From contig NC_016489.1 in NCBI RefSeq assembly GCF_000227115.2, positions 496,001-560,000 on the forward strand: DNA of 64,000 nucleotides, given 5' to 3'. Shown here piece by piece: positions 1 through 64,000 of the stretch. Position numbers and translations under genes: made by a program. Below the pieces are notes generated by a model. The model searched no databases, was not told the DNA's origin, and saw nothing but the letters and a program-made list of their open reading frames with translations. Position 1 is the first letter of the stretch. Each line of letters opens with the position of its first letter. The stretch is from Naumovozyma dairenensis CBS 421. Lineage: Eukaryota > Ascomycota > Saccharomycetes > Saccharomycetales > Saccharomycetaceae.

Positions 1-3000
1 GTTCTGACATTAAGTGATGTTATTTTATTACTGGAAGGCGGGACAGAGAATAGTCGGGTACTTCCCTTCAATGACATGGGGAGATCCTCTACATCATTAA
101 ACTGTATTTGTTTAGTCGAATCGTAAACGGCCTTTCGCGACAATGACAAGGCATAGTCTTTAGAATTCAACATGTCCTTTGACGGATACTCATAATCAGA
201 CAATAAATTTTCTAAACGTTTTAATTTATGGTAAAGCAGCGATGATTCTTGTTCAAATTGTTTTAATAATATTGAATTTTCCTGAGTAGTAGGAGTGACA
301 GAACTTTTTGGTTCTTTCCTGTATTGATTATCATCAACCTCATCTTCTTCCTTCAAAAATTCCATTAGTTCATCTCCGAATATAGCAGTATTATTCTCCG
401 TTACCTCTTCAAATGTTAATTCGCCAATTTCTGGCTTATCTACAACAGCAACAGTATTATTGTCAATGAAAATTTCCTTCTCATTATTCAAAACAGAAAG
501 TCTATCATTATTAGAACGGACCAAAATAAATATGGCTTGTGTTTCTCGAAGGTATTTATCAATCAGGAAAGGAATTGTTGGCAAATTTTTCAATATATCC
601 TTATTCATTAATAGTTTTGGTCTAGAAACCTCATTGTTTAATTTTAATATTTTTGGACCAAAATCCAATTTCTTTTCAGTAATTTTATCAATGTATGAAA
701 TCAACTTATCTTGGTGACCTAAGATTAATTTATTTAAATTAATCATATATGGTTCCTTTTGGCCAAATAACGTCAGATTTGAAAAATTTAATAAGAATTT
801 ACTTATTAAGGTCAATGTTCTTCTTGTATTATCGACTAGATGATCATCGATAATGTTAAACAATTTTGGATTTAAGATGACTGGACAAAAAAACCTTAAA
901 AATAGAAACCCAGAGGCACAATTCAGTATTATTTTTTCATTTTGCTTTCTCTGTTCCTTTCTATGTCTATCACCATCATTATATTTATGTTCATTTGTAT
1001 TTATATTTTCATCATAGTCATTTATTATTTCCAATTTTTTTCTTAATGTTTTCAGTTCAATTTTAATTCCATATGGTAAATCTTTCGATGATTTATAAAT
1101 GACATTCCAAATTTCATTAATGTATCGAGTCAAAGTTTCATAATTCTCGTTAATAATTTTATCTGTGTTATTGCTCGATAATCTACTTGGATCTAATTCA
1201 CATGCTTTATTTTCTTTAATGATTTTTTGTAAGACTGGACCAATTGATTTTTCTAAATATTCCGAACCAATTCTTTGGAAATAAATTTCCATCGTTTTAG
1301 TTAATAATGTATTACCTCTAAATAATGAATTCAAAATATTTGTTGATGGTAATTTTTTCGAGATATTTTTCGATATTGAATTATCTAATATAAATAATTC
1401 TTTATCAATTAATGCTTGTAACCAAGCTGTTTCTCTATTGATCGATTGAAACACATCGAGAAATATTACTGCTACTTCCTTTAACCTCTTGTCCATTGAG
1501 TTTGATATGGAATGATCCTGATAAAGCATTTCTGCTATCGTGGTTGGATTTAAATCCTTCAGTGAATTTTCTAGATTATAAAAGTTTTTATGAGGTAAAA
1601 CAAAATCTAAATTTGAGTTAATTGCAATGCATAATGTCCCTAAATTTTTGTTATCATTATTGGTATGATATGATTGGATTGGTAAGCGGACTTCTTTATT
1701 ACAAGCATGTTCATTTATTATATTTTGATCGATCTTGATATAACCGATGGCTCGAATATTATTATAATTATTATCATTAGTAGTATCAGTATTATTGATT
1801 ATGCCTTGTCGTATGAGTAAATTGTCATTATTGTTATTATTGTTATTGTTAATGTTACATTTTTGTTTGATTATAATTTTAATTGAATCTATATCAATAG
1901 ACTCCTTAAATTCAAATTTCTCTCTCCAAAATGGGCTATTAGATAATGTTACAAGTGGTGTTCTTGCCCAAACATGATCCCAGATTGATATTTCACAGAA
2001 TAGAGAGGAAGTGGACGAAGTATTCAAATCATCGTTATTGTTATTATTATTATTACACAATCGTAATGATGCTTCTAAAATCGATATATCGAAATTATTA
2101 GCAATTCTCAATTTGTTCGAATCATCGGTGTTGGTTAATGAAAGAGATTGTCTTATTGCAAAAGATTGTAAAGCAACATACCAATCTTCCAAATCAATTT
2201 TCAGTGGGCATTGTAATATTACTTCCTGAATAGTTGATATTTTGGAATCGAAAAGTAATGAAGAATCATTCGTATCAATAAATGGGATTGATAATTTTCT
2301 TCTTAATTTTGGTAGAATTCCAACGAAAAGTGAAACTTCATTATGGAATAATGAATAATCTAAGTTCCTGATTTCAGATTGTAATAAATTTGAAACATTT
2401 AACGAATAGATTAAAGAGCCATCAATCTGTGATAATAAATCGATGGTACCATTTGATTTTAGTACACCCATTGCCTTAAACCATGTGAAGTTTTCTTTGC
2501 TATTACCATTGGTATTATTTGGTAATGGACCATAAACGTTAAATTGACAAACTAGCAAGTTTGATGAATCGTTTTTCTTAGACGAGGAAGATGATAAAGT
2601 ATTACTTTTATCAAGAGTAATTTTATTGAATAATCCCTTTTTCTTTAAGGAGCTCCACCAAATTAAGGAACAAAATAAATTCTGGAAGATGGTGGTATCA
2701 TTTGTTTTCAAAAAGATGATTGAATGGATAAACTCGGAAGTAGTAGTAACTTTGATAAGTGGTAAAGCAGTCTTGTCATCATCACGTGTATTATTATCGA
2801 TAATTTGTAAACTACATTGTTGTAAATTTTTTATTATTGGATGATGGTTCATAGGCGAGAGCTGCAATTGTGTACGATCGATGTTATTATTGTTATTATT
2901 GTTATTATTATTATTATTATTTTCACAATTAGCAGATGTAATATTTCTATCAATTTGATGAATTAAGGAACCGTTCTCCGTGATTCGTAGGAAATGTTCT

Positions 3001-3120
3001 TTCCAATCATTTAGGTCTAGATGACTAGTCCACCGTATTGGACCATGGAAAGTACCGTTTAATGATCTCGTAATATTTACGAAGTTTCCCAAATTAAACT
3101 CGTTATTTAGAACATCCATG
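1..3120 (-). CDS. BUD2: Bud2-like GTPase-activating protein for Rsr1/Bud1 (C-terminus cut by window edge)
   Basis: The minus strand is open from an ATG at 3120 to the left edge, 1040 codons without a stop. Residues about 570-800 form a RasGAP domain, seen from the FRGN segment near residue 590 and the FLRFFCPVILNP segment near 745, which match the signature FLR-x-x-x-PA-x-x-x-P helix. The N-terminal half begins with a PH/C2-like region and contains poly-Asn stretches. S. cerevisiae Bud2 has 1104 residues, so about 60 C-terminal residues should lie outside the window. Bud2 stimulates GTP hydrolysis on Rsr1 and selects the bud site at the cell cortex. The family assignment is firm. Choosing Bud2 over Ira1/Ira2 rests on length and the position of the GAP domain, since Ira proteins are near 3000 residues. 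Confidence 0.85.
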
Positions 3121-3793
3121 TTTGAAATTATATTATTATTGTTATAATCATTGTTACTATGGGATAGCGGATGATGATGGGCCATCGATACAATTTGGTG
3201 GTGGACGTGAAATGATAAAGCGAGTGAGAGACTCAACTAAGCGGATAGATACTTGGAGAAAGATAAAAAAAAAGAACTATGGGCCAATTGTGTTCGTGAG
3301 TAACTGTTGTCGTGATAATTCAATGACACTATCTTTCTGTTGCGTGGTACACAGTTTTTAATTATTTGTTTCTTATATTTATTTGCCTCTCTGTTTGTTT
3401 GTTTGTTTGTTTGTTTGTCTGTTTGTTTGTTTATAGGTCTGCTTGGACTATCTGTATGGAGAGAGCGGTCTACTTCAAGAACAAGACAATGGGGAGAAAT
3501 ATTGTTATTCGATTTCCTTCCGTGCACCACGCTATGCTGGCTGACTTTTAACATTTCACTTACATATAGATACACAGCTTGTAGTTAATTAGTTAGTTAC
3601 AAACTACAAAGGCATTCGAGTCGCTCTTTTAATATTATATACCATAGACTAATGCCCACCTCTGACTAATAGATGAAGACATTATCATAGTATAGTGTAC
3701 ATAGTATACAGTAAACTACCATTTCATTACATTACTTTATCTTTAAAAACAAGAAGAAGAAAAAGACGAAGAAGGATACTTAAGCAAGATATT
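3121..3793. other. Divergent intergenic region BUD2-VPS20
   Basis: About 670 bases between two divergently transcribed genes. It holds a TTTG tetranucleotide tract at about 3391-3434 and several short open frames on both strands that are products of that repeat. No RNA gene or conserved protein is visible. It must contain both promoters. Confidence 0.6.
3391..3434. repeat. (TTTG)n microsatellite
   Basis: About ten tandem copies of TTTG with one TCTG variant, in the BUD2-VPS20 promoter region. It produces artificial Val/Cys/Leu-rich frames on the plus strand. Confidence 0.9.
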
Positions 3794-4458
3794 ATGGGTC
3801 AAAAAATAGTAAGTTAAAAGTTACAGAAACTGATAAAGCTGTATTACAGTTGAAAAGATCCAAAGATGAAATACACAAATTCACAAAGAAAACGGACTCA
3901 TTAATAATATTGGAGAAGAATCAGTTACAGAGCTTAATAAAAGAAAACAAGGGAAATTATAAAGAAGTCCCTAAAATTAGGTTACTTTTGAAAAGAATTC
4001 ATTATCAAGAAAATCTTTTACAACAGGCCTCTGACCAATTAATTAATTTGGAAAATATGGTATCCACTTTGGAGTTTAAGATGATTGAAACCCAATTCTT
4101 CAACGGATTGAAAAACGGTAACATTATCCTGACAAAATTAAATAAGGAATTTGAAAATGAAAATATTGATCAGCTAATGGAGAACGTCCAAGATCAAATT
4201 CAATATCAAAATGAAGTAGATAATATCTTGTCACAGAGTATAACGGGGGTCGACGATTTTGAAGAAGAAATCGACAAGGAATTAGATCAGTTGGAGGCAC
4301 AAATCGTTAATGAAAAGGCAGCCAAATTACCATCTACTGAAGGTTTGAAACCAATAATATTAAAAGATGATAAAAAGGAGGAGGAGATAGTGGAACAAGA
4401 AGAACAAGCGGAGAGACATATAGAGCAATCGAATACTCCAGTTGCATTACTTTCTTAA
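3794..4458 (+). CDS. VPS20: ESCRT-III subunit Vps20 (frame break near the start codon)
   Basis: Vps20 nucleates the ESCRT-III Snf7 filament on endosomes during multivesicular-body formation. The main open frame runs to the stop at 4458 and shows the Snf7-family helical core, with basic residues early and an acidic, Glu-rich end finishing in ALLS as in S. cerevisiae Vps20. No ATG exists at the start of this frame. The true ATG is at 3794, followed by Gly-Gln-Lys, the N-myristoylation start typical of Vps20, but it lies in another frame. One additional A in the six-A run at 3801-3806 would join the two and give 221 residues, the same length as the S. cerevisiae protein. A sequencing error is more likely than a broken gene because the rest is well conserved. 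Confidence 0.88.
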
Positions 4459-4873
4459 TATACTCGTCATTATTCTACATTAACATTGCATTGTATTGTA
4501 TTGTATTATCAAAATCCAATATGACTAGACTGTCTTTCAGATCATAAAACTTTTAGTGAATATGTATTATTTTTTTCTGATAGAGATAGTAACCATAAAT
4601 AAAAAACAGCATATTTCGTCTTACACAAGGTGTATCTATAGAGATAATTATATTTTCAGTTGTCAGCATTGTTACCTCGGCTGATAAGCGAACAGCCGAT
4701 GAATCTTGAATAGAAAAAGAAGTTGCGATGTTTATATCATTGAAGTAAAATGAAGTCTACTTTATTATAAACATACAAACACAATCGCATACTAATCATT
4801 TCCTCTGTGAAGCTATTCAAACCGTTACAAATAAGAAACCAATATATACATACACCCGTTGCTATAAAAAAAG
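4459..4873 (+). other. Intergenic VPS20-ALG12
   Basis: About 415 bases holding the VPS20 terminator and the ALG12 promoter. No gene or notable repeat was seen. Confidence 0.6.
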
Positions 4874-6607
4874 ATGGTTTGGTCTTATTTCGATTCATTA
4901 TTAATAGCTGTCATTTCAATTTTTTTGATAGCTGCCCCATATACAAAAGTGGAAGAAAGTTTCTCTATTCAAGCAATTCATGATATATTGAAATACGGCA
5001 TATTTGATATCTCCAAATATGATCATTTACAATTCTCTGGTGCGGTACCAAGATCCTTTATCGGTCCTTTAATAATCGCAGCATTAACAAAACCTTTCAC
5101 ATTTGTTTCACGTCTTTATAATAATCATTACTCTAGTAGTGAAATAGCAGTAACTTCCAATCTTGAAACCCAATTATTAGTTAGATGTATGGTTGGTTTA
5201 ACTAATGCCTTATCAATGATTTATTTGAAAAATTCAGTAAAATCACTGTTTGAAAAAAAATTTGAAAAGGAAGAAAATGAGAAGGAAAATGGAACAACAA
5301 GAACTTCAAATTCTAGTTTCTATACAACAATTGATACGTGGTTTAATCTTTTCGTCTTATCAAGTTTCCATCTTATGTTTTATGCTTCAAGAACTTTACC
5401 AAATCTCGTTATCACTTTACCATTAACCAATATTGCTTTAGCATGGGTTCTTTCGGATAATTATAATCATGCCATTGCATTATTAGCATTCACTTCAATC
5501 ATATTTAGATTAGAAGTAGCTGCACTAGGTGTTAGTTTAACATGTTTATCATTATACTTTAAGAAAATCTCATTTTATGATGCATTCAAATTCGGTGTTT
5601 CAGGTTTAACGATCGGTGGGCTGTTAACTCTTTTAATTGACTCATACTTCTGGAAAGCTTGGACCATTCCAGAATTTGATGCTTTCATTTTCAATGTCAT
5701 AGAAGGTTCTGCATCTAAATGGGGTACTGAATCACCATTAGCTTATTTCACTCATTATTTAAGAATGATGTTTATTCCACCAACTGTTTTATTTTTAAAT
5801 TATTTCGGTTTCAAGATGGCTCCTAAAAATTTAAAAATTATGTCAATGGCAGCTTATTGTCACATCTTAATATTGTCTTTACAACCTCATAAAGAGTGGA
5901 GATTCATCATATATTCAATCCCACCAATCATCTTATTAGGCAGTACTGCGGCAGCTTATCTTTGGGAAAATTTTGAAGTTATTAGTGTTAAATCTTACCT
6001 ACTAATGCTGTTATTACCATTATCGCCAGTGATTTCATTCTTGTTCTCAATGGTTTTCCTTTATGTTTCAAGATTAAATTATCCAGGTGGTGAAGCTTTA
6101 ACAAATTTCAATTCTATGATAGTCAAAGACAATATTAAGAATGTTACTGTTCATATCAGTATTCCACCATGTATGACAGGTGTAACATTATTTGGTCAAT
6201 TAGAGGAAGAGACTTACCACATTAATTACGATAGAACTGAAGATTATGAGACTTTGAAATCCAAATGGCCTCATTTTGACTATTTAATTACCAATGAACC
6301 AGCTCCTGAATATTTACCATCATTTAATGATCAGGATAACAGCAGTGAAACTTGGGAGATAGTTCAAACTACACAAATGTTTTCTGGTATTAACATCGAT
6401 TATATTCAAGAACTGTTATTCAAAGAAGATCAAAATGCATTAAGTTTCATCACAAATATTTTGTTACATGAATCTATATTAGAGTTCACACAAGATGTTA
6501 TGAAGAACGTGTTTAAGACCGATGATGTCTTCTTCACATACAAAAGAATTAAATCTAGCGAGGGAACGAATTCGGAACATGTTGGTGACATCCATATCAC
6601 CAATTAA
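4874..6607 (+). CDS. ALG12: ER alpha-1,6-mannosyltransferase Alg12
   Basis: Alg12 adds the eighth mannose, in alpha-1,6 linkage, to dolichol-linked Man7GlcNAc2 in the ER lumen, using dolichol-phosphate-mannose. The 577-residue protein is a multipass GT22 family member: the first lumenal loop carries TKVEESF near residue 24, followed by HDIL and a YDHLQFSG segment, and the family signature HKEWRF is near residue 338. The C-terminal lumenal part keeps NYPGGEAL and ISIPPCMTGVTLFG as in S. cerevisiae Alg12 (551 residues). The ATG at 4874 aligns with the S. cerevisiae start. It begins the block colinear with YNR030W onward; SSK2, which follows ALG12 in S. cerevisiae, is missing here. Confidence 0.97.
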   Translation: MVWSYFDSLLIAVISIFLIAAPYTKVEESFSIQAIHDILKYGIFDISKYDHLQFSGAVPRSFIGPLIIAALTKPFTFVSRLYNNHYSSSEIAVTSNLETQLLVRCMVGLTNALSMIYLKNSVKSLFEKKFEKEENEKENGTTRTSNSSFYTTIDTWFNLFVLSSFHLMFYASRTLPNLVITLPLTNIALAWVLSDNYNHAIALLAFTSIIFRLEVAALGVSLTCLSLYFKKISFYDAFKFGVSGLTIGGLLTLLIDSYFWKAWTIPEFDAFIFNVIEGSASKWGTESPLAYFTHYLRMMFIPPTVLFLNYFGFKMAPKNLKIMSMAAYCHILILSLQPHKEWRFIIYSIPPIILLGSTAAAYLWENFEVISVKSYLLMLLLPLSPVISFLFSMVFLYVSRLNYPGGEALTNFNSMIVKDNIKNVTVHISIPPCMTGVTLFGQLEEETYHINYDRTEDYETLKSKWPHFDYLITNEPAPEYLPSFNDQDNSSETWEIVQTTQMFSGINIDYIQELLFKEDQNALSFITNILLHESILEFTQDVMKNVFKTDDVFFTYKRIKSSEGTNSEHVGDIHITN

Positions 6608-7033
6608 CGGGCATCTCTGTCATATACATATATAGAAAAATAGATACAATATTAATACTATTTATTCGTAATTATGTAGACCATTTAGTTAAGATTCTTG
6701 GTACTATTAAGTGACAGAACAATTATCCAATTTATTGAGTGTCGCCCAAATGTCTTTCGGTATTGTGTGTCTAGCCATTCCGCCAAGGCTTCGAAAAGGG
6801 AAAAACAACAATGGCACCTAGTTTCATTTCATTTCTAGATCAAAATGAAAGAGAATACGTTAAAGGTGGAACAAGAAAAAGATTTGTGTGATTGTCTGTC
6901 TATAAAGTCTGTCTATGGAATAGAGGGATGCCATTTTAGAAGGAAAAAAGTGTTCTCATAGTATTTCTGCTGCAGATTGAGCCAAGAAGTTAGGAAGAAC
7001 TATCTTATCTAATTCTACCTGAAAGAGAAAAAA
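6608..7033 (+). other. Intergenic ALG12-PPG1, site of the missing SSK2
   Basis: 426 bases. In S. cerevisiae the MAP kinase kinase kinase gene SSK2 sits between ALG12 and PPG1; nothing resembling it remains here on either strand. It contains the PPG1 promoter. Confidence 0.6.
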
Positions 7034-8134
7034 ATGGAATTAGATCGATGTTTAGAACTATTATGTAAGGGGCAATTACTTCCTGAGGAAACGATACGAG
7101 CATTATGTTTCAAATTGAAGGAAATGTTAGTAAAAGAATCCAACGTTATACATATTCAAACACCTGTTACTGTAGTAGGTGATATGCATGGACAGTTCCA
7201 TGATATGTTGGAGATATTCCATATAGGTGGTCCAGTACCAAGTACCAATTATCTTTTTTTAGGTGATTACGTCGATCGAGGGTTATATAGTGTGGAAACA
7301 ATTATGTTATTAATAGTGTTGAAGTTACGATATCCAAGTCGAATCCATTTATTGAGAGGTAATCACGAATCAAGACAAATTACTCAAAGTTATGGATTCT
7401 ATACAGAATGTTTAAATAAATATGGCGGGAATTCAAGAGTGTGGAATTATTTAACTGATCTTTTCGATTACCTCGTTCTTTGTTGTATCATTGATGATGA
7501 AATATTCTGTGTTCATGGTGGATTATCACCTAATGTACAGAGTATTGACCAAATCAAAATTATAGATAGATTTAGAGAAATACCACATGATGGTGCTATG
7601 TCTGACTTGGTATGGTCTGATCCAGAAGAAAATAACAGTAATAGTAGTATGATAAATATTGAAAATGGAGGAGATGAATTATTTAGAGATAATTCACAAC
7701 ATTTCCAAGTTTCGCCAAGAGGAGCTGGTTACACATTTGGAAGAAGTGTGGTAGAAAAGTTTCTACAATTGAACGATATGAGTAGAATATATAGAGCTCA
7801 TCAACTTTGTAATGAAGGTTACCAAATATATTTTGATGGATTAGTCACAACAGTATGGTCTGCTCCGAATTATTGTTATAGATGTGGTAACAAGGCATCC
7901 ATTTTAGAATTGTATGATAAGGACAACTTTTATTTTAATGTTTTTACAGAAGCACCTGAGAATAAATCTCTTAATATAAATAGTTCAATGCCAGGTTCTG
8001 CTAATAAAGTCATATCAGATTACTTCGAAGATGATGAATCTTCGACTGATTTACCAATGATAGGTCAAGATGTATTCTCAGATGTATATCAAGCAAAATA
8101 TGCAGCAGATAGACGTGTGGAATACTTCCTGTAA
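7034..8134 (+). CDS. PPG1: PP2A-like serine/threonine phosphatase catalytic subunit Ppg1
   Basis: A metallophosphatase of the PPP family, 366 residues (S. cerevisiae Ppg1 has 368). The metal-binding and catalytic motifs are intact: GDMHGQ at residues 49-54, GDYVDRG at 77-83 and RGNHESR at 108-114, then VHGGLSP and SAPNYCYRCGN. The C-terminus ends in YFL, the carboxymethylation-type tail of PP2A-like enzymes. Ppg1 is the phosphatase of the Far (STRIPAK-like) complex, dephosphorylating Atg32 and affecting glycogen storage. A Ser/Asn-rich insert near residue 200 is slightly longer than in S. cerevisiae. Gene order with HUB1 and ABZ1 is conserved. Confidence 0.97.
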   Translation: MELDRCLELLCKGQLLPEETIRALCFKLKEMLVKESNVIHIQTPVTVVGDMHGQFHDMLEIFHIGGPVPSTNYLFLGDYVDRGLYSVETIMLLIVLKLRYPSRIHLLRGNHESRQITQSYGFYTECLNKYGGNSRVWNYLTDLFDYLVLCCIIDDEIFCVHGGLSPNVQSIDQIKIIDRFREIPHDGAMSDLVWSDPEENNSNSSMINIENGGDELFRDNSQHFQVSPRGAGYTFGRSVVEKFLQLNDMSRIYRAHQLCNEGYQIYFDGLVTTVWSAPNYCYRCGNKASILELYDKDNFYFNVFTEAPENKSLNINSSMPGSANKVISDYFEDDESSTDLPMIGQDVFSDVYQAKYAADRRVEYFL

Positions 8135-8229
8135 GAAAAACTAATTTAAATCCAAAATAAGCATATATTCCTCGTGAAATAAACATACATATCAATAAGT
8201 CAGCTAAATATATGACTACATTTTGTACA

Positions 8230-8261
<32 letters not shown>

Positions 8262-8358
8262 TTTCTCAAATCTACAGTAGTCGTTTTAGTCAACTTGACC
8301 GGTAGTATAGCTTATGTAGATCATCCCCACTTAAACCGCTCCATGTGTTGAATACATA

Positions 8359-8580
8359 TTACAAATAATACAGCTCTAGATTAGTATTATCATGTATTTC
8401 ATAGTCTCCTAAAGTGATATGATCTTTCAAGACGTTTCCTCCTTTTTGAAGAACAATCTTATTTGGTTGAGCTGCTAGCTGTAAGGATAACACTTTCTTG
8501 AAATCTCCGATCGTATCTTCTGTCAAACATTTAACTTTTAGCTTCTTTCCTAGACGATCGTTTACCAACACTTCTATCAT
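8359..8580 (-). CDS. HUB1: Ubiquitin-like modifier Hub1
   Basis: A 73-residue ubiquitin-fold protein, the same length as S. cerevisiae and human Hub1/UBL5. It opens with [13 protein letters not shown] and ends in the double-tyrosine tail YYL instead of the di-glycine of ubiquitin, so it acts non-covalently. Hub1 binds the HIND element of Snu66 and modulates spliceosome function at weak 5' splice sites. It lies convergent with PPG1 and divergent from ABZ1, as in S. cerevisiae. Confidence 0.97.
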
Positions 8581-8931
8581 TGTTTATATGTTCTAGTTTC
8601 GATTTCGTTAGAGACTAGTTACGCTCGAGCTCATATCATATATGACCACCTTCTGTTGTTTTTAACAGAGGATGAATGCTCAGTACTTTATCACGTTCGG
8701 TCACTATCGTCAGTATGTCTAGTTTATATACGGCTTATATCACGGGTCGTAGAGAATCTTCATATCTAAAGAACTAAGAGTAAAGTAAAGTTAATTAAAG
8801 CAGCAAACAAATAGACCCTTATAAGGAGGTAACTGAGAAGAACCCCACTGCAACTATTGATCCCTACATACCATTAAATCATAAGGTTAATATATTTCAA
8901 GAAAGGAAAAAAAATCTGAAATCTAGAAGAC
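8581..8931. other. Divergent promoter region HUB1-ABZ1
   Basis: 351 bases shared by two divergent genes. No RNA gene or striking repeat was noted. Confidence 0.6.
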
Positions 8932-11265
8932 ATGAGAGAGACATTGCATGTATTATTTATTGATTCATATGACTCCTTCACATATAATCTAGTAAGACTA
9001 ATTGAACAGCAAAATATCGGAGATAATACTTCCATTAAAATTATAACCATTCATAATGATACCATCACAACGAAACAAGAATTGATTCAGTATGCAAAAA
9101 TTTTCGACGCTATTGTGGTGGGACCGGGCCCTGGAAATCCAATCAATGGAACAAACGATATAGGTGTAATATCTTCATTATTTTGTGACGAATTACAAGA
9201 TGTCCCCATCTTGGGCGTATGTTTAGGTTTCCAAGCGTTGTGTTTTTATCATGGTGCTAAAATTGAGGAATTAAAGACGATAAAACATGGGCAAGTATAT
9301 CCTATCACGATCAAATCCGATAATGATGAACTCTTCAAGGGCATCCCATCTCATTTCAAATCGACTAGATATCATTCTTTGCATGTCACAAATATAACGC
9401 CTCAAATTGTCCCATTGGCAACTACTACTGATGAAAATGGGGAACTTTTGATGGCTGCACGAATTAAAGATAAACCTTGGTATGGTGTTCAATATCATCC
9501 TGAATCATGTAGTTCGGAATTTGGAGAATTCTTAATAAGTAATTTCCTATCACTTGCTATTAAGAATAATAAAACCTTGGGAAGGACCAACTGGAGAAAC
9601 GAATCTAAATGGGCATCACAATCTAATCCTGAATTGGCATCGAAATCAATGTTCAAAGCTCTAGAGAAGAAAATTGATAGAAGTACCATTTACGATAAGA
9701 AATCCATCATACAGAGCAAGGAAGAAGAAGAAGAAGATTTAATCACAATGAACCAGTATAATGTTACAAAGGATCCTCAATTTACATTTAAATTATGTGA
9801 TAAAATACGTGATCATAAATTCATTATGGCATCTTCTTCTGTATCTAAGAATAGAGGAGAATGGTCTATAATTGCCCTTCCCAACGAGAATTCAAAAGTA
9901 TTTACTCATTATAATGATCTGAATAAAACAACCATTCACAAGTGGCAAGATAAATATGTTACTTCAAAAATCATGCAGGAACGACTTCATCAAGAATTAA
10001 AAAATGAGAAGGTACAAGGTATAGATGTAATTTCAGAGGATAAATCACAATTTTGGACGACAATAGGGGAATTTATGAAATCACATCTGATTCCAACCGC
10101 TCGAATGGATTTACCTTTCATAGGAGGTTTGGTTGGTATATTAGGATATGAAATGGGTTCCTTTGTGAAAAATAACAAATGTGACGAAACTGTTGATCTT
10201 ACCCTTAAACCCGATGCTAAATTGGTATTTATTGAAAATACTATTTTAATAAATCATGAAACAGGGGAACTATATACAATCTCTTTGAAAGATAATTTCC
10301 CTCATAACATAACTGCCTTGTTAGATAAGGAACATTCCCTTGACGAGGTACAAAATACGATATTGCCCTGGGAAAGGGAATTACCGAAGGATATAAATTA
10401 TGAAATTATGATGCCTGAGAAGAAAGATTATACAACAGCGTTTAATAAGTGTCAAGAATATATGCATAAGGGCGATTCATATGAAATATGTTTAACTACA
10501 CAAACGAAAGTGATACCTTCAGAATGGATATCTCCATGGAGGATATTTCAAACTTTAATTCAACGAAATCCAGCACCATTTTCTAACTTTTTCCAATTTC
10601 AAGATATTATTGATGATAAAAATCCAGTGGTATTATTAAGCACATCACCTGAAAGATTTCTTAAATGGAATAAAGATACGTGTGAATTACGTCCAATTAA
10701 AGGTACTGTTAAGAAAACCGAAGATATGACATTAGAGAAAGCCACATCTATATTGAAGACACCAAAAGAATTTGGGGAGAATTTGATGATTTTAGACCTG
10801 ATTCGTAATGATCTCTATGAACTATTGCCTGATGTTAGGGTGGAGGAATTTATGTCTGTTGAAGAATATGCTACTGTTTATCAGTTGGTAAGTGTTATCA
10901 AAGCTTATGGTCTTAATGAGAGCAAATATTCAGGGATAGATATCTTAAAGCATTCATTGCCTCCAGGATCGATGACTGGGGCACCTAAGAAGATTACGGT
11001 AGAATTATTACAAGAAGATATTGAGAAGGGCTTGAACAAGGATATTTATAGTAGTAATCGTGGAATATATAGTGGTATTTCAGGGTATTGGTCAGTGAAT
11101 GGTAATGGTGATTGGTCTGTAAATATTCGATGTATGTATTCGTACAACAATGGGAAAACATGGCAACTGGGAGCAGGTGGAGCCATAACAGTTTTGAGTA
11201 CGCTGGAGGGTGAATTAGAAGAGATGTATACGAAATTAGAGACTGGTTTACAAATATTCACGTAA
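8932..11265 (+). CDS. ABZ1: Para-aminobenzoate (aminodeoxychorismate) synthase Abz1
   Basis: A 777-residue bifunctional enzyme that makes 4-amino-4-deoxychorismate from chorismate and glutamine for folate synthesis (S. cerevisiae Abz1 has 787). The N-terminal class I glutamine amidotransferase covers residues 1-215: VGPGPGNP near 63, the nucleophile Cys in GVCLGF near 97, and the His-Glu pair in YHPES near 189. The chorismate-binding synthase part carries RPIKGT near 586, LIRNDL near 622 and PGSMTGAPK near 677. Fusion of both subunits in one chain is normal for fungi and plants. RPIKGT carries the Lys expected of aminodeoxychorismate synthases, as opposed to the Thr of anthranilate synthase, which supports Abz1 over Trp2. 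Confidence 0.97.
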   Translation: MRETLHVLFIDSYDSFTYNLVRLIEQQNIGDNTSIKIITIHNDTITTKQELIQYAKIFDAIVVGPGPGNPINGTNDIGVISSLFCDELQDVPILGVCLGFQALCFYHGAKIEELKTIKHGQVYPITIKSDNDELFKGIPSHFKSTRYHSLHVTNITPQIVPLATTTDENGELLMAARIKDKPWYGVQYHPESCSSEFGEFLISNFLSLAIKNNKTLGRTNWRNESKWASQSNPELASKSMFKALEKKIDRSTIYDKKSIIQSKEEEEEDLITMNQYNVTKDPQFTFKLCDKIRDHKFIMASSSVSKNRGEWSIIALPNENSKVFTHYNDLNKTTIHKWQDKYVTSKIMQERLHQELKNEKVQGIDVISEDKSQFWTTIGEFMKSHLIPTARMDLPFIGGLVGILGYEMGSFVKNNKCDETVDLTLKPDAKLVFIENTILINHETGELYTISLKDNFPHNITALLDKEHSLDEVQNTILPWERELPKDINYEIMMPEKKDYTTAFNKCQEYMHKGDSYEICLTTQTKVIPSEWISPWRIFQTLIQRNPAPFSNFFQFQDIIDDKNPVVLLSTSPERFLKWNKDTCELRPIKGTVKKTEDMTLEKATSILKTPKEFGENLMILDLIRNDLYELLPDVRVEEFMSVEEYATVYQLVSVIKAYGLNESKYSGIDILKHSLPPGSMTGAPKKITVELLQEDIEKGLNKDIYSSNRGIYSGISGYWSVNGNGDWSVNIRCMYSYNNGKTWQLGAGGAITVLSTLEGELEEMYTKLETGLQIFT

Positions 11266-11923
11266 TTGCTAGCGAAATGGAAGCAAATGAAAGGCAAATA
11301 AAAAATACAAGTAAATAGTGAGTATTTCAGTGAAAACTATAGCTAGTTTAAACACCTCAAAGATATGTTTCACAACATCAAGTATATACAGTCCCCAATA
11401 GCTATGCTGTATATAAGTTAATCCCAAGATCACGTGCAGCACCCTAACCCCACAGCAAAACTCACCACCCGATACCTTATTATACCATATTATACTATAC
11501 TATACGTATATAGCATTTAAACTACTAAGAAGTCGGTTTGGAAAGAAAAAAAAGGTACGTACGTACGTAAAGGTAAACTATAATAACGTTATTTTATTGT
11601 ACGTAACAACGCTTAGGTTGTAAATCTAATCCTATTCCTATTCCTATCCTGTCTAGTGGAGCAAACAAAGAAAGGCAAAGCAAGGCAAAGCAATTGATAT
11701 TAAAGCAACATCATAGACTGAAGCGAAAATATACGTGACTGACAAAGATAGATAGCATATCTGACATTCAGTTACCGAAAAGTATACATACATTCAAGAC
11801 AGGGGAAACAAACCGCGTTCAAAGTAACTGCTAGAGTAAATAAATAAATTACAAGCACGCAAGCAAGTGAGTGATTCCTGTGATATATATATATACATTT
11901 ATAAGCCAGAAAGAAAGACAAAA
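11266..11923 (+). other. Intergenic ABZ1-SOL1
   Basis: About 660 bases with the SOL1 promoter. An ATCACGTG E-box (Cbf1/Pho4 type) is at 11429-11436 and there is a TACG tetranucleotide run near 11555-11569. No coding region is supported. Confidence 0.55.
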
Positions 11924-12925
11924 ATGACAACCACAGTTCCTAAAATATTTGCATTCCATGAATTCTCAGGTGTAGCGGAAGCTGTAGCAGATTATGTTGT
12001 ACATGCACAAAACGTTGCCTTAACTGAAAAAATTAAAGAAAGGAAACAATCTAATGTCAATTTAAATGTTCCATCATCAACAGGAAATACTACCGATTCT
12101 GTTAAAGAAGTAGGTAGAGTTCCATCTGTGAAAAGTGTAGCATCTTCCAATACAATTAATAATGGTGGGAGTAACAGTAATAATAGTAGTTCTAAGAAGA
12201 ATAGTAGGAAAAAGGAAAGAAGGTTCAAGATTGCCCTTTCTGGAGGGTCATTGATTCAAGTATTACATGAAGGTTTATTGAAAAGAGAAGATGTTCATTG
12301 GAATAAATGGGATATTTATTTTGCAGATGAAAGATTAGTTCCATTCGATTCTAATGAAAGTAATTATGGTCAAGCAAAGAGGAAAATTTTGGATTTAATT
12401 GATACTGAAAAATATGGTAAACCAAACGTTTATCACATAGATGAATCATTAATTGATGATCCACAAGAATGTGCAGATAATTATGAAAAAATATTAATTA
12501 AGGGGTTTGCTGGAAGAGATTCTGTTAAATTACCAATGTTTGATTTATTCCTATTGGGTTGTGCACCTGATGGTCATATTGCATCATTATTCCCTAATTT
12601 CCAAGATAATTTACGTGAAAAATTAGCTTGGGTAGTACCAGTGGAAAATGCTCCAAGTGGTCCATCAAATAGAATATCTTTAACTATACCTGTAATTTGT
12701 CATTCACATAGAGTTACCTTTGTTGTGGAAGGTGCCGTGAAGGCTCCAGTAATTAAAACAATTATGGAAAGACCAGAGAAAGGATTACCAAGTAGTATTG
12801 TCAATGAAGGAGCTGCAGGTCGTGTTTCATGGTTTGTTGATGATGATGCATTAACTGATGTATTTGTGACCAAGAAGAAATATAAATTTCATGATCCAGT
12901 TGATTTAATTTTCAATGATGAATAG
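11924..12925 (+). CDS. SOL1: 6-phosphogluconolactonase-like protein Sol1
   Basis: A 333-residue member of the Sol family (S. cerevisiae Sol1 has 321). The frame is open upstream to a GTG at 11867, but the conserved MTTTVPKIFAFHEF start is the ATG at 11924. A poly-Ser/Asn linker at about residues 75-95 is followed by the lactonase fold: ALSGGS, then WDIYFADERLVP, LLGCAPDGH and SLFPN. Sol1 and Sol2 are ohnologs with weak or no lactonase activity whose loss affects tRNA export; Sol3 and Sol4 are the main enzymes. This copy is assigned to Sol1 by position between ABZ1 and EGO4. Confidence 0.93.
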   Translation: MTTTVPKIFAFHEFSGVAEAVADYVVHAQNVALTEKIKERKQSNVNLNVPSSTGNTTDSVKEVGRVPSVKSVASSNTINNGGSNSNNSSSKKNSRKKERRFKIALSGGSLIQVLHEGLLKREDVHWNKWDIYFADERLVPFDSNESNYGQAKRKILDLIDTEKYGKPNVYHIDESLIDDPQECADNYEKILIKGFAGRDSVKLPMFDLFLLGCAPDGHIASLFPNFQDNLREKLAWVVPVENAPSGPSNRISLTIPVICHSHRVTFVVEGAVKAPVIKTIMERPEKGLPSSIVNEGAAGRVSWFVDDDALTDVFVTKKKYKFHDPVDLIFNDE

Positions 12926-13457
12926 AGTATCGCTCGCTCCAAGCAATAGTACGGGTAGCAATTATTCCATAACTAACTAAGAAATTAAAAGATAAAAAAA
13001 TTACCGATAAATAAAAACAAATATAAACAAAAATGCACTCATTAGTTCAAAATAATCTTCTTTTCTGTCTTCATCATCATTCTCCAAGCTCCTTCAATCA
13101 TTTATTTCTATCATCACCCGTACTGTACAAAAAACTTATTATATACTCGTACGTCTTTTTTTTTCTTTTATTTTTACCTTACCCTTATTCCTTTTTTAAT
13201 AGTAACACAATAATAATAATAATAATAACTTATTTCTTTCTTAATCCATGCAACCACGAGAGGATGCATGCAATTATTTTTTCCTTACTTATTATTAGTG
13301 AAGTGTCACTACGTAATTAAAAGTTGATTATATTATGCCGTCATCGTATATCCATATATCAATGTATCTATTTATTTCGTTATTTGTTTATGTGTGTCTC
13401 TATGTATGTATGTATGTTTGTATGTGTGTGTATCTAATAAATTCTATTTTCTTCCAC
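12926..13457. other. Convergent intergenic SOL1 - LMBR1-like gene
   Basis: About 530 bases between convergent genes, very AT-rich, with short TAA and TATG repeats. Short hydrophobic frames here look like products of base composition. Confidence 0.55.
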
Positions 13458-13499
13458 TCATACATAAGATCCATGGTTGTTTCTAGATCCAAGATCGAA

Positions 13500-13543
<44 letters not shown>

Positions 13544-15572
13544 CAATTCGGGTGTTGTTGTAGTTGTTGTTGCCAGGTATTGACGATGAAGAAGATGGAG
13601 ATGATGATGATAATATGTTGTATTTATGATGTCTTNNNNNNNNNNNNNNNAAAGAATATTCATAGTCGTCATCAATTCTTGATCTGTTGCTGGTGTATTG
13701 ATTATTATTATTAAAAGTAAATGGATCATTATTATTACTATTATTCTCTTGATTGTAATTATTTAAATTCATTTCTGTTGTTGCCGTTGGTTCATATAAC
13801 ATCATTCCAAAGAATTGATAATAATATTCTTCACCTAATATTTTTAATAATATTTTCCTCTTTAGATCAAATTTATAACTTAATGGGATTAATATCATGA
13901 AAATCATTGGTAAATAATTGTTTAAGAATTTGATTAATGGTATAATGGATAAATCATTAAATAATGCGATTTCAAACCCTGTTTCGTATCTTCCGATATC
14001 ATCATCATTATTATGATGAGTATTTATTTCTTTTTTATGTGGGATTAAGATCATAAAATTGAAACATAATGGGAATAATAATCTACTTGAATATAATGAA
14101 TAATATAATGAATTTAATGGATTACTTTTCCCATTAGAAATCAAATGGAAGTTATTAAATTTGAATTTACTCATGGCATATAGTGATGTTAAAGTATTAT
14201 ATTGTAAGATGATTAAATTTAATATTAAATTATACCATGCGCCATTTATGGCTCTTTGGAATATGAAAGTATGGAATTTTTCTGGTAAAATTTCTAATAA
14301 GATTATTAAAATTGATAAACACATGGATGTTACACCGATGATTAGAAGCATTAAAGTTTTAATAGATTGAGAAAGTTTAATTTTCATATTTTTTGTCAGT
14401 GTGGAGGTGTTATTATTATTATTATTATTAATATTGGGGTTAGTTGCTAAAGTATGGATAATTTCATTTGATTTCAATTGATTATAAATATAATTATAAT
14501 AATTGCCAATGAATTTATTATAGTTACTATTCAATTTATTCAAAGTTTTTATTGGAGATGATGTAGTATTTTGAGAGTTGGGATTATTATTATTATTATT
14601 ATTATTATTTATAATAATTTCATTTGATAAATTTAATAAAGCTAGTTTCCCTTGAATTTCAAATTTACATTCATTTAATAATTGATTAAAGATAATGTCA
14701 TTTCCCTCAGGGTCTTCATTAGTTGATATAATCAATTTAGCATTATCTAATAGATTCAATTTGGAATCATTTAAATCATCATTTGTCTTACTTAATTCCA
14801 CAAACAATTTATTATTTTCAGATTCCTTTATTGAAGCGAATGAAGAAGAAAAGGAGAAGAATGATATATTTGATAAAGCTGAATTCAATAAAGTTTTTGG
14901 TGTTAAGATTAAACCTGTAGATAAAAGGATTAACATATAACTCAAAGAATATAAATGAGTCAATGATATGATTAAAGGTTTAAAATCTTTGATGTTATGA
15001 CCCGTGGTAGAGATAAGATAAATGATTCCAATGATTATTCCTAGGAGACATAGAAGATAGAATTTTAAATTTTGATAGATGGCCATTGTAATTCTCTTCT
15101 TGATTTGATGATGTTGTATAGAATATTTTAAAGAGATGAAAGACATTAATACAGGGATAATGAACCAACAAAGAAAGAATTGAATCCAATAAATGAATTG
15201 CCATGTCATTTTCAAGATTGGTTTATAATCTTGAAATGTTTCTCCAAAAGTGGGAAGGGATGATCTTTTGTATAATGCGGTTGTAGTTGTAGTTGTAGTT
15301 GTAGTTGTTGCTGTTGCTGTTGTATCGTTTATTGGAGGGATGATATTATTAGATGTATGATTATTTGATAATTTGGTTTTCATTATTGTAGCGTGATATA
15401 TATCGAATGGTAAAAGGTATGCAGTGATTAAAAGGACCAACATATTAATTGTCAACACTAATAGAGTGAATGGGAATGTATTTTTATGTAATTTGAATGA
15501 AAAGTATCTGTTGATACAAGCCAATGATGAAACCAGGGCTAACAGGCATCCGAATGTTATTAGAAGTATCAT
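13458..15572 (-). CDS. LMBR1-domain multipass membrane protein, no S. cerevisiae ortholog recognised
   Basis: About 704 residues counting a 15-base N gap at 13636-13650 that keeps the frame. I place the start at the ATG at 15572 (MILLITFGCLLALVSS), which begins a first transmembrane helix; upstream in-frame codons come from an ATAAC repeat and look non-coding. About nine hydrophobic segments are visible. The segment WQFIYWIQFFLCWFIIPVL near residue 140 resembles the conserved WR-x-x-YW-x-x-F-x-LTW core of LMBR1/LMBD2 proteins. Poly-Asn blocks break the cytoplasmic loops and the C-terminus. LMBD2-type proteins elsewhere are plasma-membrane proteins linked to GPCR signalling; the role in yeasts is unknown. 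It sits between SOL1 and EGO4, where S. cerevisiae has nothing. Confidence 0.75.
13499..13543. repeat. (ATT)n tract encoding poly-Asn
   Basis: Fifteen or so tandem ATT units, read on the minus strand as consecutive AAT (Asn) codons near the C-terminus of the LMBR1-like protein. It is likely length-variable. Confidence 0.9.
13636..13650. other. Assembly gap (15 N)
   Basis: A run of 15 unknown bases inside a low-complexity part of the LMBR1-like gene. The reading frame is kept across it. Confidence 1.
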
Positions 15573-15721
15573 ATCATAAAAAAGAGGAAGTATACGTGTG
15601 TGTAGCTCGGTTGTAGGGGAGTGGATTCTCATATATTTGTGTATAATAAGACTGGCAGCTGGGAGCAACGATGGCTCTTTGTAATGACACTCTTGTTGTT
15701 GATGATAATAATAGCTACAGT

Positions 15722-15766
15722 AATAACATAACATAACATAACATAACATAACATATCATAACATAA
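15722..15766. repeat. (ATAAC)n microsatellite
   Basis: About eight tandem copies of ATAAC upstream of the LMBR1-like gene. In the minus-strand frame it yields a spurious Met-Leu-Cys-Tyr leader. Confidence 0.9.
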
Positions 15767-15933
15767 TATAATATATTGATCGATTGATTGATATTCGAAA
15801 GACGTGGTCTATAGGGTTGAAGTAAATGGGGGTGCTTGTTGTAGAGGGTAAGTAAACGAAGTCCTGAGAAAGCATTTGTGGAGGAAAGACAGCCCTAAAA
15901 ATGAATTTTATCCGTGGTATTTTCACAGATACC

Positions 15934-16033
15934 NNNNNNNNNNNNNNNNNNNNNNNNNNNNNNNNNNNNNNNNNNNNNNNNNNNNNNNNNNNNNNNNNNN
16001 NNNNNNNNNNNNNNNNNNNNNNNNNNNNNNNNN
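15934..16033. other. Assembly gap (100 N)
   Basis: Exactly 100 unknown bases; true length is probably unknown. Confidence 1.
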
Positions 16034-16068
16034 GAGGCTTACCCTCCGGATATTGACTATACTTCTGA

Positions 16069-16141
16069 CTATAATAATAATAATATAATAATAATATAAT
16101 AATAATATAATAATAATATAATATTAATATAATATTAATAT
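16069..16141. repeat. AT-rich TAA/TAATA repeat
   Basis: Irregular array of TAATAATA units followed by ATATTA units directly after the 100-N gap; probably the reason the assembly broke here. Confidence 0.85.
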
Positions 16142-16559
16142 GATAGTAATATCCGGCCCCCCCTTATTTACTTATTCCTTTGATCTGTCTATCTATAGTT
16201 ATCCCTTATGCACAGTGTACGTACGTACGTTCCCGTTCCCCAGATTTGTTAATCAAAAATATCTCATCTGTATACCGGCGACGTAAAGACATATCTTGTT
16301 TCCTCGACTCGAGGAAGGAAGGGAGCGAGGGAGGGAGGGAAAGAGGGAGGTGAAATATGTCACAGAATGATTCACTGTCGAGCGTATGATCAGTATGTAA
16401 TAATATTTTTTTTTTCACATATAAAGGGGGGAGAATATCTATCCAAAATACTTAACTTAATCTTGTTCTAACCTTGTAGTTATTTTCTTCAATTATAATA
16501 AACCATTATAAACCATTATAAATTATAATAAAACAACCCAATAATAACAAATTTAAAGA

Positions 16560-16892
16560 ATGACAAAGAACGATCTAAAAGAATTTAAAACATACGAACA
16601 ATTATTACCAAGAGCATTAGGTACTTTAACTTTCGATGAAAAGAAAAATTTAGTCGATACATCAGGTTTTGGTAAAGAACTTTCTAAAACTACTCATATT
16701 CCAGAAATATTGAGAAAATGTGATAAAGAATTAGGTAGAATTGGATATACGGTCTTTGATGATAGTAGACATGTTGGTCGTGCATTCCAAAAGGGTGGTA
16801 AGACTGTCGTTTTGTTTACTGAAAAGAGTGGTGAAGATTCTTGGCATACAAATGACAAGGATAATCATGGTGTTATGCTTCCAACTAACTAG
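16560..16892 (+). CDS. EGO4: Ego4-like small vacuolar protein (EGO complex family)
   Basis: A 110-residue protein with the roadblock-like fold seen in Ego2/Ego4. The block from LLPRALGTLTFDE through DTSG, IRYT-like ELGRIGY, FDD and the ending FTEK matches S. cerevisiae YNR034W-A (Ego4, 98 residues). Ego2, its ohnolog, anchors Gtr1-Gtr2 to the vacuole with Ego1 and Ego3 for TORC1 signalling; Ego4's own role is poorly defined. The position between SOL1 and MRPS12 is that of EGO4. The N-terminus is about ten residues longer than in S. cerevisiae. Confidence 0.9.
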   Translation: MTKNDLKEFKTYEQLLPRALGTLTFDEKKNLVDTSGFGKELSKTTHIPEILRKCDKELGRIGYTVFDDSRHVGRAFQKGGKTVVLFTEKSGEDSWHTNDKDNHGVMLPTN

Positions 16893-17037
16893 ACCCCCTG
16901 GTATGATAATAACTAAATTAATGAACAATTTTTCTTTTGTATAAATTATTTTAAGTAATTATAATAAAATTTTTAATATAAAAAACTATAACAATATTAA
17001 TAGTAATTTTTATTTCTTTAATTATCATGAATATCTT

Positions 17038-17061
17038 TATTTACAGTAAACTATATGTACA
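17038..17061 (-). promoter_or_regulatory. Two Puf3-type sites downstream of MRPS12
   Basis: On the minus strand, within 35 bases of the MRPS12 stop, TGTACATA (17054-17061, with C at position -2) is followed by TGTAAATA (17038-17045). Puf3 binds CNUGUANAUA in 3' UTRs of mRNAs for mitochondrial proteins. The 3' UTR extent is inferred. Confidence 0.6.
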
Positions 17062-17067
17062 TGGGGT

Positions 17068-17649
17068 TCAGGCTGCTGCATTGGCCTTGGTAGGTTTTTT
17101 AACACCATATTTAGATCTTGAAGTGACTCTGTTAACGACACCACTCAAATCCCCCACACCTCTAACTAGATGATATTTAACACCTGGTAAATCTTGACAT
17201 CTTCCACCTCTAACATATACAATACTATGTTCTTGAGCATTATGACCTTCACCGGGAATATAAGCAGATATGACATTCCCATTAGATAATCTTACTCTAC
17301 AAGCTTTCCTTTGAGCAGAATTGGGTTTCTTTGGTTTCAAAATCATCACTTTTAATACAATACCTTTCTTAAAGGGGCAATGATCTAATGCTGGTGCTGT
17401 GGTTTGTTTCTTACGTCTTGGTGGTCCTGATCCTCTTTTAATTTGATTTAATGTGGCTTGTACTATGGATGTAGTCGAGAATTGGGAAACTTGTGTCCTG
17501 TTATATCGTGATAATGATATCAATGAAGATGAATACTGAGATGATGCCTTCTTTATTAATTGGGACGGAGGTGTACATGAATATGAATATGGTAAACTCC
17601 TAAGAAGTTGGAATGAATTAGTTGTCCTACTCTTTAGAAAGGGAAGCAT
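17068..17649 (-). CDS. MRPS12: Mitochondrial small-subunit ribosomal protein uS12m
   Basis: A 193-residue protein with a mitochondrial presequence rich in Arg, Ser and Thr over about 60 residues, followed by a complete S12 domain. Characteristic elements are the GPPRRKK start, [20 protein letters not shown] and [12 protein letters not shown], then [15 protein letters not shown], the decoding-centre loops. S. cerevisiae MRPS12 (YNR036C) has 153 residues, so the presequence here is longer. RSM19 is the next gene in the same orientation. Two Puf3-type sites lie just downstream. Confidence 0.97.
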
Positions 17650-17690
17650 TTTTCGTTTTCGTTTTCGTTTTCGTTTTCGCTTTCGTTTTG
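17650..17690. repeat. (TTTTCG)n array at the MRPS12 5' leader
   Basis: About six copies of TTTTCG and variants immediately upstream of the MRPS12 ATG (read as CGAAAA on the mRNA strand), so it probably forms the 5' UTR. Confidence 0.85.
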
Positions 17691-18030
17691 GCTTTGGATC
17701 GATTGATCTTCTGTATGGACTGTTTTGTTAGAAGATTATATCGTTAGATGCTATCTTGTAGATACGCGTTTCTAGATATGCTGTGTTTGATCCTTTACTA
17801 AATATACTTGTGCAGAATCTTCAAGTTACGCTCTTCCTCTATTTGTATTTGTATTTGTATTTCTTTCGGGGGAGACCAACTTTATATATATTATATACGT
17901 ACATAGATTAGAGTAATTATATATACTTTGGAGATGTATAACGAACGAGTGCTGATATGAATAATAATAGTTATGGCAATAGTCATACTAAATACTAATA
18001 CTAAATATATATGGCAGATTTCTAATAATG

Positions 18031-18038
18031 TATATACA
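18031..18038 (-). promoter_or_regulatory. Puf3-type site downstream of RSM19
   Basis: TGTATATA with C at position -2 on the minus strand, 33 bases after the RSM19 stop. The TGTATATA version is common in AT-rich DNA, so this single instance is weaker than those after MRPS12. Confidence 0.4.
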
Positions 18039-18070
18039 GGGGATGCAGGAGATATACTTATATTCCTTCT

Positions 18071-18346
18071 TTACTTCAATTTAGTCTGGGTGTAACTAAA
18101 CCTTTTCCTCGTGGGAGCAAATTCACCTAGTTTCCTCCCTACCATATCTACAGTGACCTCCAGGGGCACATATTCCTTCCCATTATGTATTTGAAATTTC
18201 AATCCAACAAATTGTGGTAATATCGTTGCTGATCTTGCATTGGTTCTAATGGGTGTCCCATTGCTCATGGCCTCTTTAATGGGTAGTGGTACAATGTTTG
18301 GGCCCTTCCATGCTGATCGGGATAATAATCGTAATGCACATTTCAT
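18071..18346 (-). CDS. RSM19: Mitochondrial small-subunit ribosomal protein uS19m
   Basis: A 91-residue S19-family protein, equal in length to S. cerevisiae Rsm19 (YNR037C). The ATG at 18346 ([17 protein letters not shown]) is the conserved start; the open frame extends further upstream only through an AACC repeat. Motifs include [10 protein letters not shown], then [30 protein letters not shown] and a basic end with [13 protein letters not shown]. It acts in the head of the mitochondrial small subunit. Confidence 0.97.
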
Positions 18347-18778
18347 CTTGTAATGGGGTACAGCAACAGTATACGTATCTACAAAGTCAACAGAGAAGAC
18401 ACAAACACATATAGTCATGGTATACCAACCAACCAACCAACCAACCAACTAGCTATAGCTATCTGTATCTATCTATCCGATCACTTTGAATTTTCCAGAA
18501 ATACACAGAAGGGTAGGCCACAACTTGGTAATATAGGGTTAGTACAAACAAACCTAACCTGGGGTGTTTGACCCTAAGACTGGAAAATTTTTCAAAAATA
18601 TTTTGACAAAAATAAAACCAAATAAAACACAAAAGAGATGAGATGAGATTAGATGAGATGAGATGAGAGGAGATGTACCAATATCATATATAGGACAGTT
18701 ATAATATAGTATTTGACATCGGTATACTATCAGTTGTAAATAATAAAGTGCCTTTCCAGTGACACCAATCATATAGCA
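18347..18778. other. Divergent promoter region RSM19-DBP6
   Basis: About 430 bases shared by RSM19 and DBP6. It contains an AACC tetranucleotide run (about 18421-18449), an RRPE element and overlapping PAC cores described separately. Confidence 0.7.
18583..18667 (+). promoter_or_regulatory. RRPE element plus five overlapping PAC cores upstream of DBP6
   Basis: TGAAAAATTTTC (minus strand, 18583-18594) is a full RRPE element, the Stb3 site. Forty bases on, GATGAG, the PAC core bound by Dot6/Tod6, occurs at 18637, 18642, 18652, 18657 and 18662. RRPE followed by PAC is the standard arrangement in ribosome-biogenesis genes, and DBP6 is one. The array lies 112-196 bases upstream of the ATG. Confidence 0.75.
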
Positions 18779-18930
18779 ATGTTCGCCGTTAGATTTGATC
18801 CAAATAAAATCATTGAAGAAACTATTCAAGATGATGACAACAATGACCAACAACAGACTGCCATTACCACTAATGATAAACATAAACCTATTATACCGTT
18901 GAAAAGAAAAAACCCAATTGAGAGCGATAA

Positions 18931-18962
<32 letters not shown>

Positions 18963-20908
18963 ATAGAGAAAGTGAAAGTGATAGAGAAAGTGAAAGTGAA
19001 AGTGAAAGTGATAGAGAAAGTGAAAGTGAAAGTGAAAGTGCTGATGAAGAAGAGCAGGAACAAGAACAAGATGAAAAAGATATAATAGTTTCTCCTGCAG
19101 AAGAACAAGAAGGAGATGAAGATTCAGACATTGAAATGCAGAGTGCTGACGATAACACGAATAATGAAGAATCTCATGAAGAAAACTCAAAACATAACTC
19201 TGTGTTATCAAGATTCCAACAAACTCTTTCATTACAAGAGAAATTGAAACGAATAAATGAAACTACTGATAGTATTACAAATGAAGATTCAAAAACAGAT
19301 GTATCCATGGAAAATGTTCATGATTTGGAAAATATTCCTCAACCTGCTATTGTCAGAAATTCACAATTAATGAAAGCAACATCAAATGAACATAAATCAA
19401 TTGCATGGACCCATACTACTAAGATCCATTATGATTCAACAATGATCAAACCTTACCAATCATACGCAAATCAATTAGAGCCTAAATTATTACAAAATAT
19501 TGAAAAATATTTCTCTCATGAAACTTTCCCCATTCAAACTATCTTATTAGACACCATATTACCAACTTTAAATTTCTCATTGAAAACAACAAAAAAACAT
19601 TTCACAAGAAGAGTCGGGGATATCCTAGTGAATGCATCTACTGGATCGGGTAAAACTTTAGCATATTCTATACCAATCATTCAAACTTTATCCAAACGTA
19701 AAGTTAATAAACTTCGTGCATTAATCATTGTTCCAACAAAATTATTGATCCATCAAGTTTATGACACATTGAGTAAATTATCTCAAGGTACAGGATTAAT
19801 AATAACCATGTCCAAATTAGAAAATTCTTTAAAAGAGGAACATATAAAATTACAAACAAATGAACCAGATATTTTAATAACAACCCCAGGAAGATTAGTA
19901 GATCATTTAAATATGAATTCATTCAATTTGAAAAATTTGAAAATGTTAGTATTAGATGAGGCTGATAGATTATTAAATCAATCTTTCCAAAATTGGTGTA
20001 ATGAACTAATGAAAAAGTTAACCATTGATAAAACTCCAATATATCAAATACCGGGTGATGAAATTTCAATGTCAACGGATCAAATGCCAGGAAATATTAT
20101 AAAAATGATCTTCAGTGCCACTTTAACCACTAATACTCAAAAATTACATGATTTGAAATTATTTAAACCAAAATTGTTTGTCATGGATTCTGTCAAATTA
20201 TATCATTTACCAAGTACCTTACAAGAATATATTATTAATATTCCAACGGCAAAAAGTTTATTTAAACCATTATATTTATTAAAATTATTATTAAAACAAT
20301 ATGAAGATCAACAAATGCAAGGCTCTAGAATACTAGTATTCGTCAAATCAAATGAAAGTTCGTTAAGATTAGCAACTTTATTAAAAATAATGATAAACAA
20401 AACCAGCAATTTGAATGAATCTAATTATCAAATAAATTCAATTAATTCTAACAATTCCAAAGCTGATAATAGAAAATTAGTAACGGAATTTTCTAAACCA
20501 TTTGAAGATTCTTCTATGTTGCATGCAAAGATATTAATTACTACAGATTTAATGTCAAGAGGTATTGATATTAATAATATTACTGACGTTATTAATTATG
20601 ATTTACCACTCTCCTCTCAACAATATGTTCATCGTTCTGGTAGAACCGCAAGAGCTAGATCTAATGGTAACGCCTACAATATGTTGGTCGGTAAGGGTGA
20701 AAGAACCTTTTGGTCACAACAAATTGACGATGATGTGGCAAGGGATGTCAATGGGTTCACTCCGAAGATATGGGGTAAAGAAGATAACGAAGCTGACAGT
20801 GAACAAGAAGGAAAAAATAGCGTCATTGATTCTTTCTTACAAGTGACAGACGATGAAGAAGCAACATACAAAGAATGCTTACAACTATTAAAAGAGAAAA
20901 CTTTGTAA
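18779..20908 (+). CDS. DBP6: DEAD-box RNA helicase Dbp6 (60S ribosome assembly)
   Basis: A 709-residue helicase (S. cerevisiae Dbp6 has 629) acting in early pre-60S particles with Npa1, Npa2, Nop8 and Rsa3. The N-terminal third is acidic, with a Ser-Glu/Ser-Asp dipeptide array at about residues 50-90 encoded by GAAAGT/GATAGA hexamers. Helicase motifs: ASTGSGKT near 284, TTPGR near 374, DEAD near 392, SAT after 440, SRGIDI near 595 and HRSGRTARA near 617. MFAVRFDPNKI at the start resembles S. cerevisiae Dbp6. It sits between RSM19 and ZRG17 as in S. cerevisiae. Confidence 0.96.
18920..19040 (+). repeat. Coding hexamer repeat (Ser-Glu / Ser-Asp array) in DBP6
   Basis: About 20 tandem hexamers of GAAAGT or GATAGA type encode an SESESD-like acidic tract. 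It also opens long artificial frames in the antisense direction. Confidence 0.9.
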
Positions 20909-21056
20909 AAAAAATTTACTTTTGTATTTTCGTATTTTTCTTTATCCATCTCTATAATATATACATATACATAATTGCATATCTTTTTTTTTTAGATTTC
21001 CAATTCACTTTTTCATCATCATACCCAAAACATGTATTCGTGTAGCTCCTTGCACA

Positions 21057-23069
21057 CTATACTCTATCAATTTCTATAGTTGTTTCAACAGATTCTAAAT
21101 TTCTTCTTATACATTTATCAATAGCTATTCTCAACAATAATTCATCATCATTTGATCCACCTTTCAACAATAATTTAATCAATACGACATAAAGGTTAAA
21201 ATTAACTTTAATAATATTCAAATTTTTATAATCAAGATGACATCTTGATTTAAATTCAGGTAAATTTTCAATTTGTTCCTTAATTAATGATTTTATAGCG
21301 CTTGGATGTTTATTAAGATATTGTGAATTTTTCCCCCATTTAAATATCGAATTTAAAAATGTGAATGTAAGCATCCCATCATTATGTGAAGTTATTGATG
21401 ATTTGTTGGAATTTAAAACAGCAATCGGGAGGGTACTACGTGATCTTTGTCTTACTTGTTGTTTTTTCGTTTCAATTTTAGTATCTTCTACATGTAAAAG
21501 AGATAAACCTGATAAAGTAGTAGTTGAAAATCCCATTAATAAAATTGTTGAAGTCCATTCTGCGATAGTTAAACCATGAATTAAGATGAAAATTGCAATT
21601 GAAAAAGTTGCCAAAAAATCAGAAATGGTAAATAAAAATGAATTAATTACTAATAAGGGATACATTAACAAATATAATGTGTAGGTTATTGTTATCACTG
21701 GATTTTTAGTTTTCAATTTACTATTCTTATTAGCGTAAAATATTTTATATAACGATAACGTTGCTAGGAATAAGTTGATGGAGAGTATTAGATACCAAAG
21801 TTTCAAATGTTCTCCAGAGAGTGATAATTGATCAATTGAAGAATGATGAGAATGAGGTATTTGTGATGCAATTTCATCATGTTGTTGCCCTAGATTATTG
21901 ATATCTGATGTAGCCTCAACAAATATGGCGATGAATTCTTCTAAGATATGGAATAAAAGATCTAAACCAACAAAACATAATGAAACGGCAAGTGCGAAAC
22001 TTAATAGGACATCCATTCTGTTTAAACCAAAGGGGAAAGTTATTGTACCAGTGGACCAAACTTCGAATTGAGACAAACTTTCGACGAATATAATGACTAA
22101 AGAACCTAGGATATCATAAGTTATAAAATGTGATAAAGTAATAAAATTATTCCAAGATTTGGAATGACCTATTTGGAATGTTACAATACATGAAATCATT
22201 TGTAAACTTGTTATTAATAATTGGAAATGTGATTTAGGCCATGGTAAATTTTTCAAAAGATCTTTAAAATTTGGGATTGGTAATGATTTGGCAATATTTA
22301 ATGGTATTTTCACTTCAGGTTCTTGGAAGAAATTCATGGATACAGAAGAATGTTTGTAACGATGACCTTTACGGAAGGATGCTCTTGATGTTTGATTCTG
22401 TTGTGGCAATTGTGGAGCCAACGATGAAGTTGAAGTGAAATCGAATGGAGAGTCTAAAATTAATGAAGATCTTTTAGAAGGTGATATGACATCTGAAGGT
22501 GTTAATCTGGTAGGTGATTTGGATCTTGTCAATGGTGGAGCTGTTGGTAACTTATTTCCAGGAATATATTTCAGAGATTGTCGCCTATGATGACGATCGT
22601 GACGACTATTAGTGCTATTTTTACTAGTGGGAGGTGTACCACTATGTGGTTGTTGCTGTTGTTGGATTTTTGGCGGAACATTTTCACCAAATGTAAAGGA
22701 TGGATTATAGATGATACTTGAACTTGAATTATTGCCATCACCATTGGAATAAAATGCAGAATTAGGGCGCGATAATAATGAAGGAGGTGATGCAAAGATA
22801 GGTCTTGTTTGAGATAATGGTACTTGGCCATTGATATTATTATTGGCATTATTATATTCTGTTGCTGCTAGTTCTAAATTGGAACTATTTAAGACCGGGA
22901 ATGTAGAACTTTGTCTATTGCTGCCATTTCTATTCAATATATTTGTATCATCTATCTGTGTGAACAATCTAGGTTCACTAGACATTGGTGATTCTTCCTC
23001 TTGAATGGCGTTCATTGGAGGTGTAGATGCTATGTCATTGCGGAATCTTGGATCCGATGAGCCGTCCAT
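21057..23069 (-). CDS. ZRG17: Zrg17-type ER zinc transporter subunit (cation diffusion facilitator)
   Basis: A 670-residue protein (S. cerevisiae Zrg17 has 605) that pairs with Msc2 to import zinc into the ER. The start is the ATG at 23069 (MDGSSDPRF); the frame continues 29 codons upstream only to a GTG. About 260 residues of Ser/Asn-rich cytosolic N-terminus are followed by a CDF-type membrane region with about six helices, including LNRMDVLLSFALAVSL, and a soluble C-terminal domain. Orthologs of Zrg17 lack the full set of zinc-site histidines and depend on their partner; I did not check each site. Position convergent to DBP6 matches YNR039C. Confidence 0.92.
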   Translation of the reverse strand: MDGSSDPRFRNDIASTPPMNAIQEEESPMSSEPRLFTQIDDTNILNRNGSNRQSSTFPVLNSSNLELAATEYNNANNNINGQVPLSQTRPIFASPPSLLSRPNSAFYSNGDGNNSSSSIIYNPSFTFGENVPPKIQQQQQPHSGTPPTSKNSTNSRHDRHHRRQSLKYIPGNKLPTAPPLTRSKSPTRLTPSDVISPSKRSSLILDSPFDFTSTSSLAPQLPQQNQTSRASFRKGHRYKHSSVSMNFFQEPEVKIPLNIAKSLPIPNFKDLLKNLPWPKSHFQLLITSLQMISCIVTFQIGHSKSWNNFITLSHFITYDILGSLVIIFVESLSQFEVWSTGTITFPFGLNRMDVLLSFALAVSLCFVGLDLLFHILEEFIAIFVEATSDINNLGQQHDEIASQIPHSHHSSIDQLSLSGEHLKLWYLILSINLFLATLSLYKIFYANKNSKLKTKNPVITITYTLYLLMYPLLVINSFLFTISDFLATFSIAIFILIHGLTIAEWTSTILLMGFSTTTLSGLSLLHVEDTKIETKKQQVRQRSRSTLPIAVLNSNKSSITSHNDGMLTFTFLNSIFKWGKNSQYLNKHPSAIKSLIKEQIENLPEFKSRCHLDYKNLNIIKVNFNLYVVLIKLLLKGGSNDDELLLRIAIDKCIRRNLESVETTIEIDRV

Positions 23070-24424
23070 GGTTCTTAGTTGATAGTATAGGAGGGAGGAA
23101 GTAGGTAGGGAAGTTGTGGCTATTTTGTTAACAAAAGTAAGTAATTGGGGGTCCACTATGAATCTTTATTGTAGTACTATCTTGCTGGTATACTTATTCT
23201 CTTGCTTTAGGATCTGTATCCATACATGTGCATGTACTGTTAATAACGTTTGCGTATACTTTTTTCAACCCGAATGGTCAAACAAGCTATGCAATATAAT
23301 ATGTATACATTATATATACATTATATAACATATAACAGTTGTAACGAAATGAATGATATTGGTTTACTATTGGGCTATATATATATATATATAGTATACG
23401 TAAGTAGGTTCCATAATATATCGATGTACTGACTTTATTGCACTGATAATTCTTCCGCAACGTGTACTTTAAGATTTCATGCTTCTGTCTTTATTTGATC
23501 CTAAACTGAAACATTATTGTACTATATAATCAAAGTAACGTTAAGTTAATTACTTGCTTCTTATTCAATGTGAGATATTATGAGTATAGTATCAAGTGCC
23601 CCGTATCTATCAAGCAAAAGAGGTGAACGCAATCTACGTACATATATACTCAACCTATCTGACGGGAATATTCATTATATTCCCAGTTGAGCAGTCAGCA
23701 AAGCATACCATATGCCTATAACATTCCATATTATGACAAACAAACATCTATATATCTCTATATTTCTTTGGAGCGTTGAATCTGGGTATTCCATGGTGGA
23801 GATTTGTATAAAAACTAGGACCAAGGAAATCAGCCAATTACCAAGAAGAGGGCCACAAACACTATGGGTAAACATACAGCTATATCTATCCTTCTATACA
23901 AACCCTTACATTTGAATTTACTCAAGAGCACAATTCATTGACATATCACATCTAAGAAACTGATATATATATCGTAACAAATGGCAATCAACTAGAAGCA
24001 ATGGATTCAATAAGCTTTATTCTTGCTGTCGCTAGTACTTAATATAATTACTTCTGTATGGTACGTAAATATACTACCAATGTAATCTTGCATTAGATAG
24101 AGAAATGTAAAAGAATAGTAGTAGTAACATACATTAGACTAAACTCTTTAGAAAAGAAGACAATCCAACTGAAATTTGTCTATTATCAACACATGTGTAT
24201 ATATGCAAGAACTTTAACCATAGAAATAGAAACCGCATGGGAGGGATCACAAGGGCGGTCCAAGCAAATAATATATGACGATTAGATTAGGTTAACAACA
24301 CATAAATGGAGCAATCGATACAGACTTGACTGATTAAGTATGTGAGTAAGTATTGGAATTAGAGAAATAAGGAGATCGGCCATTCCCCCATTGATACATA
24401 AAACAACCTGTTTTTTAAAACAGA
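23070..24424. other. Long divergent intergenic ZRG17-MRX15
   Basis: 1.35 kb without a supported gene. AT-rich, with TA dinucleotide runs near 23378-23392. Short frames up to 67 codons on both strands show no family resemblance. No tRNA A/B box pair was seen. Confidence 0.5.
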
Positions 24425-25255
24425 ATGTTTTCAAGACGAATAATTGATTTACTCTCCAAGGGTGTACCTCAAACAATTTACTCATACAAGAAACCATTCA
24501 TTGTGAAATTCGGTTCCATTTCATTATCATTAGTCTTTCTCACCTATGGTTGCACATTTTTCAACACTTCATGGAACACAGCCAAAGTCTATTACAGAGA
24601 TGCTGATGCCCAGGAAAAGAAATCTATTCTGTTTTTAATAAAGACATACGGTCCCATGACCATGGCTATAATGCCCATAGGGTTATCCCTTGCATCATTA
24701 TATCTATCATCAAGAATGGTCACTAATATCGTTTATATACCTCCCAATTTGAAAATATCTACATTACCACATTATCAAATTACCAGAACTTCACCAATCC
24801 TTGGAAGATCTATCACGACAATGAAACCGGTGGGTCAAATAGTCAAAAGTAAGGGTAATGGTAAAATTTTTACTGGAGAAGGTAAACAAGGAATTGATGA
24901 TAAGTCAACTTTTGNTTTCTTTTTAGTAGATAAGAGTCCCGATTTAAGGTACCCTTGGAATAAATTTTATATCGTCTCTAGAAATGGTTCTGTATTGAAA
25001 TCAGATGGTCGCATTATAGATGATATGTTCCAACCAGGGTTGTCAGATACTACTGATGCATCTGTAAGCAAGAACAAATCTTCCCAGAAAGAACAAGAAT
25101 CTGAAGAAATGAGAGTGAAAATATTCGATTCAATAGTCAGGTCCAGTGTTGGAAATTCATCTACCTTCCATTCTAAACATAAGGACATTGCCGCAAGGAA
25201 AATAGTTAAGAACCTTTTACATAAAAACAAGACTAAGAAAAACGATATCCTGTAA
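24425..25255 (+). CDS. MRX15: Mitochondrial inner-membrane ribosome receptor Mrx15
   Basis: A 276-residue protein matching YNR040W (256 residues), a TMEM223-like protein that with Mba1 holds the mitoribosome at the inner membrane for co-translational insertion. Two transmembrane segments are visible, at about residues 30-47 and 76-95, separated by a soluble loop; the C-terminal matrix domain is basic and ends in Lys-rich sequence. One ambiguous base at 24915 makes one residue uncertain. Gene order ZRG17-MRX15-COQ2 is conserved. Confidence 0.9.
   Translation: MFSRRIIDLLSKGVPQTIYSYKKPFIVKFGSISLSLVFLTYGCTFFNTSWNTAKVYYRDADAQEKKSILFLIKTYGPMTMAIMPIGLSLASLYLSSRMVTNIVYIPPNLKISTLPHYQITRTSPILGRSITTMKPVGQIVKSKGNGKIFTGEGKQGIDDKSTFXFFLVDKSPDLRYPWNKFYIVSRNGSVLKSDGRIIDDMFQPGLSDTTDASVSKNKSSQKEQESEEMRVKIFDSIVRSSVGNSSTFHSKHKDIAARKIVKNLLHKNKTKKNDIL
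24915..24915. other. Ambiguous base in MRX15
   Basis: Single N inside the MRX15 coding frame; the frame is intact on both sides. Confidence 1.
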
Positions 25256-25296
25256 AAAAAGCAAGTTGTTATTTTCGAAAATGGTACGAATCGTCA

Positions 25297-25304
25297 TGTA
25301 AATA
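25297..25304 (+). promoter_or_regulatory. Puf3-type site downstream of MRX15
   Basis: TGTAAATA with C at position -2, 42 bases after the MRX15 stop codon, in the expected 3' UTR of a mitochondrial-protein mRNA. Confidence 0.55.
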
Positions 25305-25409
25305 TTAAGCAATATATATATATATATATAAACATTCTAATTGGTAAAGTGATAAATAACGTTAGATTTAGTTTAGACCATAAATAATATCATAATATTC
25401 CAAGTAATC

Positions 25410-26588
25410 TTAATAAATAATCAAAAAAAGGGCATATGAAAAATATAACCCACTATTGATGTTACCAGTGAATGCTTTCCAACAATCAGCAGGAGAATCT
25501 AAATCCACATTCTTAACCATTGTAAACACCCTATATGCGAAAATTGAAAGACCACCTATGAATCCAGGTCCAAGCATAACTCCACTATTCAATGCAGCAA
25601 GAGTTAAAAGACTAAATTGACTGGTAACTAGAGCATATGATATCTTCTTCGTATTTTTACCCCAAGCTAACGCGGTGGATTTAATCCCTGCTTTCACATC
25701 AAATTTTTTATCTTGATGAGCATAAATTGTATCATAAACCATACACCAAAGGAAACTCCCCATATACAAGGGAATCATAGTATACCAATCCATATTCCCC
25801 ATTGCGGGGAACCCCAAGAGAGCGCCCCAAGTGAAACATGAACTCAATGCTATTTGTGGATAATAAGTGAATCTTTTAAACAAAGGATATGTAAAAACAA
25901 TTGGTAATGAAGCTAATCCTAGCCACCAACATTGAGCAGGTAATTGAGCCAATATACCCATCCCAACTAAAGTTTGACCAGCAAGAAATAAACTTCCCTG
26001 TGCAGGAGTGACTCTTCCAGAGGCAATTGGTCTTTGAACAGATCTGATGACTTTATCATCCAAGTTCCTATCAAAGAGATCATTGATGGTACAACCGGCT
26101 CCTCTCATTACTAATGCACCAATTCCGAATAATGATAGCATCCATAAAGTATGTGATAAGGTTGCTGTTGTTTGCATTGCTGCTATTAAGATTGACCATG
26201 TACATGGAATGTATAACAGCCATGTTCCAACTGGTTTCTCTAATCTCATCAATTCAGCATATGGGATTACATTCGTTGGTAATCTTGAAATTAAGGGACC
26301 TAATCCTTTAAGTCTTTCAATTTGTGCATTTTCTAATTCCTCCTTTGTAAATGTAGGACTTTTAGAATCCTTACCCACGAAACTTGAAGGTCCAGCCTTT
26401 TTATTGTCATTAGGGTTCACAATTGTACTTTGACTTCGACGGCTCCGGCATTGGAATGCTATAGAGACTGCCTTGTTTTTTTGCAGCACTGTTCTTGTCG
26501 AGAAACTTCTTGGAAATAGCAGAGTCCTCGAGGATATTATTGTTATTCTCCTTGTCACAGGTCTGGTATACAGACCAAGCATCAACAT
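25410..26588 (-). CDS. COQ2: Para-hydroxybenzoate polyprenyltransferase Coq2
   Basis: A 392-residue UbiA-family enzyme (S. cerevisiae Coq2 has 372) that attaches the polyprenyl tail to 4-hydroxybenzoate in ubiquinone synthesis at the mitochondrial inner membrane. The first 70 residues form an Arg/Ser-rich presequence. Both Asp-rich substrate motifs are intact: NDLFDRNLD at 169-177 and DTIYAHQDKKFD at 286-297. About eight or nine membrane helices follow. It is convergent with MRX15 and divergent from MVD1, as in S. cerevisiae. Confidence 0.97.
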   Translation of the reverse strand: MLMLGLYTRPVTRRITIISSRTLLFPRSFSTRTVLQKNKAVSIAFQCRSRRSQSTIVNPNDNKKAGPSSFVGKDSKSPTFTKEELENAQIERLKGLGPLISRLPTNVIPYAELMRLEKPVGTWLLYIPCTWSILIAAMQTTATLSHTLWMLSLFGIGALVMRGAGCTINDLFDRNLDDKVIRSVQRPIASGRVTPAQGSLFLAGQTLVGMGILAQLPAQCWWLGLASLPIVFTYPLFKRFTYYPQIALSSCFTWGALLGFPAMGNMDWYTMIPLYMGSFLWCMVYDTIYAHQDKKFDVKAGIKSTALAWGKNTKKISYALVTSQFSLLTLAALNSGVMLGPGFIGGLSIFAYRVFTMVKNVDLDSPADCWKAFTGNINSGLYFSYALFLIIY

Positions 26589-26870
26589 CTCGACGATACC
26601 TTTCTCTTCTTTTTTTCTTCCCTCTTTTGCTTATTTGTTGCCGCCACCTCTGAGATTCCTACTACATCAACGGTTTTTTGACGTTTTCTATGTATTAAAA
26701 TCGACTATAAACGATTATGCCGATACATCCCACATAAAAATTCTTTCTTAATCAACAACAACTAATATATATAAAAAGGGCATAGAACCAAATTGAATCA
26801 TTGGATATCACGAACTGTCCCATTAAATATATATCCAGCAAAAAAATCTAAATACAACAAAAGTAAGAAC

Positions 26871-28150
26871 ATGGCTATTTACATCGCATCCACCACAGCT
26901 CCAGTTAACATAGCAGTATGTATAGATGCACAAGATATATACCTTTCTTTCCATCTCACAAACGTATGTACTAACAGGAACGAATATAGACTTTGAAATA
27001 TTGGGGGAAAAGAGATACACAATTAAATTTACCTACGAATTCCTCCATTTCAGTTACTTTATCACAAGATGATTTAAGAACATTAACTACAGCCGCTACA
27101 TCCCCTGATTTCACCAAGGACACATTATGGTTAAATGGTAAAGAAGAAATTACAGCCATGAGTAATCAAAGAACAATCAATTGTCTTAAGGCACTACGTG
27201 ATTTAAGGTATCAATTAGAATTGAAAGATTCGAAATTACCAACTTTATCTAAATGGAAATTACATATTGTATCAGAAAATAATTTCCCCACTGCTGCTGG
27301 ATTAGCTTCATCAGCTGCTGGGTTTGCCGCCTTTGTTGTGGCTATTGCTAAATTGTATCAATTACCTCAATCAATGTCTGAATTATCAAAGATTGCAAGA
27401 CAAGGGTCTGGATCTGCTTGTAGATCATTATTCGGAGGGTTTGTCGCATGGGAAATGGGTCAATTGGAAGATGGTTCTGACTCCATGGCTGTCCCGGTGA
27501 ATGAATTGAACGATTGGTCATCAATGAAAGCTATTATCTTGGTTGTAAGTGACTCGAAAAAGGATACCTCCTCTACAATGGGGATGCAATTGACTGTGAA
27601 GACATCTGATCTTTTCCAAGAACGTGTGAAAACTGTTGTTCCTAAGAGATTTGTTCAAATGAAAGAAGCCATTATTAACAAAGATTTTGCAACATTTGCA
27701 GAATTGACTATGAAGGATTCTAATTCTTTCCATGCTACATGTTTGGATTCATTCCCACCAATCTTTTATATGAATGACACCTCTAGGAAAATTATTAAAT
27801 TATGTCATAAGATTAATGAATATTACGGAGAGAGTGTGGTAGCTTATACTTTTGACGCAGGTCCAAATGCTGTACTATATTATCTAGAAGAAAATGAAAA
27901 TAAATTATTACCATTTATTTATAAATCATTTAATCAAGTTCCTGGATGGGACTCCAAATATACATCAAATGATTTACAAGATTTCTTGAAGAATTTCCAA
28001 GAGTCTATATTACCAAAATTTGCTGAACATAATGAACTGGATGAAGAAGTACATAAAGGTGTTTCAAGAGTCATATTGAGTAGAGTTGGTGCTGGTCCTC
28101 AATCAACTGATAAATGTTTAATTGATTCCTCTACTGGTTTACCCAAATAA
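26871..28150 (+). CDS. MVD1: Mevalonate pyrophosphate decarboxylase, with one intron
   Basis: A GHMP-family enzyme that converts mevalonate-5-diphosphate to isopentenyl diphosphate. Spliced length is 401 residues (S. cerevisiae 396). Exon 1 (26871-26915) gives MAIYIASTTAPVNIA; exon 2 (26990-28150) resumes with TLKYWGKRD, joining exactly at the point where the S. cerevisiae protein reads PVNIATLKYWGKRD. The phosphate-binding loop is FPTAAGLASSAAGFA near residue 117; GSGSACRS and the catalytic-Asp region TFDAGPNA near residue 307 are present. The S. cerevisiae gene is intronless. The order COQ2-MVD1 is conserved. Confidence 0.95.
26916..26989 (+). other. Spliceosomal intron in MVD1 (74 nt)
   Basis: 5' site GTATGT at 26916, branch site TACTAAC at 26969-26975, 3' site TAG at 26987-26989, phase 0. 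Removing it restores an uninterrupted alignment to Mvd1. Confidence 0.93.
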
Positions 28151-28550
28151 ATAGATAGACGAAAAGAAAAATATGTATAATAATTATAATAATGTACTGA
28201 AGTGCTTTTTTTTATAATTTTTTTTTCCTTTATATAAATCAAACTTACCCAAATGTACATATATATATAGATAGTAAGTATCGATAGGCATCATTTCATA
28301 ACAAAATACTATAATATCTTTTTATAGTCTATATATACACAAGACTTTCAAAGGAACGAATAGTATAATAGAAAAGAAATAGTATTGTCACAATCACAAA
28401 TATACAGTGAAAACAATAGAGAGTTGTTTGTTTGTTTGTTTTCTTCTTTTTTTTTAATGGTACAATTAGTGTTCTGCCTCTTCTTCTTGTTCTTCTGAAG
28501 TGGTCGCTTCACAGCTTCATCAAATTTTCATATCTGTTTGTGCATTTGGC
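28151..28550. other. Convergent intergenic MVD1-TUP1
   Basis: 400 bases of AT-rich terminator sequence between convergent genes, with T tracts near 28206-28232 and a TTTG run near 28422-28441. No gene seen. Confidence 0.6.
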
Positions 28551-30932
28551 TTAATTCTCAACTTCTTTAATTTTGTCGACATCCCCTGATGTTATGGTTG
28601 AATATTTCCAAATTCTTGCCTTGCAATCACCACTACCAGTAGCGAAAACATTGTATTTTGGACCTAATGGATATCCATTCGCTACAGCTACAGATATGAC
28701 TGAATTTTTATGACCTTGTAACATCAATAATGGATTACCGGATTTTTTATCCCAAAACAATACACCACGATCTTTAGAGCCCGACAAGATATATTCATCA
28801 TTTTGACTCGTGGTGACAGATAAGACGAAATCTTTATGACCAACATATGTTACTTCACAAGTAGCAGAAGTACCATTACTAGCTCTATTACTATTATTAT
28901 TATTATTAGTACCATTTGAAGATGAATCATTACCATTATTATTTGAATTAACATCATTACCTAGATTCCATAATTTGACAGATTTATCTAAGGACCCACT
29001 AACGACTTCATTCCCATCTCTTGTGAAGACAACACTATAAACGGAATCTTGATGACCAGTCCCCAATTCATTTTCAGAATCCAATCTTTCCACTAGGAAC
29101 CCCGTGGTAGAATCCCAAACTCTCACAGCACGATCTAAAGAACCAGCAGCGATAAATCTTCCATCATGAGGGGATACGGCAACAGTAGTGACACCATCTT
29201 CAATGGATAAAGTCAAAGAACATTGACCTGTACGTAAATCCCATATCCTAACGGTTCTATCACCAGATCCAGAGACTAATTTTTGTCCATCGGGGAAATA
29301 ATCCAATGAGTAAACATCTTGTTCGTGACCCTTTAAGACCATTACAATTTTACCCTCTTGAATATCCCAAATTCTAATTAATTTATCTTCAGCACCTGTA
29401 GCTAAGAATTTCCCATCTGGAGAGAAACAAACTGATCTGATGTATAAATCAGTGGAGGTGGAATTAGAATCCAATTTAACGTTATCATCAGATAATTTGG
29501 CAATTAATTCACCAGTGGATACTCTATATACTTGAGTGGTCTTGTTACAACCTGTAGCTAAGAATTCACCGTCATAACTAAATTTAACACAACATACTAC
29601 AGAGGAATGGTCTAATGATTTATGTAATTCGACGTCCAAAGTACGTGGTAATGCTGGGTTGAAAAGGACGTGATAATCTTCAGTTTGCTTTTTCAAATTG
29701 GATGGGAATTGATGAGTGTCTAAGTTTAATAAGAATGGTGGGATTGGTTTTAATTGACTAGCTCTTTGTTCGAATGGGACTAGATATTGTTGTGGTTGAT
29801 TTTGATCTATGGTTGTTGTTGTTGTTGTTGTGACTGGTTTGGTATCTTCTATTGGTGATGTAGTTTCCTCATCTTTAGTCGTAGTAGCGGCAATAGTAGT
29901 GGTAGTTGGTGATGCTGCTACTGCGTTTGTTTCTTGTTCTTGTTTGGCTTCGATTTTTTGTTCATTAATTGGAGGTATCACAGCATTAGTAGGTGATAAT
30001 TCATTTGTATTTGTACCTGTTGGGAATGTAACTGCAGGTAATTGGTTTGAAGTAGATATAGCTGGTAAAGTATTGGAATTGTTTTCAATAGTAGTAGTAT
30101 TGGTAGTAGCTGCAGTAGGAGCTTGAGAGACTGTAGAGGAAGCAATTGGACTAGTTGTTGCAGCATTAGCATTAGCAGGTGTTGTAGTAGCTGTAGTTAC
30201 AGCTGCTGGGGTGGCATTACCCATTGCTGCAGCATTAGCAACTGGGACTACCTTAGGGAATGGTTGAGTTGGAACGGATGGGATTAATGGAGCAACAGTT
30301 GGAGAATTTTGCATTTGGCCTTGTGCTTGCGGTTGGGCGCTCGTGGAACCAGGTTGAATAACAGGTGCAGATACTGGAGGTAATTGAGAACCTAACGCGC
30401 TTATGAGCGGATGCAGCGTCATGTTTCCATTAGCTTGAACATTTGGTTGTTGAGGTTGAAAATTTGCATTTCCAACAGCAGGAGGAGATGCAGCATTGGC
30501 AGCATTAGCAGCATTAGCTTGTTGCTGCTGTTGCTGTTGCTGTTGTTGCTGCTGTGCTTGTTGCTGCTGCTGCGCTTGTTGTTGTTGAAGTTGCTGTTGT
30601 TGGGCTTGTTGCTGTTGGACATGTTGCTGCTGTTGTTGTTGTTGGGAACTTAAAGCTGCGATTTGTTGATCCTTTTGGGCAATTTCCAATTTCAATCTAT
30701 TTATTTCTTCTTGATACGAATCTTTATGTTTTCTATGAGTCAATTCCAATTCATAGACAGTATTTCTAATTTGTTGCATCTCTGCCAATTGTTGATTCAC
30801 TTTAATTTCATAGTCCTTTTGATTTTGTAGCCGATAGGTGTTTGCCTCAGTGGCGACATTGTTGAATTCTATTCTAATGCCTTCCAAAAGTTCGTTCAAC
30901 TTATCCTGAGAAGTGGTTGTATTAGAGGTCAT
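28551..30932 (-). CDS. TUP1: General transcriptional corepressor Tup1
   Basis: A 793-residue protein (S. cerevisiae Tup1 has 713). The N-terminal helix (residues 1-90) resembles the tetramerisation and Cyc8-binding region, beginning [16 protein letters not shown] Gln-rich block (about 95-140) with Ala-rich interruptions and a long Thr/Ala/Pro-rich linker follow, then seven WD40 repeats from about residue 440 with clear IRIWD, VRIWD, VRVWD, VKLWN and ARIWK strand ends. A poly-Asn/Ser insert lies between repeats near residue 665. With Cyc8 it represses many regulated genes. In S. cerevisiae the gene is on chromosome III (YCR084C); here it lies between MVD1 and AGA1. Confidence 0.97.
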
Positions 30933-32417
30933 ATTAATAGTATTGATATACGGTGTTATTTCTTATTGCTCTTTGCGTCGTCGAATAAAAAGTGTAAAGA
31001 ATAACAACTTATCTTATCGTGTTTTGCTTATGTTCCGTTTCTTTCTATCTTAACTCGTACGCAATGTTATTATGTGCGCTGCAATTTTTTGCTGTAGCAA
31101 TGTCCTCTTCTTGTTGTTGTTCTTTGTAAATCAGATCCGTTGGTGATTCTTTTGATCCAATCTGTTACAAGAGTTATTGGAGGTGCGTCTCTGTTAATTC
31201 CTATGTGTATACGCACGTATCTTATGTAATATAATGATTTAACAACTGCGTAGCTTACGTACGTATGTTAAAAAAAAGCGTTGTTTGTTTTCTTGTTTTC
31301 TTGTTTTCTTGTTTTCTTGTTTGTTTGTTGTTCTTTCTGTCTTTTTGTCTTTTTGTCTCCGTTCGTTCTCTCTTTTTCTCGTTTTCTCGTTTTTCTTGAA
31401 TTTTTGTTGATGTTTTCCGTTCGAAAATGGATCCGTCGGTTACTGTACGGATAGGCGGCGTTTACACTTCCGTTCCCGTATTACGTATTGTTTATTTGTT
31501 TGCCATTGGCGGCTGTGGGAATGCAAGATCGTGTTACACGGGCGACATTGACACTGTGGGGATTAGGGTTTAGGCTTAACTCGAACTCGACCCTGGCGTG
31601 TACGTAACGTACGCGGGCGCTATCATACCTAAGCTCGACTGCCCTCCCCTAATTTTATATAAAGTGTTCACTTAACGAACGTATAGATTCTATTACAGTA
31701 TGTACCCATTTATATTTTACAGAGAACGTGTCACGTGGTCGTGTTAGCTGAAGGGTTCTCAGAAATGAGTATCCTTATCGAAAGTTTATGTCAAGATAGT
31801 TATCTACCTTCTGAGTCGGGGGGTGGGTTGGCTGTTGATAGTCTCAATAAGGAGCGAATTAAAATTAACAATTATATTATAACTTTACTAAATAAAAAAA
31901 TCTGTAGTGTTTATATGCAACTTCAACAACACAAGATAAGGTATACGCGCGTACTGTGTATCCATCTATACGTTGCCACTACTATTTCTTTTTTCAATCT
32001 TTTGTTTCTTTCGGTCAGTGACATTTAATTAGCCTGTTAACTAAAAATACATCCTTACTTACTCTCTATGGTATGGGTTTCTGATATCGAGGAATTTAAA
32101 GAGATAGACACAATAAAATTGGATAGATAATTACACATTATTTATTGCAAGACGTTCGAAAAATGGAAAAAAAAATGTATTTCACAACATGACACCATTT
32201 CTATGAACACCCTAAAAGTAAGTTCTATATAAATTAAACTAAAATTACCTCTCTGAATATAGGCATTTATAATTTTTTCCCATTTTCCTCTCTTGCCTTT
32301 CACTTATTGTTATTATATTTCTTTTTTTTTTATTTTCACTTATTTTTTTTCTTGTCAACACAAAATAAAACCAAAAAGTAAAACTATCAATTAAAATCTC
32401 TCACAATATTTTCTAAA
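30933..32417. other. Long divergent intergenic upstream of TUP1
   Basis: About 1.5 kb. Contains a TTTTCTTG array at about 31284-31325, a less AT-rich stretch around 31435-31650 with a TTAGGGTTTAGG motif at 31563-31574 (Tbf1-like), and GTCACGTG near 31728. No supported gene. A large regulated promoter for TUP1 is the simplest reading. Confidence 0.5.
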
Positions 32418-33167
32418 ATGGCAAACTACAATATCTTAACTTTCTTTATCTCTTTATTTCTCGTTTTCCAATCCATTGCTACTTTATCGGTTGTTTCGAG
32501 CAATGAAACCATTTCGCCCTATAATAAAACTACGAATCGCATTATGGATTTGCTAGAAATACAATCATGTATGATTTATTTGAATAATGAGGACAAAGAT
32601 GGAAGTATCAATGCAATGGAGTATCAAAAAGCTTTACTAGGTCACATAAATGACACAAGGTCTGGTTTTGAAAAGTTCTATAGTAAGTACCATGACAATC
32701 CTGTAATAATGAGAATTATCAGGCATGTTTTGGATTCTAAAATGGATAAGATAGCTAACCGAATCATGTATGCAAAGCCAGCTAATTTCTTGTATATTTT
32801 GAGAAAATTCTCAACTTTGCTACATGACATAAGAGAAAATGGGCCGGAATCGTATAAGGAGATGATCGTGAGGAATCATAATATTACGAATGAAGATGGA
32901 CCCGATAGAGAACTTGCTCAATGGTTAGTCAACGTGGTAGAGAAGGGAATGAATAAAGACGGTAACATTGCAGCTACCAAAAGATTTACAAAGCATGTTC
33001 AAATACTGAAAGAAACAGCAGCAGTCCTGGGGGTATTTGGTGCGGTGGCTCATGCTTGCGTATTGACAGCAGGTGGTGTATGTGCCGTCTTAATGATTGC
33101 CACCGGTATTGGGATGACATTTTGGGTATTCCATCTAATTCGTGAATTGACTGATCTCTTCGGTTGA
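32418..33167 (+). CDS. Orphan secreted/membrane protein with an EF-hand-like loop
   Basis: A 249-residue protein I cannot assign to a named family. Residues 1-27 form a signal peptide. Four N-glycosylation sequons (N29, N36, N78, N155) support secretory entry. Residues 57-68 read NEDKDGSINAME and fit the EF-hand loop pattern at positions 1, 3, 5, 6, 8 and 12; a weaker copy at 177-188 (GMNKDGNI) lacks the final acidic residue. The C-terminus (about 200-245) is a Gly/Ala/Val-rich hydrophobic stretch of two segments, a possible membrane hairpin. It lies in a gene-poor island between TUP1 and AGA1. Secreted-toxin or adhesin-like roles are conceivable but unsupported. The ATG at 32418 is the only reasonable start. 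Confidence 0.75.
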   Translation: MANYNILTFFISLFLVFQSIATLSVVSSNETISPYNKTTNRIMDLLEIQSCMIYLNNEDKDGSINAMEYQKALLGHINDTRSGFEKFYSKYHDNPVIMRIIRHVLDSKMDKIANRIMYAKPANFLYILRKFSTLLHDIRENGPESYKEMIVRNHNITNEDGPDRELAQWLVNVVEKGMNKDGNIAATKRFTKHVQILKETAAVLGVFGAVAHACVLTAGGVCAVLMIATGIGMTFWVFHLIRELTDLFG

Positions 33168-34800
33168 TGAACGTCGTCTCCTTTTTCTTTTTGTTAGTTT
33201 TATCTAATATATATATATATTCAAGTCATAGATAACCGCATCATGTAGCATTTTTTTTGTAGAAGATTCAACAATAAATAATCTATATTTCTTTCCCCAG
33301 AATACGTCTTGATTAAAGAACTCCACCTGTCTGATAAAGGTATCAATAGACACACATATCGTATCGAATTGATTGCCCTTCCACCTGTCACTTCAATGGC
33401 ATTATTAAATATTGCTGCTGTTAATTGATGTCTTAACCAACTCTTCTGGGATGCAGTTTAATGAAAGGAAGTTTCATCTAATGGCAGAATACCTTACTTT
33501 TAAGTTAATTCGGCTACATGGTTTTTTACTTTCTATGGGAGGTTTAAGAATCAGCAAACATGATTGACAGGGAATCTGTTTGATTACCAATAAATAGGGT
33601 AAGAGTTGACTAATTCTTAGATCTTGGTTGACAATAACATTTCGCCAAGCTACTCTAGGTCCCGAGTACTCCATTAAACGTAACAGAAGAAACGATACCG
33701 AATTCCCATTGGCTGTGGTGAGGCAGCCGATACTATTTCCATTTTATGATAAGCTCATTTATTTTGAACGACTCGTACTTTCTTCTTATCGATGCCATCT
33801 TCAGCAAATTTGTGATTATCAATTTTATGGTTACTTCGATCGTATTGGAAGTTGTACCGCTTGTAAAACACCGTGTACTCTCAATCCTGATAGTGTATGT
33901 GTTTCTTGTTTTCGATCAGCGGGCTTACAGTGACATCGTTGTTCGTAGGCAAATGTCCATTCTACCTTCCGTTATCTTTATAGTATTATCTTTATGTTCG
34001 CTGCAGTTGGGGTAATACTATGGGTTCTTCATGTAATGAGAATCCTTTTCAATTTTGGTATCATCTTCTAGGTCGGATATTAACAATTCTATAATTATTA
34101 TATAGTTTGCATAAATTAAATCTGTAAAATAAAAAATACGTCATTCTTATTTATTTGTTTATTTGTTCAATATTTTGAAAATTTAACACACATATATGGT
34201 CCTCTACACACCCGACTGGAAATTTATCGCCAATCTATTGGAATATTTCATATTTGGAGTTCAGGATTCTATTTGCACGCTTGCATGTATATGCATGGCC
34301 ACTTTGTAGTCTTAAAGGCTACCTATAACTTCCCTCGTTTTTGTACAAAATCAACCATTTAATTCTTGAATGTACTAATACCATACTAACAAAGTGACAA
34401 AAGTTGACGACGCAAAATACCTGACGACATAAATTACCTTTTCGCCTACTTTATTCCACGGCCTTTTAAATTCATTATTACTGTATTATTTTTTAACTAA
34501 CTTGTTTATCTGTGTAAAACTTGAGACGTTTTGTTATATTCCCATTTCAAAATAACAGGGGGAAAAGTTGATAATTGAATCGTAAAAGAGTAACGCAGTC
34601 TATTGAAGTTGGTAAATTATTCCAGACATGTTCCTTTGGTGATACTCTGGTCCTCATCTCTTGTGGGTGAGAGAAATATACAAATTTTGTAAAATGTATG
34701 TAGAAGCATTCTCAATCCACCTCCTTTGGGTTATATAACATCTAAATAGATTCCGTAAGTGTTAAAAGACTCTTCTTCAAATTTCATGGAATTTTATTTA

Positions 34801-35062
34801 TGTTAGATATAAATTACTTCCTATTGATAATCTAGGGTTATCTATGAATACGTTCACGTCTAATATACAGGTAGTTACAGTCATTTATTTTATATAATAG
34901 GCATAGAGGATAATAAAGTCAATATTTGAAGGCCCAAAGATATCTATCATTAATTATAGTAGTTCTTGAAAAGATCCTCAAGCTCGACAGGTCATTCACA
35001 AACGCCGGTGATACGCTTTATTATGATCGTTGTTATACTTGATCCGGGTACAACTACTAGTC
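34801..35062 (+). repeat. Diverged dispersed repeat, copy A (possible solo LTR remnant)
   Basis: Shares an ordered series of similar words with 63650-63934: a CTATTGATA start, GGGTTATCTATGAATACGTTCA, GAGGATAATAA, AGTAGTTCTTGAAAAG, TATGATC and TACAACTACTAG. Overall identity is roughly 60-70 percent by eye, with indels. It starts with TGTT, as Ty LTRs do, but no terminal inverted repeat or target duplication could be confirmed. Confidence 0.6.
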
Positions 35063-35680
35063 AGCTTTTATTCCCCCATTTTTAAATCTATAAAATTCTG
35101 GTATGGCTCAATTCAATTGAATCAACCTCACATTATATTAATCATATATTGGTTGCCTTCGAGCTATTTCGGCCATTGGAGTATATCTAATGTTTAGAGA
35201 AATGAATGCATCAACTTCTATCTCAAATAGCGATGCGGATTACATGGTCTATAGTCTTCGCAGTTTGTACCTTTTTTTTTAAGATATCGAAACAAGTTTT
35301 CATCTTGTTCCAGCGGACAGATTTACAAACTAGATATCTTTTGCTGTGGGAATATCTGGCATTTTTTACTCCCTTATTTTAAGCAAATGAACTTGATAAC
35401 CATCATAAATGCAATAATTGCAATATTTTTGTTAGTTTCATTTTACTTAAAGTCTAGCATGCTTATTGGGAAACATCTGTCAAGTTCCATACCTACAAGA
35501 ATATTAGCACTCAAACCGAATCAGGAAAATTGGCTTCCGTATGGACGTGGTAACGTTACCTAATTCATGTAAAACTCCTTATTTGGATTTTGTGTACTTT
35601 TTATGTACCTACAAACTACTTATTTGAACCTCCCAGTATATGTATCAGTCCTGTGAACTTTAACCCCCAAAAATATATTT

Positions 35681-35687
35681 TGAAACA
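35681..35687 (+). promoter_or_regulatory. Candidate pheromone response element upstream of AGA1
   Basis: TGAAACA, the Ste12 binding site, lies 509 bases before the AGA1 ATG. AGA1 is pheromone-induced in S. cerevisiae through several such sites; only one exact copy was seen here and it is far upstream. Confidence 0.35.
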
Positions 35688-36189
35688 ATTTTCTAACCTA
35701 ATTAGCCTCAAAAGTTTTTCTGATCCGTGTAATTACCTAAACGGGTAATTACATAATGCGACGCCGTCTCAACTTCCTACGTATTTTGTTGACCCAGATC
35801 TGCCTCTCCAATGGTTTCTCAGTGGTTACACAACTCAGATTCCTCCTCGAACAAACATAAATATATACATACTCAGATACCTATGTACACACATAAGCAG
35901 TATAGCAAAACAAAAAAGAAACTTCTCTTTCCCTGCCAACTACGTAAGAAATAGACGCAGGGAAGGAATTGGACAAAGACGATGTATCAGACCAAAACAA
36001 TAATGGAATATTAGTGCATATTTTCAGTCCATTTTTTTCCATTTTTTTGCTTATTATATAAATATGTTAGATTTATTGACATTTATCAAAATTCCCTTCC
36101 ATTCTTTTTGAAGATAACTTGTGGAATTGGAAAGTATGAACCACTGAAAGAAACAATTAAAACACATCAATAATACAAAAGGTAAACAA

Positions 36190-37893
36190 ATGATTGTACC
36201 CATTTCAATATTATTTCCGATCACTCTCCTGTTATCCATCGTTAATGGTCAACAAGCAGATGAATCATCCACTATAACAGGGACAACTTCTGTTCCAAAA
36301 ATTGTAACAACTTCTGACGCTAATGGTCAAGTGGTCACTGTAACTTCATACGATTTATCGACTTTCACCTCTACAGTTTGCCCAACATGTACAGCAAAAA
36401 CACCAACTACAACTATCAAGATCACTTCTAAGTACACTTCCTACGTTTGTCAAACTTGTCACACTACGACAATTCAAGAACCAAGCTCAAGCGCTCCATT
36501 ACCAACAACGACTATCCCAATCACTTCAAAATCCACAGTATATGTTTGTGCTACCTGCGAAACAATCACTCTTTCAACTTCCAGCAGTATACCTACAACA
36601 TCTTCTGTTGTGTCAACCAGCACTACCATCATTTCTTCTATTCCACCCTCTTCTTCACATGTTAGCTCAAGTACTCAATCTCTGTCCTCCTCCGAGCCTC
36701 TCTCTTCCTTATTGCCCTCATCCTCATCTGCATTAATATCCTCAACTTCATCAATTACCTCAAGTATAGATACTACTTCTTCGATCTCATCTTCATCTGT
36801 TTCATCACATCCATCATCCAGCTCTACTATAGTATTGTCTTCCTCTATCCCATCAACTACTGCAAGTGAAACTAGTTTAATTTTGACCTCATCTTCCACT
36901 TCAATTGTCATTTCTAAATCATCTACCTCAGCTTCCACTTCCACTTCAACTGAAACAACAACAAGTTCTACTTCGCCATCATCATCCTTCTCTTCTACAG
37001 TTCCTCCAAACACTGAACTAACCAGTACTTCTTCATCAGCATCCCCATCTTCTAGCGTCCCAATATATTCCTCTTCAACATCTGTTACTTGTTCTGGTAC
37101 CCAGTGTCTATCTACTGAGTTATCATCATCATCATGCACAATCTTATCAAGTTCTATTCGTTACAATACAACCTCTACTCTAAGCAGCTCGACGTCACTT
37201 GTATCTACACCTACTGTTCACATTTCAACGATAACCACGACTGTCCATAACACTACCAGTATCTACACATCTACATGTCCCTTGACTACAGTACACGTTT
37301 CTTCTACAGTTCTTATTTCCATCGAATCCTGTTCTGGTGGTGTATGTACCGAACACACTACCACTCCTTCCACAATCTCCTCATCATCAACAGAGTTAAG
37401 TCAATCTTCTGTGTCTACCATTGTTTCTACAATAACCACAACATCACCAACTCCATCCAAAACTCCACTATCTTCCTCTTGTGAGGGTTTGGGATGTTCT
37501 GTTAAAGCCCAATCAACTACTTCTGAGTGTATCGGTACTACTTGCAAGTTAGCTAGTACGGAACAAACAACTTCAACACCTCCAGTACCTATTGTTACCA
37601 AAACAACTACTTCAGAAACGAGTTCCTCATCTTCATTCTCATCTACCCCAGTAACCACCCCTGCTACAACCATGACCTCTGTCACTTCTACCAGGACTAC
37701 CCCTACTCCTACAATTTCGTCTCCATCTACTTCAGGATTTATCTATCAATCCAGTTCCTCGTCTTCAGTTCCATCTTCATCAGGAACATCGACTGTGCTA
37801 ACCGTAAGTCAATACGAAGGCAATGGGTCCACCCTATCAAGATCCTCTGTATTCAGTATATTTGTCACTTTCTTAATGACATTGATTTTCTGA
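36190..37893 (+). CDS. AGA1: Aga1-like anchorage subunit of a-agglutinin (GPI cell-wall mucin)
   Basis: A 567-residue Ser/Thr-rich wall protein (S. cerevisiae Aga1 has 725). Residues 1-21 are a signal peptide; the C-terminal 15 residues (FSIFVTFLMTLIF) are a GPI-attachment signal. Paired-cysteine modules CPTC, CQTC and CATC occur near residues 70, 95 and 125, and the segment ITSKYTSYVCQTCHTT closely matches Aga1. The pre-anchor TVSQYEGNGS also matches Aga1 (TISQYMGSGS). Aga1 holds the Aga2 adhesion subunit by disulphide bonds in mating a cells. FIG2 is the ohnolog; similarity and position after MVD1 favour AGA1. Confidence 0.88.
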   Translation: MIVPISILFPITLLLSIVNGQQADESSTITGTTSVPKIVTTSDANGQVVTVTSYDLSTFTSTVCPTCTAKTPTTTIKITSKYTSYVCQTCHTTTIQEPSSSAPLPTTTIPITSKSTVYVCATCETITLSTSSSIPTTSSVVSTSTTIISSIPPSSSHVSSSTQSLSSSEPLSSLLPSSSSALISSTSSITSSIDTTSSISSSSVSSHPSSSSTIVLSSSIPSTTASETSLILTSSSTSIVISKSSTSASTSTSTETTTSSTSPSSSFSSTVPPNTELTSTSSSASPSSSVPIYSSSTSVTCSGTQCLSTELSSSSCTILSSSIRYNTTSTLSSSTSLVSTPTVHISTITTTVHNTTSIYTSTCPLTTVHVSSTVLISIESCSGGVCTEHTTTPSTISSSSTELSQSSVSTIVSTITTTSPTPSKTPLSSSCEGLGCSVKAQSTTSECIGTTCKLASTEQTTSTPPVPIVTKTTTSETSSSSSFSSTPVTTPATTMTSVTSTRTTPTPTISSPSTSGFIYQSSSSSSVPSSSGTSTVLTVSQYEGNGSTLSRSSVFSIFVTFLMTLIF

Positions 37894-38915
37894 ATGATAT
37901 GAGAAGTTAAAAAACACACAAACAAAGACGATCAATCAACCAAGTAATAATCTAACCTAATTTCGTTTTCTTTCTCCCAATTTTCTCAACTGTATAGATA
38001 TATACACTTTATAATCTAAGTACATTATAATAATTTAATATCAGAGACTCTACTCATTTTAGTATCAAATATTTTCTTCTTTTTCTTGGTTCCCATATTG
38101 TGTGTAGGTGAACTTATCATGAAATATTATAATAATGATAATATTAACTGTCGCAGGTATATAATTATTATAGTAGTGACCATACTGAACGACAAAGTGC
38201 TGCGGCAGAACCAATATTCTCTTTGGAAAATAAGAAGAAGATATCACCCTTATAGTTTAGTCGAAAGTATTTCCAATTACAACCAAGGAACCCAAAGGGT
38301 CAGTACTCTATTTTTTGTGAGAATCTATTGCTGCTACCCCCCACTCTAGCCATACATAATAAATCGACTAGGTTCATCGATTGACGATCTTGAATAGCCT
38401 GTAATGTGGGCTATATGCTAGCCCAACATCGCAAGATATATTGTTTAATCTCAAAATTGTCAAAGTACTTGAACTTGTCTATTCAATGACAAAGTTAAGA
38501 GATAATGTAATGTACTGTATGTAGCTGCATTGTATAATCAACTATCATCTACATGAATATTCTCGTGATCAGCAATCAATCCTTTATTGCTTAGACTTAT
38601 GTAAAGACGGAGTTATCAACAGTAAGTTTCGAGAAATTAATACAACACGGAAACAGTAAAAATCCTTTATATAACCATAGAAGTATAATTGACAAAACAT
38701 TGCTATCAAAGCTGAAAGGAATCCCACTACCTAACAAACCCTTCACCAGAATATANNNNNNNNNNNNNNNNNNNNATTTTCTATATTGTTGTCATACAGA
38801 CAGGACTCTGCGAAAGCAAACACCAAAGACAACTAATAATATTCAAAAAAACAGACCAATAAAAAACAAGGACAAAAAAATCATCGTCATCATATATACC
38901 TGATCATGGAAACAA
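37894..38915 (+). other. Intergenic AGA1-PET494 with a 20-N gap
   Basis: About 1 kb with the AGA1 terminator and PET494 promoter and an assembly gap at 38756-38775. No supported gene. Confidence 0.6.
38756..38775. other. Assembly gap (20 N)
   Basis: Twenty unknown bases about 140 bases upstream of PET494. Confidence 1.
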
Positions 38916-40577
38916 ATGTACTACCAAGCTCATCATCAGTATCGTCATCATTATCGCCACTATTTTTACGATTATTATTATAAATCGTTGAAAAGAATAT
39001 GGTCAAGACTTTACCATCACCCCACATCAATACGTCGGGCCCCCACAATAAGAACGAATCGAAGTTCCGGAGGATTACTTTTAAATAATGGTAAGATTTT
39101 TAATCCAAATTCATCAGCATCATCAGGATCACCTTATTTTTTCTCGTTGACTGGAAAGACATTATGGAAATATTTCAAGACTCCAGGAAATCTATTATTT
39201 GTAACAACTAATATTGTTGCCTTTATGGGGGTTGTCACTTATAATACAATTATTATGGCTGAACAGGAAAGAGCTATCCAAGAACAAAATTTAATTGAAA
39301 GTTTCAATTATCGGATTAATAACAATAATAATACCACGGGTGATATTATGAAACCAAGAGATGACGGAATAATTGAAGTTTCCCCTGAAGATGAAATTGA
39401 TAAGATTTTATCCAAGAAGAATAAGTCAACAACATTGAGTACGAACGAGAAAGAAGCATTATCAAAAACAAAATCAATTGAAAAAGAAGAAGAAGAAGAT
39501 ACTCCATTGACAACTTATAGTGCTGCTTCAGTTAAGTTAGATAAAAAAGTTCCTTGTAAGGATTATAATTCCGCTGCCATTGAAATGTCTTTGTTCCATA
39601 TGTTTTATGCATACGAACTCTATAAAAATGTCTTGCTTAAAAAGGGCTCTTCATCATCTTCTTCTGCTCCTTCGACGGAAGGTAGATCTGGAAAACCAAC
39701 CTCATGGGAGAAAGAAATCAAATTACTAAAAAAGATGTTTTATAATGTTGAGAGTACTGAAACTAGCGAGAATACAGAAAGGAAAGCGAAAAGGTTATCT
39801 CCAATTATCGGATTGTTTTATCCATTATGGCGAAAAGAGTTCCAAGATATTGTCACTGATTTTGATAAATTACAATATTTTGCTTTACCAAATTGGGAAA
39901 ACTATTCTAAAGATCTAAGAAGAATTTGTTACCTTTTACACGATTCCAAAGAATCCATTACAAAACTTGATACTTTCCATGATTTTTATAATCAAGTTTA
40001 TTCCTTTGATATTAAGAAATTATTAAGTTTCTGGATTTATGATAATTACAAATTATTAAAATCGAGAAATGTTACATCTAATTATAATGAATCCTTTTAT
40101 CAAACCTTACTGAAAGATAATAACTCAGATCCATATACTTTTATCAAATATTCTTCAATTATATTAAACCCAGAAAATCCACGTAAAGATTTATTTTTCC
40201 CAAAAAGGTCCATTGCCTTAACAGATGGTCATCGTCATAATAATAACAATAAAACCGTTTCTGTCCCTACGATATCATTAGAAACATTCAAAACTGTATT
40301 AAAAGGATTTATATCGTTATCAAAGAAAGAAGATAAAAAATATTCACAACCAGTGACCGCTTTATTGAAGATTTTGAAGACAAATTGTATACTTGATAAT
40401 TCAAAATCTGGGACAAAAGTTAGAATCTTACTACCGACAAACGAACAACAAGGGATGGAACAACGAGCGACAATGATGCTAGATCGTTCAGAAGAAAATG
40501 AAAAATGTTATCGTATCTTAAGTAAAGATGAAGAACTTGTACGAGCGCTGGATGATCTTTCCAAATGGATTCCATGA
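38916..40577 (+). CDS. PET494: Mitochondrial COX3 translational activator Pet494
   Basis: A 553-residue protein (S. cerevisiae Pet494 has 489). The basic, Tyr/His/Arg-rich N-terminus is a plausible mitochondrial presequence. The segment LWKYFKTPGNLLFVTTNIVAFMGVVTYNTI near residues 88-117 contains the single membrane helix and matches S. cerevisiae Pet494 well; elsewhere the family evolves fast. With Pet54 and Pet122 it activates translation of COX3 mRNA at the inner membrane. It follows AGA1 as in S. cerevisiae (YNR045W). Confidence 0.9.
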   Translation: MYYQAHHQYRHHYRHYFYDYYYKSLKRIWSRLYHHPTSIRRAPTIRTNRSSGGLLLNNGKIFNPNSSASSGSPYFFSLTGKTLWKYFKTPGNLLFVTTNIVAFMGVVTYNTIIMAEQERAIQEQNLIESFNYRINNNNNTTGDIMKPRDDGIIEVSPEDEIDKILSKKNKSTTLSTNEKEALSKTKSIEKEEEEDTPLTTYSAASVKLDKKVPCKDYNSAAIEMSLFHMFYAYELYKNVLLKKGSSSSSSAPSTEGRSGKPTSWEKEIKLLKKMFYNVESTETSENTERKAKRLSPIIGLFYPLWRKEFQDIVTDFDKLQYFALPNWENYSKDLRRICYLLHDSKESITKLDTFHDFYNQVYSFDIKKLLSFWIYDNYKLLKSRNVTSNYNESFYQTLLKDNNSDPYTFIKYSSIILNPENPRKDLFFPKRSIALTDGHRHNNNNKTVSVPTISLETFKTVLKGFISLSKKEDKKYSQPVTALLKILKTNCILDNSKSGTKVRILLPTNEQQGMEQRATMMLDRSEENEKCYRILSKDEELVRALDDLSKWIP

Positions 40578-41259
40578 ATTAGATAAGCACCGAACGAGGA
40601 ATGAATAACGAATGTTGAAGAACAATTTATGTATATTCTCAAAATTTAAATACCTGCACATAAACCAATTTTTATTTTATAAGCAACGATAATATCACGA
40701 CGTACTCTCATGTACTTTGATTTATATTCTGACACCTAGAGTTCTTATAAAAGTAATGTATGCTTTTACCATGTGTCATTATTTGGAATCATGTAGCATC
40801 AAACGCTCTCAATTAATTAATTATGGCATGCACGTGGGAGCAATTCCCTTCTCTCTGGGTCTTGTTTGACAACTCTGATGTAATTAATTATGGTACAGAA
40901 TATTATATTCTTAAATATATATATCGCTTACGCTACGAACAGCTCCGAAATCCTTTTGCAGGAATAATAATAATTCAAAATATTACTTGAAGGAGGAACA
41001 GCTTTGGTAAATTGAACAAGACAGCTATAAGTAACAGTTCAGCCAGATACTTCATAGCATTCGGAAAAACCACGGACATTTCATTCTTATTCTAAATTTT
41101 ATTTGGAGATCCCCAATCCTATATCCACATTACATTAATACACAAGGGGAGAACTTATCGAACGGATATACCAAGGTGGCTTAGAACAACATCCCAAGAT
41201 AAACTAGATATAGACCATATAGATATCAATACATCGCATAAGCACACCCAGGAAACAGA
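40578..41259 (+). other. Intergenic PET494-FPK1, site of the missing TRM112
   Basis: About 680 bases. TRM112 lies here in S. cerevisiae (YNR046W), but no zinc-finger TRM112 frame is present on either strand. Contains TAATTAAT palindromes at about 40813-40823 and 40881-40890. Confidence 0.6.
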
Positions 41260-43920
41260 ATGAGCAGCCAACATTTAGGACAGCCCAAACAAATACATGA
41301 AAGAAACAGATCAACTTCATTCTCTAAACTTTTAAGCAGTAAACCGTGGCGGAAGATTTCAAATACAAATAATACTGCCGATTACAGTACGAACCATACT
41401 CCTAATACAAGTAATGATAACACTACAACGTCTTCATCAAATAATAGCAGCCATTTGAATCTATATCCTTCAAGAATACAACAACAGCAAGATGAAGATG
41501 AAACAGCCGTAAGGTCAAGATCACCAAGTTACGGTAATGTATCCAGATTGTCTAAATTTAAAAGTATTTTCTATAATACTACTACTGCAACCACTATTAC
41601 TACTACGACGACGACTACCGTATCATCGGCAAATTCTAATAAGACAAGATATATGTCACCCATGACCCCTGTAAATTTTGAAGGTAACCATATATCAAAC
41701 AATAGACAAGAAATGGAACAAGAAGAGTCTTTTGAAGAGCAGTTATTTCCTGAATCACCAAAATTGGCACATTTGGCAAATCATTTCTTAGATCAATCAG
41801 AACTGGCTAATGGTCCACTACCCAAAAATGATAAATTTATTTCTGCACATACCTCTACAAGGAATAGTCACGAAAACAACTTAAAGCAAAATCGTAGGAG
41901 GTCACCTTCAACTCCAATAATGCCTAGTCATTTGATCTCCTCTTCTCCTTCCTCATCACATAATTCAAGAACGAATGAACCAATGGTCCATGAAAATCTT
42001 CGTCTTACCAAACCAAATGCAAATACGATACGGATTATAAACAATTTGAGTAATATTTCTTTAAACAATATAAAAGAAAACGAAGAAATGGGAAACCTGA
42101 CTGATCCTTCAAGAAATCATGGTTTTCATAAAGATACCGATAATGATTCGTTTATTTCTGCTTCAGAACGTCTTGAAATTCCAGCTTCACCCTTTAGGAA
42201 TGGATCAATGACAAAATCTACAAATAATGCTAACGACGATATTAATGAATCAACAGATCCGCAACCATTCCCGTCAATCATTCTCAAAACTGAGGATAAT
42301 GATGAAGTTGAAGATGAACAAGGAGATACTACGACACCAACACCATTACCTCCCCCTTTTTCCTGTTCTCCAAGACCTCAAGGGATAAAGGGCAAGAAAC
42401 GACAATCAACAATCAGAAGAACGACGTCTGAAATGGATACAATTCCAACATTTCCGCAATCGGCAAGCGCATCATCATCATCATCGCAACAAAACAGCTT
42501 CACAGCAAACATTAAGACAAAAACGAATAGAAGTACAAGTAATTTATTTGTCCCACCTCCAAGGATAAACCACCCTGAAGTGGAACATGAAGAAGGAAAC
42601 ATCGATACTGGACCTAAGAGGTCACACCGGTTAAGAACCAAATCCTTCAGTAATAAATTCAAAGATATAACAGTAAGTCCTCAATCTTTCGAGAAGATAA
42701 AATTATTAGGAAGAGGTGATGTCGGCAAAGTTTACCTAGTGAAGGAAAAGAATACCAACAGATTATACGCGTTAAAGATTTTCTCCAAAGCTGAAATGAT
42801 TAAAAGAAAGAAAATAAAAAGAGTTCTTGCGGAACAAGAAATTTTAGCCACCAGTAATCATCCTTTCATTGTAACATTATATCATTCTTTCCAAACTGAA
42901 GATTATGTTTATTTTTGTATGGAATATTGTATGGGAGGTGAATTCTTTAGAGCCTTACAAACTAGGAAGACTAAATGTATTTGTGAAGAAGATGCAAAAT
43001 TTTATGCAAGTGAAGTCACTGCCGCGTTGGAGTATCTGCATCTCTTGGGGTTCATTTATAGAGATTTAAAACCTGAGAATATCTTATTGCATAAATCGGG
43101 TCATATTATGCTTTCTGATTTTGATTTATCTGTTCAAGCTAAGGATGCCAAAATACCGGTCATGAAGGGAATGGATGAGTCTACAATTATAGACACAAAG
43201 ATCGTTTCCGATGGATTTAGAACTAATTCATTTGTTGGTACAGAAGAATATATTGCACCAGAAGTTATTAGAGGTAATGGACATACTGCCGCAGTAGATT
43301 GGTGGACATTGGGTATATTAATCTATGAGATGTTATTTGGTATGACGCCATTTAAGGGATCTAACTCTAATGAAACGTTTTCAAATATTTTGAAAAATGA
43401 TGTTAGTTTCCCCAATAATAATGATATTTCAAGGAATTGTAAAGATTTAATTAAGAAATTACTTTGTAAAAATGAAAACAAAAGGTTGGGTTCCAAGTTA
43501 GGGGCTGCAGATATTAAGAGACATCCATTTTTCAGGAAAGTTCAATGGTCATTTTTAAGGAATCAGGAACCTCCATTGATACCAATGTTATCAGCGAATG
43601 GTTGTGATTTTACAAAATTATCCTCTAATAAAAAGAATAAGAATAAGGTCAAAGATAACAAAAAAAATGAGACTAATTCGAAGGGACTTGATATCGATCC
43701 ACTAGAAGAGCAAGAGCGATCGATGTTTTTAGAGAAAGTCGAATGTGACGACGAAGTCTCAGAAGAAGATCCCTTCCATGATTTCAATTCAATGAGCCTG
43801 ATGAAACAAGATAACAATTCATTGATTTATGTGGATAGCGATTCATATGGTAAAGTATCGTATACTCCTAATAAGACGAGGTCAAGAAGTAATAGTCATC
43901 GTACATTCTTCAAGAGATAA
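41260..43920 (+). CDS. FPK1: Flippase-regulating AGC protein kinase Fpk1
   Basis: An 886-residue kinase (S. cerevisiae Fpk1 has 893). The first 450 residues are Ser/Asn/Thr-rich and disordered. Kinase domain from about 475: GRGDVGKV glycine loop near 483, AxK lysine in YALKIF near 504, YRDLKPEN near 600, DFD instead of DFG near 620 (typical of the Fpk1/Kin82/Nrc2 group), GTEEYIAPE near 659, and the AGC tail segment after HPFF. Fpk1 phosphorylates and activates the Dnf1/Dnf2 lipid flippases, partners of the Cdc50-family protein encoded next door. KIN82 is the ohnolog; position between PET494 and CRF1 favours FPK1. Confidence 0.93.
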
Positions 43921-44299
43921 TGCACCGATATCAATACCAAAAATAAAGGCGACAATTGCGCAAAGATACATTATATAAAATAGTACACATAGATATACAC
44001 AACTATATGTATAGATTTACAAGATTACCAACGCCATCAAAATATATTCATTTCATTTCTAGTCTGAGATAATCTGCATTCGTTGTTTCATCTTTGTTTG
44101 TGGAAGATAGTTGAATATGTTCGTTTTGACGCGAGGAACAAAGTACTTTCTGTCATTAAGTAAAATCATGCTTTATAAAATACTGTTTAAATGACACTTT
44201 TCATCACTAGCCATAGCAAAATTGACTTGAAGTTACAAGGGAAGAGGGGGATAGTGGAGGACTATACACAACGTGTATTCATATGTCTGTTATACAATC
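43921..44299 (+). other. Intergenic FPK1-CRF1
   Basis: About 380 bases containing the FPK1 terminator and CRF1 promoter. Nothing notable. Confidence 0.55.
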
Positions 44300-45592
44300 A
44301 TGATAATAGAGAATTTTCCACAATTTTGGAAAAGGACAACAGGGGATAATAACGAGGAAGATGACAAGAATAAGACAGCGAAGAAAAAATCAAGAAGGCC
44401 ATTAAACACAGGATTTAGGCAACAGCGGTTAAAAGCGTGGCAACCAATCTTATCACCTCAAACTGTTTTCCCTGTATTGATCTTCTTAGCATGCATTTTT
44501 GCCCCTATTGGGATTGGATTAATGGTTAGTGCAATTAATGTTCAGGATTTAGTTGTGGATTATACTCAATGTCATTTATTAGCTATTGACACATTCACAG
44601 AAATTCCATCTAATTTAGTTTCATATCATTTTAAAAAGAAAATTAATAGTGCTAACAAACCAGCATGGAGATATATCAGCAATGGATTAGATGATGATAA
44701 TGTTTGTCAATTGAAATTTGAAGTCCCAAATAATGTTAAGAGTCCAATTTATATTTACTACAAGTTGACAAATTTCAATCAAAATCATAGAGAATATGTA
44801 GAATCATTTGATATTGACCAATTGAAAGGAGATGCCATACCATTAGCTTCACTTGATGATAATTGTGATCCATTGAAAGGCAATGATGAAGATAAAATTA
44901 TCTATCCATGTGGATTAATTGCTAATTCTATGTTTAATGACACATTTTCTGTCAAATTCATTTCTGAAGACCATATTAATGATGATTATAATTTATCTTC
45001 CCAAGGGATTGCATGGTCCACAGATAAGAGACATCGTTATGGCAAGACTAAATATAATTCTTCTCAAATAATACCGCCTCCGAATTGGTACAAGATGTTC
45101 CCCAATGGATATAACGATAGTAATATACCTAATTTAAAAGAATGGGAAGAGTTCCAAGTTTGGATGAGAACAGCTGCATTACCAACTTTTTATAAGAAAG
45201 CATTACAAAATGAAAAAGATGAATTAATGGCAGGAGTCTATACCATGAACATAACATTAAACTACCCAGTAATGTCATTTGGCGGTACCAAGAACTTTGT
45301 TATGACTACAAATAGTATTGTTGGTGCAAGGAATATTTCATTGGGAATAGTTTATTTGATTGTTGCTGGAATATGTACAGTTTTCTCAGTAATTTTCATT
45401 ATGAAAGTTCTTTTCCAACCAAGATCAATGAACGATCATAGCTATCTAGACTTTACATCGTCATCTTCATCTTCGAATAATAATAATATGAATAGTAGAT
45501 CTAATGTTGTTCCATCTTTTGAAATTGAATCAATAAACGATCAGAACGAAAGAAGGTCTATGAACAGTTTACCAATAAGAGAAATCCTATAA
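44300..45592 (+). CDS. CRF1: Cdc50-family flippase subunit (YNR048W type)
   Basis: A 430-residue protein. The frame is open from a GTG at 44273, but the first ATG is at 44300. Two membrane helices (about residues 57-80 and 350-375) flank a large glycosylated exoplasmic domain. FRQQRLKAWQPILSP, the YPCGLIANSMFNDTF motif and the NWEEFQVWMRTAALP-type segment are family hallmarks. HRYGKTKYN and YVESFDIDQLKG fit S. cerevisiae YNR048W better than Cdc50, agreeing with position. These proteins are obligate chaperone subunits of P4-ATPase phospholipid flippases. The C-terminus ends REIL as in the family. Confidence 0.92.
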   Translation: MIIENFPQFWKRTTGDNNEEDDKNKTAKKKSRRPLNTGFRQQRLKAWQPILSPQTVFPVLIFLACIFAPIGIGLMVSAINVQDLVVDYTQCHLLAIDTFTEIPSNLVSYHFKKKINSANKPAWRYISNGLDDDNVCQLKFEVPNNVKSPIYIYYKLTNFNQNHREYVESFDIDQLKGDAIPLASLDDNCDPLKGNDEDKIIYPCGLIANSMFNDTFSVKFISEDHINDDYNLSSQGIAWSTDKRHRYGKTKYNSSQIIPPPNWYKMFPNGYNDSNIPNLKEWEEFQVWMRTAALPTFYKKALQNEKDELMAGVYTMNITLNYPVMSFGGTKNFVMTTNSIVGARNISLGIVYLIVAGICTVFSVIFIMKVLFQPRSMNDHSYLDFTSSSSSSNNNNMNSRSNVVPSFEIESINDQNERRSMNSLPIREIL

Positions 45593-45730
45593 TTACTATA
45601 ACTATATATATAGACTAAATAATTTTATCTTCATGTATGAAGAATAAAAATGCATGTTCAACATTTAACTTTAAGGAAAGTGTTTACAGATATGAATTCA
45701 TATCTATCTACAGACATCTGCTTTGTATAT

Positions 45731-46468
45731 TTAAAATGGTGATTGATTATTTCTTATATTACCTCTCCTTAGCCTATCTCTCATCATTTGATATGAGGAC
45801 GAAGAAGAAGGAGTAGGCGCACCTTCATTATTCTGCCGCATTTGTTGTTGAGATGTTGGATTTGAGGAAGCTCGTTGAGAATATGTATTATTACTGGTAT
45901 TATTTGAGGTTAAGGGAATCGCTGACGATGATGCTGAAGAATAATTCTGCTGTTGTCTAGGAATATCCTGCGATTTTTGAACACCTGGAGAGGGTTCTTT
46001 ATTATATATACTATGGAATGACATACCAGCAGTGGTACGTCTTTGTATTGGCGGACGGTTTCCATCTTCATGGTGTTCTTGTTCATTAGATTGTTGCTGC
46101 AATGAAGAAGAACCGGTTCTTCTTAGGCTTGAAACAAATCCACCACCACCTGAAGATACTGTAGATGATACAACAGGTGTAGAGTGATGATGCTGATGAT
46201 GATGATTGTGAGCTTGTTTTTCTTGTTGCTTTTTTAATATTTTTTGCTCATCAGGCAAATCTTCTTTATGACCTAACCAACCTGGGAATCCTTGGAATGG
46301 TTCCTGTTTTTTATAAAACTTAACCAATGCTTTATGAACTATTGTAGAATTTGGAGAGTCTCCATCCTTTTCAGAACTTATCGATATGTGAGCAAAGGAG
46401 GTAGAAAATGATTTTGTAGATTTGGTGAATTTTGACCAAAGGTTTTGGCGATCTGCTGTAGCACTCAT
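45731..46468 (-). CDS. MSO1: Mso1, Sec1-interacting exocytosis factor
   Basis: A 245-residue protein (S. cerevisiae Mso1 has 210). The N-terminal 85 residues are conserved: LWSKFTKSTKSFS is the Sec1-binding amphipathic segment, and FYKKQEPFQGFPGWLGHKEDLP matches the central motif. The rest is Gln/Ser/Asn-rich and variable. Mso1 works with Sec1 and Sec4 in vesicle fusion and prospore membrane formation. It is the last gene of the chromosome XIV-like block. Confidence 0.92.
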   Translation of the reverse strand: MSATADRQNLWSKFTKSTKSFSTSFAHISISSEKDGDSPNSTIVHKALVKFYKKQEPFQGFPGWLGHKEDLPDEQKILKKQQEKQAHNHHHQHHHSTPVVSSTVSSGGGGFVSSLRRTGSSSLQQQSNEQEHHEDGNRPPIQRRTTAGMSFHSIYNKEPSPGVQKSQDIPRQQQNYSSASSSAIPLTSNNTSNNTYSQRASSNPTSQQQMRQNNEGAPTPSSSSSYQMMRDRLRRGNIRNNQSPF

Positions 46469-47012
46469 TTTGCAGAGAAAAATGTCTTGGAAACTAGTGG
46501 GTATTTAAAAAGCGATTTGGGCGANNNNNNNNNNNNNNNNNNNNTTTTGTTCAATTAATTAGTTTACGTATTGTTCTGTACTTCGCCTAAACGAGTCCAA
46601 GATTAAGCAATAACTACGCCAGACCAGACGTTGGTATAGGGTCAGAACACTTGATGTATCTACTGGGCAGATTACTTCTACAATCCACTCTCAACAAGGT
46701 AAAGGTTAGTTTGTTAATTCTAAAGATCTGCTATGTAGATTCTTCCTTCTTCAGTAAAATCTAATCTTGATTATTCAAACTTTGACATGACTATTACTTT
46801 TCCTTCCTTTTAAAATGCAATGAAGTACCTTAATTATATGATGAAGCAGATTTCAAGAATGGTGAGTATATACATAATTAGAAATTGCATCCTTACCAAT
46901 GCTAATAAGGGACTAGTTTCCCTTTACTGACATCACTATAACCTCCACAGTGTATATTTATATTATGTCAGGTAAATTCTGGAGATTTATCTATGTACGA
47001 TATTTTGTATTC
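46469..47012. other. Intergenic MSO1-RTT109, synteny breakpoint, with a 20-N gap
   Basis: About 540 bases between the chromosome XIV-type and the XI/XII-type blocks. A 20-N gap is at 46525-46544. No tRNA or LTR, the usual features at yeast breakpoints, was found. Confidence 0.6.
46525..46544. other. Assembly gap (20 N)
   Basis: Twenty unknown bases about 55 bases upstream of the MSO1 start. Confidence 1.
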
Positions 47013-48419
47013 TTATTTTTTAACTCTTTTCCTAGGTTGTAATAATGTAATTGTCACATTATTAGCACGCTTTAGTCTACTAGATTCATATTTTTCCTTC
47101 TCACCACGTACAAGCAAGATATCTTTGTTATATTTCCATTTTAAATAATCTTTTACATTGAGATATGCTTCCATTGCACCTTCTTCGGTATCATATTCTT
47201 CTCCAGTGACATAACTTTTAATATACTTGAATTGCCTATTAGAAGAACATATCAAAGTTTCTTCTTGAGCCGGTATATACTTAGGGAGACGTTCTACGAT
47301 TCCACTAACACCAATAATTGAGACAAGATCGCTCGATTTAAATTCTTGACGTTCCTGTAATTCTATCCAGTATGTTTTCAAGTCCATCCTATTGGTAGTA
47401 GCATCTTCATCGTATTGTTGAACTAATTCTCTAATGAATCTTGATTTAGGATCATCAGGGAACAATGGGATTTTGGAAACAGCGAAATCGTCATCATTTC
47501 CATTGAATATGTCACCATGTTTCCAATTATTAAATTGTAAAGTTTTTTGATCATACAAGAATCGTCTCTTTACAGTCATTGGATCTTCACCCGGTACTCT
47601 TAATTTCGCAACAGTGTTTTGTTTGATGAATTCTTCATTTATTAATTGATCTATTATTCGAATCCACCACTTTAATAACCCAGATCCATTCAAGTTATGT
47701 TTCTTTGGATTTTTATCTGAATCTGTAAATAAATAAAATCCTGCTGGTCTTGTAAATAGACAAATTTTTGTGTTCAATTGAGTTTTCTGTTCATTTGTAA
47801 ATCTCAAATCTAGATAAAGGGTCGAGTGAGAAGCTGCTAACAATTCAGCCTGTTTTTCCTTATCAAAGGATTTACTCAATCTGTTGGATAAAATCTTTAA
47901 AGTATCTTTAACGTTAGTATAATGCATAATCAATCGGTGACGATGACAATGTGATTTTTTCCCTTTCTTTCTTTCCAATGGTTTCACTTTTTGTAAATAA
48001 TGATTAGGATCGATGGAGAGGATATATTTCAATATAGTTTTGGTGATATCTTTGATATTTAATTGAATATCACTATATCCATTCGTATCAGCCTTTGAGA
48101 TAAAGATTGACCTTTCATTCATCGGTATATTAATGTATACATAAATTTCAAGGGCATAGATGATTTTTTCATTATGAGATAATGTGAAAAAATGTTGTAC
48201 TTTCACAGTCATTGGAGGAGTAGATGATGAAGAACTTGCCTTCCTGGGTAATGTTACGAGAGGATATGTTTGGCATGGTTGGTTTTGTAATTGGAAAATC
48301 TCGAATTTATTATCTTCTGGTAAAACTGGTTGTAATAGAGATTCTAACAAACTCTTGCTTTTGGATTTGCCGATGTTGGCATTTGTATTATCATGCTTTG
48401 TAATAATTGTGCCATTCAT
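47013..48419 (-). CDS. RTT109: Histone H3 lysine-56 acetyltransferase Rtt109
   Basis: A 468-residue enzyme (S. cerevisiae Rtt109 has 436) that acetylates H3K56 and H3K9 with chaperones Asf1 and Vps75 during replication-coupled nucleosome assembly. Conserved blocks are FVSKADTNGY-like (FISKADTNGY), ILSIDPNHYLQKVKP, CLFTRPAGFYLF, LRVPGEDP and FPDDPKSRF near residue 320, which carries the catalytic Asp pair and the autoacetylated Lys (D287, D288, K290 in S. cerevisiae). YVTGEEYDTEEGA and a basic end PRKRVKK also match. A His/Lys-rich insert lies near residue 155. Its neighbour MRP17 is on another chromosome in S. cerevisiae. Confidence 0.95.
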   Translation of the reverse strand: MNGTIITKHDNTNANIGKSKSKSLLESLLQPVLPEDNKFEIFQLQNQPCQTYPLVTLPRKASSSSSTPPMTVKVQHFFTLSHNEKIIYALEIYVYINIPMNERSIFISKADTNGYSDIQLNIKDITKTILKYILSIDPNHYLQKVKPLERKKGKKSHCHRHRLIMHYTNVKDTLKILSNRLSKSFDKEKQAELLAASHSTLYLDLRFTNEQKTQLNTKICLFTRPAGFYLFTDSDKNPKKHNLNGSGLLKWWIRIIDQLINEEFIKQNTVAKLRVPGEDPMTVKRRFLYDQKTLQFNNWKHGDIFNGNDDDFAVSKIPLFPDDPKSRFIRELVQQYDEDATTNRMDLKTYWIELQERQEFKSSDLVSIIGVSGIVERLPKYIPAQEETLICSSNRQFKYIKSYVTGEEYDTEEGAMEAYLNVKDYLKWKYNKDILLVRGEKEKYESSRLKRANNVTITLLQPRKRVKK

Positions 48420-48644
48420 AATTATCCCTGATCAATTGGATGTGTTAAAGTATCTGCTTTCTTTGCATACACTGTTGTAAAATATATTTGATGTTATTAT
48501 TTTGTACTTTCTTCGCCTATGAAATCGGCTATTACTTGGACATGAAATATATGATATGATATGCTATAATAACTGTTCTAAAACAAAAGTTAACGAATAC
48601 AGAAGAACATTACGATAGGGAATCGAAGGGAAAGGAGACCAGAA

Positions 48645-49046
48645 ATGTTGTACGAATTAATTGGGATAGTACGTATATTAGATCCAGTGATGAGACATAA
48701 AGAGGCGAAAGATGTAGTGACGACGATAGGGAAATTAATTATTCAAAATAGAGGAGTAGTTCGAAGTATTATCCCCATGAAGGATACATTCCAATTACCC
48801 AAGATAATGAAGAAGGATCAAGAACATCACTTCCAAGGGTATCGATTCATGATGCTTTTTGATTCATCTGCTGGTGTTCAATCAGAAATTTTAAGAACTC
48901 TGAAAAAAGATCCTAGAGTTATTAGATCTTCTATAGTTAAAGTTAATATGGGTAAGGAATTAGATGTTGCTAGTTCGTTAGATAAGGTTGCTGGTTATAA
49001 ATCCATCTTACAGAAAGTTAATGCCTCTTCTAGGCAATTCAGTTGA
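48645..49046 (+). CDS. MRP17: Mitochondrial small-subunit ribosomal protein bS6m
   Basis: A 133-residue protein (S. cerevisiae Mrp17 has 131) with the S6 fold: [11 protein letters not shown] first strand, a helix with GKLIIQNRG, and FMMLFDSS as a later strand. It starts and ends as the S. cerevisiae protein does. It is divergent from RTT109 and convergent with AUR1, the same relation to AUR1 as in S. cerevisiae. Confidence 0.95.
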
Positions 49047-49089
49047 TCTGAAGAAAAAAGGCTCTGGGTGTGCATATCTTATAAAACCA

Positions 49090-49097
49090 TGTAAATA
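49090..49097 (+). promoter_or_regulatory. Puf3-type site downstream of MRP17
   Basis: TGTAAATA with C at position -2, 44 bases after the MRP17 stop; the fourth mitochondrial gene here with such a site. Confidence 0.55.
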
Positions 49098-49213
49098 ATA
49101 ATAATAATAAAAATTCATTATAATAAAAATTCATGATATGAAAAAATGTATATATTGTCTATAAAAGTTGGAAGTAAACGCATGTAGGTCCATGCATTAC
49201 TATACAGTTCCTT

Positions 49214-50365
49214 CTATAACTGTTCTTCCTCTTCTGTATGGCCATTATCGTCATCAATTTCAAAATCAATTTCTTGTAATGGGACATTTTCCACATAATT
49301 TTCCAAATCTTCAATACTATTATTATTCAAAGGGTTCATTTTAATTTGATCATATTTTTCAATAGTTGCATATGACCATCTACAGAACAAACTGGTATCT
49401 ACCAGTGGTAAATGATTATATTTAGTGTATTGGAAAATGATCAAAGAAATGACAGAGCCAGCCATCAAATCTATGAAATAATGATGAGTCAAATACATTG
49501 TAGCCCACCAAAGCCATACGACATAAATTATGAATATGAATTTAAAATTAGGGAAACAATATGAGAAAAATAAAGCTTCCATTGTGGCGCAACCTGAATG
49601 TAATGATGGGAAAGCACCAAAGATGACAGATGAATTTGTGAAACCTTTAGTATATATATTGATATGAAATAATTTATCAATTCTTTCCAAACCACCTGGA
49701 GAACCATGCATGGAGTAATTGGCTGGGTTCAAATTGTATAAATTTTTATACCATGGTGGAGCTGCGGGGAAAATGTTTTGAATGATGACACCAATTAGAT
49801 TCATGTAACCAAATGCAAATGCATAACTTTGTAAAGTGGTTGGTGGACCAAATAAGAAAAGAATAATTGCCACGACGAATGGTGCACCGAAATGACATAT
49901 TCCATAGGGAATCCAACCGAGTATATCTAATATTTTGTTTGTGGAAGTAGCTAAGATATTACTTAAATTATCTCCATATAATATGGTTTCAATGGCAGGT
50001 AACACTTTCACTGTGATGGGAGGCCTCTTGGAGGCTGGGAAATAAGAAGATGTGAAGTAAAGACCAAGCCAAGCCCAAATGGGTAAAGCATTGAAGAAGA
50101 ATTGGGAAGTGATTGGTATGATGAAGCATATTGCCATGAAAATATAGAATAATATTTTATAGATCCATTTTGCAGGATTTGTGATGAAGACAAATAGTAG
50201 TATACCACCCAAAAATGTGTAATGTAAAAGATCTTTTTTTGTGAACTGGTAGGATTTTAGTCTATCTATTGTAATCTTGGGATCCAGGCTTGTTTGTAAA
50301 TCAGCAACAGTAGCACCGTCATATGGTTTTTCAGAAAGAAACCATCGTGTGAAAAAGGATGGCAT
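49214..50365 (-). CDS. AUR1: Inositol phosphorylceramide synthase catalytic subunit Aur1
   Basis: A 383-residue multipass Golgi enzyme (S. cerevisiae Aur1 has 401) that transfers phosphoinositol from phosphatidylinositol to ceramide. The PAP2-like catalytic motifs are FPSLHSG at 252-258 and HHYFIDLMAG at 294-303, supplying the His-His-Asp triad. GICHFG at 155-160 holds the residues equivalent to H157 and F158, sites of aureobasidin resistance changes in S. cerevisiae; here both are the sensitive form. The C-terminal tail is acidic (Glu/Asp-rich). Kei1 is its regulatory partner. Confidence 0.96.
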   Translation of the reverse strand: MPSFFTRWFLSEKPYDGATVADLQTSLDPKITIDRLKSYQFTKKDLLHYTFLGGILLFVFITNPAKWIYKILFYIFMAICFIIPITSQFFFNALPIWAWLGLYFTSSYFPASKRPPITVKVLPAIETILYGDNLSNILATSTNKILDILGWIPYGICHFGAPFVVAIILFLFGPPTTLQSYAFAFGYMNLIGVIIQNIFPAAPPWYKNLYNLNPANYSMHGSPGGLERIDKLFHINIYTKGFTNSSVIFGAFPSLHSGCATMEALFFSYCFPNFKFIFIIYVVWLWWATMYLTHHYFIDLMAGSVISLIIFQYTKYNHLPLVDTSLFCRWSYATIEKYDQIKMNPLNNNSIEDLENYVENVPLQEIDFEIDDDNGHTEEEEQL

Positions 50366-51558
50366 ATGACCAGGGAAAAGGAATAGGAAGAGGAATGAAC
50401 GAATGGATGAATGGGGAATCGATTTTAACGAAAGAATGAGCCCTTAACTACCTCTAGATGTCGTCAAAAAGTTTGAACTATACAGTTTAGTAACAGCTTC
50501 GAAGAAATCTGGAAAATCTTGAAAAAAAAAGTTGACGTTTATTTCTCTTCTAAGCGCCCAACTTTTCCCTACAGAGAGCATGATCTTAAGTATATATATA
50601 TATATTTATTTGTTATAATGCCACAATCTAGAATAACTTACTATTCCACTTCTGTCCTTAAGAGGAACCTAAGATGCATATGTTTTAATTAATTAATGAT
50701 ACGTGAGTTACAAACCTAACGTAAGAAAGGTTTTTGCGAGTAGAATTTATAGCTTCTGGAAATATACGTAGACTGCAAAATGATATAGAATAAATGAAGC
50801 ATGTCAACTCAAAGAAACATTATCAAGTATGACAGACACCGTAAAGGTCGAAATACTATTAAGGCCAGACTTACCACCCACCTCTCGGTCCAGTTACTGC
50901 CGTTACAGATACCATCGTTGTTATAATTCCAGACATTTGTACAATCTCACTTCTTCTTCATCCTCTTCCTCATTCCAGTCAGAACAAATCCAATAATATG
51001 CGTTCAAAGCCATACTAGAAACTGCCTAAACCTCTACATTGCGTTACTCTCTATATATTCTGCAGATGTGGGACCATTCACAAAATAAAACAAAATACTG
51101 ATTGTGGGTAATGCTATCTGCGCCTTCACTCTTGGCCCTTACTTCTTAACCTACCTTCTGTAATTATTAATGAGTCCATGCCTCTTTCAACTACTATTTG
51201 TGAGATTGAATTAACAAAGAAACCATCTTTTTTGTTTATCAAGGCTTGCGTGGTTCACCTGCAATGAACCAATTGTATCGATTAATATGTGTGGACATGC
51301 GGTACATCTGGGTCTCTACCAAGATGAGTCGGCTCAAGAAGCCACATTTTGGTACTTCTGGTTGACAATATTCAACCATCTTCATGATCTGAAAGCTTTT
51401 CCAATGCAAGGGAATTTACCTTGGTTTTCCCTTTAATAAGAAGGGTTTACTACAGAAGAAAAGTACGTACAAAATGTCATTACTCGATCCAAATTTGAAA
51501 CACAAATGCTCTTAACTACATTGAATGGGGGATATGTAATTTACTACGGGATTGACAT

Positions 51559-51602
<44 letters not shown>

Positions 51603-52251
51603 CCTCATCATCTTGACGGTGCAATTACAACAATTGGCGAATATTTAAAGTAAGCATATGTCGCTGTATATAGCTACAATCACCCACCCAATAACACTGT
51701 TAAAACCGAACTGTCCATTAATCCTGCAATAATCCAACCCAATCCCATCCTTACGCCACCGATGCAGTTGGAGATCTTGTTCTTGTTCTTGTTTATTTGT
51801 TTATTTGTTTATTTTTGACAAATTGCCACCGACAGACATCTGCACACCGCACCAAACATCTCCGCTAAGGGAAGAAGTGATATCTATATAGATATATAGA
51901 TATATAGATATATAGAAGAGATACGGATGGATATAACATCTTTGGGAAACAACTACAAAGCATCAATCAATTGGATATATATTCTTTTGTATTGTACTAC
52001 GATAAGGTGAGGAAAACAAGTAAACAATACAACACTGACAAGAAAGGAAATACCGACAGTGCTTTTATACACTACACTACACCATCTCATATAAAGATAC
52101 GCCCGGTAGTCTGTTAGTCTAATCTATTTTCTGATCTAATTTGGTTTAATCTTTGACTGTAATTAGCTAGTTTCCTGATCTATAATAATAGTAAGACGCA
52201 AGTACACACGTACACGCACCTATATTTTCTCTTTTCAATTCTACAAGTAAT
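50366..52251. other. Long divergent intergenic AUR1-BYE1
   Basis: Almost 1.9 kb with no supported gene. It has an ATC trinucleotide tract (51561-51603), a TTGTTTAT run near 51785-51815, and tandem TATAGATA units near 51881-51915. No tRNA or snoRNA could be supported by eye. A dubious or RNA gene cannot be excluded. Confidence 0.5.
51561..51603. repeat. (ATC)n microsatellite
   Basis: About fourteen perfect ATC units in non-coding DNA between AUR1 and BYE1. Confidence 0.95.
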
Positions 52252-54255
52252 ATGTCTGTGAGAACATCTGCAAGATCCAATAAGGGTCAGAATAAATATA
52301 TGGAAGCAATGGCCAAAGAAGAACAGGAACAAGAACAAGAACAAGAAAATCCTACCATTATATCAACAGATGATAAAGAAGAATACGGTGAAGGAAACGT
52401 TAGATGTCCCGTATGTGGAACCACAGATGAGAATTATGATCCAAATACAGATACAAATGGTGATATGGTTCAATGTGATGGTTGTGATATGTGGCAACAT
52501 ATTAAATGTATGACTGGTGGTCTTGAAGATATTGAAAGTTTATTAACTCCTGATAGGAAGTATTTTTGTGAAAAATGTGATCCCACCAAATATCCTCATT
52601 TAAATTTGAACCATCAAAATGATGACGATCAACATCCTGAGTATGTCAATAAGAACGTAGGGGTGCAACCACATACCAAAGATGAAGATGGAGATTATAT
52701 GCCAAATATCAATGATAATATTCATGATCTTACTGACGATAAAGACCAGAATTTGGATGATGAAAATGTAAATAACAACAACAATAGTAGTAGCAACCCT
52801 ACCAACAATAATAACAACAACAACGCCACAATCACGAAAAGAAGAAAATCGGCTCAATCCAATAGTAGTAATGCAAAGAAACGTAAATCCACTTCGGCAG
52901 AGGTCCCCACTTCCTCTTCTTCCTCTTCCATACCAGCAGCTGAAAGGGATTCGAAAATGAGAGTAAATGCATTGAAAATGTTTAATGATTTATTCATGAA
53001 ATTCATAATCCCAGAAACAATAAATGCAAAATTATATGAACTACCTCAAGGTAAAACTATACAATTAATATCAAATGAATTTTCAAAAAATTTAGAAAGT
53101 GAATTATATAAAGCATGGTTTGATATGGAACATGATAAATTAAGTAAATACTATCCAGAAAAGGTTCGAAATTTGTTTTCCAATTTAAAAGATCCCAAAA
53201 ATTTGAATTTAAAATCTCATGTAATTAATCAATCAATCCCCATGAGTAAATTAGTAAGAATGAGTGTTTCGGAATTAGCTAATCCTGATTTACAACAATT
53301 TAAAGAAAAGGTAAATACAGATAGTTTGAATCAATTGGTCATTGAAGCTCCAACAAAACCAAAATATATAAAGACTCATAAGGGGGATGAATTGATTGAA
53401 AATTATGATGAAGGTAATGATCTTGATGATTCAATGGATAGAATAAATGAAGATATAATATATGAGAAAAATAGTATTCAAACAAGGAAAATGAATGATT
53501 TAGAACTTCATGATACAACAAATAAAGCTCCATCTTCTTCTGCATTACCATCGTCTTTGTCTTCATCTACCTCATTAAATCAACAAAAAATAAATGATAA
53601 CGATAATACAATACATTCGAACGATAATGGACAAGACATGGATATAGATAGCAATACTGATCCAGAAACAGAACAAGGACAAGAAGAAGAACAACAACAA
53701 GAACAACAACAACAGGAGAATGAGAAAGGTGTAACAATAAATTATCCAGAACTTGGTTATATATTTTCAGGAAACATAAAATATCATGGTATTTCTCACT
53801 CAATTAAATCACAAAATGTCAAGCAATTAAATATATTTGGTAATGAATACGATCCCAAGGGTAATTACAAATTATTTGCAGAAGGTAGGTTATCTTCCTC
53901 AAAAGCATTTGATTATTTAGATCAAATCAAATCATCATCATCAAGAGTTATTCTTATTTATCAATTATTTCAAACGAATGACCATGCTAATGGTGATGAT
54001 AATGGTGCTTGTTCAAGACTATTTGATCATTTAATAGAAGAAAAAAGAGTGGTTGGAATAAGAAATAAACAGAAATATGAGAAGATTATATATTTAATCC
54101 CACACGATAGAAGGAATGATCAAGAACTTTTACAAATTCAAAACCTAATTGATGAAAATTTAACGGAAATTCCAATATCAAATGATACAATTCTTAATGA
54201 TAGGACATTCTTTTTAGTTGTAGTTGTAAAACCTGAATTCATTGGGAAGGAATAG
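52252..54255 (+). CDS. BYE1: Transcription elongation regulator Bye1 (PHD, TFIIS-like, SPOC)
   Basis: A 667-residue protein (S. cerevisiae Bye1 has 594). The PHD finger has the C4HC3 set C52, C55, C75, C78, H83, C86, C106 and C109, and binds H3K4me3. The TFIIS-like central domain at about 235-350 (RVNALKMFNDLFMKFIIPE...) binds RNA polymerase II. A SPOC-like domain lies at about 495-660. Acidic and poly-Asn/Gln linkers separate the domains. Bye1 is a multicopy suppressor of ess1 and dampens elongation. Order AUR1-BYE1-RPL14 is conserved. Confidence 0.94.
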   Translation: MSVRTSARSNKGQNKYMEAMAKEEQEQEQEQENPTIISTDDKEEYGEGNVRCPVCGTTDENYDPNTDTNGDMVQCDGCDMWQHIKCMTGGLEDIESLLTPDRKYFCEKCDPTKYPHLNLNHQNDDDQHPEYVNKNVGVQPHTKDEDGDYMPNINDNIHDLTDDKDQNLDDENVNNNNNSSSNPTNNNNNNNATITKRRKSAQSNSSNAKKRKSTSAEVPTSSSSSSIPAAERDSKMRVNALKMFNDLFMKFIIPETINAKLYELPQGKTIQLISNEFSKNLESELYKAWFDMEHDKLSKYYPEKVRNLFSNLKDPKNLNLKSHVINQSIPMSKLVRMSVSELANPDLQQFKEKVNTDSLNQLVIEAPTKPKYIKTHKGDELIENYDEGNDLDDSMDRINEDIIYEKNSIQTRKMNDLELHDTTNKAPSSSALPSSLSSSTSLNQQKINDNDNTIHSNDNGQDMDIDSNTDPETEQGQEEEQQQEQQQQENEKGVTINYPELGYIFSGNIKYHGISHSIKSQNVKQLNIFGNEYDPKGNYKLFAEGRLSSSKAFDYLDQIKSSSSRVILIYQLFQTNDHANGDDNGACSRLFDHLIEEKRVVGIRNKQKYEKIIYLIPHDRRNDQELLQIQNLIDENLTEIPISNDTILNDRTFFLVVVVKPEFIGKE

Positions 54256-54947
54256 AGAGGGAAAAAACTGTTTCTTCTATATAACAAAAACAAACAAAGT
54301 TGTAAAATTATATATGCATTTTTAGTATTCTTTTTTTTTTTCCTTACACATATATAATTTCAGTAATTAGTTGTGTAATATTTTCGTTTGCTATACTCTC
54401 TCTCTCTCTATATATATATTTCTATATGAGTATGAATACTTTGCGATCGAGTTGACGTTCCTCACTTTATATATCTCACAATAGAATTTCCCCAGAAATG
54501 GTATTCGAAGAACAACAGAAGGAGGAATCGGGGCGGAATCAACTGACCTACAGTTAAGATTCTCTCACTTAAATGTAGGCCATTATATACTATAATGCTA
54601 TACAAAAAACCCAACGTTTTACCCTTCATTCTGCTTAAGATTTCATTCATGCTTTCACGGGTGATCCAGAGTAGAATACTTACGTATAGTCCGTTAAATA
54701 TAGTTCGATCTAACCGATGTATCAGAGCTTGCGATAATGATACATCAACTATCTTGAGGAGCAAGTAACTACGCTTCTTAATGAAAATAAATAGTAAATT
54801 TTATACTATATGTATTGAAGATTTCCGTTTTTGTTTTTTTATAATATTTTCTAATGTTTTTTTATTGTATTTTTTGTAAAAAGAATAATAATAATGAGGA
54901 CGTATATATACGTTAGATAATAATAATTTCCATATTTTTCCATTCAA
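54256..54947. other. Convergent intergenic BYE1-RPL14
   Basis: About 690 bases between convergent genes with a (TC)n/(TA)n stretch near 54397-54418 and T-rich runs near 54829-54880. A 100-codon minus-strand frame at 54462-54764 has no recognisable domain. Confidence 0.5.
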
Positions 54948-57151
<2,204 letters not shown>

Positions 57152-57541
57152 ATGTCGACTTCAAGGTATTCGCAGATAGAGAATGATGTATGTATATTTA
57201 TGTTTTGCAAAATTACGTGCCTTGTAAAATACCATGCAGTTTACTAACGAACAAAACTACCAACATTCGCCGATTCCTTATAGAACGATCAAAAACTAAA
57301 CACATTGGCAAATAAATTAGCAACATTTAGAAATATTAATCAAGAAATAAATGATCAAGCTGTAGCAGATAACTCATTGATAAATTCAATCTCAAATTCA
57401 TTCGGTGCTCTTGCCAATAATATTAAGAATTCATCACAAAGATTAACAAGAACAATGAATTCTGGTAACAACATTTGGAAGATGATAGGCTTGGCTTTAT
57501 TAATCTTCTTCATAATATATAATTTATCCAAATTCTTTTAA
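57152..57541 (+). CDS. SFT1: Golgi Qc-SNARE Sft1, with one intron
   Basis: Spliced length is 97 residues, identical to S. cerevisiae Sft1. Exon 1 (57152-57187) gives MSTSRYSQIEND; exon 2 (57284-57541) continues NDQKLNTLANKLATFRNINQ. The SNARE motif spans about residues 10-70 with the central-layer Gln in NQEINDQAV, and a tail anchor (IGLALLIFFIIYNLSKFF) ends the protein. Sft1 works in retrograde traffic within the Golgi with Sed5. The intron position is shared with S. cerevisiae YKL006C-A. Confidence 0.96.
57188..57283 (+). other. SFT1 intron (96 nt)
   Basis: 5' site GTATGT at 57188, branch site TACTAAC at 57242-57248, 3' site TAG at 57281-57283, phase 0. Confidence 0.95.
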
Positions 57542-57543
57542 AA

Positions 57544-57590
57544 ATTATATATATATATATATATATATATNNNNNNNNNNNNNNNNNNNN
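57544..57590. repeat. (AT)n tract running into a 20-N gap
   Basis: TA dinucleotides directly after the SFT1 stop, followed by 20 unknown bases (57571-57590). The gap probably reflects unresolved repeat length between convergent SFT1 and CAP1. Confidence 0.95.
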
Positions 57591-57594
57591 GTCA

Positions 57595-58434
57595 TCATTG
57601 TAATCCATTAGCGGCATCCCTACCTAATCTATAATTACCAATAGCTTTCCCCCAATTCACTTTAGATCTAGTAATTGGTAATCTTCTTCTTAATGATTTA
57701 AATTGCTTCTCATTCAAATTAGTAAATGAAACATCTAATTCCTTCTCAAAATCAGTTTCAAGTTTTTTAATGACATCATCAACAACATTTTCATTATCAT
57801 TCAACGAAACATTATCAATATCCTTCTTCGATGTAAAATTGACATTACCATCTTCAAAATAATGAATTTGTACTGTAATATCTCCACTCAATTTTTTATT
57901 ATTTGTATCATAAACATATTGAGATTTCCATGACCCATTCCAATAATTATTTGGATTGAAAACTTCTGAAACAATAATTATATGAATCTTACTACTACTA
58001 AAACTACTACTACTTTCATTCTTATCTGGGAAAACACCAATAGTAGCATCATCATTTGGGAACCCAACTTTAACATATTTCTCTAAGTCATTAAAAATCT
58101 TCATTTGATCATCATTCAATTCTAACCCCTCGACATCTTCTTCAACATCAATCCCTTCAAATTTCAAATGGTCAACAGAAAATCTAATATGATTATTATA
58201 ATCAACAAATTTACTATCATCAACATTATGTTCACTAATTATGAATTTCTTATTGCCAAGACTAGGAATAGAAATGGTTGAGATAGTTTTCACATTATGT
58301 ACCTTTATTGAATCTAAAATTCTTGTTTCATTATCTGATCCTGTTATCTTTAAAAGATCAGAATAAATTGATTCAATTTCTCCAGGTGGACATGATTCAA
58401 CAATTTCATTTATTATTGTTTCAAATTTAGACAT
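57595..58434 (-). CDS. CAP1: Actin-capping protein alpha subunit Cap1
   Basis: A 279-residue protein (S. cerevisiae Cap1 has 268). SCPPGEIESIYSDL near the N-terminus and NYWNGSWKSQY in the middle are hallmarks of capping protein alpha; the C-terminal part has LRRRLPITRSKVNWGK with the basic actin-binding tentacle. With Cap2 it caps filament barbed ends at cortical patches. A Ser-rich insert near residue 145 is lineage-specific. It is convergent with SFT1 with about 50 bases between stops. Confidence 0.95.
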   Translation of the reverse strand: MSKFETIINEIVESCPPGEIESIYSDLLKITGSDNETRILDSIKVHNVKTISTISIPSLGNKKFIISEHNVDDSKFVDYNNHIRFSVDHLKFEGIDVEEDVEGLELNDDQMKIFNDLEKYVKVGFPNDDATIGVFPDKNESSSSFSSSKIHIIIVSEVFNPNNYWNGSWKSQYVYDTNNKKLSGDITVQIHYFEDGNVNFTSKKDIDNVSLNDNENVVDDVIKKLETDFEKELDVSFTNLNEKQFKSLRRRLPITRSKVNWGKAIGNYRLGRDAANGLQ

Positions 58435-58668
58435 CTTTGGGCGGAAAGCTGTTGTTTTGATTTGCTATCTTTTCATACAACTGCCATTAAGCGTGTGCTC
58501 TCCTTTAACAAGCTGTTCATATTCTTACTTCCTTTTGTATATTGATGTAAAATCTCGCTTACACGCGGTTTCGAGTTAAAAAATCGATACAAAAATAAAA
58601 ACAGTCAATAATACGCACTCATATAGAGTAATACAGATGTATATAAATGTATTTGTTGCTGTTTTTAG

Positions 58669-59802
58669 TCACAGCTTGTAACCTTTTTTATGGTAATTCA
58701 TAGTTGCTTGATTTTCTAAATTGTTTGGTACATATTTCCCATAGACATCCATTATTGGATGCTCTCCTCCTTTTTTTTGTACATAAAATGAATCATCTTC
58801 CTTTTGTATCTCTTCCAAACCTTCCTCCCTTGGTTCAATTCTATCTGGGAAACAGACCCTATCATAGCTCATTAGTTTTGCTCTTAGCAAAAAATATTGT
58901 TGATAACAATGTCTTTCTGCCCAAGTAATATCCCTTTCACGTTCCCACTCGTAAAATTTAGGTTCAATACCCTCATTGGGAGATAATTCCATGGTAATTT
59001 CATAAGGTGGATCATTGAAAATTTTCAAAATATTTTCGAAACTCGGTTCCCTATGTTCTCTCATAACTTTATTTCTACAAACAATTAAGAAATCACGATA
59101 AATTATTGCATGTCTCAAATGACATTGTAGGAAAATAATAGGCAAGGGGAAATTTGAATATTCTGATGGCGGTAAGAATTCAAATTGATTAGACTGGACC
59201 CCTAAACTTCTTATAATTTCAAACCTATAATCTCTTTCACTACCTTGGAATTGTACTAATTCACTATATGTTATTGCAGCATTTATCATGTCTGATATGT
59301 TTGTCCCACTTTGATTTGTCATTTTAAAATTATCTTCAGACATTTTATCCAATGAGGTCGGTAGAAAAATTGCCTTGCTATTAAAATTTAATCCAAATAT
59401 TAATAAAATTGGTTTCTTATATTGATCGAGGTATTGATCTAATTTTTTCTCATAATTTGAATCACACAAGAGTGGAGCCTCATATCTTTTACATGATTCC
59501 TTCGTGAAAGTATTTCTATAAAGTGAACTAATCTTCTTACCCTGAGATAAGATGAAAATGAAAGGATCGTCTAAAATAAAATCTTTCCCACCAGGGTTCT
59601 CAAGTAATGCCTTTTTTGTTACAGTTTTTTCCCTTTCTTCTGAAGGAATGTTCTTAGTAAAAAAATTGAAAATTTTCTTTCTTAGACTATCAGTACCATA
59701 AGCCTTCTTTTTCTCTTTACTTGGTTGTTTGAATTTTTCATGATATTCGATTAATGGTAATCCATGTGGACTTGAATAAATAATTGGTTTGCAAAAAGTC
59801 AT
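58669..59802 (-). CDS. Protein of unknown function, 377 residues, possible longer N-terminus
   Basis: I do not recognise a family. The frame from the ATG at 59802 is hydrophilic, with many Lys, Glu and Tyr and no signal peptide, membrane helix or repeat. Patches such as PILLIFGLNFNSKAIFLP (about 132-149) and PLPIIFLQCHLRHAIIYRDFLIVCRN (about 222-247) look like a folded core. Upstream, an overlapping frame encodes about 45 sensible residues from an ATG at 59938; the two would join if the ten-A run (minus strand; 59810-59819) were one base shorter. LAC1, expected after CAP1 in S. cerevisiae, is absent. Composition is like its neighbours. Confidence 0.65.
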   Translation of the reverse strand: MTFCKPIIYSSPHGLPLIEYHEKFKQPSKEKKKAYGTDSLRKKIFNFFTKNIPSEEREKTVTKKALLENPGGKDFILDDPFIFILSQGKKISSLYRNTFTKESCKRYEAPLLCDSNYEKKLDQYLDQYKKPILLIFGLNFNSKAIFLPTSLDKMSEDNFKMTNQSGTNISDMINAAITYSELVQFQGSERDYRFEIIRSLGVQSNQFEFLPPSEYSNFPLPIIFLQCHLRHAIIYRDFLIVCRNKVMREHREPSFENILKIFNDPPYEITMELSPNEGIEPKFYEWERERDITWAERHCYQQYFLLRAKLMSYDRVCFPDRIEPREEGLEEIQKEDDSFYVQKKGGEHPIMDVYGKYVPNNLENQATMNYHKKGYKL

Positions 59803-62026
59803 GATTCTCTTTTTTTTTTATCAGGAATGTTTTTCTACATGAAGTTTCTCCATTAATCTGATTTACTTCAAAGGATGTTAATTTTGATATTAATAGAGTT
59901 TCATTGAAAATAATTGCAAGATTATCATCCGCATTCATTAGCTTCACATATCTCCTTGCTTTTATTTAGGATTATTTTCTTCATTTAATTTGTGACACAA
60001 ATAAAAGTCTTACTAATTTCACCGCCCTGACACCCTTTCTTATTATAGATTTCCAAGTTGAAAAAATTCATATAGACGTCTATGTATGTATATACATAGT
60101 AGGCAAAATTCGAATCGTATTGAATATTAGAATTATAACGTGATCTGGTTGAATTATATTTATCGACCAAAAGTCCCCTCGGATAGGAACCAAGTAGTAT
60201 ACATGTACGAAGTAGGAAGTCGGAACACTTTGCTTATCTTGAAGGAAATATCTATTTTTTTAATAACCACCCTATGCAGTACATAGTTGATCCACGGAGG
60301 AAAAATAGAAGCGTTCTTTTCCTATGTACGTAATATAACAGTGCCTTGAAAGACTGAGAAGCATACACAGAACTATTAGTTTCAATTGTGCTGCAGGAAT
60401 ACATTAAACAATGATCCTTAGTAGAGAATATGTACAGAGAATATTGGAGTAGAGTGGGAGGAGGGTTTTGAGGGTCTTCTTTTCATGTTGTCGAGATCAG
60501 GGTCTTAAGAGTACGTACGCAGGTAGATGCAAGTAAAGGGAATCTTCCATGGTAATCGCATGCATTTTTATCGCAGGTACTGTAGTGTACTGTAGTGTAC
60601 TTCACTGTACTGTATACGCTTCCATAATCTCCCGACCGGGGTTTAGGGTCCAAATAAGTTATTTATGTAGTTTAGGTCGAGGGGTTATTGGTTGTAACAA
60701 GGCATGGGAGGGGTAAGAATATTTTCTACCCCGCCAGAAAATATGCCTGCACCACCCCTACCCCCATTTATAGTAACTTGAATAAACCTTTATACCGTTC
60801 CTTTTAATCCGATTATTTATTAGTCATCTTTATCTGTACCCCTAATTCTACCCTATATTTATGGTTCTACTCCCAAAAGTTTTTTAATCCAACCCAACCC
60901 CCTCACAGAACCGCACCCATGTCTGGTTGCAACTTTTTATTACATATGAGAAGCACATGCATATGTGTACGTAAGTACCCCAGATGGGACAAAGTTCTTG
61001 AAGTCAGCTGCCAAAAAATATTACAAATACATTTTTTTTCCCCATTTCGACAATCAAGATACAAGAGAGAAATTCCGTACAAAAAAGAGGGAACTTTTTA
61101 TTCTCTAGCCTCAACCTTTTCACAGAAGGTACCGTTAAGAAATAACCAAGAAAAATCGAAGGAGATGAAGTTTCCTGTTGCAACGGTGGAACAAAATGGA
61201 TGTACGTACGTATATCAGTATATTGAATATTGACCGAAAAAAAAATAATTTTATCGTACAATGGAGGGAAATTCATATGCACCGAAATTATTTTGATCTA
61301 AAAATTTAAACTTCGCAGCTTATAACTTTATAGTGGTAGCTTTTTCCACAGAGTTGTACTTAGCACAAAAAATAAGGTTACGGTGATTGAAAAAATTTTT
61401 ATGGCACCGTCAATCAAGTTCAGCACCTATTGCATTGTTAAGGTTTTTCGCAGATTCAGTATTAATACTCCAACAATGTCACGCAGTGTACCTGTTAATA
61501 TATTGATACAGTGCATATTCCCAATATTCCAGGCACTTATATCATATTACCGACGGTCAGATATAGTTGGGATATTATTACCTAATTTGCAGAATCAAAT
61601 CTTTTCAATATGTACTTTTGAAAGAACACATACAGTACTGTAGAGAAAATGTACCTCTTCCTAGGTTCTCTGAAGGGAAGGGGATCTCACACACAGGCAG
61701 CTTTCAAAGACTCTCTTACGCACATGACTAAGTGGTATCTATCAGAAAGAACCGTCTTAATATAACTTTTATATTATGTCGTTAAGATAAGCAACAGCAA
61801 AAAGAAAAGAAAGGAAAAACTAATTTTTCGAACTATCCTCCCCTCCTGGCTAACTTTATAACTGCTATGATCCCCTTTGTTTTGTATATAAGGATTGGTA
61901 TTTGTTAAAAAAATCGAAAAACCATGTTTGATTTTCCAGTTAAACTTTCGTCATTTGAGATTCTCTTTATCGTTATAAAATACTGAGAGTTTCTCAGGAG
62001 CTGGTTTACCTACAAAACGAGCAATA
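59803..62026. other. 2.2-kb gene-poor region
   Basis: Apart from a possible N-terminal extension of the gene on the left (to 59938), no gene is supported. Frames of 86-104 codons at 60919-61233 and 61383-61643 resemble nothing known. A cluster of TGTAGTGTAC units is at about 60579-60613 and a C/G-rich patch at 60635-60780. Confidence 0.5.
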
Positions 62027-63457
62027 ATGGTTGGATTTAATTTATTGTTATCAGTTTTGACATTTTTACTGTCATCTTCTTTGGGTTATGAAGTATCGAT
62101 AGATACAATCTTAGACGGCTCAGTACCTGCTGGCGAAGCTGTCACTGTCGACTCAGGGTCTTACTTAGGTTTAATCCATGGTTCTACCCAAACATTTTCT
62201 AGTGATTTAACAGTCAATGGTGGATTATATATTACTGATACAAATACTGCTGACGCTGGTATGACGTTAACCACAGACGGTAACTTAGTAAATACCGGTA
62301 TAATTGTAGTCGATAATAGAAACGCATCAAGTGGTATGACTGCAAACATAGGTGGCTCAACATTCGAGAATGATGGGCAAATATTTTTCGCTGGTTCATC
62401 TCAAGGTAGTCCCAATGATTTCACAATTAATCCAAGTGACTCGATAATTAATAGAGGCACTATTCAATTTAGTCAAGATTCAATGGGCTCAAATTCAGCT
62501 ACATTACAATCAAACTCTATCGTTAACGATGGTACTATATGCTTAACGAATATGGACTCAACTATTCAATCTGATACCAGTGGTAGTGGTTGTTTTGATA
62601 TTGGAGAAAATTCTATATATGCCATTCAAGGGAAAGATACAGCTATCGCTACAAATCAAACATTTTATTTATCCTCTACAACTTCAACACTCTACTCTGA
62701 AGGTAACTCTTTGACTGATAATATAATAGTTAGAGGATTTGGTAATGGTAATACACTTACTTTTAGAACCTCCATTGTTTCTACTTCATACGATGATACC
62801 ACAGGTATTCTAACGGTAAACCTTTTCCCATTAATTACTCATAAATATGATATTGGATTAGGTTATGATTCATCTAAATTTGAAATAGAAAGTGTAAGTA
62901 ATGACATTGCAGCTGATCTTATTAACAATGGTCTTTATTATAGAGGTGCACCACCGACAAGTTCGAGACCTGTTCAATGTGCAGCATGTCAGCCAATTCC
63001 TTGGATCCCTGCATTAGAAATTCCAGATCCATACACCACAACCGTAGTTAGTGAACTTTCAACTTTATCAGAGGTAGTCTCATTCTTTGCATCTACTTCT
63101 GACGGTATTCCAGTTGTGGCTTCAACAATATCTATTATCCCTCCACCAATAACGGCCTCTAGCTCAAACTCGGAGACCAAGACTGAACGAAGTACTACAG
63201 TCGTCCCCACCTCAAGCTCGTCGTCGCCTATTATTACGACTGAAGCAGTATCATCATTATTGTCCAAATCTGATGGAGATAACAATAGTAAAACAATTGA
63301 GAGTTGTGTCATCACAGAAACAAAAACAGCATATAATAGTACCGTAGACCACACCACTTATCTATATATTACAGGAACAGACTCCGAGACAATAACTCTA
63401 TCTAGTGTAGTAACGACGCGTTACGTCACCAAAGGAGCGCCTCTTAGTTCAGCTTAG
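62027..63457 (+). CDS. Hyphal_reg-type cell-wall adhesin-like protein, no GPI signal visible
   Basis: A 476-residue secreted protein. Signal peptide 1-20, then about 310 residues of beta-helix-like sequence (GGLYITD, LVNTGIIVVDN, FENDGQIFF, IINRGTIQF, SIVNDGTICL) typical of the hyphally regulated cell-wall protein N-terminal domain of the Hyr/Iff adhesins. A CAAC pair near residue 320 and a Ser/Thr-rich tail follow. Family members normally continue through repeats to a GPI-anchor signal; this frame stops at GAPLSSA without a hydrophobic end. It may be secreted, truncated, or mis-assembled. A diverged repeat starts 190 bases downstream. Confidence 0.8.
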   Translation: MVGFNLLLSVLTFLLSSSLGYEVSIDTILDGSVPAGEAVTVDSGSYLGLIHGSTQTFSSDLTVNGGLYITDTNTADAGMTLTTDGNLVNTGIIVVDNRNASSGMTANIGGSTFENDGQIFFAGSSQGSPNDFTINPSDSIINRGTIQFSQDSMGSNSATLQSNSIVNDGTICLTNMDSTIQSDTSGSGCFDIGENSIYAIQGKDTAIATNQTFYLSSTTSTLYSEGNSLTDNIIVRGFGNGNTLTFRTSIVSTSYDDTTGILTVNLFPLITHKYDIGLGYDSSKFEIESVSNDIAADLINNGLYYRGAPPTSSRPVQCAACQPIPWIPALEIPDPYTTTVVSELSTLSEVVSFFASTSDGIPVVASTISIIPPPITASSSNSETKTERSTTVVPTSSSSSPIITTEAVSSLLSKSDGDNNSKTIESCVITETKTAYNSTVDHTTYLYITGTDSETITLSSVVTTRYVTKGAPLSSA

Positions 63458-63649
63458 TACGAAGCTATCTAGTACTTGATTATCAACTTCTGAAATATTC
63501 ATTTATCTAAATTTTGACTTATATAACTACATTTAACTAACGACTTTATTCACCTTTTTCTTTAGGTAAACAAAATAAAACCTTAGTGTAATATTGTTGC
63601 TCTAATGAGCTACAGCAAAACGGTATGTTTTCGTGCTGAAATAGTAGGT
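63458..63649. other. Flank of the adhesin-like gene
   Basis: Short non-coding stretch after the stop. No continuation of a wall-protein frame or GPI signal was seen in any forward frame. Confidence 0.5.
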
Positions 63650-63934
63650 TGTTGCTAGATTTAATTTGCCTCTTATTGATACTTCAGGGTTATTTATTAA
63701 TACGTTCAGGTATAATATATAGAGTCTAGTATTATAGGTTCCGTTAAATAATAAGGAGCTAGGATAATAATATGATGTGGTGAATATCTAAAGGTTCTAA
63801 GGTTGGTAACTTTCTCTGAAGTAGCTTTGGTTGCAAAGTTATTCTTAGTAGTTCTTGGAAAAGCCCTCAAACATGTAAGCATAATATACCTTCATATGAT
63901 CTTCGAGGAACTTGACCAGAATACAACTGCTAGG
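63650..63934 (+). repeat. Diverged dispersed repeat, copy B (possible solo LTR remnant)
   Basis: Counterpart of 34801-35062 in the same orientation. It begins TGTTGCTAGATTT and shares CTTATTGATA, GGGTTATTTATTAATACGTTCA, AGGATAATAA, AGTAGTTCTTGGAAAAG, TATGATC and TACAACTGCTAG in order. No protein-coding content. Confidence 0.6.
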
Positions 63935-64000
63935 CTAAGAGCGGAACACAGTAACTACAGATCAATCGTGATAGTGTCACTCACACAAGTCTTCTTGAAC

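Follow-up and report, generated by a model that had tools for sequence, protein, structure and literature searches.

The closest described counterparts of the locus reported here are yeast killer toxin genes and the wtf genes of fission yeasts. In six yeasts, 24 KKT genes and 14 pseudogenes are described, most of them no more than ~20 kb from a chromosome end, with the KKT2 gene of Naumovozyma dairenensis placed on chromosome III (PMC7888664). Kkt proteins are given as 153-390 amino acids, typically near 340 when full length, and K1L is credited with ten cysteines (PMC7888664). The toxic alpha subunit of K1 itself is described as two hydrophobic helices around a cysteine-bearing stretch (PMC6739482). 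N. dairenensis is reported to inhibit other yeasts and to be immune to itself, with satellite dsRNA undetected in the account given there, and its K1-like gene NdKKT1 gave inhibition zones from Saccharomyces cerevisiae (PMC7888664). For the KKT genes of K. africana, where a GAAAAA motif is reported, capture from a dsRNA killer satellite has been suggested (PMC7888664).

The wtf genes often lie near solo LTRs, encode predicted multi-transmembrane proteins, and include pseudogenes; the LTRs are reported to be dispensable for killing (PMC5478263). They were first thought to be restricted to one species and were later reported in four fission-yeast species (PMC9562144). Here we describe a dispersed gene family of N. 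dairenensis, one intact member of which lies in the window (the whole stretch of 64,000 nucleotides that was analysed), and compare it with these systems.

The window gene and its family

The open reading frame (ORF) at 32418-33167, on the forward strand, is intact and encodes 249 amino acids followed by a stop codon, as seen in the ORF listing of the window. A signal-peptide-like N-terminus covers codons 1-27 (32418..32498, + strand); it is recognized by hydropathy only, its cut point is a guess, and the intact paralogues described below start similarly. The underlying hydrophobic segment falls inside residues 2-29, with Kyte-Doolittle means (19-residue) of up to 2.04. Sequons are present at N29, N36, N78, and N155. 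Residues 196-242 (33003..33143, + strand) form a hydrophobic double segment in hydropathy and alignment; it is continuously hydrophobic, with 19-residue means of 1.40-2.14, and includes Cys214 and Cys222. The initial annotation had listed this ORF, the signal peptide, the four sequons, and the hydrophobic C-terminus, all of which are present, the signal peptide again by hydropathy only. A TATATAA sequence at 32226..32232 (+ strand) lies 192 bases before the ATG, and the same heptamer is found at -148 and -149 in the intact genes of the second clade; TATA-like sites are frequent here by chance.

The gene had been regarded as an orphan. Searches of its own genome uncovered eight or more additional related places, one being a relic within the window, and divide the family into clades B, to which the window gene belongs, and A, which are 27-28% identical overall. 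Ten units were recognized: three genes are intact, five copies are disrupted, and two are relics; these counts come from the best-scoring candidates of the genome searches and are lower bounds. Besides the window gene, clade B includes a split copy at C11:483061-483761, the greater portion of which carries the annotation NDAI_0K02140 and shows 80% identity across 61% of the query, a disrupted copy at C10:453751-454492, and a relic of the 5' flank at C5:1019929-1020372, found by DNA search. Clade A comprises two intact genes, at C1:1434881-1435612 and C9:573146-573877, which are 93% identical to each other, together with disrupted copies on C7, C5, and C10 (the last at 570882-571602) and the window relic, which matches as protein at 33973-34068 and as DNA from 33939. 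Two of the paralogues carry database names, NDAI_0K02140 and NDAI_0A06310.

Alignment of the three intact genes reveals a signal-peptide-like start, Cys51, the motif TNEDGPD and then W169, the sequence RFTK (with K before it in B and P in A), and C214-x7-C222 followed by IGxxxWVxHxI within the second hydrophobic segment; each protein, 249 amino acids long in B and 244 in A, has three cysteines. TNEDGPD, at residues 157-163 (32886..32906, + strand), is the longest block identical across the three genes, and residues 150-175 share 46% identity between clades, compared with 28% overall. Immediately ahead of the C-terminal hydrophobic region, Lys188-Arg189 (32979..32984, + strand) forms a Kex2-like site in the context KRFT, which reads PRFT in the intact A genes. 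The window gene, like the split copy, has dibasic KR at RF, where both intact A genes have PR; the site is not kept in the disrupted C10 B copy.

The ratio of nonsynonymous to synonymous divergence (dN/dS) is 0.17 between the intact A genes (bootstrap 0.08-0.30; 244 codons) and 0.29 when the window gene is compared with the longer of the ORFs in the C11:483 kb copy (0.17-0.50; 152 codons), so that the proteins are under purifying selection; because the B comparison includes a possibly dead copy, the window gene may be more tightly constrained than its ratio implies. In the intact A pair (L006 1507-2238 and L007 1486-2217), dS is 0.05 over the last 62 codons (183-244, with 2 synonymous differences) versus 0.21 over codons 24-182, which hints at recent gene conversion at the 3' end. 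The window gene and the C11:483 kb copy are similar in DNA up to 33160, just ahead of the stop codon. Both the split C11 copy (FPFSIFILYYICIL) and the C10 copy extend into a hydrophobic tail that the window protein lacks.

Protein searches covering 5.8 billion proteins at E values up to 10 returned three N. dairenensis proteins only. The word-based search with the B protein missed P0003, its own 27%-identical paralogue, and the profile search scored the best 7996 candidates by shared words; equally distant relatives in other yeasts could therefore escape such searches, whereas closer ones are excluded. Viral contigs held no close relative, and Pfam, NCBIfam, and PHROGs gave weak or sub-threshold matches only. 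The protein could be matched to no known family in the protein and family libraries. Among openly readable papers, screened by title and the opening of the abstract, no description of the family turned up, and only the KKT paper (PMC7888664) was clearly relevant.

The top sub-threshold Pfam match is to Plasmodium UIS3 (PF11567; residues 37-104, 16.8 bits, E 0.0089), the likeness consisting of a helical stretch. We rejected it, the score being 16.8 bits for the whole protein and 17.4 for residues 28-189 against a cut-off of 25, with one of nine members matching. Matches in the PDB were taken as chance: the best for the B query was to 2vwa, a Plasmodium protein (E 0.0039, residues 32-104), and a dog lipocalin was matched by A (E 0.025) and by the family profile (0.04) over residues ~157-226, two results that are not independent, since the profile includes A. 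AlphaFold2 models built from an input of three sequences are of low confidence (mean pLDDT 41.9 and 42.6) and uninformative, and a Foldseek search with the first of them found nothing at E <= 0.001 in BFVD or PDB, a result of little weight.

The EF-hand-like loop

Residues 57-68 of the window protein (32586..32621, + strand) read NEDKDGSINAME, followed by Y, and had been described as a nearly canonical EF-hand loop. The likeness is real to the extent that 12 of the 13 positions of the EF-hand pattern are matched, the sole miss being N for D at position 1. A score of 12/13 or better is nevertheless reached in 3.0% of 20000 shuffles of residues 28-249, so the loop stands above typical chance yet is not rare; none of the other 21 ORFs in the window that reach 150 amino acids and are free of undetermined residues has an equal one. 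The degenerate second loop proposed at residues 177-188 misses three of the 13 positions and is at chance level, 99% of shuffles containing a loop with three misses or fewer.

At the corresponding position the split C11 copy has NEDKHRSTDALEY and the C10 B copy NYANKHESTDALEC, with key residues changed in each; the EF-like residues D61, G62, and I64 are restricted to the window copy among the copies compared, and no EF-hand-like loop is present in the aligned intact A genes. The Pfam EF-hand_5 model scores 11.8 bits on residues 28-189, against a cut-off of 25.9, and is unlisted for the whole protein. The predicted model of the window protein is formally helix-loop-helix at residues 57-68, but with pLDDT near 40, and the A-type model is likewise helix-loop-helix at that place, with no EF loop there. 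What resembles EF-hand proteins is a single loop of one copy close to the consensus; it differs from theirs in being unconserved, unpaired, and below the Pfam cut-off. Since the loop is limited to the window copy, calcium binding is not the function of the family, and it was discarded as such on the three grounds of the unconserved loop, the chance-level second loop, and the sub-threshold Pfam score; the window copy by itself might bind calcium. A narrower reading, in which the window protein is a calcium-dependent surface or secreted protein acting through residues 57-68, has in its favor the 12 matched positions, a score that 3.0% of shuffles equal; with the key residues altered in both other B copies, the loop missing from intact A genes, the second loop at chance level, and the Pfam score far under cut-off, we regard it as very improbable.

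Locus and spread of the units

The region between TUP1, which has Tup_N and WD40 Pfam matches, and AGA1 had been called an otherwise empty island, a description that does not survive: in addition to the window gene, a relic unit, a deaminase fragment, and an LTR-like element are present before the next long ORF, at 36190. The ORF labelled AGA1 has no Pfam match at E 0.001, and Rfam has no match within 30900-36300. Two GGCGGC cores, which we take to be URS1-like, lie at 31454-31513, between TUP1 and the B unit and ~0.9 kb upstream of the window gene. The B unit itself (31875..33160, + strand) comprises ~540 bases of 5' flank plus coding sequence and is 79.6% identical to the C11:483 kb copy. 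It is followed by the relic A unit (33939..34800, + strand), made up of an A coding remnant from about codon 200, a deaminase fragment, and a sequence that we call segment X. The deaminase fragment (34190..34447, - strand) is the decayed 3' part of a TAD3-like gene that is uninterrupted on C9.

Leaving out the two relics, related units share 0.8-1.9 kb of DNA, including 5' flank, and are 77-86% identical in the best-matching stretch of each pair. The window gene is carried on such a dispersed unit and was therefore probably inserted here, as the initial annotation had supposed. Because ~510 bases of upstream flank are common to C1 and C9, retroposition of mRNA is disfavored as the route of spread. 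All five A units off C9 have a decayed, antisense fragment of the deaminase gene downstream; four of these fragments come from a whole-genome search and the fifth, on C10, solely from a search of selected loci, and those of C5 and C10 are weak. Only on C9 does a stop-free deaminase gene, presumably TAD3, stand beside an intact A gene, its 190-aa ORF matching the deaminase domain. With the deaminase gene intact there and decayed at the other A units, C9 is the likely donor and looks like the source locus. On C9, segment X is found upstream of the A gene, but on C1, on C5, and in the window it is found downstream of the deaminase fragment. On the deaminase side, C1, C5, C7, and the window all diverge from C9 at about one point; a single circular or tandemly duplicated intermediate would explain both the order of segment X and the common point of divergence.

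These results bear on the possibility that the ancestor of the family was a toxin gene acquired from a dsRNA killer satellite. K. africana KKT genes offer a precedent, as proposed in the source cited above (PMC7888664), and GAAAAA occurs at -30 in the intact A gene of C1, one of the three intact genes. The motif is absent within 120 bases of the ATG in the other two, however, the viral contigs hold no close relative, and the shared flanks and likely donor locus indicate spread at the DNA level, all of which makes such a capture improbable.

The relic A unit is followed directly by a solo-LTR-like dispersed repeat of ~330 bp (34801..35131, + strand), which by eye starts with TG and has CA at 35131-35132. 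It has 45 further genome matches, many of them partial, and hence at least 46 matches with itself included. Seven of the ten units have an LTR-like match no more than 500 bp away (five within 100 bp and eight within 2 kb), where chance would give ~1.1% per unit at 500 bp. Distances were computed from 81 matches, a lower bound, merged into 57 places; one LTR piece was inherited by both C1 and C7, the two units in the window are adjacent, and both units and distance cut-offs were picked after the data had been seen. The association is strong and may reflect Ty targeting rather than Ty-driven mobility.

Proximity to LTRs raises the question of a selfish intragenomic killer or meiotic driver of the wtf kind, a spore poison that protects its carriers and spreads copy by copy beside LTRs. 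By description the two families are alike in being dispersed, LTR-near, pseudogene-rich, and of membrane type, with a conserved upstream flank, and the seven units within 500 bp far exceed the chance rate. On the other hand, three of the ten have no LTR match within that distance, and, since LTRs are dispensable for wtf killing, LTR proximity is weak evidence of drive. The present genes also differ from wtf in being single exons free of introns, in having two hydrophobic segments instead of many and a signal-peptide-like start, and in being found in one species rather than four; nothing points to a second, antidote product. The full 9-mer recognized by Ndt80 is absent from the 520 bases upstream of all three intact genes, where its short core occurs once or twice versus 0.3-0.4 times expected. 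We consider a driver quite unlikely. The same low weight attaches to its fullest form, a budding-yeast counterpart of wtf in which an LTR-associated gene would poison non-carrier cells or spores through the hairpin, protect through the glycosylated precursor, and spread as rearranged, circular or tandem DNA from a single source locus.

Of nine units measured, the nearest to any contig end lies 129 kb away, the tenth being the relic beside the window gene. tRNA genes occur near copies in three of eight stretches of 10 kb, which we informally judged unremarkable.

Several other features of the window were recorded. A 476-aa ORF at 62027-63457 matches the Hyphally regulated cell wall protein N-terminal domain over residues 12-328 (PF11765, E 2.9e-87), which identifies it by homology as a predicted Hyr/Iff-type surface protein, and a fragment of the same LTR-like repeat family lies at 63657-63726 (C11:559657-559726). 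In the mevalonate diphosphate decarboxylase gene (26870-28150), a short open stretch carrying a plausible start peptide (MAIYIASTTAPVNIAV) precedes the main frame at 26990 but is read in a different frame, which suggests a small intron. The 763-aa ORF at 13458-15749 (- strand) includes a run of undetermined residues, and the ORF at 24425-25255 a single one.

A possible killer-type function

The initial interpretation pictured an unmatched protein of secretory-pathway type that might act on membranes, and to this extent we retain it; its orphan status, empty island, and EF-hand have been set aside above. The reading that we tentatively prefer, at rather less than an even prospect, is that the family encodes a chromosomal killer-type, membrane-active protein from which a Kex2-like cut frees a C-terminal hairpin. 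The gene has been dispersed over the chromosomes in DNA units as long as ~1.9 kb that include several hundred bases of 5' flank. From the residues alone we infer that the precursor chain enters the ER, where it would be N-glycosylated, and that a candidate site for a Kex2-type protease follows KR189 (PR in clade A); Kex2 is able to cut after PR. The cut would release a C-terminal piece of ~60 residues, consisting of two hydrophobic helices and the C-x7-C turn, and the freed hairpin would insert into a membrane; the N-terminal part, helical and containing Cys51, might serve as a carrier, a recognition part, or a self-protecting precursor. The family, its conserved features, the purifying selection, and the dispersal are observed, whereas secretion, cleavage, pairing of the helices, and membrane damage are hypothetical steps of this scheme.

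Support for the killer-type reading comes from the dispersed copies, five disrupted and three intact, which resemble killer-gene arsenals, and from purifying selection together with features kept across 27% identity. The inhibition of other yeasts and the self-immunity reported for N. dairenensis, in which satellite dsRNA went undetected (PMC7888664), and the paired hydrophobic helices of K1 alpha (PMC6739482) also count in its favor. The family further resembles K1 and the KKT genes in an ER-directed precursor, in a hydrophobic helix pair with one or more cysteines between (by hydropathy and alignment), in a candidate basic cleavage site, and in being multi-copy, patchy, and pseudogene-rich, with N. 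dairenensis itself among the carriers. It differs in showing no detectable sequence similarity to them, the distinction having been drawn indirectly, through genome searches, place, and description. Searches with B (E <= 1e-3) and A (E <= 10) returned only family units among the best candidates, none of which falls on C3 or within 20 kb of contig ends, the sites of KKT genes. Proteins of 244-249 amino acids with three cysteines and a C-terminal hairpin also lack the four-domain layout and many cysteines of K1 and fall short of the ~340 amino acids typical of full-length KKT proteins, although Kkt proteins range from 153 to 390 amino acids, so that length alone cannot exclude KKT membership; the 129 kb to the nearest contig end is a further difference.

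Several observations count against a killer. The NdKKT1 inhibition zones mean that the killing shown by this species requires no further toxin, and no homology to known toxins was found in the protein and family-library searches. The cleavage motif is short, is PR only in A, and is lost in the disrupted C10 B copy. Finally, the C-terminal hydrophobicity is typical of true transmembrane segments, which implies retention in the membrane.

This last property fits a resident two-pass membrane protein, with the signal peptide removed, the glycosylated helical domain facing the ER lumen or the cell exterior, and the C-terminal hairpin as anchor; such a protein would serve its own cell, for example at the surface or in self-protection against the species' own killer toxins. 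Hydropathy means reach 2.14 in B and 2.68 in A over ~47-58 residues, values typical of anchors, and purifying selection is as expected of a resident protein. For a housekeeping membrane protein it would be unusual to have decaying copies scattered over the genome and no relative found elsewhere, and a conserved basic cleavage-like site ahead of the hairpin in the intact genes also speaks against it. Because the hydrophobic stretch is strong enough for membrane retention, we nonetheless hold this explanation to be nearly as likely as a killer, which still leaves it doubtful.

Should the family prove to drive, a budding yeast would be seen to harbor a selfish killer family. If instead it kills, as we tentatively prefer, one yeast genome would hold a second, apparently unrelated killer gene family, located outside the subtelomeres. 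A likely donor locus can be named in C9, and the route by which the units spread is therefore testable.
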